NCBI RefSeq assembly: GCF_004751985.1
Contig: NZ_CP038492.1
Span: 434,001-498,000, forward strand
Source: Rhodophyticola sp. CCM32
GTDB taxonomy: Bacteria > Pseudomonadota > Alphaproteobacteria > Rhodobacterales > Rhodobacteraceae
Direction of reading: 5' to 3'
Length of the DNA: 64,000 nucleotides
Positions 1-64,000 of the stretch are shown here, piece after piece. The notes under the pieces were generated by a model that worked only from the letters and a program-made list of their open reading frames with translations, searched no databases and was not told where the DNA came from. The position numbers and the translations under genes are program-made. Numbering within the stretch: the stretch's first letter is position 1; every line of letters begins with the position of its first letter.

Positions 1-334
1 CGACGCGGGTCGTTTTTTTGAGCGTCGCTGCAGAATGGTGAACCCGAACCGATGTGCCATCCACCATCACGGTGTCGATATTGTGCGCATCGGCGACCGC
101 CTCCATTACCCGATCCCAAATGCCCGCATAAGTCCATCGGTTGAAACGGTTGTAGATCGTTGTGTAGGGGCCGTATTGATCGGGCAAATCGCGCCACGGG
201 ATGCCTGTGCGCAAGACATAGAAGATGCCATTGATCACACGCCGATCATCGACACGCTTAACCCCTCGGCTGTTATTTGGGAGCACTGCTTTGATGAACT
301 CCCACTCCAAATCGCTCAAATCTGACCGCGCCAT
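1..334 (-). CDS. IS5-family transposase, N-terminal part (cut by window edge)
   Basis: The minus strand reads a typical IS5-group DDE transposase N-terminus. It begins MARSDLSDLEWEF and continues through DDRRVINGIFYVLRTGIPWRDLP, YTTIYNRFNRW and DGTSVRVHHSAATLKKTTR, the region just before and around the first catalytic Asp. About 111 residues are inside the window; the rest lies to the left of position 1. Two in-frame upstream ATGs (codons starting at 349 and 373) could lengthen the start, but MARSDLSD is the usual N-terminus in this family. Transposition of its own element is the inferred role. No terminal inverted repeat could be fixed with confidence on the right side. Confidence 0.85.
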   Translation of the reverse strand, partial: MARSDLSDLEWEFIKAVLPNNSRGVKRVDDRRVINGIFYVLRTGIPWRDLPDQYGPYTTIYNRFNRWTYAGIWDRVMEAVADAHNIDTVMVDGTSVRVHHSAATLKKTTRV

Positions 335-427
335 TCCACTGCTCCGCATATTGTCTTGCGGGAAATGAATCATAACAGGCTGGAAACGTGAAGCTCTTTG
401 TAAGTACGCTGCCTAGAAGTCCAAATA

Positions 428-468
428 TGTTACATCTTGATGTCATGATTTGTGACATCTGAATGTCA
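428..468. repeat. Two iteron-like 18-bp direct repeats
   Basis: Two 18-bp copies, 428-445 and 451-468, match except at three positions and start 23 bp apart, about two helical turns. The second copy is an exact dyad (TGACAT, four bases, ATGTCA); the first has one mismatch in that dyad. They sit at the 3' end of the helix-turn-helix gene at 466-744. Phased repeats of this kind are what an initiator or repressor would bind, but that role is inferred. Confidence 0.45.
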
Positions 469-744
469 CCGATGCTTGCCAAGGACGCGCGCTTTCAGAT
501 TCAACTCGTAGACGTTAGCGCGCCCTTGACCCTTCCTTGTGATCTTGATGAAGCCCTTGTCAGCCAATTCCTGCACATGGCGATTGACAGTACCACGCGC
601 GATGCCGATGTGATCAGCTAGCGTATCCTGGCCAGGAAAACAGAAGTCATTGTTCCATGCGTACGACAGGAGCAGGGCGTAGACGAGCTTTGCTCTTGGC
701 GAGATGGCGTTACTTTTCAAAATGGCATTGGGGTAATCCCCCAT
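466..744 (-). CDS. Helix-turn-helix (winged-helix) DNA-binding protein, probably 5'-truncated
   Basis: A 92-residue protein with the signature of helix-turn-helix replication/regulatory proteins: SPRAKLVYALLLSYAW, then CFPGQDTLADHIGIARGTV and HVQELADKGFIKI, a winged-helix core of about residues 12-72. The first codons (MGDYP) lie next to the end of an IS3-type remnant (transposase stop at 770), and family members usually have a few more residues before the conserved YPNAIL segment. I infer that an IS inserted at or just before the start and supplied the present ATG. The iteron-like repeats at 428-468 overlap its 3' end. The family occurs on plasmids and integrated elements; specific function unknown. 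Confidence 0.55.
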   Translation of the reverse strand: MGDYPNAILKSNAISPRAKLVYALLLSYAWNNDFCFPGQDTLADHIGIARGTVNRHVQELADKGFIKITRKGQGRANVYELNLKARVLGKHR

Positions 745-769
745 TTTTAGTGGGGTCCAGCCGTAGAAT

Positions 770-865
770 TCACGCGGCTGTTTTCAATTTCATGGCGGGT
801 GTTATGCCGCCGATACCCATGTTGGGTCGCTCGTTGTTGTAAGTCCAGAGCCATTCAGTCTGAGC
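770..865 (-). pseudogene. IS3-family transposase OrfB, C-terminal remnant
   Basis: The minus strand encodes the last 31 residues of an IS3 OrfB: EWLWTYNNERPNMGIGGITP followed by AMKLKTAA and a TGA at 770-772. YNNERPN..GIGG..P is the conserved C-terminal block after the catalytic Glu. The upstream part is missing because another IS3 element begins at about 861. The remnant is too short for activity. Confidence 0.8.
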
Positions 866-1509
866 TACCCCCCGAAATTTGGACACTGACGTAAGCTATG
901 ATTTGCTGTCTGCTGATCTCCGACGAAGAGGAGATCAGAGATGTCGAAACGGAAGAACCACAGCGCTGAGTTCAAGGCGAAAGTTGCGCTTGAAGCTTTG
1001 AAGGGGGAACGCACTGTTGCTGAGCTGTCGAGCCAGTTTGGCGTCCATCCCACGATGATCCACAGTTGGAAGCGGGCGCTGTTGGAAGGCGCGTCAGGCG
1101 TGTTTGAGCGGGGTGGAAAGAAAGCCCCAGAGATCGACGAAGAACAGGTCAAAGAGCTGCACGCAAAGATTGGGGAGCGGGCGGTGGCCAACGATTTTTT
1201 GTCACGAAAGCTCAAGCCCTGGGGCCTGAAGTGAGGCGCGGCATGGTCGAGAAGGACAATCCCAATTTGTCGATTGGCAAGCAGTGCAATCTGCTGTCGA
1301 TCTCGCGGTCGTCGTTTTACTACCAGCCCAAAGGCGAGACGGCGATGAACCTGATGTTGATGCGCCAGATCGACGAGCAGTTCCTGGAAACGCCGTTCTT
1401 TGGTGTTCGCCAAATGACCTGGCATCTGCGCAACGACGGTCATTTGGTCAATGAAAAGCGGATCGGGCGTCTGATGCGGCTCATGGGCTTGATGCCGATC
1501 TACCAGACC
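861..1509 (+). mobile_element. Truncated IS3-family element
   Basis: The left end reads TGAGCTACCCCCCGAAATTT at 861, a sequence that looks like an IS3-group terminal repeat beginning with TG. It is followed by an intact orfA (941-1234) and the first part of orfB. The element stops abruptly near 1505-1510, where the sequence switches to an IS5-type transposase gene on the opposite strand. No right terminal repeat is present, so the element cannot move by itself. The join without visible target duplication suggests deletion or recombination between two IS copies. Confidence 0.75.
941..1234 (+). CDS. IS3-family transposase OrfA
   Basis: A 97-residue OrfA with an N-terminal helix-turn-helix: FKAKVALEALKGERTVAELS followed by SQFGVHPTMIHSWK. 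It ends with the coiled-coil-like helix that precedes the frameshift to orfB (QVKELHAKIGERAVANDFLS). Length and ending (KLKPWGLK) are normal for the group, so this reading frame is intact. OrfA binds the IS ends and makes the OrfAB fusion by programmed frameshifting. Here it is useless for transposition because orfB is truncated. The orfB frame opens at a GTG (1231) overlapping the orfA TGA. Confidence 0.85.
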   Translation: MSKRKNHSAEFKAKVALEALKGERTVAELSSQFGVHPTMIHSWKRALLEGASGVFERGGKKAPEIDEEQVKELHAKIGERAVANDFLSRKLKPWGLK

Positions 1510-1530
1510 CGCCAAGGTAAGGGATGGTGA
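1231..1530 (+). pseudogene. IS3-family transposase OrfB, N-terminal fragment
   Basis: This reads the HTH_21-type N-terminus of OrfB (NLLSISRSSFYYQPKGE), then FFGVRQMTWHLRNDGHLVN and RLMRLMGLMPIYQ. After MPIYQ (about 1505) a normal OrfB would go on to the DDE core. Here only TRQGKGW and a stop follow, encoded by foreign sequence from the adjacent IS5-type gene. The whole catalytic domain is missing, so the gene is dead. Confidence 0.85.
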
Positions 1531-1900
1531 CGTGCAGTGTCTTCTGACGGCGACACAAAGTGCTGAAGTCCGGCACTTTCCAGTCGAGCCTGGCCAGCCG
1601 CAGCAGGCTTTCGACAAACCCAGTCGTCTGCCGAAGCGGCATGCCAAAAAGGACCTTCATCGTGAGGCAGACCCGGATGGCCGCATCACTGAACTCCGGT
1701 TGACGGCCGCGCTTGCCAGTCGCAGGCGCGCGCCAGCGCATCTCGGGATCAAACCAGATTGCAAGAGAACCGCGCTGCTTCAGCGCTCTGTTGTACGAAG
1801 CCCAGTTCCTGGTCTTGTACTCGTAGGGGACCAACTGCTCATGACTGCCAGCTATCACGCTGGACGCAAACAGTGAAGCTCTCAAACATTCGTACAACAA
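1481..1900 (-). pseudogene. IS5-type transposase, N-terminal fragment
   Basis: The minus strand encodes the N-terminal domain of an IS5-type transposase: EYKTRNWASYNRALKQRGSL, IWFDPEM, GKRGRQPEFSDAAIRVCLTM, KVLFGMPLRQTTGFVESLLR and PDFSTLCRRQKTL. Family homology ends at about VTIPYLG (near 1510), where the frame runs into the IS3 element. The catalytic region that should follow is absent. It is a different IS5 lineage from the one at 1-334. The extreme N-terminus (before EQLVPYEY) does not look conserved, so the real start may be internal. Confidence 0.8.
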
Positions 1901-1949
1901 GGCCCTCCGTTACCTCAATCCAGATGCCGCTTAGGATGGCGGATAGGCC

Positions 1950-2927
1950 TCAATCGAGCATGACGCGGGTCTCGATCCGGTCGATCAGGGTGCCGCCTCG
2001 TTCCAGGGTCAGGTCGCCCAGATAGGGGCCTGCCTGCCATCCCTGGGGCGGTGTCCGGCGGCCCGAGGCGCGGAAAAGCTGTATCTGTGTCCGCTCAAGC
2101 GTTGTCGTCTGGCTATGTATCACCGCCCCATCCGGGCCGGTGATGGACAGCCTGACCTGATCCCCGGCCTGCCCGCCGAACAGAAACCCCCAGACCACCA
2201 GAGCCGGGGCCTGCCGGGCAGAGAGGCTGGCGGCATCCGCTGTGCCCGCCTTGATCGCATCGTAATCGGGTATCGCATCGGCAAAGCCTGCGGAGATGAA
2301 CCCGCCCATCTGCGGGGTGATCGGGTCGGCCCAAAGCTGCGCGGCACCGCCGCCGCAACTGGCGGTGTCAGAGGGATCGAACGGGTCGATCACCCGACCC
2401 TCATGGCGCAGCGTCAGATGCAGATGGGGGAATTCCGTATTGCCGGAAAACCCGATCAGGCCAAGCGGTGTTCCGGCTTCGACCCTATCGCCATGGGCCA
2501 CCGCGACACTGTTCATGCGCAGGTGGCAATATTGTGTTTCCCATCCGTCGCCATGGGTGATCGCAACGCCGTTCCCGCAATCCTGCCCCTCGGGCATGGC
2601 CGCGCGGCCCAGATCGGGCACCCCGTCGCGGGTGGCCCGGACCGTGCCGGGGGCGGCGGCGATGACACTCACGCCAGCCTCCATCGCTTCCAGATCGGTC
2701 ACGCGGATATCGCTGCCCTGATGGGTGTCATAGCTGAGCGGGCCGCAGGTGAAATCACGCGCGCCGGGGCCCGGGTCCCGATCCACGAATTGTTGCAGAA
2801 AACAGGTTTCACCAAGCGTGCAATCCACCGGAAAGACCAGCAGCGGTGCATCGGCCCGGGCGGCAGATGCAAGAAAGGCGGCCCCGGTCAGGGCCGCCTT
2901 GATCCATGCCGATCTTTGTCGGGTCAT
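1950..2927 (-). CDS. M23 family metallopeptidase, secreted
   Basis: A 325-residue protein with an N-terminal signal peptide (about residues 1-25, ending SAARADA). A LytM/M23 zinc-peptidase fold follows at about 60-195. The zinc ligands are visible in HQGSD and in the HLHL motif (EFPHLHLTLRHEG), with an upstream YCHL. M23 enzymes cut peptidoglycan cross-links in the periplasm. The C-terminal 130 residues are beta-rich and unassigned. Its ATG overlaps the clpA stop (ATGA at 2924-2927), so the two are translationally coupled. Downstream lies the IS cluster, starting about 50 bp beyond the stop. A separate promoter was not evident. Confidence 0.88.
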   Translation of the reverse strand: MTRQRSAWIKAALTGAAFLASAARADAPLLVFPVDCTLGETCFLQQFVDRDPGPGARDFTCGPLSYDTHQGSDIRVTDLEAMEAGVSVIAAAPGTVRATRDGVPDLGRAAMPEGQDCGNGVAITHGDGWETQYCHLRMNSVAVAHGDRVEAGTPLGLIGFSGNTEFPHLHLTLRHEGRVIDPFDPSDTASCGGGAAQLWADPITPQMGGFISAGFADAIPDYDAIKAGTADAASLSARQAPALVVWGFLFGGQAGDQVRLSITGPDGAVIHSQTTTLERTQIQLFRASGRRTPPQGWQAGPYLGDLTLERGGTLIDRIETRVMLD

Positions 2928-5259
2928 TCCGCTGTCAGAAGCGGTGGCTTTTTCGATCCGATCCGGGGGCTGCCCGGCTCTTCGATACGCAGGTCGATCT
3001 CTCCGTCTTTCAGGCCGACCTGAACATTGCCGCCTTTGGCCAGTTTGCCGAACAGAAGCTCTTCGGCGAGGGGCTTTTTGATATGTTCCTGGATCACCCG
3101 GCCAAGCGGGCGGGCGCCCATTTTGTCGTCATAGCCTTTATCGGCCAGCCATTCTGCTGCGGGGCGGGTCAGTTCAATGGTCACGTTGCGATCCAGAAGC
3201 TGCGCCTCAAGCTGCAACACGAATTTTTCGACCACCTGCAGGATCGTTTCTTTCGGCAGGGGCTGGAAGCTGATCACCGCATCCAGACGGTTGCGGAATT
3301 CCGGTGTGAAGGTCCGTTCAATCGCGGCGGTGTCTTCGCCTTCGCGCCGGTCGCGGCCAAAACCGATGGCGGCCTTGGCCTGTTCCGTGGCCCCGGCATT
3401 CGAGGTCATGATCAGAACCACATTGCGGAAATCGACCGACCGGCCATTATGGTCGGTCAGGGTGCCGTGATCCATCACCTGCAACAGGATGTTGAACACA
3501 TCCGGGTGTGCTTTTTCGATTTCATCGAGCAGCAGCACACAATGGGGATGTTGATCCACCCCATCGGTCAACAGCCCGCCCTGATCAAAGCCGACATATC
3601 CCGGCGGCGCGCCGATCAGCCGGGATACGGCGTGTTTCTCCATATATTCCGACATGTCGAAGCGCAGAAGTTCCACGCCAAGCGTATCGGCCAGTTGTTT
3701 GGCGACCTCGGTCTTGCCAACACCGGTGGGGCCGGCGAACAGGTAATTGCCGATGGGTTTTTCCGGTTCACGCAGGCCGGCGCGGGCCAGTTTGATCGCG
3801 GAGGACAGGGCGTCGATGGCTTTATCCTGCCCGAAGACCACGCGTTTCAGGGTGACATCCAGATCTTTCAGCACCTCGGCATCGTCTTTCGAGACGCTTT
3901 TGGGGGTATCCGCGCAATCTTGGCGACCACGGCTTCAATCTCTTTGGTGCCGATGGTTTTGCGGCGTTTGCTTTCCACCACCAGATGTTGTGCGGCCCCG
4001 GCCTCGTCAATCACGTCGATGGCCTTGTCCGGCAATTTGCGGTCATTGATATAGCGCGCCGACAGTTCCACGGCGGTTTTGATCGCATCATTGGTGTATT
4101 TGATGTCGTGATGATCCTCGAAATAGGGTTTGAGACCGCGCAGGATTTTCACCGCATCTTCCACCGAGGGTTCATTCACGTCGATTTTCTGGAACCGGCG
4201 GCTGAGCGCGCGGTCCTTCTCGAAATGCTGGCGAAACTCCTTGTAGGTGGTGGAGCCCATGCAGCGCAGTTTTCCGCCCTGAAGCGCGGGTTTCAGCAGG
4301 TTCGAGGCATCCATCGCACCGCCGCTGGTGGCGCCCGCGCCGATCACCGTGTGAATTTCGTCGATGAACAGCACCGCATCGGGGTGATCTTCCAATTCGT
4401 TGACCACGGCTTTCAGCCGTTCCTCGAAATCGCCGCGATAGCGTGTTCCGGCCAGCAGGGCCCCCATGTCGAGCGAATAGATCGTGGCCCCCGACAGCAC
4501 CTCGGGCGTTTCGCCCGAGACGATCTTCCGCGCCAGACCTTCGGCGATGGCGGTTTTCCCCACGCCCGGATCCCCCACCAGAAGCGGGTTGTTCTTGCGG
4601 CGGCGGCACAGCACCTGAATGCAGCGTTCTACCTCGTGATCGCGGCCGATCAGGGGGTCCACATCGCCTTTCTCGGCCTTGTCGTTCAGATCGACGCAAT
4701 ATTTTGTCAGCGCTGATTCCTTCTGCTCACCGTCGTCACCTGCATCCCGACCGGACTGGCTTGCGTCTTCTTCCATCTCGGTCGCGCCGGATACGGGCCG
4801 GGCTTCGCCATAGGACGGGTCCTTGGCAACCCCGTGGGCGATGAAATTCACCGCGTCATAGCGGGTCATATCCTGCTCTTGCAGGAAATAGGCGGCGTTC
4901 GATTCGCGTTCTGCAAAGATCGCAACCAGTACATTTGCCCCGGTCACTTCGGTCCGGCCCGAGGACTGGACATGGATCGCGGCGCGCTGGATCACACGCT
5001 GGAAAGCAGCGGTTGGCACAGCCTCGGACCCTTCCACATCGGTTTCCAGGGTCGAAAGATCCTCATCAATGAAATTCACCAATGTATTGCGCAGGGCGTC
5101 GATATCGACGCTGCAGGCCTTCATGACCTTGGCGGCATCGGGTTCATCCAGCAATGCCAGTAAAAGGTGCTCCAATGTTGCCAATTCATGACGGCGCGCA
5201 TTGGCCTGCGCCAGCGCTGCGTGAATGGCCTGCTCAAGGGTGTTCGAAAACGACGGCAC
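2924..5259 (-). pseudogene. clpA: ATP-dependent Clp protease ATP-binding subunit ClpA, with one apparent frameshift
   Basis: Two adjoining minus-strand frames together make a full ClpA. The first (start to about 3900) has the Clp N-domain (FSNTLEQAIHAAL, HLLLALLDEPDA) and AAA-1 with Walker A GDPGVGKT and Walker B LFIDEIHT. The second has AAA-2 with GPTGVGKTE and LLLDEIEKAHPD and the C-terminal D2-small domain. The frame breaks in a TTTT run at 3898-3901 (AAAA on the coding strand). One extra base would restore PPK-SVSKDDAEVLK and give 778 residues, the normal size. I prefer the GTG start at 5259 (PSFSNTLEQ), which has AGGAG eight bases upstream. ClpA unfolds substrates for ClpP; no clpS or clpP is nearby. 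It may be a real mutation or a homopolymer error; the frame is otherwise clean. Confidence 0.88.
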
Positions 5260-5464
5260 GTGTGGTGCTCCTTTTCCTATGCGGCGGGGCATGGCTGGCC
5301 CGCTGACTGTGGCCTCATCATATTAAGCTTCGGTTTTTACGGGCGGGTTTCAAGGCATTTTTGATGAAACATTGGGTTGCAGAATGGTAACTTTGGCAAT
5401 AGAGGCCTTTTTTCTATGGTCATAAGCATGGTGCCTTGTTTTCAGGCGTTTTTTGTCGGCTTGA

Positions 5465-6238
5465 TCAGTACCTGTCTTTTTGGACACGTATTTCTGCAAA
5501 AACATCTTTTGCGCTCTCGCCCTGCATTCCGATCCCGGCTTTCAGATTCTCCAGATCGGCGCGCAGGAATGGGTTTGTGGCCAGTTCTTCGGCCAATGTG
5601 CTGGGAACGGTGGGAATGTTCGCGGAGCGCGCCTGTCTGATCCGCTCGACCCGAGAGATAAGCTCTGGGTTGCGGGGTTCAATACTCAGGGCGAATTTTG
5701 CGTTGGACGCCGTATATTCATGACCCGAGCAGACCAGCGTGTCATCGGGCAGGGCGGCAAGCTTCTGCAGACTGTCCCACATCTGGGCCGGGCTGCCCTC
5801 GAACAGGCGCCCGCAGCCAAGCGCCATCAGACTGTCGGCGGTGAAGACGGCATGGACCTGGGGGAAATGGAAGGCGATATGACCGATTGTATGGCCGGGC
5901 ACGTCAATCACCGTGCCGGTCAGGCCGCCGATCTGCACCTTGTCCCCTTCGGCCAGCGGATGATCAAGCGGGGGCAGGCGCGCCGCATCCGCCGCCGCAC
6001 CCCAGACACGGGCGCCGGTTGCGGTGCGCAACGCCTCCACCCCGTCGATATGGTCATAATGGTGATGGGTGATCAGAATATCGCTGAGCGTCCAGCCGCG
6101 CGCTTTCAGTTCGGCCAGAATCGGGGCGGCTTCCGGGGCGTCGATCAGGGCGGTTCGGCCGCTGTCAGGATCATGCAGCAGGAAGGCATAATTGTCGCTG
6201 AGGCAGGGGATGGTGACGATCTGGGCGATCTCGGCCAT
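5465..6238 (-). CDS. gloB: Hydroxyacylglutathione hydrolase (glyoxalase II)
   Basis: A 257-residue metallo-beta-lactamase-fold enzyme that hydrolyses S-lactoylglutathione to lactate and glutathione, the second step of methylglyoxal detoxification. The metal-binding motif is THHHYDHIDG, followed by PGHTIGHIAFH, FTADSLMALGCGRLFEG and CSGHEYTASNAKFAL, all glyoxalase II marks. The ATG at 6238 (MAEIAQIVTIPCLSDNY) has GGAG just upstream and gives the usual length; upstream in-frame codons overlap the divergent methyltransferase and are not conserved. It is transcribed away from the methyltransferase gene at 6302 across a 63-bp gap. Confidence 0.93.
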   Translation of the reverse strand: MAEIAQIVTIPCLSDNYAFLLHDPDSGRTALIDAPEAAPILAELKARGWTLSDILITHHHYDHIDGVEALRTATGARVWGAAADAARLPPLDHPLAEGDKVQIGGLTGTVIDVPGHTIGHIAFHFPQVHAVFTADSLMALGCGRLFEGSPAQMWDSLQKLAALPDDTLVCSGHEYTASNAKFALSIEPRNPELISRVERIRQARSANIPTVPSTLAEELATNPFLRADLENLKAGIGMQGESAKDVFAEIRVQKDRY

Positions 6239-6301
6239 GGTAATCTCCGACTCTGCGGCTAAGGTGCCTGCACAGCGTCGCGCACCGGCAAGGGGTTTGC
6301 A

Positions 6302-7078
6302 ATGCATCTCGATGTTCTGGACCTGCGTCAATTCTATTACCGCACCCGCCTTGGGCGGATCGCGCAGAAAGCCGTGCGCGATCAGATGCTGACGTTCTGG
6401 CCCGACGGCAAGGGCCTGACAATGGCGGGATTCGGGTTTGCGGTGCCGCTTCTGCGCCCCTATCTGCCCGATGCGCGCCGGGTGATCGGATTGATGCCTG
6501 CCGAACAGGGTGTGATGCCCTGGCCGGCGGGGGCCGAAAATGTCTCGGTCCTGTGCCGCGAGGGGCAATGGCCGTTACAGACCGGATTTGCGGATCGGGT
6601 GGTCTGCCTGCACGGGCTGGAAACTTCGGAACATCCTGCCGCGGTGCTGGAGGAATGCGCCCGGGTGCTGGGCCCCGGCGGGCGGGCGTTGTTCATTGTG
6701 CCCAACCGGTCAGGCCTGTGGGCGCGGCGCGATGCAACGCCGTTCGGTTTTGGCCGCCCCTATAGTCTGAGCCAGCTTGAGGCGCAGTTGAAACGCCATG
6801 GGTTTGTGCCGGAACGTCACGCCGCCGCCCTGTTCGCGCCGCCCAGCAATCGCCGCGCCTGGCTGAGATCCGCAGAGATGGTGGAAAAGATGGGGCGCAA
6901 ACTGTCGTCCTATTACGCTGGCGGGGTGATCCTGGTGGAGGCCACGAAACAGGCCTATGCCCCCACACGGCCCGGTCTGGCAGAACAGTTGCGCCGCCCG
7001 TTACGGGTGCTTGACGGGGTGCCGCAGCCTGCCGGGCTGTCCGGCGGCGGCTTTCCCATGGACTCCCAGAATCGCTGA
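6302..7078 (+). CDS. Class I SAM-dependent methyltransferase
   Basis: A 258-residue protein with a methyltransferase fold. The glycine-rich SAM region is degenerate ([15 protein letters not shown]), followed by an acidic/hydrophobic strand ([20 protein letters not shown]) and the typical [21 protein letters not shown] loop-strand at about residues 119-140. This arrangement (Methyltransf_11 type) is commonly found next to gloB in Rhodobacteraceae. The substrate cannot be told from sequence. The gene is divergent from gloB. It ends in front of a small hairpin (GATAGA, five bases, TCTATC at 7085-7101) that lacks a T-run, so termination there is uncertain. Confidence 0.75.
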
Positions 7079-7275
7079 TTTCCCGATAGAAACTGTCTAT
7101 CGAGCCAAGCTTCAAAGCGTCGCAGTTGCGGGCCTGACCTGCAAAGCCTTGAAAACAAAGCCAACGCATGAATTTCGCAGATGAGTCGTGGCTGTTGCAG
7201 CAGGCCAACCCCTCTGCTAGATCAGGCGCGATTTTGGGGAAACGCGGGCGCTCCATCCGCATGAACACGCGAACT

Positions 7276-7305
7276 GCCCGGGTGCCAGCCTCGCACGGCC
7301 CGGGC
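7276..7305 (+). promoter_or_regulatory. GC-rich hairpin in the atpH leader
   Basis: GCCCGGG (7276-7282) pairs exactly with CCCGGGC (7299-7305), and the flanking TGC/GCA can extend the stem inside the loop. It lies about 28 bases before the atpH start. There is no T-run, so it is not an intrinsic terminator. It may stabilise the mRNA 5' end or affect translation of the first gene; this is inference only. Confidence 0.35.
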
Positions 7306-7332
7306 GAGACGATATAAACTGAAAGGGTGGAC

Positions 7333-7893
7333 GTGTCCGAACCTGCTTCGATTTCAACCGGAATTGCTGCGCGCTACGCGACCGCGATGTTTGAACTGGC
7401 CAGTGAAGCGAACCTGCTTGATGCGCTGGAGGCCGATGTGACCGCAGTGGAAGCGGCCCTGGCCGAGAGCGAGGATTTGCGCGATCTGATCATCTCGCCC
7501 ATCTACAGCCGGGATGAAACCCAGGCTGCAATCGGTGCCGTTGCCGACGGGATGGGCCTGAACGCAATGACCGGCAACACCCTGCGCCTGATGGCGGGCA
7601 AACGCCGCCTTTTTGCCCTGCCTGCCCTGTTGCGCGCGCTGCACGAGAAAATCGCCGAGCATAAAGGCGAGGTGACCGCCGATGTCGTATCGGCCAAACC
7701 GCTTACCAAAACCCAAGCCGGCAATCTCGCCAAAGCGCTGAAAGCCTCTGTCGGCAAGGATGTGAACCTGAATGCGACCGTTGATGAAAGCCTCATCGGC
7801 GGTCTTGTTGTCAAAGTTGGCTCGAAAATGATCGACAGCTCGATCCGTTCCAAGCTCAACGCCCTGCAAAACACTATGAAAGAGGTCGGATAA
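7333..7893 (+). CDS. atpH: F0F1 ATP synthase subunit delta
   Basis: A 186-residue OSCP/delta subunit that links the F1 head to the peripheral stalk. Visible marks are the N-terminal [15 protein letters not shown] and the C-terminal [24 protein letters not shown] block, followed by [21 protein letters not shown] choose the GTG at 7333 (translated [15 protein letters not shown]), which matches the usual alphaproteobacterial N-terminus and has GAAAGG a few bases before it; a GTG at 7327 is an alternative. First gene of atpHAGDC; the stop is one base before the atpA ATG. Confidence 0.93.
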
Positions 7894-7894
7894 C

Positions 7895-9433
7895 ATGGCG
7901 ATCCAAGCAGCAGAGATTTCTGCGATCCTGAAAGAACAGATCAAGAGTTTCGGACAGGATGCCGAAGTGGCCGAGGTGGGCCGGGTTCTTTCAGTCGGTG
8001 ACGGGATCGCCCGGGTCTACGGTCTGGACAATGTGCAGGCCGGGGAGATGGTCGAATTTCCCGGCGGCATCCAGGGCATGGCCCTGAACCTTGAAGCCGA
8101 TAATGTGGGTGTCGTGATCTTCGGGTCTGACCAGGCCATCAAGGAAGGCGACACCGTCAAACGCACCAATTCCATCGTGGATGTGCCCGTGGGCGAGGGC
8201 CTGCTGGGCCGGGTGCTGGATGGCCTTGGCAACCCGCTGGATGGCAAGGGGGCGATCAAATCCGCCGAACGCCGGGTGGCGGATGTGAAAGCGCCGGGCA
8301 TCATCCCGCGCAAATCCGTGCATGAGCCGATGGCCACCGGCCTGAAAGCCATCGACGCGATGATCCCGATCGGCCGTGGCCAGCGTGAGTTGATCATTGG
8401 CGACCGTCAGACCGGCAAGACCGCCGTGGCGCTGGACACGATCCTGAACCAGAAAGCCTATAACGACGCGGCCGGGGATGACGAAAGCAAGAAGCTTTAT
8501 TGTGTCTATGTGGCCGTGGGGCAGAAACGTTCCACCGTGGCGCAACTGGTCAAGAAGCTGGAAGAAAGCGGGGCCATCGAATACACCACCGTGATCGCCG
8601 CCACCGCGTCCGACCCCGCGCCGATGCAGTTTCTGGCACCCTATGCCGCGACCGCCATGGCCGAATATTTTCGCGACAACGGCAAACATGCGCTGATCAT
8701 CTATGATGATCTGTCGAAACAGGCGGTGTCTTATCGCCAGATGTCCCTGCTGTTGCGCCGCCCGCCGGGGCGTGAAGCCTATCCGGGCGATGTGTTCTAT
8801 CTTCATTCGCGCCTGCTGGAGCGTTCGGCCAAGCTGAACGAAGACCATGGGGCCGGTTCCCTGACCGCGCTGCCGATCATCGAAACCCAGGGTGGCGACG
8901 TGTCGGCCTTTATTCCGACCAATGTGATCTCGATCACCGATGGCCAGATCTTCCTTGAGACCGAATTGTTCTTCCAGGGCATCCGCCCGGCGGTGAATAC
9001 CGGCCTGTCAGTGTCTCGTGTCGGATCATCGGCGCAGACCAATTCGATGAAATCGGTTGCGGGCCCGGTGAAACTGGAACTGGCGCAATACCGCGAAATG
9101 GCGGCCTTTGCGCAATTCGGGTCTGATCTTGATGCCTCGACGCAGCGCCTGCTGAACCGGGGTGCGCGCCTGACCGAACTGATGAAACAACCGCAATATG
9201 CGCCGCTGACCAATGCGGAAATCGTGGTTGTGATCTTCGCGGGCACCGAAGGGTATCTGGATGCGGTCGATGTGAAGGATGTGGGCCGGTTCGAACAGGG
9301 CCTGCTGGCCCATATGCGGTCCAAACACGGCGATGTGCTGGATTGGCTGACCAATGAAGACCCGAAAATCAAAGGCGATGCCGCAGACCGCCTGAAGGCC
9401 GTTCTGGACGAATTCGCCGCTGATTTCTCGTAA
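7895..9433 (+). CDS. atpA: F0F1 ATP synthase subunit alpha
   Basis: The 512-residue regulatory nucleotide-binding subunit of F1. The P-loop is GDRQTGKT at about residue 169. Other family marks are the N-terminal beta-barrel ([20 protein letters not shown]), [40 protein letters not shown] and [14 protein letters not shown]. Length and ends are standard. A GAGG precedes the ATG by eight bases. It is inside the atp operon, between atpH and atpG with 1-bp and 12-bp gaps. It forms the alpha3beta3 hexamer with AtpD at the cytoplasmic face of the membrane. Confidence 0.98.
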
Positions 9434-9445
9434 GGGGACCAGGCA

Positions 9446-11768
<2,323 letters not shown>

Positions 11769-11782
11769 GGAGGGGCTGAGAC

Positions 11783-12184
11783 ATGGCCGATATGATGCAG
11801 TTCGATCTGGTCTCGCCCGAACGCCGTCTGGCCTCGGTGCAGGCCAAATCGGTTCAGATTCCGGGTGCAGACGGGGACATGACGGCAATGCCCGATCATG
11901 CCCCCACGATCACCACGCTGCGCCCCGGTGTGCTGACCGTCGACGGGCCTGACGGGATGGTGCAGTTTGCCGTCACCGGTGGTTTCGCCGATGTGTCCGG
12001 CCCGGCGACAACGATTCTGGCCGAACGCGCCCTGCCGTTGTCGGAGGTGACCGGAGAGATCATGGCGGAGCTTGTCGCCGAGGCAGAAGCCAAACGTGAC
12101 GCCGCCAGCGATACGGGCGCCGATATGGCGGCCAAACTGGTGGCGGATATGATCGCCCTGCGTGATCAGGTCAACGCAGGCTGA
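11783..12184 (+). CDS. atpC: F0F1 ATP synthase subunit epsilon
   Basis: A 133-residue subunit with the epsilon beta-sandwich ([58 protein letters not shown]) and a C-terminal helix of about residues 90-133 ([15 protein letters not shown]). The epsilon subunit couples F1 to the c-ring and inhibits ATP hydrolysis. AAGGAGG lies seven bases before the ATG. It is the last gene of the operon, followed by an intrinsic terminator 24 bp downstream. Confidence 0.96.
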
Positions 12185-12207
12185 TCCGACCATTTTCAAG
12201 GATTCTG

Positions 12208-12238
12208 CCCCGTCCGGCTGACCTGGGCGGGGTTTTTT
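12208..12238 (+). terminator. Intrinsic terminator of the atp operon
   Basis: CCCCGTCC (12208-12215) pairs with GGGCGGGG (12225-12232), with one G-T wobble and a nine-base loop, and six T's follow directly (12233-12238). It lies 24 bp after the atpC stop and before the lectin gene: a textbook rho-independent terminator. Confidence 0.92.
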
Positions 12239-12395
12239 ACATTTATTGCCACATTTTCCCTTTTTTTGATCATTTTGCCGCTGGGATACTTGCCAAGGCT
12301 GGGTCGATGTATGTTTGGCTCATACCGAAGCGCGCTTTCCGGCGGATCAACCGTAACGGGCAGGGGATGCGTTTCATCAAGGTGCGGCAGTTTGA

Positions 12396-12412
12396 ATACA
12401 CATAAGGTGTAT
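12396..12412. promoter_or_regulatory. Small inverted repeat upstream of the lectin gene
   Basis: ATACAC (12396-12401), five bases, GTGTAT (12407-12412): a perfect dyad 30 bp before the ATG of the H-type lectin gene, within the 200-bp space after the atp terminator. It could be an operator, but a dyad this short can occur by chance. Confidence 0.25.
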
Positions 12413-12441
12413 GTATGAGTGACGAGTAGGAAAGACAGGTA

Positions 12442-12792
12442 ATGAAACGGCTCAGAAATCATCTGATCGGGGTTGATCAAGGCTCCCGCATATTGTTCTC
12501 GGATTTTGAGGATGGGGGGCAGATGTGGACCGGTGAAGGTCCGCGAGAGGCGCGTTTCAGGACAGATTTTTCGCAATCCTTCAAGACCCTGCCGGTGGTC
12601 CATGTCTCCCTGACCATGTGGGATATGGAAAGCAACAGTAATCAGCGCGCGGATTTGCGCGCCGAAAACATCAGTTTGAGCGGTTTTGATATTGTCTTTC
12701 GCACATGGGGTGACAGCCGTGTCGCCCGTGTCCGTGCCAGCTGGATGGCCTTGGGGGAGATTCAGGGCGAGGATGAGTGGGACGTCTGTTAA
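12442..12792 (+). CDS. H-type lectin domain protein
   Basis: A 116-residue protein whose second half is a clear H-type lectin domain: FKTLPVVHVSLTMWDMESNS, NQRADLRAENISLSGFDIVF and RTWGDSRVARVRASWMALGE. This fold was first described in snail agglutinins that bind N-acetylgalactosamine. There is no signal peptide or membrane segment, so it is probably cytoplasmic, or exported by an unrecognised route. ACAGG lies just before the ATG. It stands alone downstream of the atp terminator, with its own upstream region. Its ligand in bacteria is not known. Confidence 0.8.
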   Translation: MKRLRNHLIGVDQGSRILFSDFEDGGQMWTGEGPREARFRTDFSQSFKTLPVVHVSLTMWDMESNSNQRADLRAENISLSGFDIVFRTWGDSRVARVRASWMALGEIQGEDEWDVC

Positions 12793-12872
12793 GGCGGCCT
12801 GCACGGCCCGCGCGGGGCAACGGAAAACTCCAGTTTTCCACGTGGAATTCTTGAGAATTCCAGCGTGTCTTG

Positions 12873-13901
12873 TTACCGCCCGTGCATTCCTTTGGGATAG
12901 AGACCCTCATAAATCGGGATCAGGGTGTCGGTGTCAAACAGGGATGAGACGCTGGTGCCGTTCCAGATATTCAGGATGGCCTGGGCAAACATCGGGGCCG
13001 TGGGGCAGATGCGGATGTTTTTACAGGCTGTGACCTCTGCTGTCGCCTCGATCGTATCGGTGATGACCAGGGATTTCAGAACCGATTTGGTGATCCGCTC
13101 CACCGCCGGGCCGCTCAACACCCCGTGGGTGGTATAGGCGTGAACCTCGGTCGCACCTGCGGCCAGCAGCACATCGGCAGCCTTGCACAGCGTTCCGGCC
13201 GTGTCGCAGATATCATCCACGATCACGCATTTCTTGCCGGTGACATCGCCGATCACGGTCATTTCCGCCACTTCGCCGGCCTTTTCCCGCCGTTTATCGA
13301 CGATCGAAAGCGGTGCGCCGATCCGCTGCGCCAGTTCCCGCGCCCGGGTTACGCCGCCCACATCGGGAGAGACGATCATGACATCAGACATATCACCATC
13401 AAACTGATGCAGGATATCCAGGGCAAAAACCGGTGAGGCATAGAGGTTGTCCACCGGGATATCGAAGAACCCCTGAATCTGTGCCGCGTGCAGGTCCATC
13501 GTCAAAACCCGTTCCAACCCGCCCTTGGCGATCATGTTCGACACCAGCTTGGCCGAGATCGGCGTGCGCGCCTTGGTGCGGCGATCCTGCCTTGCATAGC
13601 CGAAATAGGGGATGACGGCCGTGATCCGCGCGGCAGAGGACCGCCGCAGGGCATCGGCCATGATCAGCAGTTCCATCAGATTGTCATTCGCCGGTTTCGA
13701 GGTCGGCTGGATGATGAACATATCCTCGCCGCGCACATTCTCGTAAACCTCGACGAAAATCTCCTGATCGTTGAACCGTTCAACCCGTGCGTCCACCAGC
13801 CCTACCTGCATGCCCCGGTGCATCGACATCCGCCGTGCAATGGCATCGGCCAGTTTGCGGTTGGCATTGCCGGATATCAGTTTCGGATCGGTGGCAGGCA
13901 T
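12873..13901 (-). CDS. prs: Ribose-phosphate pyrophosphokinase (PRPP synthetase)
   Basis: A 342-residue class I enzyme that makes PRPP from ribose 5-phosphate and ATP for nucleotide, His and Trp synthesis. Motifs seen are [49 protein letters not shown] (ATP-binding flexible loop), [20 protein letters not shown] and the PRPP-binding [10 protein letters not shown]. The ATG at 13901 ([12 protein letters not shown]) is the natural start with GGGGA upstream; the longer open frame extends antisense into the neighbouring gene. It is transcribed convergently with the lectin gene and divergently from the isomerase at 14004. Confidence 0.96.
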
Positions 13902-14003
13902 GTGAAAGATGTCCCCTGGTGCGGGCCGTTTCCCGGCCCTTGATGCGTTGACACCCCCTAGCATCCGACTACGCTTCGCGCAAAGCCAAAACCGGAGGCA
14001 GAG

Positions 14004-14602
14004 ATGGCCCATATCGACTTCTACTTCGCAACGATTTCCCCTTTCACCTATCTGTCCGCCGGTCCGCTGGAGGCGATCGCCGCCAAACATGGTGCGACGA
14101 TCACCTACAAGCCTCTGGATATCATGGCGCTGTTTGCGCGTACCGGGGGTGTCCCGCCGAAAGACCGGCACCCGTCGCGTCAGGCCTATCGGTTGCAGGA
14201 TATGGACCGGCGCGCCAGAAAACTGGGCCGTGCGCTGAACCCGAAGCCGGCCTTCTGGCCGACCAACCCGGCGCCATCCTCCTATGCGCTGATCGCGGCG
14301 CAAAAGGCCGGGGGCGGGGATCTGGGCAAGCTGCTGCTGTCGCTCACCTCTGCCGTCTGGGCGGGGGAGAAGAACATCGCCGAGGATGATGTGGTGCGCG
14401 CGGCCCTGACCGAGGCCGGGTTTGACCCGGCGCTGGCCGATAGCGGTCTTTTGCAGGGGGCCGAGGAATATGCCCGCAATCTGGAAGAGGCGATTGCCGA
14501 TAATGTCTTTGGCGCGCCGTTCTTCGTGGTGGATGGCAAGGCGCATTTCTGGGGCAGGACCGGTTGGAAGATCTGGACCTGCATCTTGCCGGGCAGCTTT
14601 GA
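14004..14602 (+). pseudogene. 2-hydroxychromene-2-carboxylate isomerase / DsbA-like protein, with one apparent frameshift
   Basis: A thioredoxin-fold protein of the HCCA isomerase/DsbA-like family: [20 protein letters not shown] at the start (Ser in place of a redox CXXC), [15 protein letters not shown], and the cis-Pro segment [15 protein letters not shown] at the end. After WG the frame slips in a GGGG run (14551-14554). With one more G the sequence reads [15 protein letters not shown] and stops at TGA 14600-14602, giving the expected 199 residues. As written, the open frame runs on to 14732 as unrelated sequence. GGAGG lies upstream of the ATG. Family members act on glutathione-dependent aromatic substrates; the true substrate here is unknown. 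The break may be real or a sequencing error. Confidence 0.8.
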
Positions 14603-15378
14603 GCGGCTATGCAAGGCATTGGGGGCAGGGGGCGGCACCTGCCCTGCTGCTGCATTGCTCGCTTGCGTCTTCCGGGGCCTGGGATGGGGTCGCACGGGCC
14701 CTGGCCGATCACCTGAGCGCCACCGCGCCTGATCTGATTGGCCATGGCCGCGGGCCGGATTGGGACGGGCAGCAGGATTTCCATGATCAGAATACGGAAT
14801 ATGCGGCCCGGTTTCTGCCGGAAGGCCGCTGCCATCTGATCGGGCACAGTTTCGGGGCAACCATTGCGCTGCGTCTGGCCGAGGAACATCCGCAGGGGAT
14901 CGCCAGCCTGACCCTGATCGAACCGGTGCTGTTCGCCGCCGCCCGGGGGCGGCCAGGGCATGCGGCGCATGAACAGGCGCTGGCCGGGCTTGACCCGGCT
15001 TTCCGCGCCGATGACAGGGCGGCTGCCGCGCGGGTGTTCCTGTCGGTTTGGGGGGAGGGCCCGGAGTTCGACGATCTGTCAGACCCGCAGCAGCGCAATA
15101 TTCTGGACCGGATTCACCTGATCGCGGCCAGCAACGGGGCCCTGCATGACGATACGGCCCGGATTTTGCCCCGGCTTGGGCAGGTCACCGCGCCGACGCT
15201 GTTGCTGGCAGGCGGGGATTGCGCGCCGGTGATCCCCGATATTCTGGACCATCTAGAGGCGGGTTTGCCAGACGCCACTCGCGCCAGCGTGAGTGGGGCC
15301 GGTCATATGCTGCCGATCACCCACCCGGCCCAGGTGGCCGCTGAAATCGCGGCGCATATCACTGCGCACCCTGTCTGA
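14599..15378 (+). CDS. Alpha/beta hydrolase
   Basis: An alpha/beta hydrolase-fold protein. [20 protein letters not shown] contains the oxyanion region. The nucleophile elbow is [20 protein letters not shown], with Ser in [21 protein letters not shown] precedes the acid, and the catalytic His is in [12 protein letters not shown]. About 259 residues if started at the TTG (14599) overlapping the isomerase stop. An ATG at 14609 has the right spacing, but its frame joins the hydrolase only if one G is added in the run 14621-14625. Its 3' end overlaps the convergent ltaE by 20 bp. Substrate unknown. Confidence 0.75.
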
Positions 15379-16420
15379 ACAGATCCAGAAGCTGTTCAAC
15401 CCGCTCCGATGTGCAGGACCAGTCACAGACCAGCCGGCACAGAAGCGGGGTTTCATCGGGCCCGTCCAGTGCTTTATCCGCGCCGATGAGCGTATAAAGC
15501 GCGCCTGCTGCTTTCGCCTGCCTGTGAAGGGCGCGGGGCAGCGCGACAAAGATCATATTGCCCTCGGGCTCATGGACAAGCCGTGCCTCGGGGAGGGCAC
15601 GCAGCCCCCGGGCCAGATCCGCACAGGCCGCATTCGCTGCCCCGGCCAGGCGCAGCCACAGCCCGTCTGTCACATAGGCCTCCATCTGGGCGGAAAGATA
15701 GCGATGCTTGGAGAACAGATGCCCGCCGCGTTTACGCCTGATCTCACATTCCCAGGCCTGCGCCGGATCGAAGAAGATCACCGCCTCAACACCCAGACAG
15801 CCGTTTTTTGTGCCGCCGAAACTGACCGCATCCACACCCGCTTTCCAGGTCATCTCTGCCGGGGTGCAGCCAAGCGCGGCGCAGGCATTTGAAAACCGCG
15901 CCCCGTCCAGATGGACCGGCAGATCATGGGCTTTGGCAATCTCTGTCAGCGCCTTGATCTGGTCGATGGCATACAGCGTGCCTGCCTCGGTCACATTGGT
16001 CAGTGTGACCGGCCCGCGCTGCACGGAATGGACATCACCCTGAGCGGTGCCGGTGATTGCTTCTGTCAGGGCTTCAGGCGGTATCCTGCCGTCCTCCCCG
16101 TCGATCAGGGACAGTTTTGCGCCCCCGGAATAAAACTCCGGCGCGCCGCATTCATCAATCGCCACATGAGACTCCCGGTGGCAGAAAATTGTCTGCCAGG
16201 GTTTTGCCATCACCGACAGGGCCAGTGCATTGGCCGCCGTGCCTGTGGGCACCAGATGAACAGAGGCGTCAGGCGCCTCGAACAGGGTGCGCAGCTTCTG
16301 GGTGGTGCGGTCCATGACCGGGTCATTGCCATAGGGCATGGTATACCCGTCATTGGCGGCGATCATCGCGGCCATAATCTCGGGCGCGGCAGGCCCGGTA
16401 TTGTCAGAGACAAAGTTCAT
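15359..16420 (-). CDS. ltaE: Low-specificity L-threonine aldolase (beta-eliminating lyase family)
   Basis: A 353-residue fold-type I PLP enzyme that splits threonine or allo-threonine into glycine and acetaldehyde. Motifs are FVSDNTGPAAPEIMAAM, YGNDPVMDRTTQKLR, VPTGTAANALALSVM, the Asp that holds the PLP ring (LDGARFSNA) and the PLP lysine in SFGGTKNG. The start overlaps the stop of ycgN (ATGA at 16417-16420), so ltaE is the third gene of ribF-ycgN-ltaE. Length is normal. A closely related role such as beta-hydroxy-amino-acid cleavage cannot be excluded. Confidence 0.9.
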   Translation of the reverse strand: MNFVSDNTGPAAPEIMAAMIAANDGYTMPYGNDPVMDRTTQKLRTLFEAPDASVHLVPTGTAANALALSVMAKPWQTIFCHRESHVAIDECGAPEFYSGGAKLSLIDGEDGRIPPEALTEAITGTAQGDVHSVQRGPVTLTNVTEAGTLYAIDQIKALTEIAKAHDLPVHLDGARFSNACAALGCTPAEMTWKAGVDAVSFGGTKNGCLGVEAVIFFDPAQAWECEIRRKRGGHLFSKHRYLSAQMEAYVTDGLWLRLAGAANAACADLARGLRALPEARLVHEPEGNMIFVALPRALHRQAKAAGALYTLIGADKALDGPDETPLLCRLVCDWSCTSERVEQLLDLFRQGAQ

Positions 16421-16863
16421 GTACCTGGTTCCTCGATAATATAATTGTCCCAGTCTTCCTCAGACACCTCGAATTCGGGCACGGTGATCCCGCGCATCGA
16501 GATACCGGCCTCATGAACCGTTGCCGGATCGCCCGAGATCAGATGATGCCACCAGTAAAGCGGTTTGCCTTCATAGAGTAGACGATAGGCGCAGGTTTCC
16601 GGCATGAAATAGGCCACATCGCCCATGGTTTGCGGGGTCAGGCGGATGCAATCGGGGACCAGCGTCTTGCGGATGTCATATTGCCCGCAACGGCAGGTGC
16701 TGTCATCCAGCAGGCGGCAGGCGACCCGGGTCAGGGCAACCTCGCCCGTGTCTTCATCTTCCAGCTTGTTCAGGCAGCATTTGCCACATCCATCGCACAG
16801 CGCCTCCCATTCCTCAGGCGTCATCCTGTGCAAGGGCACATGATCCCAGAACCTCTTTCTCAC
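16417..16863 (-). CDS. YcgN/UPF0260 family cysteine-cluster protein
   Basis: A 148-residue protein of the YcgN (UPF0260) family: FWDHVPLHRMTPEEWEALCD opens it, and the cysteine cluster is CDGCGKCCLNKLED, then TRVACRLLD, CRCGQYDIRK and PDCIRLTP. The cysteine spacing suggests binding of a metal or Fe-S cluster, but the function is not established. It is coupled on both sides: its ATG lies just inside the end of ribF (16860-16863) and its TGA overlaps the ltaE ATG. Confidence 0.88.
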   Translation of the reverse strand: MRKRFWDHVPLHRMTPEEWEALCDGCGKCCLNKLEDEDTGEVALTRVACRLLDDSTCRCGQYDIRKTLVPDCIRLTPQTMGDVAYFMPETCAYRLLYEGKPLYWWHHLISGDPATVHEAGISMRGITVPEFEVSEEDWDNYIIEEPGT

Positions 16864-17786
16864 AGCTTGGCCAGAAGGCTGCGGGCCTGTGCGCTGTCGG
16901 CATCCATCTGGGTGATCAGCCTGTCGATCCCGTCGAAATTTTCCTCTGGCCGCAGGAATTCGATCAGCCCCACCGACAGATCAGCGCCGTAAAGATCACC
17001 TTTGAAATCGAAGAGATAGCTTTCCAGATTGGGCTCTTCACCGCCGAACATCGGGCGTACGCCAAGCGAGGCGACACCGTGATAGCTGCCCTGATGGGCG
17101 CCATCCAGCACGTCAATGATCACCGCATACACGCCCAGTTTCGGCACATGCAGCCCCGCCAGAGACATGTTCGCCGTGGGATAGCCCAGTTCCCGTCCGC
17201 GTTTTTCACCATGCAGCACCGGCCCCTCGATCCGGTGCCAATGGCCCAGCATCGCGGCGGCATCGCGCGGGCGTCCATCGCTCAGCGCGTTGCGGATATT
17301 GGTGGAGGAAACCGCGCCAAGATTGCCCTGCATGATCGGGGCAATGGTCACCTCAAACCCGTAACGCGCGCCAAATTCCTGCAAGGCGTGCGCGGTTCCG
17401 GCCCGCCCCTTGCCGAAACAGAAATCGGCGCCGACCACCACATGGGTCAGGCCCAGCCCCTCGGCCAGCACCTCCCGGGCGAAGGTTTCGGCCTCCAGAC
17501 TGGCCAGGGCTTTGTTGAAAGACAGCTCATACAGCAGCTCAACCCCGAGTTTTTGCAGACGGTTTTCGCGCGCTTCCGCATTCATCAACCGGAAAGAGGC
17601 GGCATCGGGGGCAAAGAATTCGCGTGGGTGGGGTTCAAACGTCAGGATGCCAAGCGGGGCGGCGGGGATGCGGGCCAGATCCATCACATGCTGGTGGCCC
17701 AGATGCACACCATCAAAATTGCCGATGGCGACAGAGGCCCCCCGGTCATCCGCTGAAACATACTGATAATCGCGCACCGTCCGCAT
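16860..17786 (-). CDS. ribF: Bifunctional riboflavin kinase / FAD synthetase
   Basis: A 308-residue enzyme that turns riboflavin into FMN and then FAD. The N-terminal FAD synthetase half shows AIGNFDGVHLGHQHVM (nucleotidyl-transferase HIGH-like motif) and VVGADFCFGKGRAGT. The C-terminal riboflavin kinase half shows GRELGYPTANMSL, GVYAV and SLGVRPMFGGEEPNLESYLF. Length is standard. It is the first gene of the leftward ribF-ycgN-ltaE unit. It is preceded by about 110 bp without a gene and then the end of uvrB, which runs the same way. Confidence 0.94.
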   Translation of the reverse strand: MRTVRDYQYVSADDRGASVAIGNFDGVHLGHQHVMDLARIPAAPLGILTFEPHPREFFAPDAASFRLMNAEARENRLQKLGVELLYELSFNKALASLEAETFAREVLAEGLGLTHVVVGADFCFGKGRAGTAHALQEFGARYGFEVTIAPIMQGNLGAVSSTNIRNALSDGRPRDAAAMLGHWHRIEGPVLHGEKRGRELGYPTANMSLAGLHVPKLGVYAVIIDVLDGAHQGSYHGVASLGVRPMFGGEEPNLESYLFDFKGDLYGADLSVGLIEFLRPEENFDGIDRLITQMDADSAQARSLLAKL

Positions 17787-17899
17787 GACCCCGGATTAGC
17801 CTTGCGGCGCGGGAAGGGCAAGGCGGCGGGCAGGGGTGGTTTTCGCCCGCGTTGCCACATGGTCCGCAGGCGGGGGCCATTGCACAAGGCTGATATGGA

Positions 17900-20098
<2,199 letters not shown>

Positions 20099-20306
20099 CT
20101 CGGACCTCGTGGAACCTCTCTAAAATGATCTTATTTTGTTCTTGTTCAAGGCTTTGCGGGGAATGGGCTGGAAACCCCCTGACAGGTCTTGCCAAAAGAT
20201 CACCGGAACCATTCGCATTTTAGGCAAATACATACAACTTTAAGGGGAGTTTTGTGTTGCAGTGGAGGCATCCCGGACCTACCTTTGATGGGCAAGCAGC
20301 AGAAGC

Positions 20307-20370
20307 GGTTGCCAACCGGGTTCGTACACCCACCCCACCCCTCTCGCTCCGTCGAGCCGGGTTGGCAACC
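20307..20370. repeat. Long inverted repeat (18-bp arms) in a gene-free stretch
   Basis: In the roughly 440 bp between uvrB and the next gene (20099-20543) I see no convincing gene. Arm 20307-20324 (GGTTGCCAACCGGGTTCG) pairs with 20353-20370 (CGAGCCGGGTTGGCAACC): 16 Watson-Crick pairs, one G-T and one mismatch around a 28-base spacer. No T-run follows on either strand, so it is not a simple terminator. It may be a structured RNA, a repeat element or a recombination site. Confidence 0.5.
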
Positions 20371-20543
20371 CACTCTCCCCCTTTCAGATAATGCGATGTT
20401 CCCTGCTCAAAGCTTCTGGCTTGCCGCATGTCATCTCCGCCTTTTGTCATCGGGCGAAAGCCGACAGGCCGAGATGACTGGTTCATTTCATAAGCAAACC
20501 GTTTTAGGCTTTCGCGGATGATCCTGATGGAGTGTCACCTGCG

Positions 20544-21725
20544 ATGCGTCTGATCCTTGCCCTTGCCCTGTTGTTGCCCGGTCTCGCGCTGGCCGATGCC
20601 GACCCGCCGCGCCCGGTGCCGCCGCCCGCCACAGGGCCGGCGCTGGAGGTGGCAGGTGCGGCAGAGGTGGTTTTCGACTGGACCACGGATCGCTGTTACG
20701 AAGAACAGATCCCCGATCTGCCGGTGCGCGCCTATCGTGACGCCGAAGGGCAGGTGAACCTTATACTCAGCCATACATCCGCCCATCGGATGCGGGGCCC
20801 GGATTTTGACTCTCTGCTGCTGGATTGCAGTGTCCTTATGGGGTCTGCCCATGACCCGGACCCGTCGCATTTCGCCAATCATGAATGGATCGCGTCTGTC
20901 TATACCGAAGACGGGATCATTGTGCATGCGCTGATCCATAACGAGTTTCAGGGCAACCGCTATCCGCAGCTTTGCCCGTCGGGGGAGTATTTCCGCTGCT
21001 GGTACAACACCATCACCTATGCCCGATCCACCGATGGCGGGGCCAGTTTTGCGCGCCCCATCGCACCCCCCGATCATCTGGCGGCGGCGCTGACCACGCC
21101 TTATGCGCCTGACGAGGGGATTTTCGGGGCGTTCAGCCCGTCGAACATCATCGCGTATGAAGGTGCATTCTATGCGTTCTTCAAGGTGCAGACCTATCCG
21201 CTGGAAACCCAATATGTCTGCCTGATGCGCACCGAAACACTGGCGGACCCGGAGAGCTGGCGGTTCTGGAACGGGGTCGGGTTTACCGGTGTCTTCGCCG
21301 ATCCTTACCGCGATGATTTGCAGGCGATGCGGGCCACGAATTGCAGCCCCGTGGGCCTATCTGACATCGCGCAGATGTATGAAAATGTCACCTGGAACAC
21401 CCATCTGAACCGTTTTGTGATGATCGGCACCAGCAGTGACCCGGCCCGCGACCCAAATCTGTTCGGCTTTTATTATGCCCTGTCCGAAGACCTGATCCAC
21501 TGGACGCCGCGCCACCCCCTGCTGGAGGCACGCCTGCCTTGGCGCGCGACGGGCAATCAGACGGTTTACCTTTATCCCACGCTGATCGACCCGGAAAGCG
21601 ACAGCCGGAATTTTGAAACCACCGGGGCAGAGGCCTGGCTGTATTTCACCCGGCTGAATTATGGCTCCGGTCATCTGGATCGCGATCTGTTGCGGGTTCC
21701 CGTCCGGTTTCGCGCGGCGGAGTGA
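20544..21725 (+). CDS. Secreted protein of unknown function, sialidase/GH43-like beta-propeller features
   Basis: A 393-residue protein with a signal peptide (MRLILALALLLPGLALADA). The mature part has features of a five-bladed propeller of the glycoside-hydrolase/sialidase type: YARSTDGGASFARPIAPP (an Asp-box-like turn), FGAFSPSNIIAYEGAFYAFF and YYALSEDLIHWTPRHPLLEA. Several cysteines (RCYEEQ, LLDCSV, QLCPSGEYFRCW) suggest disulfides, fitting a periplasmic or secreted location. I choose the ATG at 20544 with GGAG 11 bases upstream; a GTG at 20532 is possible. No catalytic residues can be assigned, so enzymatic activity is uncertain. Confidence 0.65.
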   Translation: MRLILALALLLPGLALADADPPRPVPPPATGPALEVAGAAEVVFDWTTDRCYEEQIPDLPVRAYRDAEGQVNLILSHTSAHRMRGPDFDSLLLDCSVLMGSAHDPDPSHFANHEWIASVYTEDGIIVHALIHNEFQGNRYPQLCPSGEYFRCWYNTITYARSTDGGASFARPIAPPDHLAAALTTPYAPDEGIFGAFSPSNIIAYEGAFYAFFKVQTYPLETQYVCLMRTETLADPESWRFWNGVGFTGVFADPYRDDLQAMRATNCSPVGLSDIAQMYENVTWNTHLNRFVMIGTSSDPARDPNLFGFYYALSEDLIHWTPRHPLLEARLPWRATGNQTVYLYPTLIDPESDSRNFETTGAEAWLYFTRLNYGSGHLDRDLLRVPVRFRAAE

Positions 21726-21793
21726 AGATGGCGTATTGCGCGCTGCTGCCGAATTGCCGATAAGAAAGACGGAGAGTTCAAAGGTCAGAGCCC

Positions 21794-22105
21794 ATGCGCG
21801 CACGCATTTACCAACCCGCCAAGACCGCCATGTCATCGGGCACGGCCAAGACCAAAGACTGGGTGCTGGAATTTGCCCCCAGCTCGGCCCGGGGGGTCGA
21901 CCCGCTGATGGGCTGGACCAGTTCGGACGATATGAACAGCCAGGTGCGTCTGCATTTCGAAACGCTGGAGGCAGCCCGAGACTACGCCGAGGAGAATGGC
22001 ATTGATGCCATCGTGATGCAGCCGAAAAAGCGCAAAACCAATATCCGGCCACGCGGATATGGCGAAAACTTTGCGACTGACCGGCGGGGTGCCTGGACCC
22101 ATTAG
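21794..22105 (+). CDS. NADH dehydrogenase (complex I) accessory subunit, NDUFS4-like
   Basis: A 103-residue protein of the 'ETC complex I subunit conserved region' family, the bacterial counterpart of mitochondrial NDUFS4 (18 kDa subunit). Conserved blocks are [60 protein letters not shown] and [21 protein letters not shown] at the C-terminus. It should bind the peripheral arm of complex I on the cytoplasmic side. It is a free-standing gene away from any nuo operon, as is usual in alphaproteobacteria. Confidence 0.92.
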
Positions 22106-22175
22106 GGCGTCATTTCTGCCGAAGTTCTGCTAATATAGTATCTGTGAGTGTTGTAAGTCGTGAGGTAAATGCAGA

Positions 22176-23243
22176 ATGTGGGGCTGGCTTCGTGGTCGAA
22201 CTCATAAGATAAGCAGGACCAAAAACCCGATGCGCGTCGCCTCGATTACGCCTGCGAAAGATGAAGGCCCGTTTATTCTGGAATGGGTGGCCTATCACCG
22301 CCTGATCGGTGTCACGGATATACTGATCTTCAGCAATGATTGCACGGATGGGTCTGATCTGCTGCTGGACCGGCTGGATGAGATGGGGTTGATCCGCCAT
22401 TACGCCAACCCGTCGATGATCATGGAGATGGAACGCCACCATCTGGCGGTGATCAAGTATAGCAACACCCTGTCACGGCTGAAACGGGTCGATTGGATCG
22501 TCTCTCTGGATATGGATGAGTTCATCTGCGTGAACACCGGAGAGGGCAGGCTGGCTGATCTGTTTTCAGCCTGCGACGGCGCGGATGTGATCAGTATCAA
22601 CCAGTTGAATTTCGGCTGTGCAGGGCGTCGGGATTTTACCGAAGAGTTGCAGATGAACCGGTTCGACCAGTGTCAGTTCTACGAGGGCAGCCGCAACCCC
22701 CGCAATCCGCGCCGGGGTGTGAAATCCTTCACCCGGGTGGGCGCGCCGGTGGACCGGATTACCAATCATTCGCCCCGGCCCATCGAAGGGCGCGGGGATG
22801 AATTGCGCTGGGTGAACGCGGCCAACCAGCCGCTGCCGGATGATCTGAAAATCCGCGAGATCAAGTCGCTGGAGGAGGGCGTTTTCAGTTACGATCTGGC
22901 GCAGCTGAATCATTATGCGTTGCGGTCCATGGACAGTTTTCTGACCCAGGTCGCGCGCGGCAATGCCAATCATGCCGACCGGTCTGCCGATCTGTCTTAC
23001 TGGCGCCGCTATAATATCAACGATCAGCAGGATCACCGGATCACCCGCTGGTCTGACCGGGTCGCAGAGACCATGGCAGAGATGCTGGAAGATGCGGAAC
23101 TGGCTGACCTGCACGCTGCCTGCGTTGCTGCCCATCGCACCAAGATCGGCGTGCTGTATGAAAACGATGATTTCGTTGATCTCAGACGCCGGATTGAAGG
23201 CGCGCATCGGCGTGGTTGGGAGCAGACACCCGATGCGACCTGA
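22176..23243 (+). CDS. Glycosyltransferase family 2 protein
   Basis: A 355-residue GT2-type protein (Glyco_tranf_2_4 subfamily). Visible are ASITPAKDEGPFILEWVAYH, DILIFSNDCTDGSDLLLDRL, and the DXD-like metal motif in WIVSLDMDEFICVNTG at about residue 112. A later NHYALRSMDSFL block is shared by this subfamily. No membrane segment is seen. The start at 22176 has GAGG about ten bases upstream; MRVASITPAK at 22230 is an alternative. Acceptor and sugar are unknown. It stands alone between the complex I protein and a tRNA, not in a polysaccharide cluster. Confidence 0.85.
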   Translation: MWGWLRGRTHKISRTKNPMRVASITPAKDEGPFILEWVAYHRLIGVTDILIFSNDCTDGSDLLLDRLDEMGLIRHYANPSMIMEMERHHLAVIKYSNTLSRLKRVDWIVSLDMDEFICVNTGEGRLADLFSACDGADVISINQLNFGCAGRRDFTEELQMNRFDQCQFYEGSRNPRNPRRGVKSFTRVGAPVDRITNHSPRPIEGRGDELRWVNAANQPLPDDLKIREIKSLEEGVFSYDLAQLNHYALRSMDSFLTQVARGNANHADRSADLSYWRRYNINDQQDHRITRWSDRVAETMAEMLEDAELADLHAACVAAHRTKIGVLYENDDFVDLRRRIEGAHRRGWEQTPDAT

Positions 23244-23284
23244 CCCTAGACCTCTGCGGGACAAGACGGTAACTGACCCATAGC

Positions 23285-23361
23285 GGTCCCGTAGCTCAAC
23301 TGGATAGAGCACCTGACTTCTAATCAGGATGTTGAGGGTTCGAGTCCTTCCGGGATCGCCA
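23285..23361 (+). tRNA. tRNA-Arg (anticodon TCT)
   Basis: A 77-nt cloverleaf. The acceptor stem GGTCCCG pairs with CGGGATC (one G-T), followed by G and an encoded CCA. The D-arm is GCTC/GAGC. The anticodon arm is CCTGA-CTTCTAA-TCAGG with anticodon TCT, reading AGA/AGG. The T-arm holds GGTTCGAGTCC. It lies between the glycosyltransferase and ihfB. Confidence 0.97.
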
Positions 23362-23542
23362 GTCATTCATGCAGAGGGTTTCGGGGGCCCAGGCACCCGA
23401 ATCACAGAACAGTGAATGGGTCGGCCCAGACCAATCCGGTGGCGGCAGATCGCCCATCAACGGCGATTTCCCCGTCCAAACAGGGCGATACAGGGTGAGT
23501 TTTGCTTTTCTGGCGTGGCTTTTCAGTTCCGCACGGCGGTCA

Positions 23543-23572
23543 TTGGGCTTATAGTCGGACAGAACCGATATA
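23543..23572 (+). promoter_or_regulatory. Possible ihfB promoter
   Basis: TTGGGC (23543-23548) and GATATA (23567-23572) are separated by 18 bp and lie 21 bp before the ihfB ATG. The spacing and the -10 resemble a sigma-70 promoter, though the -35 is poor. It is the only plausible pair noticed in the 230 bp between the tRNA and ihfB. Confidence 0.35.
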
Positions 23573-23592
23573 CACCGCCTGGGAGGGACAGG

Positions 23593-23880
23593 ATGATACG
23601 CTCGGAGCTGATCATTAAGCTTGCGGAAGAAAACCCGCATCTCTACCAGCGCGATGTTGAGCGCATTGTAAATGCGATTTTCGAAGAGATTATCGAGGCG
23701 ATGGCCAATGGTGACCGGGTCGAATTGCGTGGTTTTGGCGCGTTCTCGGTCAAAAAGCGCGATGCCCGTATCGGCCGCAATCCGCGCACCGGTGAAAGTG
23801 TCGCGGTGGAAGAAAAACATGTGCCTTTCTTCAAGGCGGGCAAATTGTTACGGGATCGTCTGAACGGGCATGACAGCTGA
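23593..23880 (+). CDS. ihfB: Integration host factor subunit beta
   Basis: A 95-residue DNA-bending protein: [86 protein letters not shown] with the conserved Pro is the DNA-intercalating arm. The start has GGGAGGGACAGG directly before the ATG; an in-frame upstream extension lies in the promoter region and is not conserved. It heterodimerises with IHF alpha, encoded elsewhere. It heads the ihfB-lapA-trpF-trpB gene order common in Rhodobacteraceae. Confidence 0.97.
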
Positions 23881-23892
23881 AAGGCGCACACC

Positions 23893-24255
23893 GTGATCCG
23901 CTATCTGAAATATGCGTTTCTGGCGCTTGTTGCCCTTGGACTTGTGGTTCTTGCGCTGGCCAATCGCGCGCCGATGACGCTTGAGCTTCTGCCAGAGGGT
24001 CTGGCGGTCTGGATCGGGTGGTCCTATGCGATTGAAATGCCGGTATTCCTGGTGATTTTCGGCGGTGTGATCATGGGGTTGCTGATCGGCTTTGTCTGGG
24101 AATGGCTGCGCGAACATCGCCACCGGGCCGATGCCAGTCGCCAGCGTCGCGACAAACAGCGGCTTGAGCGTGAGGTTCAGGGCCTGAAAGGGCGTGTGAA
24201 CGAAGGCAAGGATGATGTGCTGGCGCTGCTTGAGGATACCGGCACCGCGCGTTGA
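23893..24255 (+). CDS. LapA family (DUF1049) membrane protein
   Basis: A 120-residue protein with two membrane segments (about residues 6-22, YAFLALVALGLVVLALA, and 47-68, FLVIFGGVIMGLLIGFVW), followed by a charged cytoplasmic helix rich in Arg and Glu (about 70-110). This is the LapA/YciS architecture; in Escherichia coli these proteins take part in LPS assembly control with LapB. The GTG start at 23893 follows ihfB by 12 bp. No LapB-like partner is nearby, so the role here is unproven. Confidence 0.85.
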   Translation: MIRYLKYAFLALVALGLVVLALANRAPMTLELLPEGLAVWIGWSYAIEMPVFLVIFGGVIMGLLIGFVWEWLREHRHRADASRQRRDKQRLEREVQGLKGRVNEGKDDVLALLEDTGTAR

Positions 24256-24399
24256 AATGGCCTGATGCCATTTGGACATGCAATAAGACATATTGCGTTT
24301 CATGTAAGACAGAACACATTAAAAACTGCATTTGGCCTAAAGGCGAAAAACAGCGGCTTTGACCTGAAATAAATGCAAAATGCTATAGATTACCCAATC

Positions 24400-25035
24400 A
24401 TGAATACGGCCATTAAATTCTGCGGGTTGAAAACGCCTTCTGATATTGCCGCTGCCGCGGATGCAGGCGCGCGATATGTCGGATTTGTATTTTTCCCGAA
24501 ATCGCCTCGGGCCGTGAGTGTGGAGGAGGCCCGGGCGCTGGCGCTGATGGTGCCGGCGGGCATCGCCAAGGTGGGTTTGGTGGTGGATGCAGAGGATGCG
24601 ATGCTGGATGAGATCGTGGCCGGGGTGCCGCTGGATATGCTGCAATTACACGGGGCCGAAACCCCGGATCGGGTGACCCGGATCAAGGCACGGTATGGTT
24701 TGCCGGTGATGAAGGCGGTGGGGATTGCCGGGGCCGGGGACCTGCCTGATCTTGAGATATATGGGCGTGTTGCGGATCAGCTTCTGGTCGATGCCAAACC
24801 GTCCGAAGAGGCGGATTTGCCCGGAGGCAACGGGCTTGCCTTTGACTGGAGACTGATTGCCGGGCGTCGCTGGCCGGTGCCCTGGATGCTGGCCGGAGGG
24901 CTGACAGCCGAAACTGTGGCCCTGGCGGTTCAGATGACCGGTGCGACACAGGTGGATGTCAGCTCCGGGGTTGAGGCCGCGCCGGGTGTGAAAGATGCAA
25001 ACAGGATTGCGGCCTTCGCGCAGGCCGTACGATGA
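24400..25035 (+). CDS. trpF: Phosphoribosylanthranilate isomerase
   Basis: A 211-residue TIM-barrel enzyme that converts phosphoribosylanthranilate to CdRP in tryptophan synthesis. The catalytic Cys is in IKFCGLKTP and the catalytic Asp is in LLVDAKP. Also seen are [43 protein letters not shown] and [15 protein letters not shown] (phosphate binding). I choose the ATG at 24400 because family members start a few residues before IKFCGL; an ATG at 24373 would add nine residues. No strong ribosome-binding site is visible at either. trpB follows after a 135-bp gap containing a dispersed repeat. Confidence 0.94.
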
Positions 25036-25068
25036 GGGGTTTCGCCGCGCTGCGCGCGCCGACCCGGC

Positions 25069-25117
25069 GGGGGGCGTTGCCCCCGGACCCCCCCGGGATA
25101 TTTGCGAAGCAGAGAAG
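25069..25117 (+). repeat. Dispersed intergenic repeat, family A copy 1
   Basis: A block with GGGGGCGTTGCCCCCGGACC, then CCCCCGGGATATTTGCGAAG and CAGAGAAGG. It contains a G-run/C-run hairpin followed by a short A/T-rich tract. The same layout recurs reversed at 59187-59241 and, in altered form, inside xdhB (46119-46170). It separates trpF from trpB. Repeats of this appearance are common between genes in Rhodobacteraceae. Confidence 0.6.
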
Positions 25118-25170
25118 GCGGAGCGGGATGGTCTTTATCCGGCAGCCACGGGAAACAAGGGATCTGGGCC

Positions 25171-26400
25171 ATGCCTGATGATATTCTGAACAGTTTCATG
25201 ACCGGCCCCGATGAGAGCGGCAGGTTCGGTGATTTCGGGGGGCGGTTTGTATCGGAAACACTGATGCCGCTGATCCTGGAGCTGGAGGCGCAATATGAGT
25301 TCGCCAAGACCGATCAGAGTTTCTGGGATGAGATGCAGGATCTCTGGACCCATTATGTGGGCCGCCCCTCGCCGCTGTATTTCGCGGACCGGCTGACCAA
25401 TCATCTGGGCGGGGCGAAGATCTATCTCAAGCGCGATGAGCTGAACCATACAGGCGCCCATAAGATCAACAATGTGCTGGGGCAGATCATTCTGGCGCGG
25501 CGGATGGGCAAGACACGCATCATTGCGGAGACAGGCGCGGGCCAGCACGGGGTGGCGACCGCAACGGTTTGTGCCAAATTCGGTTTGAAATGCGTGGTTT
25601 ATATGGGTGCCCATGATGTGGAGCGGCAGGCGCCGAACGTGTTTCGCATGCGATTGCTTGGGGCCGAGGTGATCCCGGTGACCAGCGGGCGGGGCACGCT
25701 GAAAGACGCGATGAATGATGCGTTGCGCGATTGGGTGACCAATGTGCGCGATACGTTTTACTGCATCGGTACGGTGGCGGGGCCGCATCCCTATCCGGCG
25801 ATGGTGCGCGACTTCCAGGCGATCATCGGCAAGGAAGCGAAAGAGCAGATGATGGCGGCCGAGGGCCGGTTGCCCGATACGATCATTGCGGCCATTGGCG
25901 GCGGGTCAAACGCGATGGGGCTGTTCTTTCCGTTCCTGGATGACAAGGAGGTGCAGATCATCGGTGTTGAGGCGGGCGGCAAGGGTGTGAACGCAAAGAT
26001 GGAGCATTGCGCCTCGCTGACCGGTGGCCGGCCGGGGGTGTTGCATGGCAACCGGACCTATCTTTTGCAGGATGAGGATGGGCAGATCCTGGAAGGGTAT
26101 TCCATCTCGGCGGGGCTGGATTATCCCGGCATCGGGCCGGAACATTCCTGGCTGCATGAGATCGGGCGGGCGCAATATGTCTCGATCACCGATGTTGAGG
26201 CATTGGAGGCCTTTCAGCTTTGCTGTGAGCAGGAAGGGATTATCCCCGCGCTGGAGCCATCCCACGCGCTGGCCCATGTGATGAAACTCGCGCCGGACCT
26301 GCCGAAGGATCACCTGATCGTCATGAACATGTGCGGCCGGGGCGACAAGGATATCTTCACCGTCGCGCGCGCGCTTGGGTTCGAGATGGGCGGCTTCTGA
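25171..26400 (+). CDS. trpB: Tryptophan synthase subunit beta
   Basis: A 409-residue PLP enzyme joining indole and serine. Motifs are [20 protein letters not shown], the PLP lysine in [46 protein letters not shown], the PLP-phosphate loop IGGGSNAMG and [12 protein letters not shown]. The ATG at 25171 ([17 protein letters not shown]) is the natural start; the longer open frame reads repeat sequence. trpA is not in the window. It works with TrpA as the alpha2beta2 complex. Confidence 0.97.
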
Positions 26401-26415
26401 GCGGTCACGGCTGGT

Positions 26416-26802
26416 TCAGTCGCCCTGATCCGCATCATAAAGCTGCAGGACACAGAGCGGCACAATCTCAAGGGCGGCCTGATGGGTTGCGGCCAGCCTG
26501 ACCTGTGGCGCGGCCCCGTCTTCATGGGCCTGCAGGAACCGCCCGGCGCAGAGGCACCATTGATCCCCCGGTTTCAAACCTGAAAACCCGTATTCCGGGC
26601 GCGGTGTGCTCAGGTCATTGCCGATATATTTCGAGAAGGCCAGAAACTCCGCGGTCATCACTGCGCAAACCGTGTGGGAGCCGTGATCCTCCGGCCCGGT
26701 ATCGCAGCATCCGTTTCGGAAGAAACCGGTGACCGGGTCTGTGGAGCAGCCTTGCAACCCCTCGCCCAGTACATTCAGCGATGGTGCCATCTCGCGCCCC
26801 AT
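26416..26802 (-). CDS. DUF2237 family protein
   Basis: A 128-residue protein matching the DUF2237 family: NVLGEGLQGCSTDPVTGFFR, NGCCDTGPEDHGSHTVCAVM, FLAFSKYIGNDLSTPRPEYG, FSGLKPGDQWCLCAGRFLQA and a C-terminal ATHQAALEIVPL. The several conserved Cys/His residues suggest metal binding, but no function is established. GGAGG lies about nine bases before the ATG at 26802, which favours that start over the ATG at 26790. It converges on trpB with a 15-bp gap. Confidence 0.85.
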   Translation of the reverse strand: MGREMAPSLNVLGEGLQGCSTDPVTGFFRNGCCDTGPEDHGSHTVCAVMTAEFLAFSKYIGNDLSTPRPEYGFSGLKPGDQWCLCAGRFLQAHEDGAAPQVRLAATHQAALEIVPLCVLQLYDADQGD

Positions 26803-26853
26803 ATCCGTATGCCTCCGTTGTCAGTGTAGGGGGTGCAGATGCGAATGCAATGA

Positions 26854-27885
26854 TCAAAGCTGCCAGTCGATCCAGCGACCATGGAAATCGACACGTCCGG
26901 CGGGGATTTCGGTGCCATCGGGCCATATCTTCAGGGTCAGTGCCGCGCCTTTGGCCCGGCCATCTGCCTCCATCGAGAAATGGGCAAGGGGTGCGTCCGG
27001 GGTTGCGGTTTGGCCTGCGCTTTCAAGGGCTTCTGTGCAGGCAGATTGCGTTTCGGGCGGGAAATACTGCCAGGCGATGGTGTGATAGATCAGATGGGTT
27101 GTGCCGGGATGCGGGGTTGCAAGACGCTGTTTCAGCCAGCCTGCCGCATCGCCCGTATCGGGCTTTGTGTCGGCCAGTTCCATGGCCGCGCGGGTCAGGC
27201 GCAGCCGGTCGGGCTGATCCGGCCAGAGATAGGCCAGAAGCCGCAGCGCCTGATCGGGCCGGGTGACATCCAGCGGGTTCAGATCGACACCCGCGCGCCC
27301 TGTGACCTGCAGTGGCAGATCGGGGGGAAGGGCGCCGGACCAGTCGGGCGCAAGGCAAACGGGGCTTTCTGCCGGGCCCCGCATCTCATCACCGATCATC
27401 AGCCCATAGCGGTCAAAGCCCAGGTTCAGCCCCGCACTTGCCCCCAGTTCCGAGATTGTCAGGGGCAGGCCAAACCGGTCCGTCAGGTGCAGCGCGGCGG
27501 GGATCAGGGCCACGCTGCGCCTGACCTCATTGGTCTGGGGTGGCAGATCAAGCCAATCCATCAGCCGGGCCTCATGATGCTCGAAAACGCGCAAAATCCC
27601 GGCCCATAAATCCGTATCGCTGGCTGTATTCGGTGGGTAGACAGCGGCCAGCCCCGTGTCGCTGCCATCCAGCACCAGCCCATGCAAACTGCCAGCGATA
27701 CGCAGCGGAACCGATTGCGCGGCAGGGCCGACATCGCCCGGCCAGCCCAGCAACCTGTCCGCGACGGCGCTGCCGGGGGAAAGACGCTCTGCAAACAGGG
27801 TCATCAGCCGCCCCATGAAGGGGGAGCCCAACATCTCACAGCTTTTGGCCTGAAAATGGAAAGCCTGGCGCAGCGCGTCCGTCAT
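26854..27885 (-). CDS. DUF2332 family protein
   Basis: A 343-residue protein of the DUF2332 family. Recognisable blocks are [60 protein letters not shown] and [20 protein letters not shown]. The [11 protein letters not shown] glycine-rich loop after a strand resembles a SAM-binding site, so a methyltransferase-like fold is possible but not proven. Its ATG overlaps the pth stop (27882-27885), so it is translationally coupled to pth. Confidence 0.8.
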
Positions 27886-28571
27886 TTGAATTTATCCATC
27901 AGTTTTTGCAGCGGATTGCGGGTATCCGGTTGCGGGTCTGGTTGTGCCGCCGGTGCCGGCACCGGTGTTTCGGCTTTTGGGGTCGTGGCCGATGACCGGG
28001 GCGGGGCGGTGCGCAGGGCGACCGCGTTCATGAACCGGCCTGCATCGCCGCCCGCCAGATCCGCGGCCCCTTCGCTCAACCCTTGCAGAAGGTCGCTCAG
28101 CCAGCTTTCCCGTTCAACCTTGGCAAAATCCGAGAGCACATGGGCCGACACCCGGTCTTTATGGCCCGGATGGCCGATGCCCATGCGCACACGCGTGAAA
28201 TCCGGCCCGATATGCCCGTTGATCGAGCGGAGCCCGTTATGCCCGGCCAGCCCGCCGCCGGTCTTCACCCGCAGCTTGCCGGGGGCGAGGTCCAGTTCAT
28301 CGTAGAACACAGTCACGTCTTCCGGTGCCAGCTTGTAGAAACGCATCGCTTCGCCCACGGACTGGCCGGACAGGTTCATGAAGGTCTCGGGCTTCAGCAG
28401 CATGATCTTTTCCGCATCCAGCCGACCCTCGGCGATCACACCCTGAAATTTCGACCGCCAAGGGCCAAACCCGTGATCTTCGGCGATCCGGTCCACGGCC
28501 ATATACCCGATATTGTGGCGGTTCCCGGCATATTTGCCGCCCGGATTGCCAAGTCCGACGAAGAGGCGCAT
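27882..28571 (-). CDS. pth: Peptidyl-tRNA hydrolase
   Basis: A 229-residue enzyme that frees tRNA from peptidyl-tRNA dropped by ribosomes. The core shows [20 protein letters not shown] with the catalytic His, [40 protein letters not shown] and AGHNGLRSI. The last ~40 residues are a Pro/Ala-rich linker and a basic end ([10 protein letters not shown]), an extension common in this family in Rhodobacteraceae. The ATG at 28571 is the conserved start; the upstream frame is repeat DNA. It is the first gene of pth-DUF2332. Confidence 0.95.
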
Positions 28572-28641
28572 CGCATATCGCTCCTGCTCTGGTGGATGGG
28601 CTGGTGATGCCAGTCTGGCGTCGTTTTGCCAAGCTGGAATG

Positions 28642-28835
28642 CTATAGCGCCGGGTTGAAATTCTGAACCACCCCGCATCACCCTCCCGCCCGGCGGCAGC
28701 GCCCGAACCGCCCCCACGGGGCGGGCGCTTCGCTTCCTGCCCCTCGGTTCGGGCGCTTCGCTTCCTGCCCCTCGGTTCGGGCGCTGCCCTCTGCAAAATG
28801 TATATGTGATGCAGAATTTCAGTCCGGCGCTATAG
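28642..28835. repeat. MITE-like element with terminal inverted repeats, family B copy 1
   Basis: This fills most of the 419 bp between pth and the FAD oxidoreductase. The ends 28642-28665 and 28812-28835 are inverted copies matching at 22 of 24 positions (outer end CTATAGCGCCGG). Inside is a GC-rich body with hairpins that recurs at 38341-38430 and 54754-54858. A 28-bp segment is tandemly duplicated (28723-28750 and 28751-28778). No open frame encodes a transposase, so it would need one in trans. Confidence 0.7.
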
Positions 28836-28990
28836 GGGTGGCTTTGGCTGCACCTACCGGGCAGGGCGCTCTGTTCTGTGCCGGTACATATCTGCCCGCT
28901 TGCATCAAAGCAGATTGCAGGGAAAGGTATTCCTCTGATCGGCCCGAAACCGGGACATACCCGTGCCGGTCCCGAACGAAGGAAATGCCA

Positions 28991-30214
28991 ATGACCACCG
29001 CCGGTTTTGCCACAACGCCTTTGAAATCCTCATATGACGTGGTGATCGTGGGTGGCGCGATGCTTGGGTCGTCAACTGCGTGGTTCCTGACCGAAATGTC
29101 TGATTTCGATGGCTCAATCCTGATTGTCGAACGTGACCCAAGCTATGAAAACTCTGCCACGGCCCACACCAACTCCTGTATGCGGCAGCAATTCAGCAGT
29201 GCCCTGAACGTGAAAATCTCGCAGTTTGCGGCCGATTTCGTCAATAATTTCCCGCAGTATATGGGGGATGACCCGCGTGTGCCGGAACTGGGCATCCAGA
29301 ATTACGGGTATATGTATCTGGCCGATACCGACGCCTTTGCCGACACACTGCGTGAAAGCCATAAGGTGCAGATCGCCGAAGGTGCGGGCACAAAGCTGAT
29401 GACGCCTGATGAGATCAAGGCAGCCTATCCGTTTTACAGCGTGGATGATCTGGTGCTGGGCAGCATCAACACGGTTGATGAAGGGTATTGGGACGGCGGC
29501 ACCGTGTTTGAATGGTGGCGCCGGTCAGCCCGCGAACGTGGTGTGGACTTCGTGGCGGGTGAGGTTGTGGCGATGACGCGCAACAGCACGGGCACGAAAG
29601 TGGACAGTGTGACACTGGCCTCGGGCGCGGTGATTGCCTGCGGGCAGGTGGTGAATGCGTCCGGCACAAGGGGCGCGCGGACGGCGGCGATGGCGGGTAT
29701 CGACATCCCGGTTGAACCCCGCAAACGCTACACTTGGATATTCTCGGCGGAACAGCCTCTGGATCGTGAACTGCCGCTGACCATCGACCCGTCAGGCGTT
29801 CATTTCCGTCAGGACGGTCCCAAAACCTATATGGCGGGCGGGCATTCCCATATTGACCCTGCGGTTGACCCGGATGATTTCGCGATGGATCACGGGATCT
29901 GGGAAAGCGATATCTGGCCTGTCATCGCCACCCGCATCCCGCAATTCGAGGCGATCCGCGTGGTCACCGAATGGGCAGGCCATTACGACATGAACACTTT
30001 GGATCATAACGCGATCATCGGGCCGCATCCCAAGATCGGGAATTTCTTCTTTCTCAACGGGCTTTCCGGCCACGGGTTACAGCAATCCCCGGCCATGGGG
30101 CGGGGCACTGCTGAATATCTGACCTATGGCGGCTATCGCAGTCTGGATCTGACCCCGTTCCATTATGATCGGATTGCGCTTGGCGCCCCCTTTATTGAAA
30201 AAGCGGTGATCTGA
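28991..30214 (+). CDS. FAD-dependent oxidoreductase (DAO / glycine oxidase type)
   Basis: A 407-residue flavoprotein of the D-amino-acid oxidase/sarcosine oxidase superfamily. The FAD-binding Rossmann motif is SYDVVIVGGAMLGSSTAWFL at about residues 14-33. VVNASGTRGARTAAMAGIDI follows the second FAD contact, and the C-terminal HNAIIGPHPKIGNFFFLNGL, then SGHGLQQSPAMG closes the site. The ATG at 28991 has AAGGAA six bases upstream; an ATG at 28985 is in frame. The substrate is probably an amine or amino acid. It converges on the indolepyruvate oxidoreductase gene with a 41-bp gap. Confidence 0.87.
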   Translation: MTTAGFATTPLKSSYDVVIVGGAMLGSSTAWFLTEMSDFDGSILIVERDPSYENSATAHTNSCMRQQFSSALNVKISQFAADFVNNFPQYMGDDPRVPELGIQNYGYMYLADTDAFADTLRESHKVQIAEGAGTKLMTPDEIKAAYPFYSVDDLVLGSINTVDEGYWDGGTVFEWWRRSARERGVDFVAGEVVAMTRNSTGTKVDSVTLASGAVIACGQVVNASGTRGARTAAMAGIDIPVEPRKRYTWIFSAEQPLDRELPLTIDPSGVHFRQDGPKTYMAGGHSHIDPAVDPDDFAMDHGIWESDIWPVIATRIPQFEAIRVVTEWAGHYDMNTLDHNAIIGPHPKIGNFFFLNGLSGHGLQQSPAMGRGTAEYLTYGGYRSLDLTPFHYDRIALGAPFIEKAVI

Positions 30215-30255
30215 AGACGCGGCTTGGGTTTTCTATTGCATGTGTCCGACACGTT

Positions 30256-33200
30256 TCAGGCGGCGTTTCGGATGGTGCTTTTACCCAACAAGTCAGTCAC
30301 TTTCCGGCGCGTTTGCTCTGCCGCCTTCTCCCGGACGGGCCCATAGCCCCGAATGTCCATGGGCGCGGACAGGATCGCTTCCAGTGTCTTTTCATCATGG
30401 CTTCCGGCCTGCGCGGGCAGATCCCGCATCAGGGTTTCGAACCAGTCCAGCAGGTCACGATCAAGCCGCCGGTCAGCGCTGAACCGGAATGGGTCCAGTC
30501 TTGTGCCCCGCAGGCGCCGCAGACGGGCGAGACCGGCAAAGGCGACGCCCATCCAGGTGCCGAATGCGCGCTTTTCCGGTCGTCCGCGCCCGTCGCGGCG
30601 CGTGTTCAGGATCGGCGGGGCAAGGTGATAATTCAGGCGGTAATCGCCCTCGAACTCCGCCGCGATGCTCTGGTGAAAACCGCTGTCCCGGTGCAGCCGT
30701 GCGACCTCGTATTCATCCTTGATGGCCATCAGCTTGAACAGCGATCTGGCGGTTGCCGCATGCAGAGCATCGGACCAGACCGGCATGGAGGCCGCAAAGC
30801 GATCAAGGCGGTGGCGATAGCGCGCGGCATAATCCGCATTCTGATATTGGGTCAGAAACCCCGCACGGCGGGTGATGATATCCTCCACCGTTTCCGTCTT
30901 GTCATCTTTCGGGGGCAGCACCTTTGCCAGATAATCCGGGGCCGCAGCCATCAATCGACCTGCGGCAAAACCCATCCGGTTTTTCTCAAGCGATACGGCA
31001 TTTAATTCCAATGCCCGATCCAGTGCCGCCAGGCCGACAGGCACCAGCCCGCGCTGCCAGGCAAAACCCATCAGAATGACATTGGCATAGACTGTATCGC
31101 CCAACAGGGCCTCGGACAGGGTGTTTGCATCCAGCGTATCAAGATTGCCCGCGCCAATGGCCCCGGCAATCGCCGCAACACGTGTCTCAATCCGCAGATC
31201 GGCATCCCGGTTCAGCACCAGATCACCGGTGGGCATTTCCGCAAGGTTCAGCACCATATGCGTGTTGGCATTGTAATGGACCGAGGCTTTGGGGGAGGAG
31301 GAGACAACCGCATCGCAGCCGATCACAGCCCTGGCCGCACCCTCTTCGATCCGCACCTGATGGATATCTTCTGGCGTGGCGGCAATGCGGATATAGCTGA
31401 GGACGGTTCCGAATTTCTGCGCAAACCCGGTGAAATCCAGAACACTTGCGCCATGCCCTTCCAGATGCGCCGCCATGGTGATCACGGCGCCCACGGTGAT
31501 CACGCCGGTGCCACCGACACCGGTGACCAGAAGGTCAAAGGGCCGGTCCAGCCTTGGCAGATCGGGCAGGGGCAGATCCGCCGCCAGCGCGACGGTATCA
31601 AGGCCCGCACCGGTTTTGCGGCGGCGGGTGGCACCTTCAACCGTCACGAAACTGGGGCAGAACCCGTTCAGGCATGAAAAATCCTTGTTGCAGCTTGACA
31701 GGTTGATCTGTCGTTTGACCCCAATGGGTGTCTGTTTCGGCTCCACACTCAGGCAATTGCTTTCGACCGAACAATCGCCGCAGCCTTCGCAGACCAGATC
31801 ATTGATCACCACAAACCGGGCCGGGTCTTCGATCTGGCCGCGTTTGCGTTTGCGGCGTTTTTCGGTGGCACAGGCCTGTTCATAGATCAGCATGGTCACG
31901 CCGGGGATCTCGCGCAGGTCACGCTGAACGGCGTCCAGCCGGGCGCGATGTTCGAACCGGGTTCCCGGGGGGAAATCGGCAGGGGTGAACTTGCCCGGAT
32001 CATCGCTGACCAGCGCGATCTGCCCGACGCCCTCGGCATGGCTGGACCAGGCGATGGCGGCAGGGGAAATCGGGCCGTCAACCGGTTGCCCGCCGGTCAT
32101 CGCCACCGCGTCATTGAACAGCAGTTTGAAGGTGATGTTGGTCTTTGCCGCCACCGCCTGACGGATCGCCAGAGAGCCGGAATGATACCAGGTGCCCTCG
32201 CCGATATTCTGGAAGATATGCTTGCCGCCATTGAACCGCGATGTGGCGGTCCATGGCACGCCCTCGCCCCCCATCTGGGCAAAGCCGGTGGTCTCCCGGT
32301 CCATCCAGCTTGCCATCACATGGCAACCGATGCCCGAGGCCGCCTGACTGCCCTCGGGCAGTTTGGTGGAGCTGTTATGCGGGCAGCCCGAGCAGAAATA
32401 AGGCGTGCGCGCCGCGCCTGCGACCTGCAAAACCGGGGGCGTTTGTCGGGTCAGTGCGCGGGCACGGGCTGTCAAGTTCAGATCCGGGAACATGCGGTCC
32501 AGCCGTGCGGCCAGTATCGGCACCAGTTTCAGCGGGCTCAATTCCCCGGTCCAGGGGATCAGCGGCTGCATCTCTTCGTCATGCTTGCCGACCATGCGGG
32601 CGGGTTTGTCCCCCGGCCAGTCATAGAAATGTTCCTTGAACTGGCTTTCAACGATGCCGCGTTTTTCCTCGACGACCAGAAGCTCCTGCTTGCCGCGCGC
32701 AAACCGCAGCGCATCACGGCGGGCCAGTGGCCAGACCATCCCGACCTTGTAGATATCAAGCCCAAGATCGCGGCAGCGGGCGGCATCCAGCCCCAGCAGG
32801 CGCAGGGCCTCCATCACGTCCAGATGGGCCTTGCCGGTGGTGACAATGCCGTAACGCGCCTGCGGCAGATCATAAAGCGCATGGTCGATCGGGTTGGCCC
32901 GGACGAAAGCGTCAACCGCCTCCAGCTTGGCGCCGATCCGGGCCTCGATCCCGGCGCTTGACAGATCGCCCAACCGCACATGCAGGCCGCCCGGCGGCGC
33001 GGTGTAATCAGGCTGTACAAACACCCGGTCCGGGGTCAGGGTGACCGATTGCGCGGATTCCACCGTTTCCGAGATGGCTTTGAACCCCACCCAACTGCCC
33101 GAGAATCGCGAAAGCGCGATGCCGTATTCCCCGAACGCCTGATATTCGGTCACCGAGGCCGGGTTCAGGCTGGGCATGAACCAGGTCATGAAGGCGACAT

Positions 33201-33693
33201 CGGATTGGTGCGGCATCGACGAGGACACGCAGCCATGATCGTCACCGGCCACCACCAGAACACCGCCCTTCGGTGCGGAGCCATAGGCGTTGCCATGGCG
33301 GAGCGCATCGCCCGACCGGTCGACGCCGGGGCCTTTACCATACCACATGGAAAACACACCCTCGACCGTCGCATGGGGGTCAAGACTGGCCTGTTGTGCG
33401 CCCAGAATGGCGGTGGCCCCCAGATCTTCGTTGATTGCGGGTTGAAAGGTGATGCGGTTCTCTTCCAGCCGGGGACCAAGACCCCAAAGCGCCTTGTCGA
33501 CCCCGCCAAGGGGCGACCCGCGATAGCCCGAGACAAAACCGGCGGTCTTCCATCCGGCCTGACGGTCGCGCCGCGCCTGATCGATCATGATCCGCACAAG
33601 CGCCTGGGTGCCGGTCATGAACACCCGCCCGTCCAGACGGTCATAACAATCGTCCAGCGCGTATGACCTGTCCATCATCAGGTGTCGTGTCAT
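30256..33693 (-). CDS. Indolepyruvate ferredoxin oxidoreductase, fused alpha/beta subunits
   Basis: A 1145-residue fused enzyme that oxidatively decarboxylates aryl-pyruvates (from aromatic amino acids) to aryl-acetyl-CoA using TPP and Fe-S clusters. The N-terminal pyrimidine-binding domain has GFVSGYRGSPLGGVDKALWG. The TPP domain has YFCSGCPHNSSTKLPEGSQA and GIGCHVMASW. A 4Fe-4S motif, CEGCGDCSVESNC, lies near residue 640. The gamma-type domain has LLVTGVGGTGVITVGAVITM. I choose the ATG at 33693 (MTRHLMMDRSY) for its better spaced AGGGA; an ATG at 33702 is also in frame. A divergent Lrp/AsnC gene lies 124 bp upstream. Confidence 0.93.
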   Translation of the reverse strand: MTRHLMMDRSYALDDCYDRLDGRVFMTGTQALVRIMIDQARRDRQAGWKTAGFVSGYRGSPLGGVDKALWGLGPRLEENRITFQPAINEDLGATAILGAQQASLDPHATVEGVFSMWYGKGPGVDRSGDALRHGNAYGSAPKGGVLVVAGDDHGCVSSSMPHQSDVAFMTWFMPSLNPASVTEYQAFGEYGIALSRFSGSWVGFKAISETVESAQSVTLTPDRVFVQPDYTAPPGGLHVRLGDLSSAGIEARIGAKLEAVDAFVRANPIDHALYDLPQARYGIVTTGKAHLDVMEALRLLGLDAARCRDLGLDIYKVGMVWPLARRDALRFARGKQELLVVEEKRGIVESQFKEHFYDWPGDKPARMVGKHDEEMQPLIPWTGELSPLKLVPILAARLDRMFPDLNLTARARALTRQTPPVLQVAGAARTPYFCSGCPHNSSTKLPEGSQAASGIGCHVMASWMDRETTGFAQMGGEGVPWTATSRFNGGKHIFQNIGEGTWYHSGSLAIRQAVAAKTNITFKLLFNDAVAMTGGQPVDGPISPAAIAWSSHAEGVGQIALVSDDPGKFTPADFPPGTRFEHRARLDAVQRDLREIPGVTMLIYEQACATEKRRKRKRGQIEDPARFVVINDLVCEGCGDCSVESNCLSVEPKQTPIGVKRQINLSSCNKDFSCLNGFCPSFVTVEGATRRRKTGAGLDTVALAADLPLPDLPRLDRPFDLLVTGVGGTGVITVGAVITMAAHLEGHGASVLDFTGFAQKFGTVLSYIRIAATPEDIHQVRIEEGAARAVIGCDAVVSSSPKASVHYNANTHMVLNLAEMPTGDLVLNRDADLRIETRVAAIAGAIGAGNLDTLDANTLSEALLGDTVYANVILMGFAWQRGLVPVGLAALDRALELNAVSLEKNRMGFAAGRLMAAAPDYLAKVLPPKDDKTETVEDIITRRAGFLTQYQNADYAARYRHRLDRFAASMPVWSDALHAATARSLFKLMAIKDEYEVARLHRDSGFHQSIAAEFEGDYRLNYHLAPPILNTRRDGRGRPEKRAFGTWMGVAFAGLARLRRLRGTRLDPFRFSADRRLDRDLLDWFETLMRDLPAQAGSHDEKTLEAILSAPMDIRGYGPVREKAAEQTRRKVTDLLGKSTIRNAA

Positions 33694-33817
33694 GTGCCCC
33701 ATATCCCTGATACCGGATTATTTTACCGGGGAGCGTGTGAAATATCTTGTCTATCATCTCGGGAATATGGAATAATTTGGTAGAGTATGCCGAATTTTGA
33801 TATAAACTCGAAAATAC

Positions 33818-34282
33818 ATGCCAGATATGATTGAACAACGGGATTTGTTGCTGCTGCATCTGCTGCAAGACAATGCCCGGCTTTCGAATGCCGAACTGGC
33901 GGATCAGACGGCAATGTCCACCTCGTCCTGCTGGCGCCGGGTGAAGGCGCTGGAAGATCAGGGGGTGATCTCCAGATACACCGCTGTCATCGACCCCCCA
34001 AGCATGGGGTTACGGTTCGAGGCGATCGTACATATCCAGTTGAACCGCCATGACCGCGCGGGTGTCGATCTGTTCATGGAGACGGTGCTGCAACGGGGGG
34101 AGGTGGTGGATTGTGTCGCGACAACAGGGACTGCCGATTATCATCTGCGCGTCATCTGCCGGGATATCGAGGCCTATAACAGTTTTCTGGAAGAGGTGCT
34201 GTTTGCCATGCCATGCCTCAGAAGCGCGCAGACCAACATGGTTCTGAAGCGAATCAAGACAAACGGGCCCGTTCAGGCCTGA
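33818..34282 (+). CDS. Lrp/AsnC family transcriptional regulator
   Basis: A 154-residue feast/famine regulator. The N-terminal helix-turn-helix (about residues 7-55) reads LLLHLLQDNARLSNAELADQ, then SSCWRRVKALEDQGVISRYT. The C-terminal RAM ligand-binding domain (about 65-145) has FMETVLQRGEVVDCVATTGT and ADYHLRVICRDIEAYNSFLE. It is divergent from the indolepyruvate oxidoreductase gene across an AT-rich 124-bp region. This strongly suggests that it controls that gene in response to an aromatic or branched amino acid or its keto acid. That pairing is inference from position. Confidence 0.92.
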   Translation: MPDMIEQRDLLLLHLLQDNARLSNAELADQTAMSTSSCWRRVKALEDQGVISRYTAVIDPPSMGLRFEAIVHIQLNRHDRAGVDLFMETVLQRGEVVDCVATTGTADYHLRVICRDIEAYNSFLEEVLFAMPCLRSAQTNMVLKRIKTNGPVQA

Positions 34283-34300
34283 GCGGGCCGGATGGCCGCT

Positions 34301-34930
34301 TCAGAAAATGCCGTTCTCTTTTGCCATCAGGGCGGCCTGCGTGCGGTTGCTGACGCCCAGCTTGGCCAGAATATTCTTCACATGAAGTTTGACCGTCACC
34401 TCCTGCAGGCCAAGTTCGCGCGCGACTTCCTTGTTGGACTGACCCTGGCAGAGCTTTTCCAGCGTCTGCATCTCGCGCGGGGACAGGCCCATGAACCCGC
34501 CGGGGGCCTGACGCTCAGGGGCTTCGCTGGTAAAGCCAACGGGGAAATACCGCTCTCCCGACAGGATGAATTTGATGGCATTGACCATGGAACTGGCTGC
34601 CGCCGATTTGGGGAAAAACCCCTGTGCGCCAAGCTCCATCGCCTCATTCGCCACATCCGGCGTTGCAATCCCCGACATCAGGGTGACCTTGATATGGGGG
34701 TAACGGCTTGTGATATGTTCAAGACCTTTCAGGCCGTTCATGCCGGGCATGTTATAATCCAGAATGACAAGATCTATCGGGATCTCTCCGGCAATGACCT
34801 TGACGGCTTCATCCAGCGTTGCCGCGGTGAGAACGGAAAACTCCTCCACCTGGCCAAGATACGCAGCGATTGTGTCACGCACCAGATCGTGGTCATCGGC
34901 AATCAGAATATTCGGCATGGCAATACTCAT
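34301..34930 (-). CDS. LuxR/NarL-family response regulator
   Basis: A 209-residue two-component regulator. The receiver domain (about 7-120) has the acidic pocket NILIADDHD, phospho-acceptor Asp58 in LVILDYNMPGMNG, the switch Ser in TLMSG and Lys in FFPKSAA. The C-terminal LuxR helix-turn-helix (about 145-205) has LSPREMQTLEKLCQGQSNKE, VARELGLQEVTVKLHVKNIL and AKLGVSNRTQAAL. It is divergent from the periplasmic protein and hybrid kinase genes, its likely partners. MPNILIADD (34918) is an alternative start. It converges on the Lrp gene with an 18-bp gap. Confidence 0.93.
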   Translation of the reverse strand: MSIAMPNILIADDHDLVRDTIAAYLGQVEEFSVLTAATLDEAVKVIAGEIPIDLVILDYNMPGMNGLKGLEHITSRYPHIKVTLMSGIATPDVANEAMELGAQGFFPKSAAASSMVNAIKFILSGERYFPVGFTSEAPERQAPGGFMGLSPREMQTLEKLCQGQSNKEVARELGLQEVTVKLHVKNILAKLGVSNRTQAALMAKENGIF

Positions 34931-34983
34931 CTGATTTGTCTGGACTGAATTTCAGCACTCATATCAAGCAATGAGAGGCAGAA

Positions 34984-35001
34984 CCTATACCAAAGTATAG
35001 G
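34984..35001. promoter_or_regulatory. Perfect 7-bp dyad in the divergent control region
   Basis: CCTATAC (34984-34990), CAAA, GTATAGG (34995-35001): an exact inverted repeat between the response regulator (start 34930) and the periplasmic protein (start 35090). A related half-site, AACCTACC, follows at 35002-35009. NarL/LuxR proteins bind short dyads of this type, so it is a candidate site for the adjacent regulator. Confidence 0.45.
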
Positions 35002-35089
35002 AACCTACCCCGATGATCTGAATCTGATGCCGATCTGCATGCTAACTGCTGTGCATCCTATAACTTTTATACCTACGCGAGGTTCATCA

Positions 35090-35575
35090 ATGCTAAATCG
35101 TTTCACATGCCTGTCGGCAGCCACAGGTCTTTTGGGCCTCTTTGCAACTTCAGTTCTGGCGCAGGAGGGAATGATCCTGCAGGTTTCCGCCGATGGCGGA
35201 GCACAGCAGACAGATTTGAACCTGGAAGCACTTGATGCATTGCCGCAGGTTGAATTCACCACCACAACCATCTGGACCGATGACCCGGTCACCTTCAGCG
35301 GTGTGCCGCTCAGCGACATTCTGGAGGCCGGCGATGTGGACGGCACCACCCTGACAATGACCGCCCTGAACGATTATGCGGTTGAAATGCCGGTGGCGGA
35401 GATCGGCGATATGTATCCGATCATTGCAACCCGGATGGACGGGCAGACCATGTCGGTGCGCGACAAAGGGCCGTTCTGGGTGGTCTATCCCTATGACAGT
35501 GATCCGGACTTTCAGACCGAAACCATCTATTCCCGCAGTATTTGGCAGCTGAACCGCCTGTCTGTGATGGATTGA
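35090..35575 (+). CDS. Periplasmic molybdopterin-oxidoreductase-fold protein, likely non-catalytic
   Basis: A 161-residue secreted protein with a signal peptide (MLNRFTCLSAATGLLGLFAT followed by SVLAQ). The mature part resembles the sulfite-oxidase-type molybdopterin-binding fold in its C-terminal half: TIWTDDPVTFSGVPLSDILE, ALNDYAVEMPVAEIGDMYPI, TRMDGQTMSVRDKGPFWVVY, YSRSIWQLNRLSV. It is much shorter than the enzymes, and the mature protein contains no Cys, the usual molybdenum ligand, so catalysis is unlikely. GAGG lies eight bases before the ATG at 35090. It is followed by the hybrid kinase 55 bp on, so it may be its periplasmic sensing partner. Confidence 0.75.
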   Translation: MLNRFTCLSAATGLLGLFATSVLAQEGMILQVSADGGAQQTDLNLEALDALPQVEFTTTTIWTDDPVTFSGVPLSDILEAGDVDGTTLTMTALNDYAVEMPVAEIGDMYPIIATRMDGQTMSVRDKGPFWVVYPYDSDPDFQTETIYSRSIWQLNRLSVMD

Positions 35576-35630
35576 TCAGCCGTTGCGTTCTAAGCTTCGC
35601 ACCAGAGGTAGCAACGCAGCGGACCAAGGC

Positions 35631-38186
35631 ATGACTGGCAAAAGATTCGTTGTTCTGATTGCGACCGGCCTGCTGATGATGTGGTTCGGGATCCTTGGGA
35701 TCAATGTTCTGCTTGAACTGCGCTATCTGTCCACTGCCAGCAATGACAATATGCAGTGGACGATCCTGCAGGTGGAAACCGAGATTGCCAACCTGAACGC
35801 TGTTCTGTCCGATCAGATTGCTGCCGAACAGCCCGATATCGGGGTTGTGCGGCTGAGGGCCGATATCGCTCTCAGCCGTGTGGCGCTGATCGACAGTGGA
35901 CGTACGGGCCAAGCCTTTGTCGAAGACCCTGAAACCGCACGTCTGCGACAGGGGCTTGAGGTTTTTTCGGACCGCGCCATCGAGATACTGGACAATTCCG
36001 GGGAACTGGGGCGCACGCAACTGCTTGAACTGCGGGCGCTGACCCATGAAATCCGGCCCGATGTCAGGCAATTGGCGCTTTTGGGGCTGGAACGTGGTGT
36101 CGAACGCTCGGAAGCGCAGCGGGAAGAATTTGCGCGGCAATTGCGGCTGACCGGGATAAGCGCCATCGCACTGATCATCGGGTTGACGGTTCTGCTGCTG
36201 ATCCTTGACCGGATGCTGGCCCGGGCGCGTGAACGCGATGCCCAGCTTCTTGCCTCCAGCGACCGGCTTACCTCAACCGTGGCGGCATCGCTTGATGCGA
36301 TTGTCACCTCCAATGAACAGGGTGAGATCGTCGATTTCAATGCTTCGGCGGAAACCATCTTTGGCTGGTCCCGGGCGGATATTCTGGGCCAGAAGATGGA
36401 GGATACCATCGTCCCCCATCGCTATCGCGCCGCCCATGCCGCCGGGATGGAGCGGTATCTGACAACCGGCACGCCCAGGGTTGTCGATGGCGGGCGGGTG
36501 GAGTTGAGCGGGCTTCGCAAATCCGGCGAGGAATTTCCGATCGAATTGAACATCACCTCGGCGCAGGGCAATCACGGGGAGCTGTTCATCGCCTATCTGC
36601 GCGATATCAGCGACCGCAAGATCGCCGAGCAGAAGCTGATTGATGCGCGCGACCGGGCGGAACGGATGGACCGGGCGAAATCCCAGTTTCTGGCGGTGAT
36701 GAGCCATGAAATGCGGACACCGCTGAACGGTATCCTGGGCGTTCTTGACCTGATGCGCACCACTGATCTGACCTCCCGGCAGGAACGGTATGTCCGCGTT
36801 GCATCCGCGTCGGGCGAGATCTTGCTGGAACATGTCAATGAGGCGCTGGATATCACCCGGATCGAAATCGGTACGATGAAACTGGCCCCCAGCCCCTTTA
36901 ATCTGGATGTGGTGGTGCAATCCATCGTGGATGTGTTGACCCCGCTGGCGCATGAGAAAAACCTGAGCCTCAATCTGCAATTCGACCCGGGCATGGCCCG
37001 CCCGTTTCTGGCCGATGGCGGGCGGATCGGGCAGATTCTGACCAATCTGATCGGCAATGCGATCAAGTTCACCAATAGCGGGAGCATCACGGTGGCGGTT
37101 GGCGGGGTCCATGGGGCGGATATGACCGCGGCGTCGATCTCGGTCACGGATACGGGTGCGGGTATTCCACCGGAGTCGCTTGAGGATATTTTCGAGGATT
37201 TTGTCGCGCTGACCCATGCGGAGGGGCGGCAGTCGCGCGGAGACGGGCTGGGCCTGTCGATCTCGCGCAAAATCGCGCGTCTGATGGGCGGGGATCTGAC
37301 CGTGCAAAGCGTGGTGGGGCAGGGCAGCAGCTTTACCCTGTCCCTGTCGCTGGAAAGATCGACAGCGGAAGATATTCAGGCCACCCATGATGATGGAACC
37401 GGCGGGGTCATCATTGATCCACCCTCGGCGCAGCAGGTTCTGATTGTCGAGGATAATGCGATCAACCGCTCGGTGCTGAGGGATATGCTGGAAGGGCTTG
37501 GGCATAAGGTGACCGAGGCCTGCGACGGCGCCGAAGGGGTGGAGGCGGCCCAGAAACGGCGCGTCGATCTGATCATCATGGATATCAACATGCCGGTCAT
37601 GGACGGGATCGAGGCCGTGCGCCGGATACGGGAAATGGCAGGCCCGAACCAGCGGACCTATGTCCTGGGGCTGACCGCTCATGGCCGCGAGGAATACCTT
37701 GCCAAGGCCGAAGCGGCGGGGATGGACGGGTTTTGCACCAAACCCATTCGCCTTTATGCGTTGCAGGATATCCTTGCGGGGATTGGCGGGGCAGAAGCCT
37801 CTTCTGCCGGTGACATTGTGGCGGATTCCGAGCAGATAGACAGCGCCACGCTGACGGAACTTGTCGGTGCATTGGGGGCCGAGAAAACAACCGCGACGGT
37901 GGACCGGTTCTTTGAAGAGCTTGAGACAACGCTTGCGCGACTGGTCGGGCTGACCGTGGGCGCGGATGCCGAGGATATCTCGGCCGAGACCCATAAACTG
38001 CGGGGCTCGGCCGCCCTTCTTGGGCTGACCGCCCTTGTTGCAGAGGTTGATCTGATCGCCGCGGCCAGCAAACAGGGTGTGGCCCCGGCCTATGCCGACG
38101 GGATCGAATCCCTCCGACAGATGGCCGCAGAAAGCCGTGATCTGATCAGACAAAAGATTGCGAACATCGCTCAGGCAGACCTGTAG
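35631..38186 (+). CDS. Hybrid sensor histidine kinase with PAS, receiver and Hpt domains
   Basis: An 851-residue membrane kinase. TM1 is near residues 6-27 and TM2 near 180-200, enclosing a ~150-residue periplasmic helical sensor. A PAS domain follows (about 215-335, DAIVTSNEQGEIVDFNASAE), then HisKA with His359 in MSHEMRTPLNG. The ATPase domain has NLIGNAIKFTNSG, DTGAGIPPE and GDGLGLSIS. The receiver has Asp651 in IIMDINMPVMDG, and the Hpt domain has His788 in ETHKLRGSA. This is a four-step phosphorelay layout (His-Asp-His, then Asp of a separate regulator), and the NarL-type protein at 34301 is the likely acceptor. I use the ATG at 35631; a TTG at 35583 is in frame. Confidence 0.92.
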   Translation: MTGKRFVVLIATGLLMMWFGILGINVLLELRYLSTASNDNMQWTILQVETEIANLNAVLSDQIAAEQPDIGVVRLRADIALSRVALIDSGRTGQAFVEDPETARLRQGLEVFSDRAIEILDNSGELGRTQLLELRALTHEIRPDVRQLALLGLERGVERSEAQREEFARQLRLTGISAIALIIGLTVLLLILDRMLARARERDAQLLASSDRLTSTVAASLDAIVTSNEQGEIVDFNASAETIFGWSRADILGQKMEDTIVPHRYRAAHAAGMERYLTTGTPRVVDGGRVELSGLRKSGEEFPIELNITSAQGNHGELFIAYLRDISDRKIAEQKLIDARDRAERMDRAKSQFLAVMSHEMRTPLNGILGVLDLMRTTDLTSRQERYVRVASASGEILLEHVNEALDITRIEIGTMKLAPSPFNLDVVVQSIVDVLTPLAHEKNLSLNLQFDPGMARPFLADGGRIGQILTNLIGNAIKFTNSGSITVAVGGVHGADMTAASISVTDTGAGIPPESLEDIFEDFVALTHAEGRQSRGDGLGLSISRKIARLMGGDLTVQSVVGQGSSFTLSLSLERSTAEDIQATHDDGTGGVIIDPPSAQQVLIVEDNAINRSVLRDMLEGLGHKVTEACDGAEGVEAAQKRRVDLIIMDINMPVMDGIEAVRRIREMAGPNQRTYVLGLTAHGREEYLAKAEAAGMDGFCTKPIRLYALQDILAGIGGAEASSAGDIVADSEQIDSATLTELVGALGAEKTTATVDRFFEELETTLARLVGLTVGADAEDISAETHKLRGSAALLGLTALVAEVDLIAAASKQGVAPAYADGIESLRQMAAESRDLIRQKIANIAQADL

Positions 38187-38340
38187 GGGCGGGGGGTATG
38201 GGCTTATTTCCCCCTGGAATCCATGCCCAGCATTCTTGTGGGCCATAAGGCGGAACAGATGGAAAAGGCAACCGTTATGGACATTGTCCCCAGGTGGGCC
38301 AGTCGGGTTGCGTAGAGTGAACTTACCAAAATGAGAGCAG

Positions 38341-38430
38341 AGGGCAGAGCCCGAACCGAGGGGCAGGAAGCAAAGCGCCCGCCCCGTGGGGGCGGCTCAG
38401 ACGCTGCCCGGCGGTGCCGCCGGGCGGGCG
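38341..38430 (+). repeat. Dispersed repeat family B, copy 2
   Basis: This lies in the 333-bp space between the hybrid kinase and the bmp gene (38187-38519), where I see no gene. It repeats the body of the 28.6-kb element: GCAGAGGGCAGAGCCCGAAC, then the CCGTGGGGGCGG block and a perfect nine-pair hairpin (38406-38414 with 38417-38425). The inverted ends seen at 28.6 kb are not recognisable here, so this copy looks truncated. Confidence 0.65.
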
Positions 38431-38519
38431 GATGCGGCCCTCAGGTCCCACGATACCAAAATACCGTCAGTCCGAGACAGGCACCAAACCAATGTTGATG
38501 CCTGCCCCATTTACGTGCC

Positions 38520-39599
38520 TCAGTTCGGGATGTCGCCGGTGATGCCTTCAATGTAGAAATCCATACCCGCCAATGTGCCATCATCGGCCGTTTCACCCTC
38601 GGCCAGCCAGGCGCTGCCATCCTGCCGGTTCAGCGGGCCGGTGAAGGCATGGTAACTGCCATCAGCAATCGAATCCGCCAGCGCCTGGGCTGAAACGCGG
38701 ACCTCTTCGGGGATGGCATCGGACATCTCGCCCAGTTCAACCATGCCCGCGCCGATCCCGTCCCAGGTATCGGCCTGTTCCCAGGTGCCGTCCATCACCG
38801 CCTGTGTCCGGGCGATATAATAGGGCGCCCAGTTGTCGATGATCGAGGCGACACGGGGAAACGGGGCAAACTGCTCCATATCCGAGGCCTGACCAAAGGC
38901 CACGGCGCCTGCTTCGGCCGCCACGGTCATCGGCGCGGTCGAATCCGTGTGCTGCATGATCACATCGGCGCCCTGATCAATCAGCGCCTGGGCGGCATCG
39001 GCCTCTTGCGCGGGGTCAAACCATGTATAGACCCAGACCACACGAAACTCGACATCCGGGTTCACCGCATGGGCATGGTGATAGGCCGAATTGATGCCCC
39101 GGATCACTTCGGGGATAGGGTAGGAGGCGATATAGCCGACGATATTCGATTCAGTCATCTGGCCCGCGATATGGCCGATCACCGCGCGGCCTTCATAGAA
39201 CCGCGCAGAATAGGTCGAGACATTCGGGTGATCGCGCCGATAGCCGGTGGCATGTTCGAAATACACCTCCGGGAACTGTTCGGCCACTGCATTGGTCGGG
39301 TCCATATAGCCGAAAGAGGTGGTGAAGATCAGATCGGCGCCGCTTAGCACCATCTGCGTCATCACCCGTTCCGCATCGGCCCCTTCGGGCACGTTTTCCA
39401 CATAGGTGGTTTCAACCGCGTCACCGAAATGCGCCTCGACCGCCAGACGCGACTGATCATGTTCATAGGTCCAGCCCAGATCGCCGATCGACCCGACATA
39501 GACAAAGCCAACCTGCAATGGGTCATCCTGAGCCATCGCGGGGGCTGCCAGCCCAAGACACAGCGCAGCGCTGGCCAGATATTTCAGTGTCAGATTCAT
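38520..39599 (-). CDS. BMP family ABC transporter substrate-binding protein
   Basis: A 359-residue periplasmic binding protein with a signal peptide (about residues 1-23, CLGLAAPAMAQ). It has the BMP/Med fold: VGFVYVGSIGDLGWTYEHDQ, LSGADLIFTTSFGYMDPTNA, ARFYEGRAVIGHIAGQMTES, NIVGYIASYPIPEVIRGINS and ADVIMQHTDSTAPM. BMP proteins bind nucleosides or purines for BmpA-type ABC importers. Its ATG overlaps the channel gene's stop (ATGA), with AAGGAG inside the channel gene's end. It is the last gene of the purine operon. The xdh genes upstream suggest xanthine, hypoxanthine or related purines as ligands. Confidence 0.92.
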   Translation of the reverse strand: MNLTLKYLASAALCLGLAAPAMAQDDPLQVGFVYVGSIGDLGWTYEHDQSRLAVEAHFGDAVETTYVENVPEGADAERVMTQMVLSGADLIFTTSFGYMDPTNAVAEQFPEVYFEHATGYRRDHPNVSTYSARFYEGRAVIGHIAGQMTESNIVGYIASYPIPEVIRGINSAYHHAHAVNPDVEFRVVWVYTWFDPAQEADAAQALIDQGADVIMQHTDSTAPMTVAAEAGAVAFGQASDMEQFAPFPRVASIIDNWAPYYIARTQAVMDGTWEQADTWDGIGAGMVELGEMSDAIPEEVRVSAQALADSIADGSYHAFTGPLNRQDGSAWLAEGETADDGTLAGMDFYIEGITGDIPN

Positions 39600-40363
39600 T
39601 TTTTAATCTCCTTGTTGGACATGTTTTTCGTATTTGATCCGGGCGGTGATTCTACTCCGAACTTATCCGCTTCCAGAAGGGCGGTTGTGATAATCGCTGC
39701 CGGACCGGCCACAATGCCCAAACCGATGAACAGCATCAGTGTGGTGAAAAGCCGCCCGCCAAGCGTGATCGGCACCAGATCGCCATACCCCACCGTGGTC
39801 AGGGACGCGACTGCCCACCACAGCGACATCGGGATCGAGGTGAAGGCCTCGGGCTGGACCGGGTGTTCGAAAACATAAATCCCCACCGCCGAGACATAAA
39901 GCATCATCGCGGCCAGCGCGCCAAAGACGGTCAATTCGCCCCTGACCGCCCGAAAGGCCCGCGACATCCGGTCGAGCGCAAGCGAGGTGTGGAAGAGTTT
40001 CAGCAGACGGATCAACCGCAGCAGGCGCAGAATCCGCACCGCCGTCCATTGCGGTTGCAACAGCGCCAGAAGCGGCAGGATCGCAAGCAGGTCGATCAGC
40101 CCCCAGAAGCTGAAGATGTAGCGCAGAGGGCGCGGTGAACAGATCACCCGGGTCAGATATTCCAGCGCGAAGACAAGCAGCACGGTGATTTCGAACCAGC
40201 CGAGAAAATCCTGTGCCCGGTCCGGCAGGTCCGGCATGGTCTCCACCGCGATTGCGATCGCCGACAGCAGGATCAGCCCGTTCAGCGCAAAGGTCACCGA
40301 TCGACCATTGCGTGGATGTCTCCCGTCGAGCAGCTGGATGATCCCGGCGCGGCGCATGACCAT
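39596..40363 (-). CDS. Voltage-gated-type potassium channel (ion transporter)
   Basis: A 255-residue membrane protein with six transmembrane segments. An S4-like helix carries regularly spaced arginines (AVRILRLLRLIRLLKLF, about residues 108-124). The pore loop has the K+ selectivity filter TTVGYGD (about residue 190), followed by the inner helix (LFTTLMLFIGLGIVAGPAAI). This is the KvAP-like architecture. It sits eight bp after the second permease and overlaps the bmp start, so it is expressed with the purine importer. Such a channel is not a known part of BmpA-type transporters. No cytoplasmic RCK or cyclic-nucleotide domain is present. Confidence 0.9.
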   Translation of the reverse strand: MVMRRAGIIQLLDGRHPRNGRSVTFALNGLILLSAIAIAVETMPDLPDRAQDFLGWFEITVLLVFALEYLTRVICSPRPLRYIFSFWGLIDLLAILPLLALLQPQWTAVRILRLLRLIRLLKLFHTSLALDRMSRAFRAVRGELTVFGALAAMMLYVSAVGIYVFEHPVQPEAFTSIPMSLWWAVASLTTVGYGDLVPITLGGRLFTTLMLFIGLGIVAGPAAIITTALLEADKFGVESPPGSNTKNMSNKEIKK

Positions 40364-40371
40364 GACCCCTT

Positions 40372-41298
40372 TTAACCGCTTGCATGGAATACCTTGCCAA
40401 GTGCTGCGGGCGCGTTCAATGCAGCACGTCCCCTGTCTGAGGAAATAATGACCAGAACAAGGATTGTCACCAGATAGGGAGACATATCCAGAACCATGAC
40501 CGGGATGTTGATCTCGGCCGCCTGCAGGCGCAGTTGCAGGGCGGCAATCCCGCCAAACAGATATGCCCCGATCAGGGCGCGCCAGGGTTTCCAGCTTGCA
40601 AAAACCACGATGGCCAGGGCAATCCAGCCTGCGCCCGCGGTCATGCCTTCGGTCCAGCTTGGCACCCGGACAAGGGACAGATAGGCGCCCCCAAGCCCGG
40701 CACAGGCCCCGCCGAACAGGATGATATAGATGCGGATGCGGATGACCTTATAGCCAAGCGCATGGGCCGCTTCATGGCTTTCGCCCACCGCGCGCAGGAT
40801 CAGGCCCATACGTGTATGCCGCAGCATGTACCAGGTGCCCGCGACCAGCAAAACCGACAGGTAGACAATCAGATCATGGCCGAAAAGGATCGGCCCGATC
40901 ACGGGGATGTCGCGCAGGGCTGCGGGGAAAAGATCGGCGGTCAGGGGCGGGTTGATGCCGGAATAGGCCTCGCCCATCAAGGAAGACAGGCCCAGACCGA
41001 ACAGCGTCAGCGCCAGCCCGGTCGCCACCTGATTGGACAACAGATACTGGGTCAGAAGCGCGAAGATCAGCGACAGAACCGCGCCCCCGAACGCCCCGGC
41101 CACAAAGCCCAGCCAGGGCGACCCGGTATTGACCGCGATGATGAAGCCCGAGATCGCACCGACAATCATCATCCCTTCAACGCCCAGGTTCAGGACGCCG
41201 GATTTCTCCACCACAAGCTCGCCGATTGCGGCCAGCAGGATCGGGGTCGAGGCCCCGATAAGCGCGACAATCAGGCTGACCGGATCAATACCCATCAT
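40372..41298 (-). CDS. ABC transporter permease (BmpA-type nucleoside/purine importer)
   Basis: A 308-residue permease of the BPD_transp_2 (LivH/RbsC-like) family with about eight membrane helices: STPILLAAIGELVVEKSGVL, NLGVEGMMIVGAISGFIIAV, GLSSLMGEAYSG and HTRMGLILRAVGESHEAAHA. ESHEAA.ALG is the coupling segment toward the ATPase. It overlaps the stop of the preceding permease gene by four bases. With that subunit it forms the membrane channel, probably a heterodimer. Confidence 0.9.
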   Translation of the reverse strand: MMGIDPVSLIVALIGASTPILLAAIGELVVEKSGVLNLGVEGMMIVGAISGFIIAVNTGSPWLGFVAGAFGGAVLSLIFALLTQYLLSNQVATGLALTLFGLGLSSLMGEAYSGINPPLTADLFPAALRDIPVIGPILFGHDLIVYLSVLLVAGTWYMLRHTRMGLILRAVGESHEAAHALGYKVIRIRIYIILFGGACAGLGGAYLSLVRVPSWTEGMTAGAGWIALAIVVFASWKPWRALIGAYLFGGIAALQLRLQAAEINIPVMVLDMSPYLVTILVLVIISSDRGRAALNAPAALGKVFHASG

Positions 41299-42383
41299 GA
41301 GGTCACCTCTGCGCGTTTCAGCCGGATCCGGTAATTCGACAGGACATCCAGCGCCAGCAGGAAGAACAACAACATCCCCTGAAACGCCTGAATGGCCGAG
41401 GCGGGCAGGCCCAGCATCAGTTGCGCAAGTTCGCCACCGATATAGGTCAGCGCCATCAGCAACCCGGCCAGCAGAATGCCCACCGGGTGCAACCGGCCCA
41501 GAAACGCGACGATGATTGCGGTGAACCCATAGCCGACATTGAAATCAATGCTGATCTGCCCGGCCGGGCCTGCGGCCTCGAACAGGCCCGCCATGCCCGC
41601 CAACGCGCCCGAGGCACCCAGACACACCACAATCAACCGGGTCGGGTTCACACCTGCAAACCGTGCGGCGCGCGGCGCCTGACCAGCCAGCTTGATCTGA
41701 TAGCCAAGCAGGTGACGGTTAAAAAGCACATAGGCAAAGATCACCGCGACAAAGGCCGCGACCACCCCCCAATGCATGCCGGTGCCGGCAATCAGTTCCG
41801 GGTTTTCGGTGCCCGGATGCTGGCTCAGATTGCGCGAGCCGGGAAAACCATGCCCGTCCGGGTTGCGCAGAAAACCGGTGGCCGCAGAGGCGAGAATGGC
41901 CTCGGCCACATAGACCAGCAAAAGCGACACCAGTATCTCATTGGTCCGAAACCGGGTGCGCAATATCGCCGGGATCATCGCCCAGGCCCAGCCCCCAAGC
42001 GCGCCCGCGATCACCATCCCCGGCAGGATCAGCAGGTTTTCCGACGGGTAAAGGGCCAGCCCGAACCCGGCCCCGCATATCGCGCCGATGATATATTGCC
42101 CCTCGGCGCCGATATTCCAGATGCCTGCCCGAAACCCAAGCGACAGGCCGATCGCGATCAGGATCAGCGGCCCGGCCTTCACCAGAATCTGCGGGCGCGA
42201 GAATGCGGCAAACCGGTCATCGAACAGCGGGTCCAGAAAGATGATCCGAATGGCCTCCACCGGGTCCTGGCCCAGAACGGCAAACATGATCCCGCCAGCG
42301 ATCATTGTCAGGATCACGGCGACAATCGGCGTCGCCACGATCCAGACGCGAGACGGGGTGGGGCGCTTTTCAAGCCGGATCAT
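41295..42383 (-). CDS. ABC transporter permease (BmpA-type nucleoside/purine importer)
   Basis: A 362-residue permease of the same BPD_transp_2 family: PTPSRVWIVATPIVAVILTM, AGPLILIAIGLSLGFRAGIW, NIGAEGQYIIGAICGAGFGL and GQAPRAARFAGVNPTRLIVV. The NIGAEGQ motif and the APRAARFAG coupling helix match the larger permease (YufP-like) of BMP transporters. It starts inside the end of the ATPase gene (42380-42383) and its own stop overlaps the next permease. Confidence 0.9.
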   Translation of the reverse strand: MIRLEKRPTPSRVWIVATPIVAVILTMIAGGIMFAVLGQDPVEAIRIIFLDPLFDDRFAAFSRPQILVKAGPLILIAIGLSLGFRAGIWNIGAEGQYIIGAICGAGFGLALYPSENLLILPGMVIAGALGGWAWAMIPAILRTRFRTNEILVSLLLVYVAEAILASAATGFLRNPDGHGFPGSRNLSQHPGTENPELIAGTGMHWGVVAAFVAVIFAYVLFNRHLLGYQIKLAGQAPRAARFAGVNPTRLIVVCLGASGALAGMAGLFEAAGPAGQISIDFNVGYGFTAIIVAFLGRLHPVGILLAGLLMALTYIGGELAQLMLGLPASAIQAFQGMLLFFLLALDVLSNYRIRLKRAEVTS

Positions 42384-43933
42384 GGGGTTGCCTCCGGCGT
42401 CACATGTTCCGGCAGGGCCTCTGGCGCGATATCATGCATGTCATGGGCCCCGCCCAGCATCAGCCCGATTTCCTCCATGCTCAACCCGCGCGCGGGCCGG
42501 GGGGCTGAAAGCCGCCCCTCGTTCAGCGCGCAGAACCGGTCGGAAATTTCCAGCAATTCATCGAGATCCTGACTGATGCAGATCACCGCCGCCCCGCCAT
42601 GGGCGAGGTTCAGAAGCGCCTGCCGGATATCGGCGGCAGCACTGGCATCCACCCCCCAGGTCGGCTGGTTCACAACCAGCACGCGCGGGGTCTGCAAAAT
42701 CTCCCGCCCGATGACGAATTTCTGCAAATTCCCGCCTGACAGCGCCCGGGCCGCCACATGGGTGCCCGGTGTGCGGACATCAAATTCCGCGATCACCGTT
42801 TCGGCGAATCCGGTGGCGCCGGGCCAGTTCAGAAACCCGTTCCGGTCCAGCCCTTGTCGCAGCCGCGCGGTCAGAACCGCGTTTTCGGTCAGGCTCATAT
42901 CCGGGGCCGCCGCATGGCCCAGCCGTTCCTCGGGCGCGCAAAGCAGGCCCAGAACGCGCCGTTCATTCGGGCCCAGATCGCCCACCGGCGCGCCTTCGAA
43001 CAGGATCGCCCCGGGTCGTGAGCGTGCCTCCCCCGACAGGGCGGCCAGCAATTCATCCTGCCCGTTGCCCGCCACCCCGCCGATGCCCAGAACCTCGCCT
43101 GCGCGCAATTCCAGCCCAATATGGCGCAAGGGGGTGCCGAACGGCGTGGCCGGGTCCAGCGAAAGCCCCGCCACTTCCAGCAGAACCGCACCCGGTTCCG
43201 TGGCTTCCCGTGCCGGTGCGGCCAGCGATTTGCCCACCATCAACTCGGCCATATGCGCGGCAGAGACCTCGCGCGGGGTGCATTCGGCCACCACCTTGCC
43301 AAGCCGCAACACCGTGGCTTCGTCACAGAGCGCACGGATTTCCTCAAGCTTGTGAGAGATATAGAGAATGGCCGTGCCCTCGGCGCTGAGCTTGCGCAGG
43401 GTGTGGAACAGAATCTCCACCTCCTGCGGGGTCAGAACGCTGGTCGGCTCATCCATGATCAGCAGTTTGGGGTCCTGCAACAGACAGCGGATGATCTCCA
43501 CCCGCTGACGTTCTCCCGCGCTCAGATCTCCCACCAGACGGTCCGGGTCCAGCGGCAGGCCATAGGTCTCGGACACCTCGCGGATCTGCGCCGCCAGATC
43601 GCGCGGGCGGGGCGGGTTTTCCATGCCAAGGGCAATGTTTTCGGCCACATTCAGCGCTTCAAACAGCGAGAAATGCTGAAACACCATGGCCACGCCTGCG
43701 GCGCGCGCGGCGCGTGGTTCCGCCGGGGTATAGGGCGCGCCCATCAGCGTCATCGCCCCGGCATCCGGGCGCACCAGCCCATAGATCATCTTGACCAATG
43801 TGGATTTTCCGGCACCGTTCTCGCCCAGCAGCGCATGCACCTCACCGGGCTGTATCTGAAAGGAAACGGCTGCGTTGGCCACCACGCCCGGATAGGCTTT
43901 GGTCAGCCCGTCAATGGTCAAAAGCGCGGTCAC
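42380..43933 (-). CDS. ABC transporter ATP-binding protein, two ABC domains
   Basis: A 517-residue protein with tandem ABC modules, as in sugar (RbsA-like) and nucleoside (YufO-like) importers. Module 1 has Walker A LLGENGAGKST, signature LSAGERQRVEI and Walker B LLIMDEPTS. Module 2 has a degenerate P-loop (GIGGVAGNGQDELLAALSGE), signature LSGGNLQKFVIGREI and a degenerate Walker B (VLVVNQPTWGVD), so the second site is probably weak, as usual for the family. Its start overlaps the xdhC stop and its end overlaps the permease start. Confidence 0.92.
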   Translation of the reverse strand: MTALLTIDGLTKAYPGVVANAAVSFQIQPGEVHALLGENGAGKSTLVKMIYGLVRPDAGAMTLMGAPYTPAEPRAARAAGVAMVFQHFSLFEALNVAENIALGMENPPRPRDLAAQIREVSETYGLPLDPDRLVGDLSAGERQRVEIIRCLLQDPKLLIMDEPTSVLTPQEVEILFHTLRKLSAEGTAILYISHKLEEIRALCDEATVLRLGKVVAECTPREVSAAHMAELMVGKSLAAPAREATEPGAVLLEVAGLSLDPATPFGTPLRHIGLELRAGEVLGIGGVAGNGQDELLAALSGEARSRPGAILFEGAPVGDLGPNERRVLGLLCAPEERLGHAAAPDMSLTENAVLTARLRQGLDRNGFLNWPGATGFAETVIAEFDVRTPGTHVAARALSGGNLQKFVIGREILQTPRVLVVNQPTWGVDASAAADIRQALLNLAHGGAAVICISQDLDELLEISDRFCALNEGRLSAPRPARGLSMEEIGLMLGGAHDMHDIAPEALPEHVTPEATP

Positions 43934-44871
43934 GCACGCATTCCTGTCCGCAGGGACTCTGTCGCTGAATCATTGAGCATCTGCCTTGAAAGTAGGTCTG
44001 CGGCCACCCCCACGGCAATGGTTTGTGGGTGTTTGCCAAGATGCGGGGCCCCGATCGGGCAGGTAATGCGCGAAATTTGGGCATCTTCGTGCCGCAGATC
44101 GCGCAATCGGGAGCGGAACCGCATCTTCTTGGTGGCAGAGCCGATCAACCCGCAGCTCTGGAAGGGCTGGCCAAGGACGGTATGGCAAAGGGCGAAATCC
44201 ATTTCGTGATCATAGGTCATGATCAGATGATGCGCCGCGGCTGGCGCATGTCGCATCGCCAGTTCGGGTTTCGCGGCGGGCAGCGCCGTCACCCTGTCGG
44301 GCAGCGGGTCCGGGAAGCGCCCGGGGGTGGTATCGACCCAGGTGATGGCAAAATCCGGGAGGGGGGCCATGATATCGACCACGGCGCGCCCCACATGGCC
44401 CGCGCCATATATCCAAAGCGATTGGCGCGGCTGGGCCAGGGGTTCGATGAACCAATCCGCGATATGAAGCGGCGCTTCGACGCCCCGGGCGATGGCACGG
44501 GTCACTGCGTCAGGCCGGCCAGAATGGGCCATGACCGGATGGGCATGGGGGAACTTTTCGGGCAGATGGTCGGGCATGAACCGCTCAAAGGACAGGGTCA
44601 CCGCGCCGCCGCAACATTGGCCCAGCGCCGGGCCAAGCGCGAAGGTTCTGGCGGAATGCGTGATCTCACGGTCGAGGTTTTTGCGCGCCATGGCGGCGGC
44701 ATCGAATTCCAGCCGACCCCCGCCGATAGTGCCCGATTGCCCGCCGGGCCAGACCAGCATCGCGGTCCCCACATCGCGCGGGGTGGAGCCCTTTACGGCG
44801 ACGATCACAACGCGGCACACGGCACCATGCGCCGCAACAGCGCGTTGCAAGCCTGTCAGGTCAAAGCTCAT
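43930..44871 (-). CDS. xdhC: Xanthine dehydrogenase accessory protein XdhC
   Basis: A 313-residue maturation factor that binds molybdenum cofactor and helps sulfurate it before insertion into XdhB. The N-terminal XdhC/CoxI domain reads VIVAVKGSTPRDVGTAMLVW, GGQSGTIGGGRLEFDAA and LGPALGQCCGGAVTLSFE, with conserved Cys in QCCGG. The C-terminal Rossmann part has LWIYGAGHVGRAVVDIMAPL and GLIGSATKKMRFRSRLRD. The ATG at 44871 ([16 protein letters not shown]) overlaps the end of xdhB, the usual coupling; the upstream frame is antisense noise. Confidence 0.93.
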   Translation of the reverse strand: MSFDLTGLQRAVAAHGAVCRVVIVAVKGSTPRDVGTAMLVWPGGQSGTIGGGRLEFDAAAMARKNLDREITHSARTFALGPALGQCCGGAVTLSFERFMPDHLPEKFPHAHPVMAHSGRPDAVTRAIARGVEAPLHIADWFIEPLAQPRQSLWIYGAGHVGRAVVDIMAPLPDFAITWVDTTPGRFPDPLPDRVTALPAAKPELAMRHAPAAAHHLIMTYDHEMDFALCHTVLGQPFQSCGLIGSATKKMRFRSRLRDLRHEDAQISRITCPIGAPHLGKHPQTIAVGVAADLLSRQMLNDSATESLRTGMRA

Positions 44872-47321
44872 GCCCGCGCCCTTCCGACGGCGCGCAACAC
44901 CTCTTCCGCCGTCGCGGGCGCCTGCAAATCGGGATAGCCGGGTCCGCAAGCCGCGCAGGCCTGCGACAGGGCCGCCAATACGGAAATTCCCAGCATCAGC
45001 GGCGGTTCCCCCACGGCTTTGGAGCGGTAAATCGTTTCTTCCCGGTTCGGTGCGTCCCAAAGCGCGACATTGAATATATCGGGCCGGTCCGAACAGGCCG
45101 GGATCTTGTAGGTGGAAGGCGCATGGGTTTTCAGCGCGCCCCTTGCATCCCAGACCAGCTCTTCCGTGGTCAGCCAGCCTGCGCCCTGCACAAACCCGCC
45201 CTCGATCTGGCCGATATCCAGCGCCGGGTTCAGGGACGCCCCCGCATCATGCAGGATATCGGTGCGCAAAATCCGGTTCTCTCCGGTCAGGGTGTCAATC
45301 ACCACCTCTGAACAGGCCACACCATAGGCGAAATAGAAAAACGGCCGCCCATGCCCGGCGATCCGGTCCCAGTCCAGCCCCGGTGTTTTGTAAAATCCGG
45401 TCGCGCTCAACGAAACGCGCGCCATATAAGTTTTTTCCACCGCCTGTTCGAATGGCATCGAGGCCGCGCCCGCGCGCACCATCCCGCCTTCAAACACCAC
45501 CGCTTCAGGCACGGCCTGCAATTCTGCGGCCACAACCCCGGCAATCCGGCCCTTGATCTCCTCACAGGCCACCTGCACCGCCATCCCGTTCAGATCGGTC
45601 CCCGATGACGCCGCCGTGGCCGAGGTGTTCGGCACCTTGCCCGTATCCGTGGCGGTGATCTTCACCTGATCCACAGGCACCCCGAACGCGGCTGCCGCCA
45701 CCTGCGCCACTTTCTGGAACAGGCCCTGACCCATCTCGGTCCCGCCATGGTTCAGGTGGATTGATCCATCCTGATACAGATGCACAAGCGCGCCCGCCTG
45801 ATTCAGATGGGTGAGCGTGAAGGAAATCCCGAATTTCACCGGCGTCAGGGCGATCCCCTTTTTCAACAGCGGTTCCCGTGCGTTCCAATCCGCCACCGCT
45901 GCCTGCCTTGCCGCATAATCACAGCGCTCGCTCAGGACATCGGTCATCTCATGAAGAATGAAATCCTCCACCTCCATCCCATAGGGCGTGGTATTCTCCC
46001 CCCTGCCGGACACTGGCGAATGGGCCCCGCCAAATTGGACCCCGCCAAATCGCCGCGCCCCGCCTGACCCGCTTTCAAGCTTCACCGATCCGCGCCCGGC
46101 GAGGTCATCGCTGTCCAGCCCCTTCCCCTTCTTTATCTCGAAAATACTTCCGCCGGAGGCCTCGGCCCCCTCCGCATCCGCCGCGCGGTAATAATTGACC
46201 CGCCGCACCTCCAGCGGGTCGCGGCCCAGGGTATGGGCGATATGGTCCATGACCCGTTCAATCCCCAGCATTCCCTGCGGTCCGCCAAAGCCGCGAAAGG
46301 CGGTGGCGCTCTGGGTGTTGGTCCGCAACCGGTGCGAGGTGATCCGGCAGGCAGGCAGCAGATAGGCATTATCCGCATGCAGCATCGCCCGGTCCGCCAC
46401 CGGCAGGCTCAAATCCATCGACCAGCCGCAGCGCGCATATTGGGTGAAATCGACGCCTGCGATCCGGCCCCGGTCATCAAACCCCACGCGGTAGGAGATT
46501 CGGAAATCATGCCGTTTGCCGGTGATCAGAAAATCATCATCCCGGTCATAGCGCATCTTGCAGGGCCGCCCGGTACGTGCGGCGGCCAGGGCGCAGGCAA
46601 TCGCCAGATGGTTGCCCTGGCTTTCCTTGCCGCCAAACCCGCCTCCCATGCGCCGCAGCTCGACCCGCACCCCGTGCTGGGGCAGGCCAAGCGCATGGGC
46701 GACCTTGTGCTGTATTTCGCTTGGATGCTGGGAGGAGGAATGGACAAGCATATCGCCCCCCTCCTGGGGCAGGGTCAGGGCGGCCTGTCCTTCAAGATAG
46801 AAATGTTCCTGCCCGCCAATCTCGATCTGGCCGTCCAGATGATGTGGGGCTGCGGGTATGGCGGCCTCCACATCGCCCTTGCTGTAAATCCGCGGACCAT
46901 CTTCAAAGATCGTGCCTGCGGCCAAAGCCTCCTCAATCGTCAGGACCGGCGGGGCCTCATCATAGGATATCTCTGCCAAAGCGGCGGCTTTTCGGGCGGC
47001 CAGATGGCTTTCTGCCAGCACCAGAAACAGGGGCTGACCCAGATAATGGACCTGCCCGTCGCTCAGCAAAGGCTCATCATGGGCTGAAGGGGAGCAATCG
47101 GGTATCTCCTCAAAATCCGCGCCCGACAGAACCGCAACCACACCCGGCGTGGCGCGCACCGCTGTCAAATCCATTGCGGTCACGGTTCCGGCGGCAATGG
47201 AACTGATCCCGAAGGCCAGATGCAGGCAGCCCGCAGGGGTCGGGATGTCATCCACATAGCGCGCGGCGCCGGTGACATGCAGGGCGGCGGCGTCATGGGG
47301 CAGGGGGCGGGCCACACTCAT
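44868..47321 (-). CDS. xdhB: Xanthine dehydrogenase molybdopterin-binding subunit XdhB, with an in-frame insert
   Basis: An 817-residue Moco subunit that oxidises hypoxanthine and xanthine to urate. Seen in order: [132 protein letters not shown] and [15 protein letters not shown] (the catalytic Glu lies in the GEPPL region). Between YYRAADAEG and ENTTPYG there are about 57 residues (about 384-441) with low-complexity [11 protein letters not shown] content that do not belong to the family. Removing them gives ~760 residues, the usual size. The insert carries repeat DNA (see 45999-46170). Confidence 0.92.
45999..46170 (-). repeat. Repeat-derived in-frame insert within xdhB
   Basis: The part 46119-46170 resembles the family A repeat: on the minus strand GGGGGCCGAGGCC, a GGCGGAAGTATTTTCGAGAT stretch, then AAAGAAGGGG. 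Compare GAAGTATTTTTGAGATAGAG in the copy at 59187-59241. The remaining part holds two tandem TTTGGCGGGG words. The whole tract is a multiple of three within error and contains no stop in the xdhB frame. Confidence 0.6.
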
Positions 47322-48724
47322 GGCGCGACCTCCAGCACATTCGCGGCCACGCCCTGATCCTCATGGAAATAGCGCAGCAACATGTTCTGCGCCGCCGCCA
47401 TACGATAGTGGGCGGAGGCACGCATATCACTCATCGGGTCATAATCGGCCTCGAACCCGGCCATCGCGGTCTGCACGCTGGCTTCTGTCCAGGGCTGTCC
47501 GATCAAACCGGCCTCTACGGTCGGGGCGCGTTTCGGGGTGCCCGCCATGCCGCCAAAGGCGATCCGCGCGGTCTGCACGATATTATCTTCTGCAAGAATA
47601 TAAAAGCAGCCGCAGACCGCCGAGATATCCTGATCAAACCGTTTGCTCAGCTTGTAGCAGCGCAGGCGGTCCGGCTGCACCGGCACCGATACGGCTTCCA
47701 CAAACTCGCCGGGCTTCCGATCCTGCTTGCCATAGGCGATGAAGAAATCCTCCAACGGGATGTCTCGGCGTTTCTCCCCCTGTCTGAGGTGCAGGGTTGC
47801 CCCAAGCGCGATCAGGGCTGGCGGGCTGTCCCCGATGGGGGAGCCATTGGCGATATTTCCGCCCACCGTCGCCGCATTGCGCACCTGAACCGAGCCGTAG
47901 CGGCGGATCATCTCGGCAAAGCCCGGATGCCGGTCGGCAATCGCCTCGCCCAGTGCTGTCAGGCTGGTCATGGCGCCGATGTGAATTGTGTTTGCGTCAG
48001 ACGTGACCCCGCGCAGGTCCGCGCATTGGTTCAGAAAGGCCACCGGGTGCAGATCGCGCAACTGTTTGGTCACCCAGAGACCCACATCGGTTGCGCCGGC
48101 AATCAGCGTGGCTTCCGGGTTGTTTACATACCACCCGGCCAGTTCATCGGCAGAGCGGGGCATGAAAGGCGTCTGATCCTGCGCCACGGGTGCAGGATCA
48201 CCCGGCGCGCCGTCCAGCGCCCAAAGATCCAACGCCTCCGCATCCTCCATCATCCAACCCGGCACGGGCGCCTCTGCTGCGGCGTCTGCCGCGCGCACAA
48301 TCGGCGCATACCCTGTGCAGCGGCACAGGTTTCCGGCCAGGTGATCATCGAAATCCTGCCGTCCGTTCAGATGCGCCACCGCCATCGAGACAACAAAACC
48401 CGGTGTGCAGAACCCGCATTGGGAGCCGTGATGCGCCACCATCGCGGTCTGAACCGGGTGCAACTGCCCCTCGGGCCCTGCGATCCCTTCCACGGTGCGC
48501 ACGGCGCAGCCTTCCAGTTGCGGCAGAAACAGAATGCAGGCGTTCAGCGCCTTTGCGCCCTCACCATCCTGCACCATCACCGTGCAGGCGCCGCAATCCC
48601 CTTCGTTGCATCCCTCTTTGGTTCCGGTCAGTCCGCGATATTCCCGCAGCCAATCCAGCAAGGTTGTGGTCGCGGAGGCGTCAACCTCCACCGGGTCTCC
48701 ATTCAAAAGAAACCGAATGCCCAT
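47318..48724 (-). CDS. xdhA: Xanthine dehydrogenase FAD/Fe-S subunit XdhA
   Basis: A 468-residue subunit carrying the electron-transfer cofactors. The plant-type 2Fe-2S domain has [14 protein letters not shown] and NACILF. The second 2Fe-2S domain has [12 protein letters not shown] and [10 protein letters not shown]. The FAD domain (about 190-360) has [40 protein letters not shown] and [11 protein letters not shown], with a C-terminal CO-dehydrogenase-flavoprotein-like domain. It is the first gene of the operon. Its stop overlaps the xdhB start. The 300 bp upstream, shared with divergent dnaE, must hold the operon promoter. Confidence 0.95.
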
Positions 48725-48874
48725 GCCATATGCCTGCCGCGTTACCTTTTATACGGGTGGTCTCCGTCCTTCGATGCGGCGTAGAAGGCGGCCCGTTTCC
48801 CTGTTGACCATTGGGTAGAAAAGCCGGGAACACAGCATATTGCAAGCTTTCAGATATTCGTCGCTGCACAGAGG

Positions 48875-48940
48875 GCGGGCAAATGCCCGCGCTTTGGGCA
48901 TTTGGGCCGGATGCGTCGCCGTCCTGCCCGCCATGCGGGC
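48875..48940. other. Paired hairpins in the xdhA-dnaE intergenic region
   Basis: The 302-bp gap between xdhA and dnaE shows two short perfect hairpins with the same stem word: GCGGGC/GCCCGC at 48875-48890 (AAAT loop) and GCCCGC/GCGGGC at 48926-48940 (CAT loop). Because the arms are identical words, alternative pairing between the two is possible. No known riboswitch was recognised, and open frames here have poor codon use. Confidence 0.35.
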
Positions 48941-49026
48941 CTGCCCTTTCCACTCAGGTCTCTGCGCATGGTGGCAGGAAAAACATCAGATGGTGTCTTC
49001 CCCTCATCAAAGCCCCCAAATAGGCT

Positions 49027-52000
49027 ATGGGTATGAGCAGCTCTCCCCGATTCATCCATCTTCGTCTCCATACCGAATATTCGCTGCTGGAAGGCGCGAT
49101 GCGGGTCAAGAAACTGCCGGGCATGGTGGCCGATGCAGGCATGCCCGCCGTGGCGGTGACCGACAGCAACAATATGTTCTGTGCGCTGGAGTTTTCAGAA
49201 ATCGCTGCCAAGGCGGGTGTGCAGCCGATCATCGGCTGCCAGATTGATCTGGAATATGAAACCGCCGCACCGGGTGACAGGGCCCGCCCGCCCGCTGCCA
49301 TCGTGCTGCTGGCCCAGAATGCCACGGGCTATGCCAATCTGATGAAGCTCAACTCTGCGCTCTACCTGCGCGGTGATGGTGCGCTGCCCCATGTCACAAT
49401 GGCGGATCTGGCACAGCATGGCGCCGGTCTGATCTGTCTGACCGGTGGCCCCGACGGGCCCCTTGGCTGTCTTTTGCAGGACGGTTTGACAACCCGCGCC
49501 GCCGCCGTTCTGGCCAGCCTCAAAGACATCTATGCCGACCGTCTGTATATCGAATTGCAACGCCATCCGCGCGATGATGCCAGCCCGCCTGAGGCCGAAC
49601 GCCTGACCGAGGCATGGTGCGTCGAAACCGCCTATGCGCAGGGGATACCCCTGGTGGCCACAAATGATACCTATTTCCCGAAACCCGATATGTACGAGGC
49701 CCATGATGCGCTGATCTGCATCGCCCAGGGTGCCTATGTGGACCAGCAGGAACCGCGCCGCCGCCTGACCCCGCAGCATTATTTCAAAACCCCTGACGAG
49801 ATGGCGGTTCTGTTTGCGGACCTCCCGGAGGCCCTTGAAAACACGGTGGAAATTGCCCGGCGCTGTGCCTTTCGCGCCCGCACACATGACCCTATTCTGC
49901 CGAAATTCGCCGAAAATGAGGTTGAGGAACTGCGCCGTCAGTCCCGTGAGGGGCTGGAAAAGCGGCTGAGCATCATCGCGCCCGCCACCTCGGTTGACGA
50001 GTATGAAAAGCGCCTTGAGTTTGAGCTTGATATCATCGAGGGCATGGGTTTCCCCGGGTATTTCCTGATCGTGGCCGATTTCATCAAATGGGCGAAGGAA
50101 AATGCCATTCCCGTCGGTCCCGGCCGTGGGTCCGGCGCGGGCAGTCTTGTCGCCTATGCGCTGACCATCACCGATCTTGACCCGCTGCGCTATTCGCTTC
50201 TGTTTGAACGTTTCCTGAACCCGGAACGGGTGTCGATGCCCGATTTCGACATTGATTTCTGCATGGACCGGCGGGAAGAGGTGATCCGCTACGTGCAGGA
50301 GAAATATGGCCGCGACAAGGTGGGCCAGATCATCACCTTCGGCGCGCTTTTGTCCAAGGCGGCGGTGCGTGATGTGGGCCGGGTTCTGCAGATGCCCTTC
50401 ATGCAGGTCGACCGACTGTCAAAAATGATCCCGGTTGAGGGGGTCAAACCGGTTTCCATCGAAAAGGCGCTGGCCGATGAACCCCGCCTGCGGGAAATGG
50501 CGAAGGAGGAAGAGGTTGTTGAGCGTCTTCTGACCTATGGCCAACAGGTTGAAGGGCTTTTGCGCAACGCCTCCACCCATGCGGCCGGTGTTGTGATCGG
50601 TGACCGTCCGCTGGACGAGCTGGTGCCGCTTTATCAGGACCCGCGTTCAGACATGCCCGCGACCCAGTTCAACATGAAATGGGTCGAACCGGCGGGTCTG
50701 GTGAAATTCGATTTTCTGGGTCTGAAAACCCTGACCGTGGTGCAGAATGCCGTTGATCTTCTACAGGAACGGGGGGTTCAGATTGATCCGGGCCTGATCC
50801 CTCTGGATGATGAAAAGACCTATAAGCTTTACGCTTCTGCCAAAACCGTCGCTGTGTTTCAGGTGGAAAGCTCGGGCATGATGGACGCGCTGCGGCGCAT
50901 GAAACCGGACTGTATCGAGGATATCATCGCCCTTGTGGCGCTGTACCGCCCCGGCCCGATGGAAAACATCCCGAAATTCTGTGAGGTGAAAAACAACCTT
51001 TCGGACCGGGAGCTTCTGCACCCCACCATCGACCATATTCTGGACGAGACCCAGGGCATTATCGTCTATCAGGAACAGGTGATGCAGATTGCGCAAGAGA
51101 TGGCGGGCTACAGCCTTGGCGGCGCCGACCTGCTGCGCCGGGCCATGGGCAAGAAAATTCAGGAGGCGATGGATGCCGAACGCCCGAAATTCCTGAAAGG
51201 CGCGGCAGAAAACGGGGTGGACGAGAAGACAGCGATCGAAGTCTGGAACCTTCTCGACAAATTCGCAAATTACGGATTCAACAAATCCCACGCCGCCGCC
51301 TATGCGGTGGTCAGCTATCAGACCGCCTGGCTGAAGGCCAACCATCCGGTTGAATTCATGGCGGCCGTGATGAATTGCGATATTCATCTGACAGATAAAC
51401 TCAGCGTTTATAAACAAGAGATTGACCGGCTTGACATCGAAACGGTCCCGCCTTGTGTCAACCGGTCTGCGGCTAGTTTCACGGTGAAAGAGGGTCAGGT
51501 TGTCTATGCCCTTGGTGGTCTGAAGAACGTCGGCGTTGAGGCCATGAAACTTATAGAAGACTCCCGTGCTGAGACAGCTTTCGCCACCCTGTTCGACCTT
51601 GCCCGCCGGGTTGACCTGAAACGGATCGGCAAGCGCAGCCTGGAAATGCTGGCCCGCGCCGGGGCTTTCGATGATCTTGACCGCAATCGCGCCCGGGTTT
51701 TCGACAGCCTTGATGCGCTGACCGCCTATTCCGCCGTGATCCATGACCAACGTGCCTCTGATCAGGTGTCGCTGTTCGGGGAGGCGGGGGAGGATCTGCC
51801 CGAACCGCGCTTGCCCGACCGCGATGACTGGCTGCCCAATGAACGCTTGGCCAATGAACATATGGCCATCGGTTTCTATTTCTCCGGCCATCCGCTTGAC
51901 GATTATATGCCCAGCCTCAAACGTAAGGGCTGCCTGACGCTGGCAGAGGTTGAAGACCGGGTTCAGGGCGGCGCTTTTGTGGCCAGAATGGCCGGGGCTG

Positions 52001-52479
52001 TATCAGGCCGACAGGAACGCAAAAGCCAGCGGGGCAATCGGTTTGCCTTTGTGCAACTCTCTGATCCCACAGGGCTTTTTGAGGTCACCATGTTCAGCGA
52101 TGTGCTGGAGGTTGCCCGCGACCATCTGGATACCGGCGCCAATGTGGTGTTGCAGGTCGAGGCGACACAGGAAGGCGACAGCCTGAAGCTGCTGGCCCGC
52201 GGCGTGGAGCCGATTGATGACAGCGTGGCCAGCGAGATCGGCAAGGGCTTGCGTATTTTTGTAGAAGAACCTGACGCGATTTCCATGGTCTCGGGCCTGC
52301 TGGCCCGTGCAAAGGGGGAGGGCAAACTGAAAGGCCGCGGTCCGGTCCATCTCTGCCTCATGGACCCCGATCTGCCGGGCGAGGTTGAGGTGCTTCTGGG
52401 CGAGGATTTCCCTGTGAACCCACAAATCAAAGGCGCGCTGAAAAGCCTTGGCGGGGTGATGACGGTGGAGGAGGTTTGA
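49027..52479 (+). CDS. dnaE: DNA polymerase III subunit alpha
   Basis: The 1150-residue replicative polymerase (DnaE1 type). The N-terminal PHP domain reads FIHLRLHTEYSLLEGAMRVK and AVTDSNNMFCALEF. The palm has VGPGRGSGAGSLVAYALTIT and PDFDIDFCMDRREEVIRYVQ with the catalytic aspartates. Also present are YRPGPMENIPKF, QEQVMQIAQEMAGYSLGGAD, the FANYGFNKSHAAAYAVVSYQ thumb/finger block, and a C-terminal OB-fold (GAFVARMAGAVSGRQERKSQ). The start MGMSSSPRF has two in-frame ATGs (49027, 49033). It ends 43 bp before the HNH remnant. Confidence 0.97.
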   Translation: MGMSSSPRFIHLRLHTEYSLLEGAMRVKKLPGMVADAGMPAVAVTDSNNMFCALEFSEIAAKAGVQPIIGCQIDLEYETAAPGDRARPPAAIVLLAQNATGYANLMKLNSALYLRGDGALPHVTMADLAQHGAGLICLTGGPDGPLGCLLQDGLTTRAAAVLASLKDIYADRLYIELQRHPRDDASPPEAERLTEAWCVETAYAQGIPLVATNDTYFPKPDMYEAHDALICIAQGAYVDQQEPRRRLTPQHYFKTPDEMAVLFADLPEALENTVEIARRCAFRARTHDPILPKFAENEVEELRRQSREGLEKRLSIIAPATSVDEYEKRLEFELDIIEGMGFPGYFLIVADFIKWAKENAIPVGPGRGSGAGSLVAYALTITDLDPLRYSLLFERFLNPERVSMPDFDIDFCMDRREEVIRYVQEKYGRDKVGQIITFGALLSKAAVRDVGRVLQMPFMQVDRLSKMIPVEGVKPVSIEKALADEPRLREMAKEEEVVERLLTYGQQVEGLLRNASTHAAGVVIGDRPLDELVPLYQDPRSDMPATQFNMKWVEPAGLVKFDFLGLKTLTVVQNAVDLLQERGVQIDPGLIPLDDEKTYKLYASAKTVAVFQVESSGMMDALRRMKPDCIEDIIALVALYRPGPMENIPKFCEVKNNLSDRELLHPTIDHILDETQGIIVYQEQVMQIAQEMAGYSLGGADLLRRAMGKKIQEAMDAERPKFLKGAAENGVDEKTAIEVWNLLDKFANYGFNKSHAAAYAVVSYQTAWLKANHPVEFMAAVMNCDIHLTDKLSVYKQEIDRLDIETVPPCVNRSAASFTVKEGQVVYALGGLKNVGVEAMKLIEDSRAETAFATLFDLARRVDLKRIGKRSLEMLARAGAFDDLDRNRARVFDSLDALTAYSAVIHDQRASDQVSLFGEAGEDLPEPRLPDRDDWLPNERLANEHMAIGFYFSGHPLDDYMPSLKRKGCLTLAEVEDRVQGGAFVARMAGAVSGRQERKSQRGNRFAFVQLSDPTGLFEVTMFSDVLEVARDHLDTGANVVLQVEATQEGDSLKLLARGVEPIDDSVASEIGKGLRIFVEEPDAISMVSGLLARAKGEGKLKGRGPVHLCLMDPDLPGEVEVLLGEDFPVNPQIKGALKSLGGVMTVEEV

Positions 52480-52522
52480 TCGAGATCGTCGATATAGATA
52501 TATGTGTTTTTTGGAGTGTGAC

Positions 52523-52756
52523 ATGGCGCCAAGCTTTACAAAGGCTACCGTAGACAGTCTTGCAAAAAGAGCCTCGTTTATCTGTTCAAACCCGGACTGC
52601 CGAGCAAATACAGTCGGTCCTCATTCTGAACCAACCAAATCGATGACAATTGGCGTAGCTGCACATATCTCCACAACTACAGCATGCTGCCTTAAACCTG
52701 AGACATCGCGCATCACAAATGTCCCGGGAACGCGAAGCGTGGCAGGGTATTTGTGA
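52523..52756 (+). pseudogene. HNH-type protein, 5' remnant interrupted by an IS3 derivative
   Basis: The frame starts at an ATG with GGAG six bases upstream and reads MAPSFTKATVDSLAKRASFI, then CSNPDCRANTVGPHSEPTKS and IGVAAHI. This is the N-terminal zinc/HNH region (CxNPxC ... GVAAHI) found at the start of HNH-type proteins often encoded in defence islands. Homology ends near AAHIS (about 52675), and the next ~25 codons are IS DNA. The rest of the gene is not present downstream of the IS, so it was lost. Upstream is dnaE. The original function can only be guessed. Confidence 0.6.
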
Positions 52757-52852
52757 GTCAAGTTTCAGGCAGGGTGCTTTAGCCCGGGAGGCCTGAGGTG
52801 CTCCTAGATTTGTAGACGCTTTGCCCCCTAACTTTGAGGCAAGGATGCCGAC

Positions 52853-53620
52853 ATGGGGACAAGCAATTACAGCGACGAGTTCAAGCGTGACGCGGTGTAT
52901 CAAATCACGGCTCTCGGATATCCGGTCTGCGCGACCAGGGCGAACGCATCTCCGAGAACCGGGTCGCCCGCCCGGCTGTCATCGCTGGCCGGGATCGCCG
53001 CACAGATAGGCGACAGGCGCCGTCGTCCGGGTCGCTATGGTGGCAAACCAGCCATCGTGGCTGAGAACAGGCTTGAGCAGCAGTTCCATGCCTCTCAGCC
53101 CGACCGTGTTTGGGTGACCGACATCACCTATATCAAGACCCACGAGGGCTGGCTGTATCTCTGCGTTGTCATCGACCTGTTCTCGCGCCGTGTGGTCGGC
53201 TGGTCGGCACAATCGCGCATGACAACCGACCTCGCCTTGCAGGCCCTACTGATGGCCGTCTGGCGGAGAAAGCCAGACCGGAAGGTCACGGTGCATTCAG
53301 ATCAAGGTTCTCAATTCACCAGCCGAGAATGGCAGACGTTTCTCCACCAGCACAATCTGGAGCCCAACATGAGCAGGCGCGGGAATTACCACGACAACGC
53401 CGTCGCCGAAAGCTTCTTCCAACTTCTAAAACGAGAACGGGTCAGGCGACGGACCTATTCCACCCGCGAGAGCGCAAGGCAGGATGTGTTCGAATACATA
53501 GAGGTGTTCTACAACCCAAAACGCAAGCACACCAACAACGGCATACTGTCGCCCGTTGACTTCGAAACCAGACAACTCAATCTGAAAAAGGCAGGGGTCC
53601 TGACCCTAAAGGTTTCTTAA
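52853..53620 (+). pseudogene. IS3-family transposase with internal deletion fusing orfA and orfB
   Basis: The frame starts as OrfA (MGTSNYSDEFKRDAVYQITA, LGYPV), then jumps at about 52925 into orfB sequence. The tract 52925-52975 encodes LRDQGERISENRVAR in another frame, and a small extra segment near 52970 brings the frame back to LSSLAGIAAQIG. The catalytic core is complete: VWVTDITYIKTHEGW (D), HSDQGSQFTS (D), DNAVAESFFQLLKRERVRRR (E). Some 400 bp, covering the end of orfA and the start of orfB, are missing compared with the usual layout. It probably cannot transpose. It interrupts the HNH gene at 52523 and abuts the fliM-like gene. Confidence 0.85.
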
Positions 53621-53674
53621 CCCCGCAGGACGCATAATCGGGGCTGATTGCCTTACCCGGAAAGGACCGCATAG

Positions 53675-54724
53675 ATGGCGGAGCCTGCCAGCCCTTCTGT
53701 CCTGCAACGCATGGCCCGACGCGCCCGCGCGACACCCTGTGCCGATCGCGGGGCGGGCCTGCGCCGGGCGTTTCAGCGGGCCTTGCGGCGCGCGGGCGCC
53801 CCCTTTCCGGGGTTGGAGCCGGAACCGGGGCAGGAGGATATGACCTGGTCCATGCTGGTGGGCGATCTGTTGACCGGGCTGCCCGATGGCGGGTTGCTGG
53901 TGGGGCTGGACGGGCCTCATGGTGCCCGTGGCCTGTGCCTTTTGCAACAATCGGTGGTCGATGCGCTGATCGAGGTGCAGACCACTGGCCGGGTGGACCC
54001 GGTAGAAGGCCCGGCGCGCCCTTTCACCAAAATCGACATCGCCCTGACACGGGATTTCATTGATCTGCTGCTGTCGGCCTTCTCGGCAGAGCTGGACGGG
54101 GTGCAGGGTGTTGACTGGCCCCGGCGGATGAGCTTTGGCGGCCCGCTGGCAGATCGTCGGCAATTGCCGCTGCTGATCCCCGACGGGCTATATCACCAAT
54201 TCGCGGTTGACCTTGCTTTCGGTGATGGCGCCAAGACGGGCAGGGTTCTTCTGGCGGTACCGGTAGAGGCCGGGTCGGGTGCCCTCACCGACAAGGCCGG
54301 GCAGGCGGCGGCTGATCCGGCCTGGCAGGCCGGGTTGCGGCAGGCGCTCTTCGCCGCAGAGGTTGTTTTTGATGTGACGCTGATTCGCCAGATGCGCAGC
54401 CTGGCCGAACTGGAACAGCTGGCGCCGGGCGATCTGATTCCGTTTGACGCGGCCGATCTGGCCAATGTGATGCTGGAGGATGCCAGAGGCCGGAATGTTC
54501 TGAGGGGGCGTTTGGGACAGCAGGGCGGCAAACGCGCCGTGTGTCTGACCACGGGCCCCGTGGCGCAGACCCCAAAACCGCCTTCGGCGCCGATGCCTGA
54601 CACCGCCCCGATGGATGCCGCGCCGCCAGAATCTGCACCCATTGGCAGCGATGCGACAGCCGCGGCCCCAACAGGCTCAGAGCAGATGGCGGGGGTGCCA
54701 CCAACTCCGGTTTCTGCCTGCTAG
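53675..54724 (+). CDS. FliM/FliN-family flagellar motor switch protein (SpoA domain)
   Basis: A 349-residue protein. The N-terminal half is compatible with a FliM middle domain (DMTWSMLVGDLLTGLPDGGL, FTKIDIALTRDFIDLLLSAF). The C-terminal SpoA domain at about 225-295 reads FDVTLIRQMRSLAELEQLAP, GDLIPFDAADLANVMLEDAR and NVLRGRLGQQGGKRAVCLT. A Pro/Ala/Ser-rich tail of about 55 residues follows. SpoA domains build the flagellar C-ring that sets rotation direction. No other flagellar genes are in the window, so this is an orphan copy. GGAAAGGA lies upstream of the ATG. Codon use is like its neighbours despite the adjacent IS. Confidence 0.75.
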   Translation: MAEPASPSVLQRMARRARATPCADRGAGLRRAFQRALRRAGAPFPGLEPEPGQEDMTWSMLVGDLLTGLPDGGLLVGLDGPHGARGLCLLQQSVVDALIEVQTTGRVDPVEGPARPFTKIDIALTRDFIDLLLSAFSAELDGVQGVDWPRRMSFGGPLADRRQLPLLIPDGLYHQFAVDLAFGDGAKTGRVLLAVPVEAGSGALTDKAGQAAADPAWQAGLRQALFAAEVVFDVTLIRQMRSLAELEQLAPGDLIPFDAADLANVMLEDARGRNVLRGRLGQQGGKRAVCLTTGPVAQTPKPPSAPMPDTAPMDAAPPESAPIGSDATAAAPTGSEQMAGVPPTPVSAC

Positions 54725-54753
54725 GTGTGAGCTTTCAGTAGGTTGTCCATTCG

Positions 54754-54858
54754 ATCCGAACCGAGGGGCAGGAAGCGAAGCGCCCGCGCCCCGTGGGGGC
54801 GGCTCAGACGCTGCCCGGCGGGGCCGCCGGGCGGAAGGGTGGTGCGGGGTGGCGCGGA
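54754..54858 (+). repeat. Dispersed repeat family B, copy 3
   Basis: This lies between the fliM-like gene and the FAH-family gene (281 bp without a gene). It has the same order of blocks as the copies at 28.6 and 38.3 kb: CCGAACCGAGGGGCAGGAAG, CCCCGTGGGGGCGGCTCAGA, the nine-pair hairpin GCCCGGCGG-GG-CCGCCGGGC, and GGAATTTCAGTCC near its right end, which corresponds to one terminal repeat of the 28.6-kb element. Confidence 0.65.
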
Positions 54859-55005
54859 ATTTCAGTCCAAATCTATAAAGCCTCTCATCGGCAATTGCAT
54901 TCCCCGGGTGATCCCGGCAGGGTCACCCGGGAACATTCCCCCACGTCCTGCCCTGTGCAAACCGTAGGCTGGCCGGGCCGCACGACCTGACCTGAGGATG
55001 AGACG

Positions 55006-55830
55006 ATGAAATTTCTGCGATATGGCCCGCCGGGTGCCGAAAAGCCCGGTGTTCTGGATGCACAGGGGCAATTGCGGGATTTGTCGGGTCAGGTGGATGA
55101 TCTGGGCGGCGATGGTCTGACCCGTCTGGACGGGCTGACCGCAGATGGGCCGGTGGTCGAGGGCAATCCGCGTATCGGGCCGCCGGTGGCGGGCACCGGC
55201 AAGATCATCTGTATCGGCATGAATTATGCGGATCACGCGGCGGAAACCGGCTCCACCCCGCCGCCGGAGCCGATGATCTTCATGAAGGCAACCTCGGCCA
55301 TCACCGGGCCGAATGACATAATCTATATCCCCCGTGGCTCCGTCAAAACCGATTGGGAGGTGGAACTGGGCGTGGTCATCGGCACCGCCGCCAAACATGT
55401 GACCGAGGCCGAAGCGCTGACCCATGTGGCCGGCTATGTGGCGCTGAATGATGTGTCGGAACGGGATTATCAGAAATTCCGCTCAGGCCAGTTTACCAAG
55501 GGCAAAAGCTGCGACAGTTTTGCGCCGCTTGGCCCCTGGCTGGTCACCCCTGACGAGGTGGCGGACCCGCAGAACCTGGGGCTGCGCCTGTCGGTCAACG
55601 GCCAGATGCGTCAGAACGGCACCACGGCACAGATGATCTTTGGCGTCAGGCATCTGATTTCCTATCTCAGCGGGTTCTTCACGCTTTATCCCGGCGACAT
55701 CATCGGCACCGGCACACCGCCGGGTGTCGGGCTGGGCATGACGCCCGAGACCTATCTTGCCCCGGGGGATGAGGTGGTTCTGGAAATTGACGGGCTGGGA
55801 CAGCAGCGGATGGATGTGGCCCAGGGGTAA
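55006..55830 (+). CDS. Fumarylacetoacetate hydrolase family protein
   Basis: A 274-residue FAH-fold enzyme. An N-terminal ~60-residue domain (MKFLRYGPPGAEKPGVLDAQ) is followed by the catalytic core: GKIICIGMNYADHAAETGST, PPEPMIFMKATSAITGPND, the metal site TDWEVELGVVIG (E-x-E), GYVALNDVSERDYQKFRSGQ, KGKSCDSFAPLGPWLVTPDE and DIIGTGTPPGVGLGM. Members of this subgroup act as acylpyruvate hydrolases, ureidoglycolate-lyase-like enzymes or 2-keto-4-pentenoate hydratases; the sequence does not decide between them. It stands alone, after repeat DNA. A GAGGATGAGACG run precedes the ATG. Confidence 0.88.
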   Translation: MKFLRYGPPGAEKPGVLDAQGQLRDLSGQVDDLGGDGLTRLDGLTADGPVVEGNPRIGPPVAGTGKIICIGMNYADHAAETGSTPPPEPMIFMKATSAITGPNDIIYIPRGSVKTDWEVELGVVIGTAAKHVTEAEALTHVAGYVALNDVSERDYQKFRSGQFTKGKSCDSFAPLGPWLVTPDEVADPQNLGLRLSVNGQMRQNGTTAQMIFGVRHLISYLSGFFTLYPGDIIGTGTPPGVGLGMTPETYLAPGDEVVLEIDGLGQQRMDVAQG

Positions 55831-55992
55831 AGCCCGCTGGCAGGGCCTGATCGCGCCATATTTAAGGCTTTATTCATCATCAAATGGCCCCGGCCTTGTG
55901 CCGGTCTCTTCGCATTCTGGCCCATATTTGCGGACAAGTTTGCATGCATCACCCCTGAAATGCCCGCTACAGATATGGGCAGGAGGAAAAGC

Positions 55993-56628
55993 ATGACCCG
56001 TTTGATCTCTTTGGCCCTTCTTGGCATGGCGCTGGCTGTCTCGGCCTGTTCCACACCCGGCGCTGTCAGCCGAAACGCCCCCCTTGATCTGGCGCCTGAG
56101 CAGGCGGTGCAATCTGCCCAACCCGCCCTTCCGGCGCAAAGCTGGCATGTGACCGCACTGCATGTCGATGTGCCCGAAACGCTGACGGTATCCGAGGCCA
56201 ATACCATCAAGCCACGGGCCGATATCGTCTGGCGCGAAGACCCTCTGGGCAACCGCCATCAGCAGGTCGCCAATGTGATGACGCCGCCCCTGGAAGAGGC
56301 ATTTGCGCGTCTTGACGGGCCGGTGCCGGTAGAAATTCAGCTGACGGTGACCCGGTTTCACGCGTTGACCGATCGCACACGCTATGCCTTTCGCGGCAAA
56401 CATGAGATCGAGTTCGATCTGCTGATCCGTGATGCCGAGAGCGGTGCGCTTCTTCATGGTCCCGAACATGTGGATCTGACCTTTGACGCGCTTGGCGGGG
56501 CCGAGGCGATTGCGGCTGAGCGTCAGGGTATCTATCAGCGTGATCGCATTCAGACCCGATTGAGCGACTGGCTGGCCGAGGCATTTGAAGGCACGACCCC
56601 CGGTATGCAGGTGGCGCTGGCCAACTGA
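55993..56628 (+). CDS. Putative lipoprotein (DUF6778-like)
   Basis: A 211-residue lipoprotein. The signal sequence MTRLISLALLGMALAVSAC ends in a lipobox with the acylated Cys at about residue 19. The mature domain has alternating strands: WHVTALHVDVPETLTVSEAN, VEIQLTVTRFHALTDRTRYA and FRGKHEIEFDLLIRDAESGA. The family occurs in Rhodobacteraceae and has no known function. AGGAGGAAAAGC directly before the ATG at 55993 fixes the start. It is probably anchored in the outer or inner membrane, facing the periplasm. Confidence 0.72.
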   Translation: MTRLISLALLGMALAVSACSTPGAVSRNAPLDLAPEQAVQSAQPALPAQSWHVTALHVDVPETLTVSEANTIKPRADIVWREDPLGNRHQQVANVMTPPLEEAFARLDGPVPVEIQLTVTRFHALTDRTRYAFRGKHEIEFDLLIRDAESGALLHGPEHVDLTFDALGGAEAIAAERQGIYQRDRIQTRLSDWLAEAFEGTTPGMQVALAN

Positions 56629-56667
56629 TCTCTTTTCGGCAGTCCTGAAGCAGGGTAGAGGGGGCGC

Positions 56668-57876
56668 ATGATGACGCCCCCTTCCGCCTTGCCCAACATA
56701 CGTCTGAAACCCAAATCCGATGCCCGGCGCATCCGCCATGGCGCCCCCTGGGCCTGGGCCGATGAACTGGTGCTCGACCGGCGCACGCGCGGGCTGCGCC
56801 CCGGGTCTCTGGCAATTCTGGAAGATGCGGACAGGCGGCCCCTGGGCCTTGGCATAGCCACGGTTGCGACGAAAATCGCCTTTCGCATGCTGGACCGGGA
56901 TGCGGATGCGGTGATTGACGCGGGCTGGTTCGCCGCCCGGATCGGTGCGGCCCTGACCCTGCGCAATCAGTGTTTCGACACCCCTTTCTACCGCCTGATC
57001 CATGCCGAAGGCGATGCGCTGCCGGGGCTGATCGTCGACCGGTTCGGTGACACGCTGGTGGTGCAGCCCAATGCGATCTGGCTGGAGGAACGGCTGGACC
57101 TGTTGACCGCCTGTCTGCGGGATCTGACGGGGTGCAATACGATCATCAAGAATGGCAGCGGCCGGGCGCGCGCGGCTGAGGGGCTGGCCGATGAGATGAC
57201 GGTTCTGACCGGCACAGCGCCGGGTGGCCCGATTGCGGTGCAGATGAACGGGGCGACATATCTGGCCGATGTGATGGGCGGGCAGAAAACCGGGCTGTTC
57301 TATGATCAGCGCCCCAACCACGCCTTTGCCGCCTCTTTGGCGCGGGACGGTCAGGTGCTGGATGTGTTTTCCCATGCCGGCGGTTTTGCCTTGGCAACCC
57401 TGGCCGCTGGCGCGGCGGGTGCGCTGGCGGTCGATGCCTCGGCCCCGGCGCTGGACCTGGCAGAGGGCGGGGCAAAGGCGATGGGGATCGGCACGTGCCT
57501 GACCACGCGCCGGGGTGATGCTTTTGCGGTGATGGAGGACCTGGCGGGTGAAGGGGCGGGTTTTGATCTGGTGATCGCCGACCCGCCGGCCTTTGCACCC
57601 TCGAAACCGGCGCTGGACAAAGGCCTGCGGGCCTATGAACGGGTGGCGCGGCTGGCGGCACCGCTGGTGACCCCGGGCGGTGTCCTGATCCTCTGCTCCT
57701 GTTCCCATGCCGCCGATCTGACCAGGTTCCGCGCCGCCTGCCTGCGCGGCATCGGTCGGGCGGGCCGGGTGCCGCGTCTGATCCATACGGGGTTTGCCGG
57801 GCCTGACCATCCGCAGCATCCTGACCTGACCGAAACCGGCTATCTGAAAGTTTTGGCCTTCCGGCTGCTGCCATGA
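56668..57876 (+). CDS. RlmI-like class I rRNA methyltransferase
   Basis: A 402-residue protein of the RlmI/YccW family (23S rRNA cytosine-5 methyltransferases). The N-terminal PUA-like part reads RLKPKSDARRIRHGAPWAWA, DELVLDRRTRGLRPGSLAIL, then FYRLIHAEGDALPGLIVDRF. The catalytic part has TGLFYDQRPNHAFAASLARD, the SAM motif VLDVFSHAGGFALATLAAGA, DLVIADPPAFAPSKPALDKG (motif IV, DPPAF) and LILCSCSHAADLTRFRAACL with the Cys-rich catalytic segment. Its stop overlaps the PIN gene's ATG by four bases. The exact nucleotide target is inferred from the family only. Confidence 0.87.
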   Translation: MMTPPSALPNIRLKPKSDARRIRHGAPWAWADELVLDRRTRGLRPGSLAILEDADRRPLGLGIATVATKIAFRMLDRDADAVIDAGWFAARIGAALTLRNQCFDTPFYRLIHAEGDALPGLIVDRFGDTLVVQPNAIWLEERLDLLTACLRDLTGCNTIIKNGSGRARAAEGLADEMTVLTGTAPGGPIAVQMNGATYLADVMGGQKTGLFYDQRPNHAFAASLARDGQVLDVFSHAGGFALATLAAGAAGALAVDASAPALDLAEGGAKAMGIGTCLTTRRGDAFAVMEDLAGEGAGFDLVIADPPAFAPSKPALDKGLRAYERVARLAAPLVTPGGVLILCSCSHAADLTRFRAACLRGIGRAGRVPRLIHTGFAGPDHPQHPDLTETGYLKVLAFRLLP

Positions 57877-58415
57877 AGGCCTGCCTCGATGCCTGCGTGC
57901 TTTACCCCACGGTGCTGCGCGAGATTCTCATCGGCGTGGCCCGCGCGGGGCTGATCACGCCGCTTTGGTCGGCGCGGATACTGGAGGAATGGGCCCGGGC
58001 CGCCGCGCGGCGCAACCCGGGCGATGAGGTGATCGCGCGTGGTGAGATCGCGGCGTTGCGCGCGGCCTGGCCCGGGGCGGAAACCGCGGCCAACCCGGCG
58101 CTTGAAGCGCAGTTATGGCTGCCGGATACAGGCGATCTGCATGTGCTGGCCACGGCGATTTCAGGCGGGGCAGAGGCCATCATCACCCTCAATCTGAAAG
58201 ATTTCCCGGCGCGGGAATTGAACGCTCACAACCTGCGCGCGGAACATCCCGACGCGGTGCTGCGCAGGCTTTGGGCCGCTCATCCCGACCCGGTGGCACA
58301 GGTGGTGCATAAGGTCCATCACCGGGCCGAAACCCTGTCTGGCGGGCCCCTTGACCTGCGCAGGCTGATGAAACGGGCCCGGCTGCCCCGTTTGGGCAAG
58401 GCCCTGGCCGACTAG
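57873..58415 (+). CDS. PIN domain-containing protein
   Basis: A 180-residue protein of a PIN-domain family widespread in Rhodobacteraceae. The first acidic residue is in MKACLDACVLYPTVLREILI. The second acidic cluster is in LWSARILEEWARAAAR, and the third acidic residues are in WLPDTGDLHVLATAISGGAE, followed by ITLNLKDFPARELNA. PIN domains are Mg2+-dependent ribonucleases. No antitoxin-like partner gene is adjacent. Instead it is coupled to an rRNA methyltransferase gene, so an RNA-processing role is as likely as a toxin role. Confidence 0.82.
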   Translation: MKACLDACVLYPTVLREILIGVARAGLITPLWSARILEEWARAAARRNPGDEVIARGEIAALRAAWPGAETAANPALEAQLWLPDTGDLHVLATAISGGAEAIITLNLKDFPARELNAHNLRAEHPDAVLRRLWAAHPDPVAQVVHKVHHRAETLSGGPLDLRRLMKRARLPRLGKALAD

Positions 58416-58429
58416 CGCCGCGACCCGGT

Positions 58430-59128
58430 TCAGTCCGCTGGCAATTCCTGCCGCCACCGATTTTCCAGCGCCTCGATCGCCGCGATCCGGTCACTGGTCT
58501 TCGGATGGCTCATCAGCCAGGCGGGCATGCCGCGCCCACCCATTCCGGTCAGGCGTTCCAGCTTGGAAAACAGGGATTTCTGCGGCCCGGTTCCGATCCC
58601 CGATTTGATCAGCAGGGCCGAGGCATAGGCATCCGCCTCATATTCATCCTGCCGGCTCAGCCGGGCCATCAGAAGCGAGGCAAGCCCATTGGCGATCCAG
58701 ACGCCGACACCGGGGATGATCCGGCCCAGAACCGTGGCCAGCGCCACGCGCACCGCGTTCTGGCCGGAAAAATCAATCATCCGGCGGCGGGTATGGCCAA
58801 GCGCCACATGGCCCAGTTCATGGGCAATGACGCTGGATAATTCCTCAACCGTCACCTCGCCCAGACGGTATTTGTCAAAGAATCCCCGGGTGATGAAAAT
58901 ACGCCCGTCGGGCGCGGCCAACCCGTTCACCGGCGCGATCTCATAAAGATGGACCCTGATGTGATCCACGCCCAAAGCCCCGGCCATGCGGTCGGTCAGT
59001 GCGCGCAGGTCGGGATCGGCCAACTCCGCCGATTTTCTGTCCAGCTCCCGCCGGGTCCGCCAGGCCGAAAACTGATACATCACCAGCGCATAAAGGATCG
59101 CCAGAAGAATGGGGGTCGCTGCCAACAT
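58430..59128 (-). CDS. M48 family metalloprotease
   Basis: A 232-residue zinc protease. It has an N-terminal membrane anchor (TPILLAILYALVMYQFSAW, about residues 5-23), the HELGH motif (IAHELGHVALGHTRRRM, about residue 103) and the third zinc ligand in RQDEYEADAYA. A hydrophobic stretch between them (RVALATVLGRIIPGVGVWIA) may be a second membrane segment. This matches HtpX/Oma1-like quality-control proteases. It converges on the PIN gene with a 14-bp gap. Its upstream side holds a family A repeat and then the VWA gene, which runs the same way. Confidence 0.87.
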   Translation of the reverse strand: MLAATPILLAILYALVMYQFSAWRTRRELDRKSAELADPDLRALTDRMAGALGVDHIRVHLYEIAPVNGLAAPDGRIFITRGFFDKYRLGEVTVEELSSVIAHELGHVALGHTRRRMIDFSGQNAVRVALATVLGRIIPGVGVWIANGLASLLMARLSRQDEYEADAYASALLIKSGIGTGPQKSLFSKLERLTGMGGRGMPAWLMSHPKTSDRIAAIEALENRWRQELPAD

Positions 59129-59186
59129 GGGATTGATATGGGGCAGGCCGGGGGCAACAACAATGGGGCCGCATCACTGCAGCCCA

Positions 59187-59241
59187 CCCCTTCTCTATCT
59201 CAAAAATACTTCGGGGGGCCGAAGGCGGGGGCAGCGCCCCC
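59187..59241 (-). repeat. Dispersed intergenic repeat, family A copy 2
   Basis: On the minus strand: GGGGGCGCTGCCCCCGCCTT, CGGCCCCCCGAAGTATTTTT, GAGATAGAGAAGGGG. It has the same G-run/C-run hairpin followed by an A/T-rich tract and a purine-rich end as the trpF-trpB copy (25069-25117). It lies between the VWA and M48 genes. Confidence 0.6.
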
Positions 59242-59261
59242 TCAACCACTTCCAGAAACAG

Positions 59262-60446
59262 CTACCGGCTCAACGCCCGCATGCCGCGATCCAGCCCTTC
59301 CAGGGTCATCGGCACCATCTGCCCCTGAAAAATCTCGGCGATCATTGCGGTCGACCGGGTATAGCGCCACTGCCTCTCGGGGGCCGGGTTGATCCAGAGA
59401 AAATCGGGCCATTGGCTGCAGGCGCGCTCCAGCCAGACCTGACCGGCCTCCGCATTCCAATGCTCATTCGCGCCGCCGGCAAAGGCGATCTCATAGGGGG
59501 ACATTGCCGCGTCTCCGACAAAAATACATTTGTAATCAGGCCCGTAGGTGTTCAACACATCCCATGTCGGGGTCTGTTCGCTCCACCGGCGGCGATTGTC
59601 GCGCCAGACGCTTTCATAGAGGCAATTGTGGAAATAGTAATGTTCCAGATGCTTGAATTCCGATTTCGCGGCGCTGAACAATTCCTCAACCACCTGCACA
59701 TGGTCATCCATTGACCCGCCCACATCCAGAAACAGCAGCACCTTCACCGCGTTGCGGCGTTCAGGCCGGGTTTTCACGTCCAGATACCCGTGTTCGGCGG
59801 TGGCCCGGATCGTGCCATCCAGATCCAGCTCATCCGTCGCGCCGGTCCGCGCCCATTGCCGCAGGCGTTTCAGAGCCACCTTGATGTTGCGGGTGCCCAG
59901 TTCCACATCGCCGTCAAGATTCCTGAAATCGCGTTTGTCCCAGACTTTCACCGCCCTCCGGTGGCGCGAGCTGTCCTGCCCGATCCGCACGCCTTCGGGG
60001 TTGTAGCCATAGGCCCCAAAGGGCGAGGTTCCGGCAGTGCCGATCCATTTATTGCCGCCCTGATGGCGGTTTTCCTGCTCTTTCAGCCGCTCGCGCAAGG
60101 TCTCCATCAGCTTGTCAAAGCCGCCCAGGGCCTCGATCTCGGCGCGTTCCTCCTCACTCAGGTGCTTTTCGGCCAGTTTCTCCAGCCAGTCCCGTGGGAT
60201 ATCGGTTGCCTCCAGCACCTGTTCGGCACTGATCTGTTCCAACCCGCCAAAGGCATGGGCAAAGGCGCGGTCGAACCGGTCCAGATGGCGTTCATCCTTC
60301 ACCATCGCGGCCCGGGCGAGGTAATAGAACCCATCCACATCATAGGTCACCAGACCGGCAGAGACGCCTTCGAGAAAGCTTAAGTATTCCCGCAGGCTGA
60401 CCGGGATACGGGCCATGCGGAGGGTTTCGAAAAACGGCAGGAACAT
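59262..60446 (-). CDS. VWA domain-containing protein (CoxE-like)
   Basis: A 394-residue CoxE-like protein. The N-terminal helical part reads MFLPFFETLRMARIPVSLRE, YLSFLEGVSAGLVTYDVDGF. The C-terminal von Willebrand A domain (about 215-390) has the MIDAS-like LLFLDVGGSMDDHVQVVEEL, the HYYFHNCLYESVW strand and CIFVGDAAMSPYEIA. Proteins of this type act with a MoxR AAA+ ATPase as chaperone-like pairs in cofactor or enzyme assembly. The MoxR gene is 2.3 kb upstream on the same strand (62762-63601), with three genes between. An RE/KH-rich middle region (residues 120-200) is a likely linker. Confidence 0.87.
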   Translation of the reverse strand: MFLPFFETLRMARIPVSLREYLSFLEGVSAGLVTYDVDGFYYLARAAMVKDERHLDRFDRAFAHAFGGLEQISAEQVLEATDIPRDWLEKLAEKHLSEEERAEIEALGGFDKLMETLRERLKEQENRHQGGNKWIGTAGTSPFGAYGYNPEGVRIGQDSSRHRRAVKVWDKRDFRNLDGDVELGTRNIKVALKRLRQWARTGATDELDLDGTIRATAEHGYLDVKTRPERRNAVKVLLFLDVGGSMDDHVQVVEELFSAAKSEFKHLEHYYFHNCLYESVWRDNRRRWSEQTPTWDVLNTYGPDYKCIFVGDAAMSPYEIAFAGGANEHWNAEAGQVWLERACSQWPDFLWINPAPERQWRYTRSTAMIAEIFQGQMVPMTLEGLDRGMRALSR

Positions 60447-60459
60447 GGGTGTAAGCCTG

Positions 60460-60624
60460 TCACGCGGGGGCAGGGATCACAAGCATTGCAAATGCGCCGA
60501 TCAGGAAACCGATCAGCCCGAAAATCGTGGCGTAATGCAACAGATCCAGCCGGTTGCCGCCCCGTCGTCTTGCCGTCCAGAGGCCCAGAAGAATACCCAG
60601 GCCAAAGCCGATGAAATGTAGCAT
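60460..60624 (-). CDS. Small membrane protein (54 residues)
   Basis: A short open frame between the VWA and DUF2927 genes: MLHFIGFGLGILLGLWTARR, RGGNRLDLLHYATIFGLIGF, LIGAFAMLVIPAPA. Two hydrophobic helices (about 3-17 and 31-50) are joined by a basic loop, so it should sit in the membrane as a hairpin with the Arg-rich loop in the cytoplasm. AGGGGG lies five bases before the ATG, a strong ribosome-binding site, which makes this a credible gene. It is 13 bp from the VWA start and 15 bp from the DUF2927 stop, so probably cotranscribed. Function unknown. Confidence 0.7.
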   Translation of the reverse strand: MLHFIGFGLGILLGLWTARRRGGNRLDLLHYATIFGLIGFLIGAFAMLVIPAPA

Positions 60625-60639
60625 ATCTGCCCCCTGGGG

Positions 60640-62010
60640 TCAGGCGTCAGGGCTGAGCGCCGCAACCTCGGTCATCCGGGCCCGAACGGCCTCGGTCCGG
60701 CCAAAGCCATATCGCCCCCAGCGCAGACTGTCGAGACGAACCGCACGCGCCTCGGACGGGCGGCCGGACAGGTCCAGCGCTTCGGCGCGGATCATCAGAA
60801 GCGTGGCCAGAAGGCTGGCATTTTCCGCCCGCGTGGCGGCGGGCATGGCGGCACCCGTCAGAGCCAGCGCCTGGTCCGCCTGACCGGATGACAATGCGAA
60901 GGCGGCAAGCTGCATATTGACATGGGCCTCCTGAATGCCGCCCGGCGCGATCCGGCTGTAAATCCGGCCTGCGGTCAGGAATGAGGCAAGCGAAAGCTCA
61001 GGGTCCCGAACCAGGGTCAGACGGCCAAGCGCGAAATAGGAAAATGCCAGGCGGTTGTCCTGCCAGCCCCGGGACTGGGCCAGGCTCAGGGCCATCCGCG
61101 CGGCCCCGATGCGCCTTGGTCCGCTGGTGTTGCGCCCCAGGGCGGTTTCAATTGCGCTGATCCAGGCCCGGGGGCTGTGGTCTGTGGTCCCTCTGCCCGG
61201 GTAATTGCCGCGGGGGTTCAGCCGGGACAGCAACCCGGGCAGGGTGGCGGCAGCCTGGGCCCGTGTCATCCCCGATCTCCAGTCAGAATTATTATAGACA
61301 CGCAGCACCAGCATATCGAATCCGGTCAGAACCGCGTTGAAATTGTCGTCATTGAATACGCTGTCAGACAGGCGGTAGAGGTCGTTCAGCGGGCCTATGG
61401 CCTGGCCGATTTCTTCATGCAGGCAATCGCGGATTTCCTGCGGGGCGACATCGGACGGAATGAAGACCGCGACCCGTTCGCGGGTGGTCAGGGTGGTCCA
61501 GTCCAGGCTTTGACTGTTGCGGGAATGGCGGAATTCATCCCAGCTGGATTGGCGCGGCACAACAAAACACGCGGCCTTTGGCACCACGCGCTGCATCCGG
61601 CTGCGCGGCAGCGTCTCGATGGTGATCGAGGCGGAGGTCTCCCCGCCGGGCGCCACGCGGGTGATGTCAATACGGGCCTCGCGGCGCAGACGGTTCAAAA
61701 GCCGGTCCAGATCCGGGCCAAGCGAGGCAGGCGCGCCGGGGGCCACAGTGACGGTGATCGGCCCTTCAAAACGGCTGAGATGGGTGATGGGCCGCCCGCT
61801 TTCCATCATGAAGCTCAGATCAAGAATATCCTGCGCAATCGCGGTGTTCGACCGGGTGGTGGCCCGTGCGGCGCGGGTGGAAAATTGTGCCATTGGCGGC
61901 AGGGCGGAGTGCGATTGCGAGTTGGCGTCGCGACGCTCGGGCATCTCGTTGAATTGGGATGGGTTGCAGGCGGTCAGGACCATAAGCCCGATTATCGAAA
62001 AAAGACGCAA
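60640..62010 (-). CDS. DUF2927 domain lipoprotein
   Basis: A 456-residue protein. With a TTG start at 62010 it begins as a lipoprotein signal (LRLFSIIGLMVLTAC), and GGAG lies eight bases upstream, so TTG fits better than any ATG. The middle (about 50-250) is the DUF2927 domain: AIAQDILDLSFMMESGRPIT, RFEGPITVTVAPG, CFVVPRQSS and CLHEEIGQAIGPLNDLYRLS with a HEE motif that looks peptidase-like. The C-terminal ~180 residues are helical repeats (ALSLAQSRGWQDNRLAFSYF). Role unknown. It lies five bp after the GNAT stop. Confidence 0.8.
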   Translation of the reverse strand: MRLFSIIGLMVLTACNPSQFNEMPERRDANSQSHSALPPMAQFSTRAARATTRSNTAIAQDILDLSFMMESGRPITHLSRFEGPITVTVAPGAPASLGPDLDRLLNRLRREARIDITRVAPGGETSASITIETLPRSRMQRVVPKAACFVVPRQSSWDEFRHSRNSQSLDWTTLTTRERVAVFIPSDVAPQEIRDCLHEEIGQAIGPLNDLYRLSDSVFNDDNFNAVLTGFDMLVLRVYNNSDWRSGMTRAQAAATLPGLLSRLNPRGNYPGRGTTDHSPRAWISAIETALGRNTSGPRRIGAARMALSLAQSRGWQDNRLAFSYFALGRLTLVRDPELSLASFLTAGRIYSRIAPGGIQEAHVNMQLAAFALSSGQADQALALTGAAMPAATRAENASLLATLLMIRAEALDLSGRPSEARAVRLDSLRWGRYGFGRTEAVRARMTEVAALSPDA

Positions 62011-62015
62011 AAAGA

Positions 62016-62465
62016 TTAACTCCGGGAATACTTCATGAAATTGGTTGGGGTGGCGACCCGGTCGTAAAGGGCGCGGGCCGGGGTGTTGTCGGTTTGGGTC
62101 AGCCAGTATACCGCGCCGCGACCGGCGGCATCGGCCTGTGCATAGACCGTTTCGATCAGGGCGCGGGCCACGCCTTTGCCACGGGCGGCCTGCGTGGTGA
62201 AAAGATCCTGCAGATAGGTCACCGGTTCGGTTTTCCAGCCATGGGAATGGGCAATCGCATGGACCAGCCCGACAGCGCTGGTGCCGGTCCATGCCAGCCA
62301 GCCCTGCATGTCATCCCGCGCGGGGTCGGTATAGCGGTCAAATGTCAGGGTATATTGTTCTTCCGGCAGCGCGGTTTCGTAAAACGCCAGATAATCCCGC
62401 CAAAGCGGTGCCCAAACGGACTTATCCCCGGGGCCAAGCGGGCGGATGGAAATGTCGAATGTCAC
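62016..62465 (-). CDS. GNAT family N-acetyltransferase
   Basis: A 149-residue acetyltransferase: FDISIRPLGPGDKSVWAPLW, the central strands WLAWTGTSAVGLVHAIAHSH, the acetyl-CoA loop QAARGKGVARALIETVYAQA and the C-terminal VYWLTQTDNTPARALYDRVA. The GTG start at 62465 places the conserved IRPL strand at the N-terminus; an in-frame start at 62537 would add 24 residues of unconserved sequence. The acceptor substrate is unknown. It is the first gene of GNAT-DUF2927-small protein-VWA. The 296 bp upstream, toward the MoxR gene, contain no convincing gene. Confidence 0.82.
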   Translation of the reverse strand: MTFDISIRPLGPGDKSVWAPLWRDYLAFYETALPEEQYTLTFDRYTDPARDDMQGWLAWTGTSAVGLVHAIAHSHGWKTEPVTYLQDLFTTQAARGKGVARALIETVYAQADAAGRGAVYWLTQTDNTPARALYDRVATPTNFMKYSRS

Positions 62466-62761
62466 GTCTTGTGCTGTCTGATCCGGTTCGCGCTGTCGTA
62501 ATAGGGAAACTGTGACACAGATTCCCCCCGTTGCCAAAAGCAGTTTGCAGTCTGGCGGTCAATATCGCGAGAGAAATGGCAGATGGAAAACCTGAAGCCG
62601 GAACTGCCCGAATGCAAGGCACACTTGGTCATCAGCGCCGGAAAACCCGGCAGGATCGACAGGGTGTTGCGGCATCCCGCCTGTCCCCGATGGCACAGAG
62701 TATAGCCGATACGCTGCGGGTGCGGCAGGATGCCCGCGATTAACGGTCAGGACGGGGTGGT

Positions 62762-63601
62762 TCAGCGCTGGCCGCGCGCCATGAAGGCCAGCCGTTCAAA
62801 GAGCGCCACATCCTGTTCGTTCTTGAGCAGCGCACCATGCAGTTTCGGCAACGCATTGGCCCCCTCCCGGCGCAAATCCTCCGGGTCCATATCCTCGGCC
62901 AGAAGCAGTTTCAGCCAGTCCAGAACCTCCGAGGTCGAGGGCTTTTTCTTCAACCCCTGCTGATCGCGAATCTCATAGAACCGGGTCAGCGCCGTGGTCA
63001 GCAGCGCCTGCTTGATGCCGGGGTGATGCACCTCGACAATCTGCTTCATCACCTCCATCTCGGGGAAACGGATATAGTGGAAGAAACAGCGGCGCAGAAA
63101 CGCATCCGGCAGCTCTTTTTCATTGTTTGAGGTGATGATGACGATGGGACGCTGGCGGGCGCTTATGGTCTCTCCGGTCTCATAGACAAAAAATTCCATA
63201 CGATCCAGCTCTTGTAGAAGATCATTCGGAAACTCGATATCGGCCTTGTCCACCTCGTCAATCAGCAACACCACCCGACCCTCGGCCTGAAACGCCTGCC
63301 ACAGCTTGCCGCGTTTGATGTAATTGGCCACATCATGCACACGTTCATCGCCCAGCTGGCTGTCCCGCAACCGGCTGACCGCATCATATTCATACAGGCC
63401 CTGCTGTGCCCTTGTGGTTGATTTGATGTGCCATTCGATGATCGGCAGGTCCAGCGCACCGGCCACCTGACGGGCCAGTTCGGTTTTGCCCGTGCCCGGC
63501 TCGCCCTTGACCAGAAGCGGACGCTCCAGCGTCACCGCCGCGTTGACCGCAACCGTCAGATCCTCGGTTGCCACATAGTTCCTTGTCCCGCTGAATTTCA
63601 T
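62762..63601 (-). CDS. MoxR family AAA+ ATPase
   Basis: A 279-residue AAA+ protein of the MoxR branch. Walker A is VKGEPGTGKTELARQVAGAL (about residue 32) and Walker B is VVLLIDEVDKADIEFPNDLL. Sensor 1 is IVIITSNNEKELPDAFLRRC, which includes the arginine-finger region, and the lid helix region is ALTRFYEIRDQQGLKKKPST. MoxR ATPases work with VWA proteins in maturing enzymes; the partner here is most likely the CoxE-like protein at 59262. The start MKFSGTRNYVATEDL is standard. Confidence 0.92.
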   Translation of the reverse strand: MKFSGTRNYVATEDLTVAVNAAVTLERPLLVKGEPGTGKTELARQVAGALDLPIIEWHIKSTTRAQQGLYEYDAVSRLRDSQLGDERVHDVANYIKRGKLWQAFQAEGRVVLLIDEVDKADIEFPNDLLQELDRMEFFVYETGETISARQRPIVIITSNNEKELPDAFLRRCFFHYIRFPEMEVMKQIVEVHHPGIKQALLTTALTRFYEIRDQQGLKKKPSTSEVLDWLKLLLAEDMDPEDLRREGANALPKLHGALLKNEQDVALFERLAFMARGQR

Positions 63602-63783
63602 GCAACCCTCTCAAAACTCTGGCGCTTCACTGGAATCCGAGTGCGGGATCCCTTGCGTTGGCCTTACCGGCACATTAGACGCGTGACAAGACACAGACAT
63701 TCGGATAATCGGGCCTTGGAAATGGCCGGATGGATGCAGAACCAAGAATGCAAAATCATTTCGGCTCCGATAAGGGGAATGAC

Positions 63784-64000
63784 ATGAAAGTCGAAGTCTT
63801 TCTGCCTGAAGACTATCGTCCCGCCGAGGACGAACCGTTTATGAACGAGCGCCAGGTGGAGTATTTCCGCCGCAAGCTGAACACCTGGAAAGAAGATCTT
63901 CTGGCGGGCAGTCGGGATACGGTCGCGGGTCTGCAGGATGGAACACGGAACATTCCCGATGTGGCGGATCGCGCATCGGAAGAAACCGACAGGGCGCTGG
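63784..64000 (+). CDS. dksA: RNA polymerase-binding transcription factor DksA (3' end beyond window)
   Basis: The first 72 residues of DksA: MKVEVFLPEDYRPAEDEPFM, NERQVEYFRRKLNTWKEDLL, then the long coiled-coil (SRDTVAGLQDGTRNIPDVAD, RASEETDRAL). DksA enters the secondary channel of RNA polymerase and acts with ppGpp. The C-terminal zinc finger lies outside the window. AAGGGGAATGAC is just before the ATG. It is divergent from the MoxR gene across 182 bp. Confidence 0.93.
   Translation, partial: MKVEVFLPEDYRPAEDEPFMNERQVEYFRRKLNTWKEDLLAGSRDTVAGLQDGTRNIPDVADRASEETDRAL

Follow-up and report, generated by a model that had tools for sequence, protein, structure and literature searches.

A repeat element read in frame within the XdhB linker of Rhodobacteraceae tends to share the dialect of its host genome

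The window analysed here is a stretch of 64,000 nucleotides from the genome of Rhodophyticola sp. CCM32 (3.86 Mb, one contig; hereafter G000). Its minus strand encodes xdhB, the molybdopterin-binding subunit of xanthine dehydrogenase, as an intact open reading frame of 817 residues at 44868..47321. The protein scores 1194 bits against the XdhB equivalog model TIGR02965 (cut-off 849.5), in agreement with a preliminary description of this DNA, made from the letters alone, which likewise held the frame to be open and the protein otherwise intact. The insert which that description placed in XdhB is real: the alignment with R. capsulatus XdhB (1jro_B) breaks after residue 387 and picks up at 435, while in rat XDH a single residue lies opposite 62 of XdhB. 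An AlphaFold2 model computed with 34 sequences (mean pLDDT 72.9) gives residues 384-440 pLDDT values below 50. The alignment gap and the low pLDDT together indicate that the insert sits in an extended linker joining the Mo domain's two halves (residues 384-441; 45999..46172, minus strand), which is short in R. capsulatus, one residue long in rat XDH, and here probably disordered. The earlier suggestion of a tolerated loop insert is therefore probably right, as judged from the predicted structure.

The same description regarded about 57 residues as foreign repeat DNA. The insert stands, whereas the repeat itself covers only 36 nt and 12 residues (388-399; 46125..46160, minus strand; E 4.7e-07 with the element profile introduced below). 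Searched with blast against its own genome at E<=10, the insert had 42 matches besides itself. In 39 of these the match lies where the insert begins, mostly covering nucleotides 2-37 of 166, with a best E of 3.9e-9 and up to 94% identity; the count of 39 places elsewhere in the genome is a lower bound, since scores were computed for 40 of the 80 candidates. Genomic copies of the insert DNA thus exist, as proposed, and the two window copies that had been likened to it do resemble it. Both are intergenic and have a 5' hairpin. One (59187..59241, minus strand) has the same core as xdhB, GAGATAGAGAAG, at 59190-59211 (G000:493190-493211), and the other (25069..25117, plus strand) carries a second dialect, GAAGCAGAGAAG, with its core near 25098. 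The significance of the repeat rests on the genome-wide search, as a loose pattern search within the 64-kb window gave 6 matches, a number equalled in 30 of 100 shuffles and hence not above chance.

The remaining linker residues, about 45, are an older linker common to the genus plus a 15-nt tandem duplication (GGVQF; 46021..46050, minus strand), the latter found in G000 alone of seven genus genomes and absent from its six relatives. Being shared within the genus, this remainder did not arrive as foreign DNA with the repeat. The linker is of similar length in five of the six relatives and shorter in one, and RGSVKV and GGAHSP are further parts of it that recur in the genus. Rhodophyticola porphyridii (L112) has the same linker as genome G003. 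By eye, the element occupies the same linker position in the sister species, G006, alone among the six. That the element is a newcomer to this one genome is ruled out, since relatives carry it.

In G000 the short-form unit reads GCCTCCGGCGG, then AAGTATTT, two free bases and GAGATAGAGAAG. The dialect part, TATTT with its genome-specific core (TCGAGATAAAGAAG), lies at 46128..46146 (minus strand) in xdhB, and 25 G000 copies, xdhB included, are of this dialect. The element, which in this family normally lies between genes, has as its general form a G+C-rich 5' part, often a hairpin, followed by TATTT, two free bases and a genome-specific core of 12 nt that ends in AAG or AAA. Among the loci fetched, with genes assigned by a simple caller based on codon usage, 77 of 101 intergenic copies lie downstream of a gene on the same strand, at a median distance of 59 nt from the stop codon (n=67). 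A reading as T-tract or terminator found no support, TT being present in 19 of 67 sense and 6 of 20 antisense gene contexts, with no difference between them. Rfam gave three chance-level matches on the region, none above gathering, and a single match, a tRNA, on six sources. We also observed inverted pairs of elements at short spacing between genes (L015, L016/L021 and L168/L181), which form long potential hairpins. At L182, L236 and L237 an element end, AAGAAG or GAGAAG, stands directly 5' of the downstream start codon, where it may serve as a ribosome-binding site.

XdhB is not the only protein to host the element. In a Yoonia genome (G020) it is read sense in the linker of BchB and antisense in CobN, which has 9 residues more than 9uk9 (L204/L166 loci). 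In G022 it lies antisense near the start of BchY, although this start is possibly miscalled and the element perhaps upstream of the true one. The element can thus enter coding sequence in either orientation, and its hosts comprise XdhB, BchB, CobN and possibly BchY.

The pattern GRTATTTNNNNNNNRANGAAG was searched in 33 of 34 genomes (L088 left out) and is present in 29 of the 33, with 0-128 copies per genome, against 2 matches in total for the reversed control pattern. It finds none in G000; dialects that it misses are covered by other patterns, among them a noisier second pattern (10 control matches over ten genomes), so that some of the copies listed for G001, G009 and G010 may be chance matches. 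The copy lists hold the first places per genome and are not always complete, G012 and G016 having one listed copy each outside xdhB. Across 152 genomes of the class, in which G000 and G057 are the only family members, the maximum was 4 matches to GRTATTTNNNNNNNRANGAAG per genome, and the control matched in scattered genomes too, up to 3 times. Outside the family these genomes thus showed no multicopy set of GRTATTTNNNNNNNRANGAAG, though other dialects could be missed. The listed Rhodobacteraceae genomes each have between one and three dominant cores, one of which tends to recur in xdhB, as with AACATGAGAAG in Roseobacter sp. CCS2, GCAAGAAAAAR in Oceaniglobus, GATCCGAAGAAG in a Flavimaricola MAG and GGAAAGATGAAG in HLUCCO18.

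We examined the XdhB linker across the family using one scan, of whose relatives, at least 538 in number, the best 80 were kept; one of its six search peptides, IFEIKKGK, falls within the element, so that carriers may be over-represented. Together with seven genus loci this gave 87 loci, 84 of which yielded an open reading frame (none was obtained from L100, L126 and L133). The linker is 12 to 70 residues long (median 51, 82 different genes), and in many linkers the element has a longer form, such as GGGGGGCTGTCTGCCCCCCGCGCTACGCGCCCCCCCGAAGGTATTTCGCGCCAAAAGAAG in a Yoonia MAG. To avoid circularity, the profile was built from 108 copies outside xdhB, three xdhB loci and eight loci unlike the element by look being excluded. 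At E<=0.01 it matches 24 of the 84 xdhB reading frames. All 24 matches fall within the linker (12.6 kb), with none in the other 203 kb, and without exception they share the coding strand and a single frame. A further 14 linkers, not counted among the 24, contain what by eye are weaker versions. Homologues in many genera therefore share the element in the same linker and frame, although not the 57 residues as a whole, so that the earlier expectation of an insert without counterpart in unrelated genera holds for the latter and is in part contradicted for the former. A second palindrome, AAGATGGGTCTTGACCCATC with its variants (read as RKMGLDPS), was seen in the linkers of L111, L114, L129, L134 and L094, in the first two without the first element.

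The constancy of the frame is informative. The 108 copies outside xdhB are open in 3 to 6 of the six frames, and the frame used in xdhB makes up 94 of their 525 open frames (18%); a single frame in 24 of 24 cases thus points to common descent. On an XdhB tree of 82 rows (L061 and L112 were left out as repeats of L033 and L035), the 24 carriers are scattered among 58 others, with 16 changes between carrier and non-carrier, at least 10 of them forced by well-supported branches. Adding the weak carriers gives 18 changes, 10 of them forced. With 16 changes on the tree we place the origin at once or a few times, rather than at a single event; one gain followed by many losses, or a few gains, would fit the scatter.

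The core of the xdhB copy was then compared with the copies elsewhere in its own genome. Twenty-six genomes qualified by score and frame, and 25 were used, as G011 is without listed copies; the linker of G010 was mis-anchored and left out of the count. As frame was a selection criterion in this comparison, the claim of a single frame rests on the separate profile result. The mean best mismatch was 1.00 of 12, against 3.19 when permuted, a value reached in 0 of 100,000 permutations that ignore ancestry. In 20 of the 25 genomes the own-genome mismatch was 0 or 1; the own genome was unbeaten in 19 (18 in an earlier count) and uniquely nearest in 10. Another genome was strictly closer in six cases, slightly so for G020, G021 and G031 and with 4 to 6 mismatches for G009, G013 and G022; the search patterns may have missed the dialects of these exceptions. 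The base before TATTT, assessed in 21 of the 26 genomes, entered by hand (G006, G009, G011, G013 and G022 left out), matches the own genome in 21 of 21, the base linked to the nearest core being taken in the seven with two dialects. Including the left-out genomes with listed copies makes this 23 of 25, G006 and G013 matching and G009 and G022 not. The core, too, tracks the genome (0.760 vs 0.506), whereas the two bases between TATTT and core barely do (0.093 vs 0.059; 672 of 20,000 permutations). These free bases retain a coding bias, the first of them being C in 21 of 26 cases, compared with 66 of 411. Taken together, these comparisons across genomes suggest a tendency of the coding copy to match the dialect of its genome, which could not be seen from the window.

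Because the permutation takes no account of ancestry, paired cases from sister species carry more weight. Copies in G006 read CCATATTT..GGATAGAGAAG where those of G000 read AAGTATTT..AGATAGAGAAG, and the two xdhB genes differ likewise, with changed amino acids: SIFEIK in G000 is HILGIE in G006. In the dialect of xdhB, the fourth base after TATTT is A in 24 of 24 other G000 copies and G in 25 of 26 G006 copies (Fisher 4e-13), and the xdhB base agrees with its genome in both species, being A in G000 but G in G006. The trinucleotide preceding TATTT is AAG in all seven other G000 copies read and CCA in all seven of G006, and again xdhB follows. The main dialect of G006 had escaped the first patterns and was found by a later search, made because this genome was an exception. 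At an intergenic site of the genus, the element ends in GATAGAGAAG in G000 (with one extra base before) and in GAAGCAAAGAAG in G006, and each of these cores recurs elsewhere in its own genome. G003 and G005 carry GAAGCAGAGAAG there, read at this site alone; no element was seen at the site in G001 and G002, and nothing recognisable in G004.

A second set of sister genomes, G017, G023 and G028, shares one orthologous insertion, with the same left flank, upstream of a gene that we take to be folD from the start of its protein. Here the element reads AACAGAAG in G017, AACAAAAG in G023 and AACATGAG in G028; the dialect has changed in place. Their xdhB genes (L085, L105 and L117) have shared borders and the same three words as the folD-like site, and at both sites the base before TATTT is G, A and G, respectively. 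Inspection of the folD-like site by eye revealed no element in G031, G033, G021, G026 and G022, a longer stretch holding no more than a degraded copy in G020, a decayed copy in G019, and in G012 an element in that genome's own dialect.

These observations bear on whether a REP- or MITE-like mobile element might jump repeatedly into a permissive linker from its own genome's stock. Such recurrent insertion would explain why the coding copy matches the host dialect, and it has in its favour that orthologous sites without the element exist, that carriers are scattered on the tree with 16 changes, and that other proteins have received the element (BchB in sense and CobN in antisense orientation in G020, the BchY start in antisense in G022). 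Yet it would have to hit one strand and one frame in 24 of 24 profile matches, when this frame accounts for 18% of those open to it. Moreover, sister genomes share the borders of the element and not its dialect, both in xdhB and at the folD-like site, and no mobilising protein was recognised in G000. We consider recurrent insertion quite unlikely.

We asked whether the stretch behaves as protein-coding or as nucleotide sequence. Where two full-form linkers (12 in all) have the same amino acid, the codon is also the same in 820 of 967 cases (85%), compared with 17912 of 37891 (47%) in the rest of the gene, M and W being left out. Codon identity is higher in the element than in the rest of the gene in 66 of 66 pairs, and 0 of 728 other 20-codon windows reach the element's value. 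Full-form linkers also preserve a second hairpin, with a mean perfect stem of 4.40 against 3.54 after letter shuffling (0 of 500), paired with 12 different arms in 20 linkers (L082 and L132 left out); in L093, 2 bp of it are left. The 45 nt 5' of the core are the most stable stretch of the gene in 8 of 22 linkers, and in the other 14 between 1 and 11 of 248-370 windows are equally stable. The window's short form is not stable beyond chance (z -0.91), and the same goes for an intergenic short form (z 0.90).

Selection for a linker peptide required for XdhB function, the likeness to the repeat being incidental, would predict the constant frame of the 24 profile matches, and the recurrence of RGSVKV and GGAHSP in the genus is in keeping with it. 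Of 11 listed pairs, 5 have a higher amino-acid identity in the element than in the remainder of the gene; however, it is lower in the other 6, while codon identity is far above the rest of the gene. In addition, 60 of the 84 XdhB proteins lack a profile match, and dialect shifts alter charge, as in L117, where EQKK becomes EHEK. Selection at the level of the protein is strongly disfavoured and, in our view, very improbable. As the coding copy tends to change along with the genome's other copies, the repeat stretch in xdhB looks to be shaped by the needs of DNA or RNA, and not of protein.

The explanation that we judge likely, on the basis of these sequence comparisons, is an old in-frame insertion, inherited in some lineages and lost in others, whose sequence has been rewritten where it stands as the genome's remaining copies changed. 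The element would have entered the interdomain linker of XdhB early, once or a few times, where it would be tolerated because the linker is disordered. It would since have been inherited, with losses in many lineages, and the xdhB copy would have been rewritten alongside the copies elsewhere in its genome, with amino-acid changes as the price. We infer that origins were few, and that the coordination would come about through point changes in response to a co-evolving factor by which the element is bound, as DNA or RNA.

The alternative motor of this coordination is gene conversion, by which recombination between repeats would homogenise the copies, xdhB included, with no function of the element required. 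The cores are largely uniform within a genome, change has occurred in place, and G006 and G000 differ jointly from the three bases before TATTT through the core, all as conversion would have it. Against this, the base before TATTT and the core track the genome while the two bases between them hardly do so and keep their coding bias. The 5' half is also site-specific, with the full form in xdhB and the short form at the folD-like site of the same genomes, and tracts would measure about 20-25 nt. The barely tracking free bases and the site-specific 5' half speak for point changes in the wake of a factor more than for the conversion of tracts. They do not amount to proof, because selection on the protein could filter converted tracts and so likewise leave the two free bases unmatched. 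On the whole, gene conversion seems somewhat doubtful to us.

Following the preferred reading of point changes in step with a factor, we tentatively propose, at a little short of an even chance, that the element is recognised by a fast co-evolving trans factor of Rhodobacteraceae, such as a receptor of the uptake type or a protein that binds DNA or RNA, and that the xdhB copy is a working site. If true, a factor unrelated to the enzyme would, through its specificity, determine the enzyme's amino-acid sequence, which would shift with every change in that specificity. A candidate for this factor was not found: the single Y1_Tnp (PF01797) protein in G000 is IS200-like and lies apart from the element, no copy of which was seen by eye within 1.5 kb of it in this genome. 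At L235 (G000:1511505), an IS200-like transposase is followed by apparent transposase remnants, with no element seen nearby.

Palindromic elements of Rickettsia (RPE) are short palindromic repeats found in frame in intact proteins as well as between genes. By description, the element reported here resembles them in being a repeat unit in frame within an intact protein, as had been suggested, and in having several different hosts (XdhB, BchB, CobN, possibly BchY). It differs in belonging to another bacterial family, and in occupying one site of one gene across many genera, in one frame, with a copy that tends to follow the host dialect. Among the RPE, RPE-1 lies within a pseudouridine synthase gene of R. 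conorii (PMC3733652). REPs tagged by GTAG or CGTC are 20-40 nt long and numerous, lie mostly downstream of genes and in some cases within reading frames, and occur at about the same recB site in two Xanthomonas species (PMC3733652). Many short intergenic copies downstream of genes (77 of 101) recall them, but the G000 short form as read has neither GTAG nor CGTC on either strand, and no RAYT-type protein was found beside the element in G000. The main text of PMC3733652 does not mention Rhodobacter, Roseobacter, Paracoccus or Ruegeria. The enterobacterial repeats RU-1 to RU-3 are likewise intergenic and also found within genes with the frame kept, but are longer and MITE-like (103-168 bp), and the abstract mentions no genome-specific dialect (PMC2759123). 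In the literature searched, which covers few subscription papers, we recognised no description of the present element.

By analogy, the element can also be compared with the DNA uptake sequences of Neisseria and Haemophilus. These are species-specific short words with dialects, often situated at gene ends or terminators, with some coding copies and concerted change with the receptor. A genome-specific word, a coding copy and concerted change are features in common, whereas copies are far fewer here, at 0-128 per genome for GRTATTTNNNNNNNRANGAAG. A palindromic repeat within a protein is a known kind of finding; what the present case adds is the concerted change of the coding copy. In-frame palindromic repeats are usually regarded as accidents of insertion, and a coding copy that evolves together with non-coding copies across a family would invert the usual direction of constraint. 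The family provides dozens of natural replicates, and a comparison of sister strains can tell whether conversion or co-evolution with a factor is at work, a question that bacterial repeat families pose. The dialects themselves, in the bases before TATTT and the core with two free bases between, offer a handle for finding the factor.
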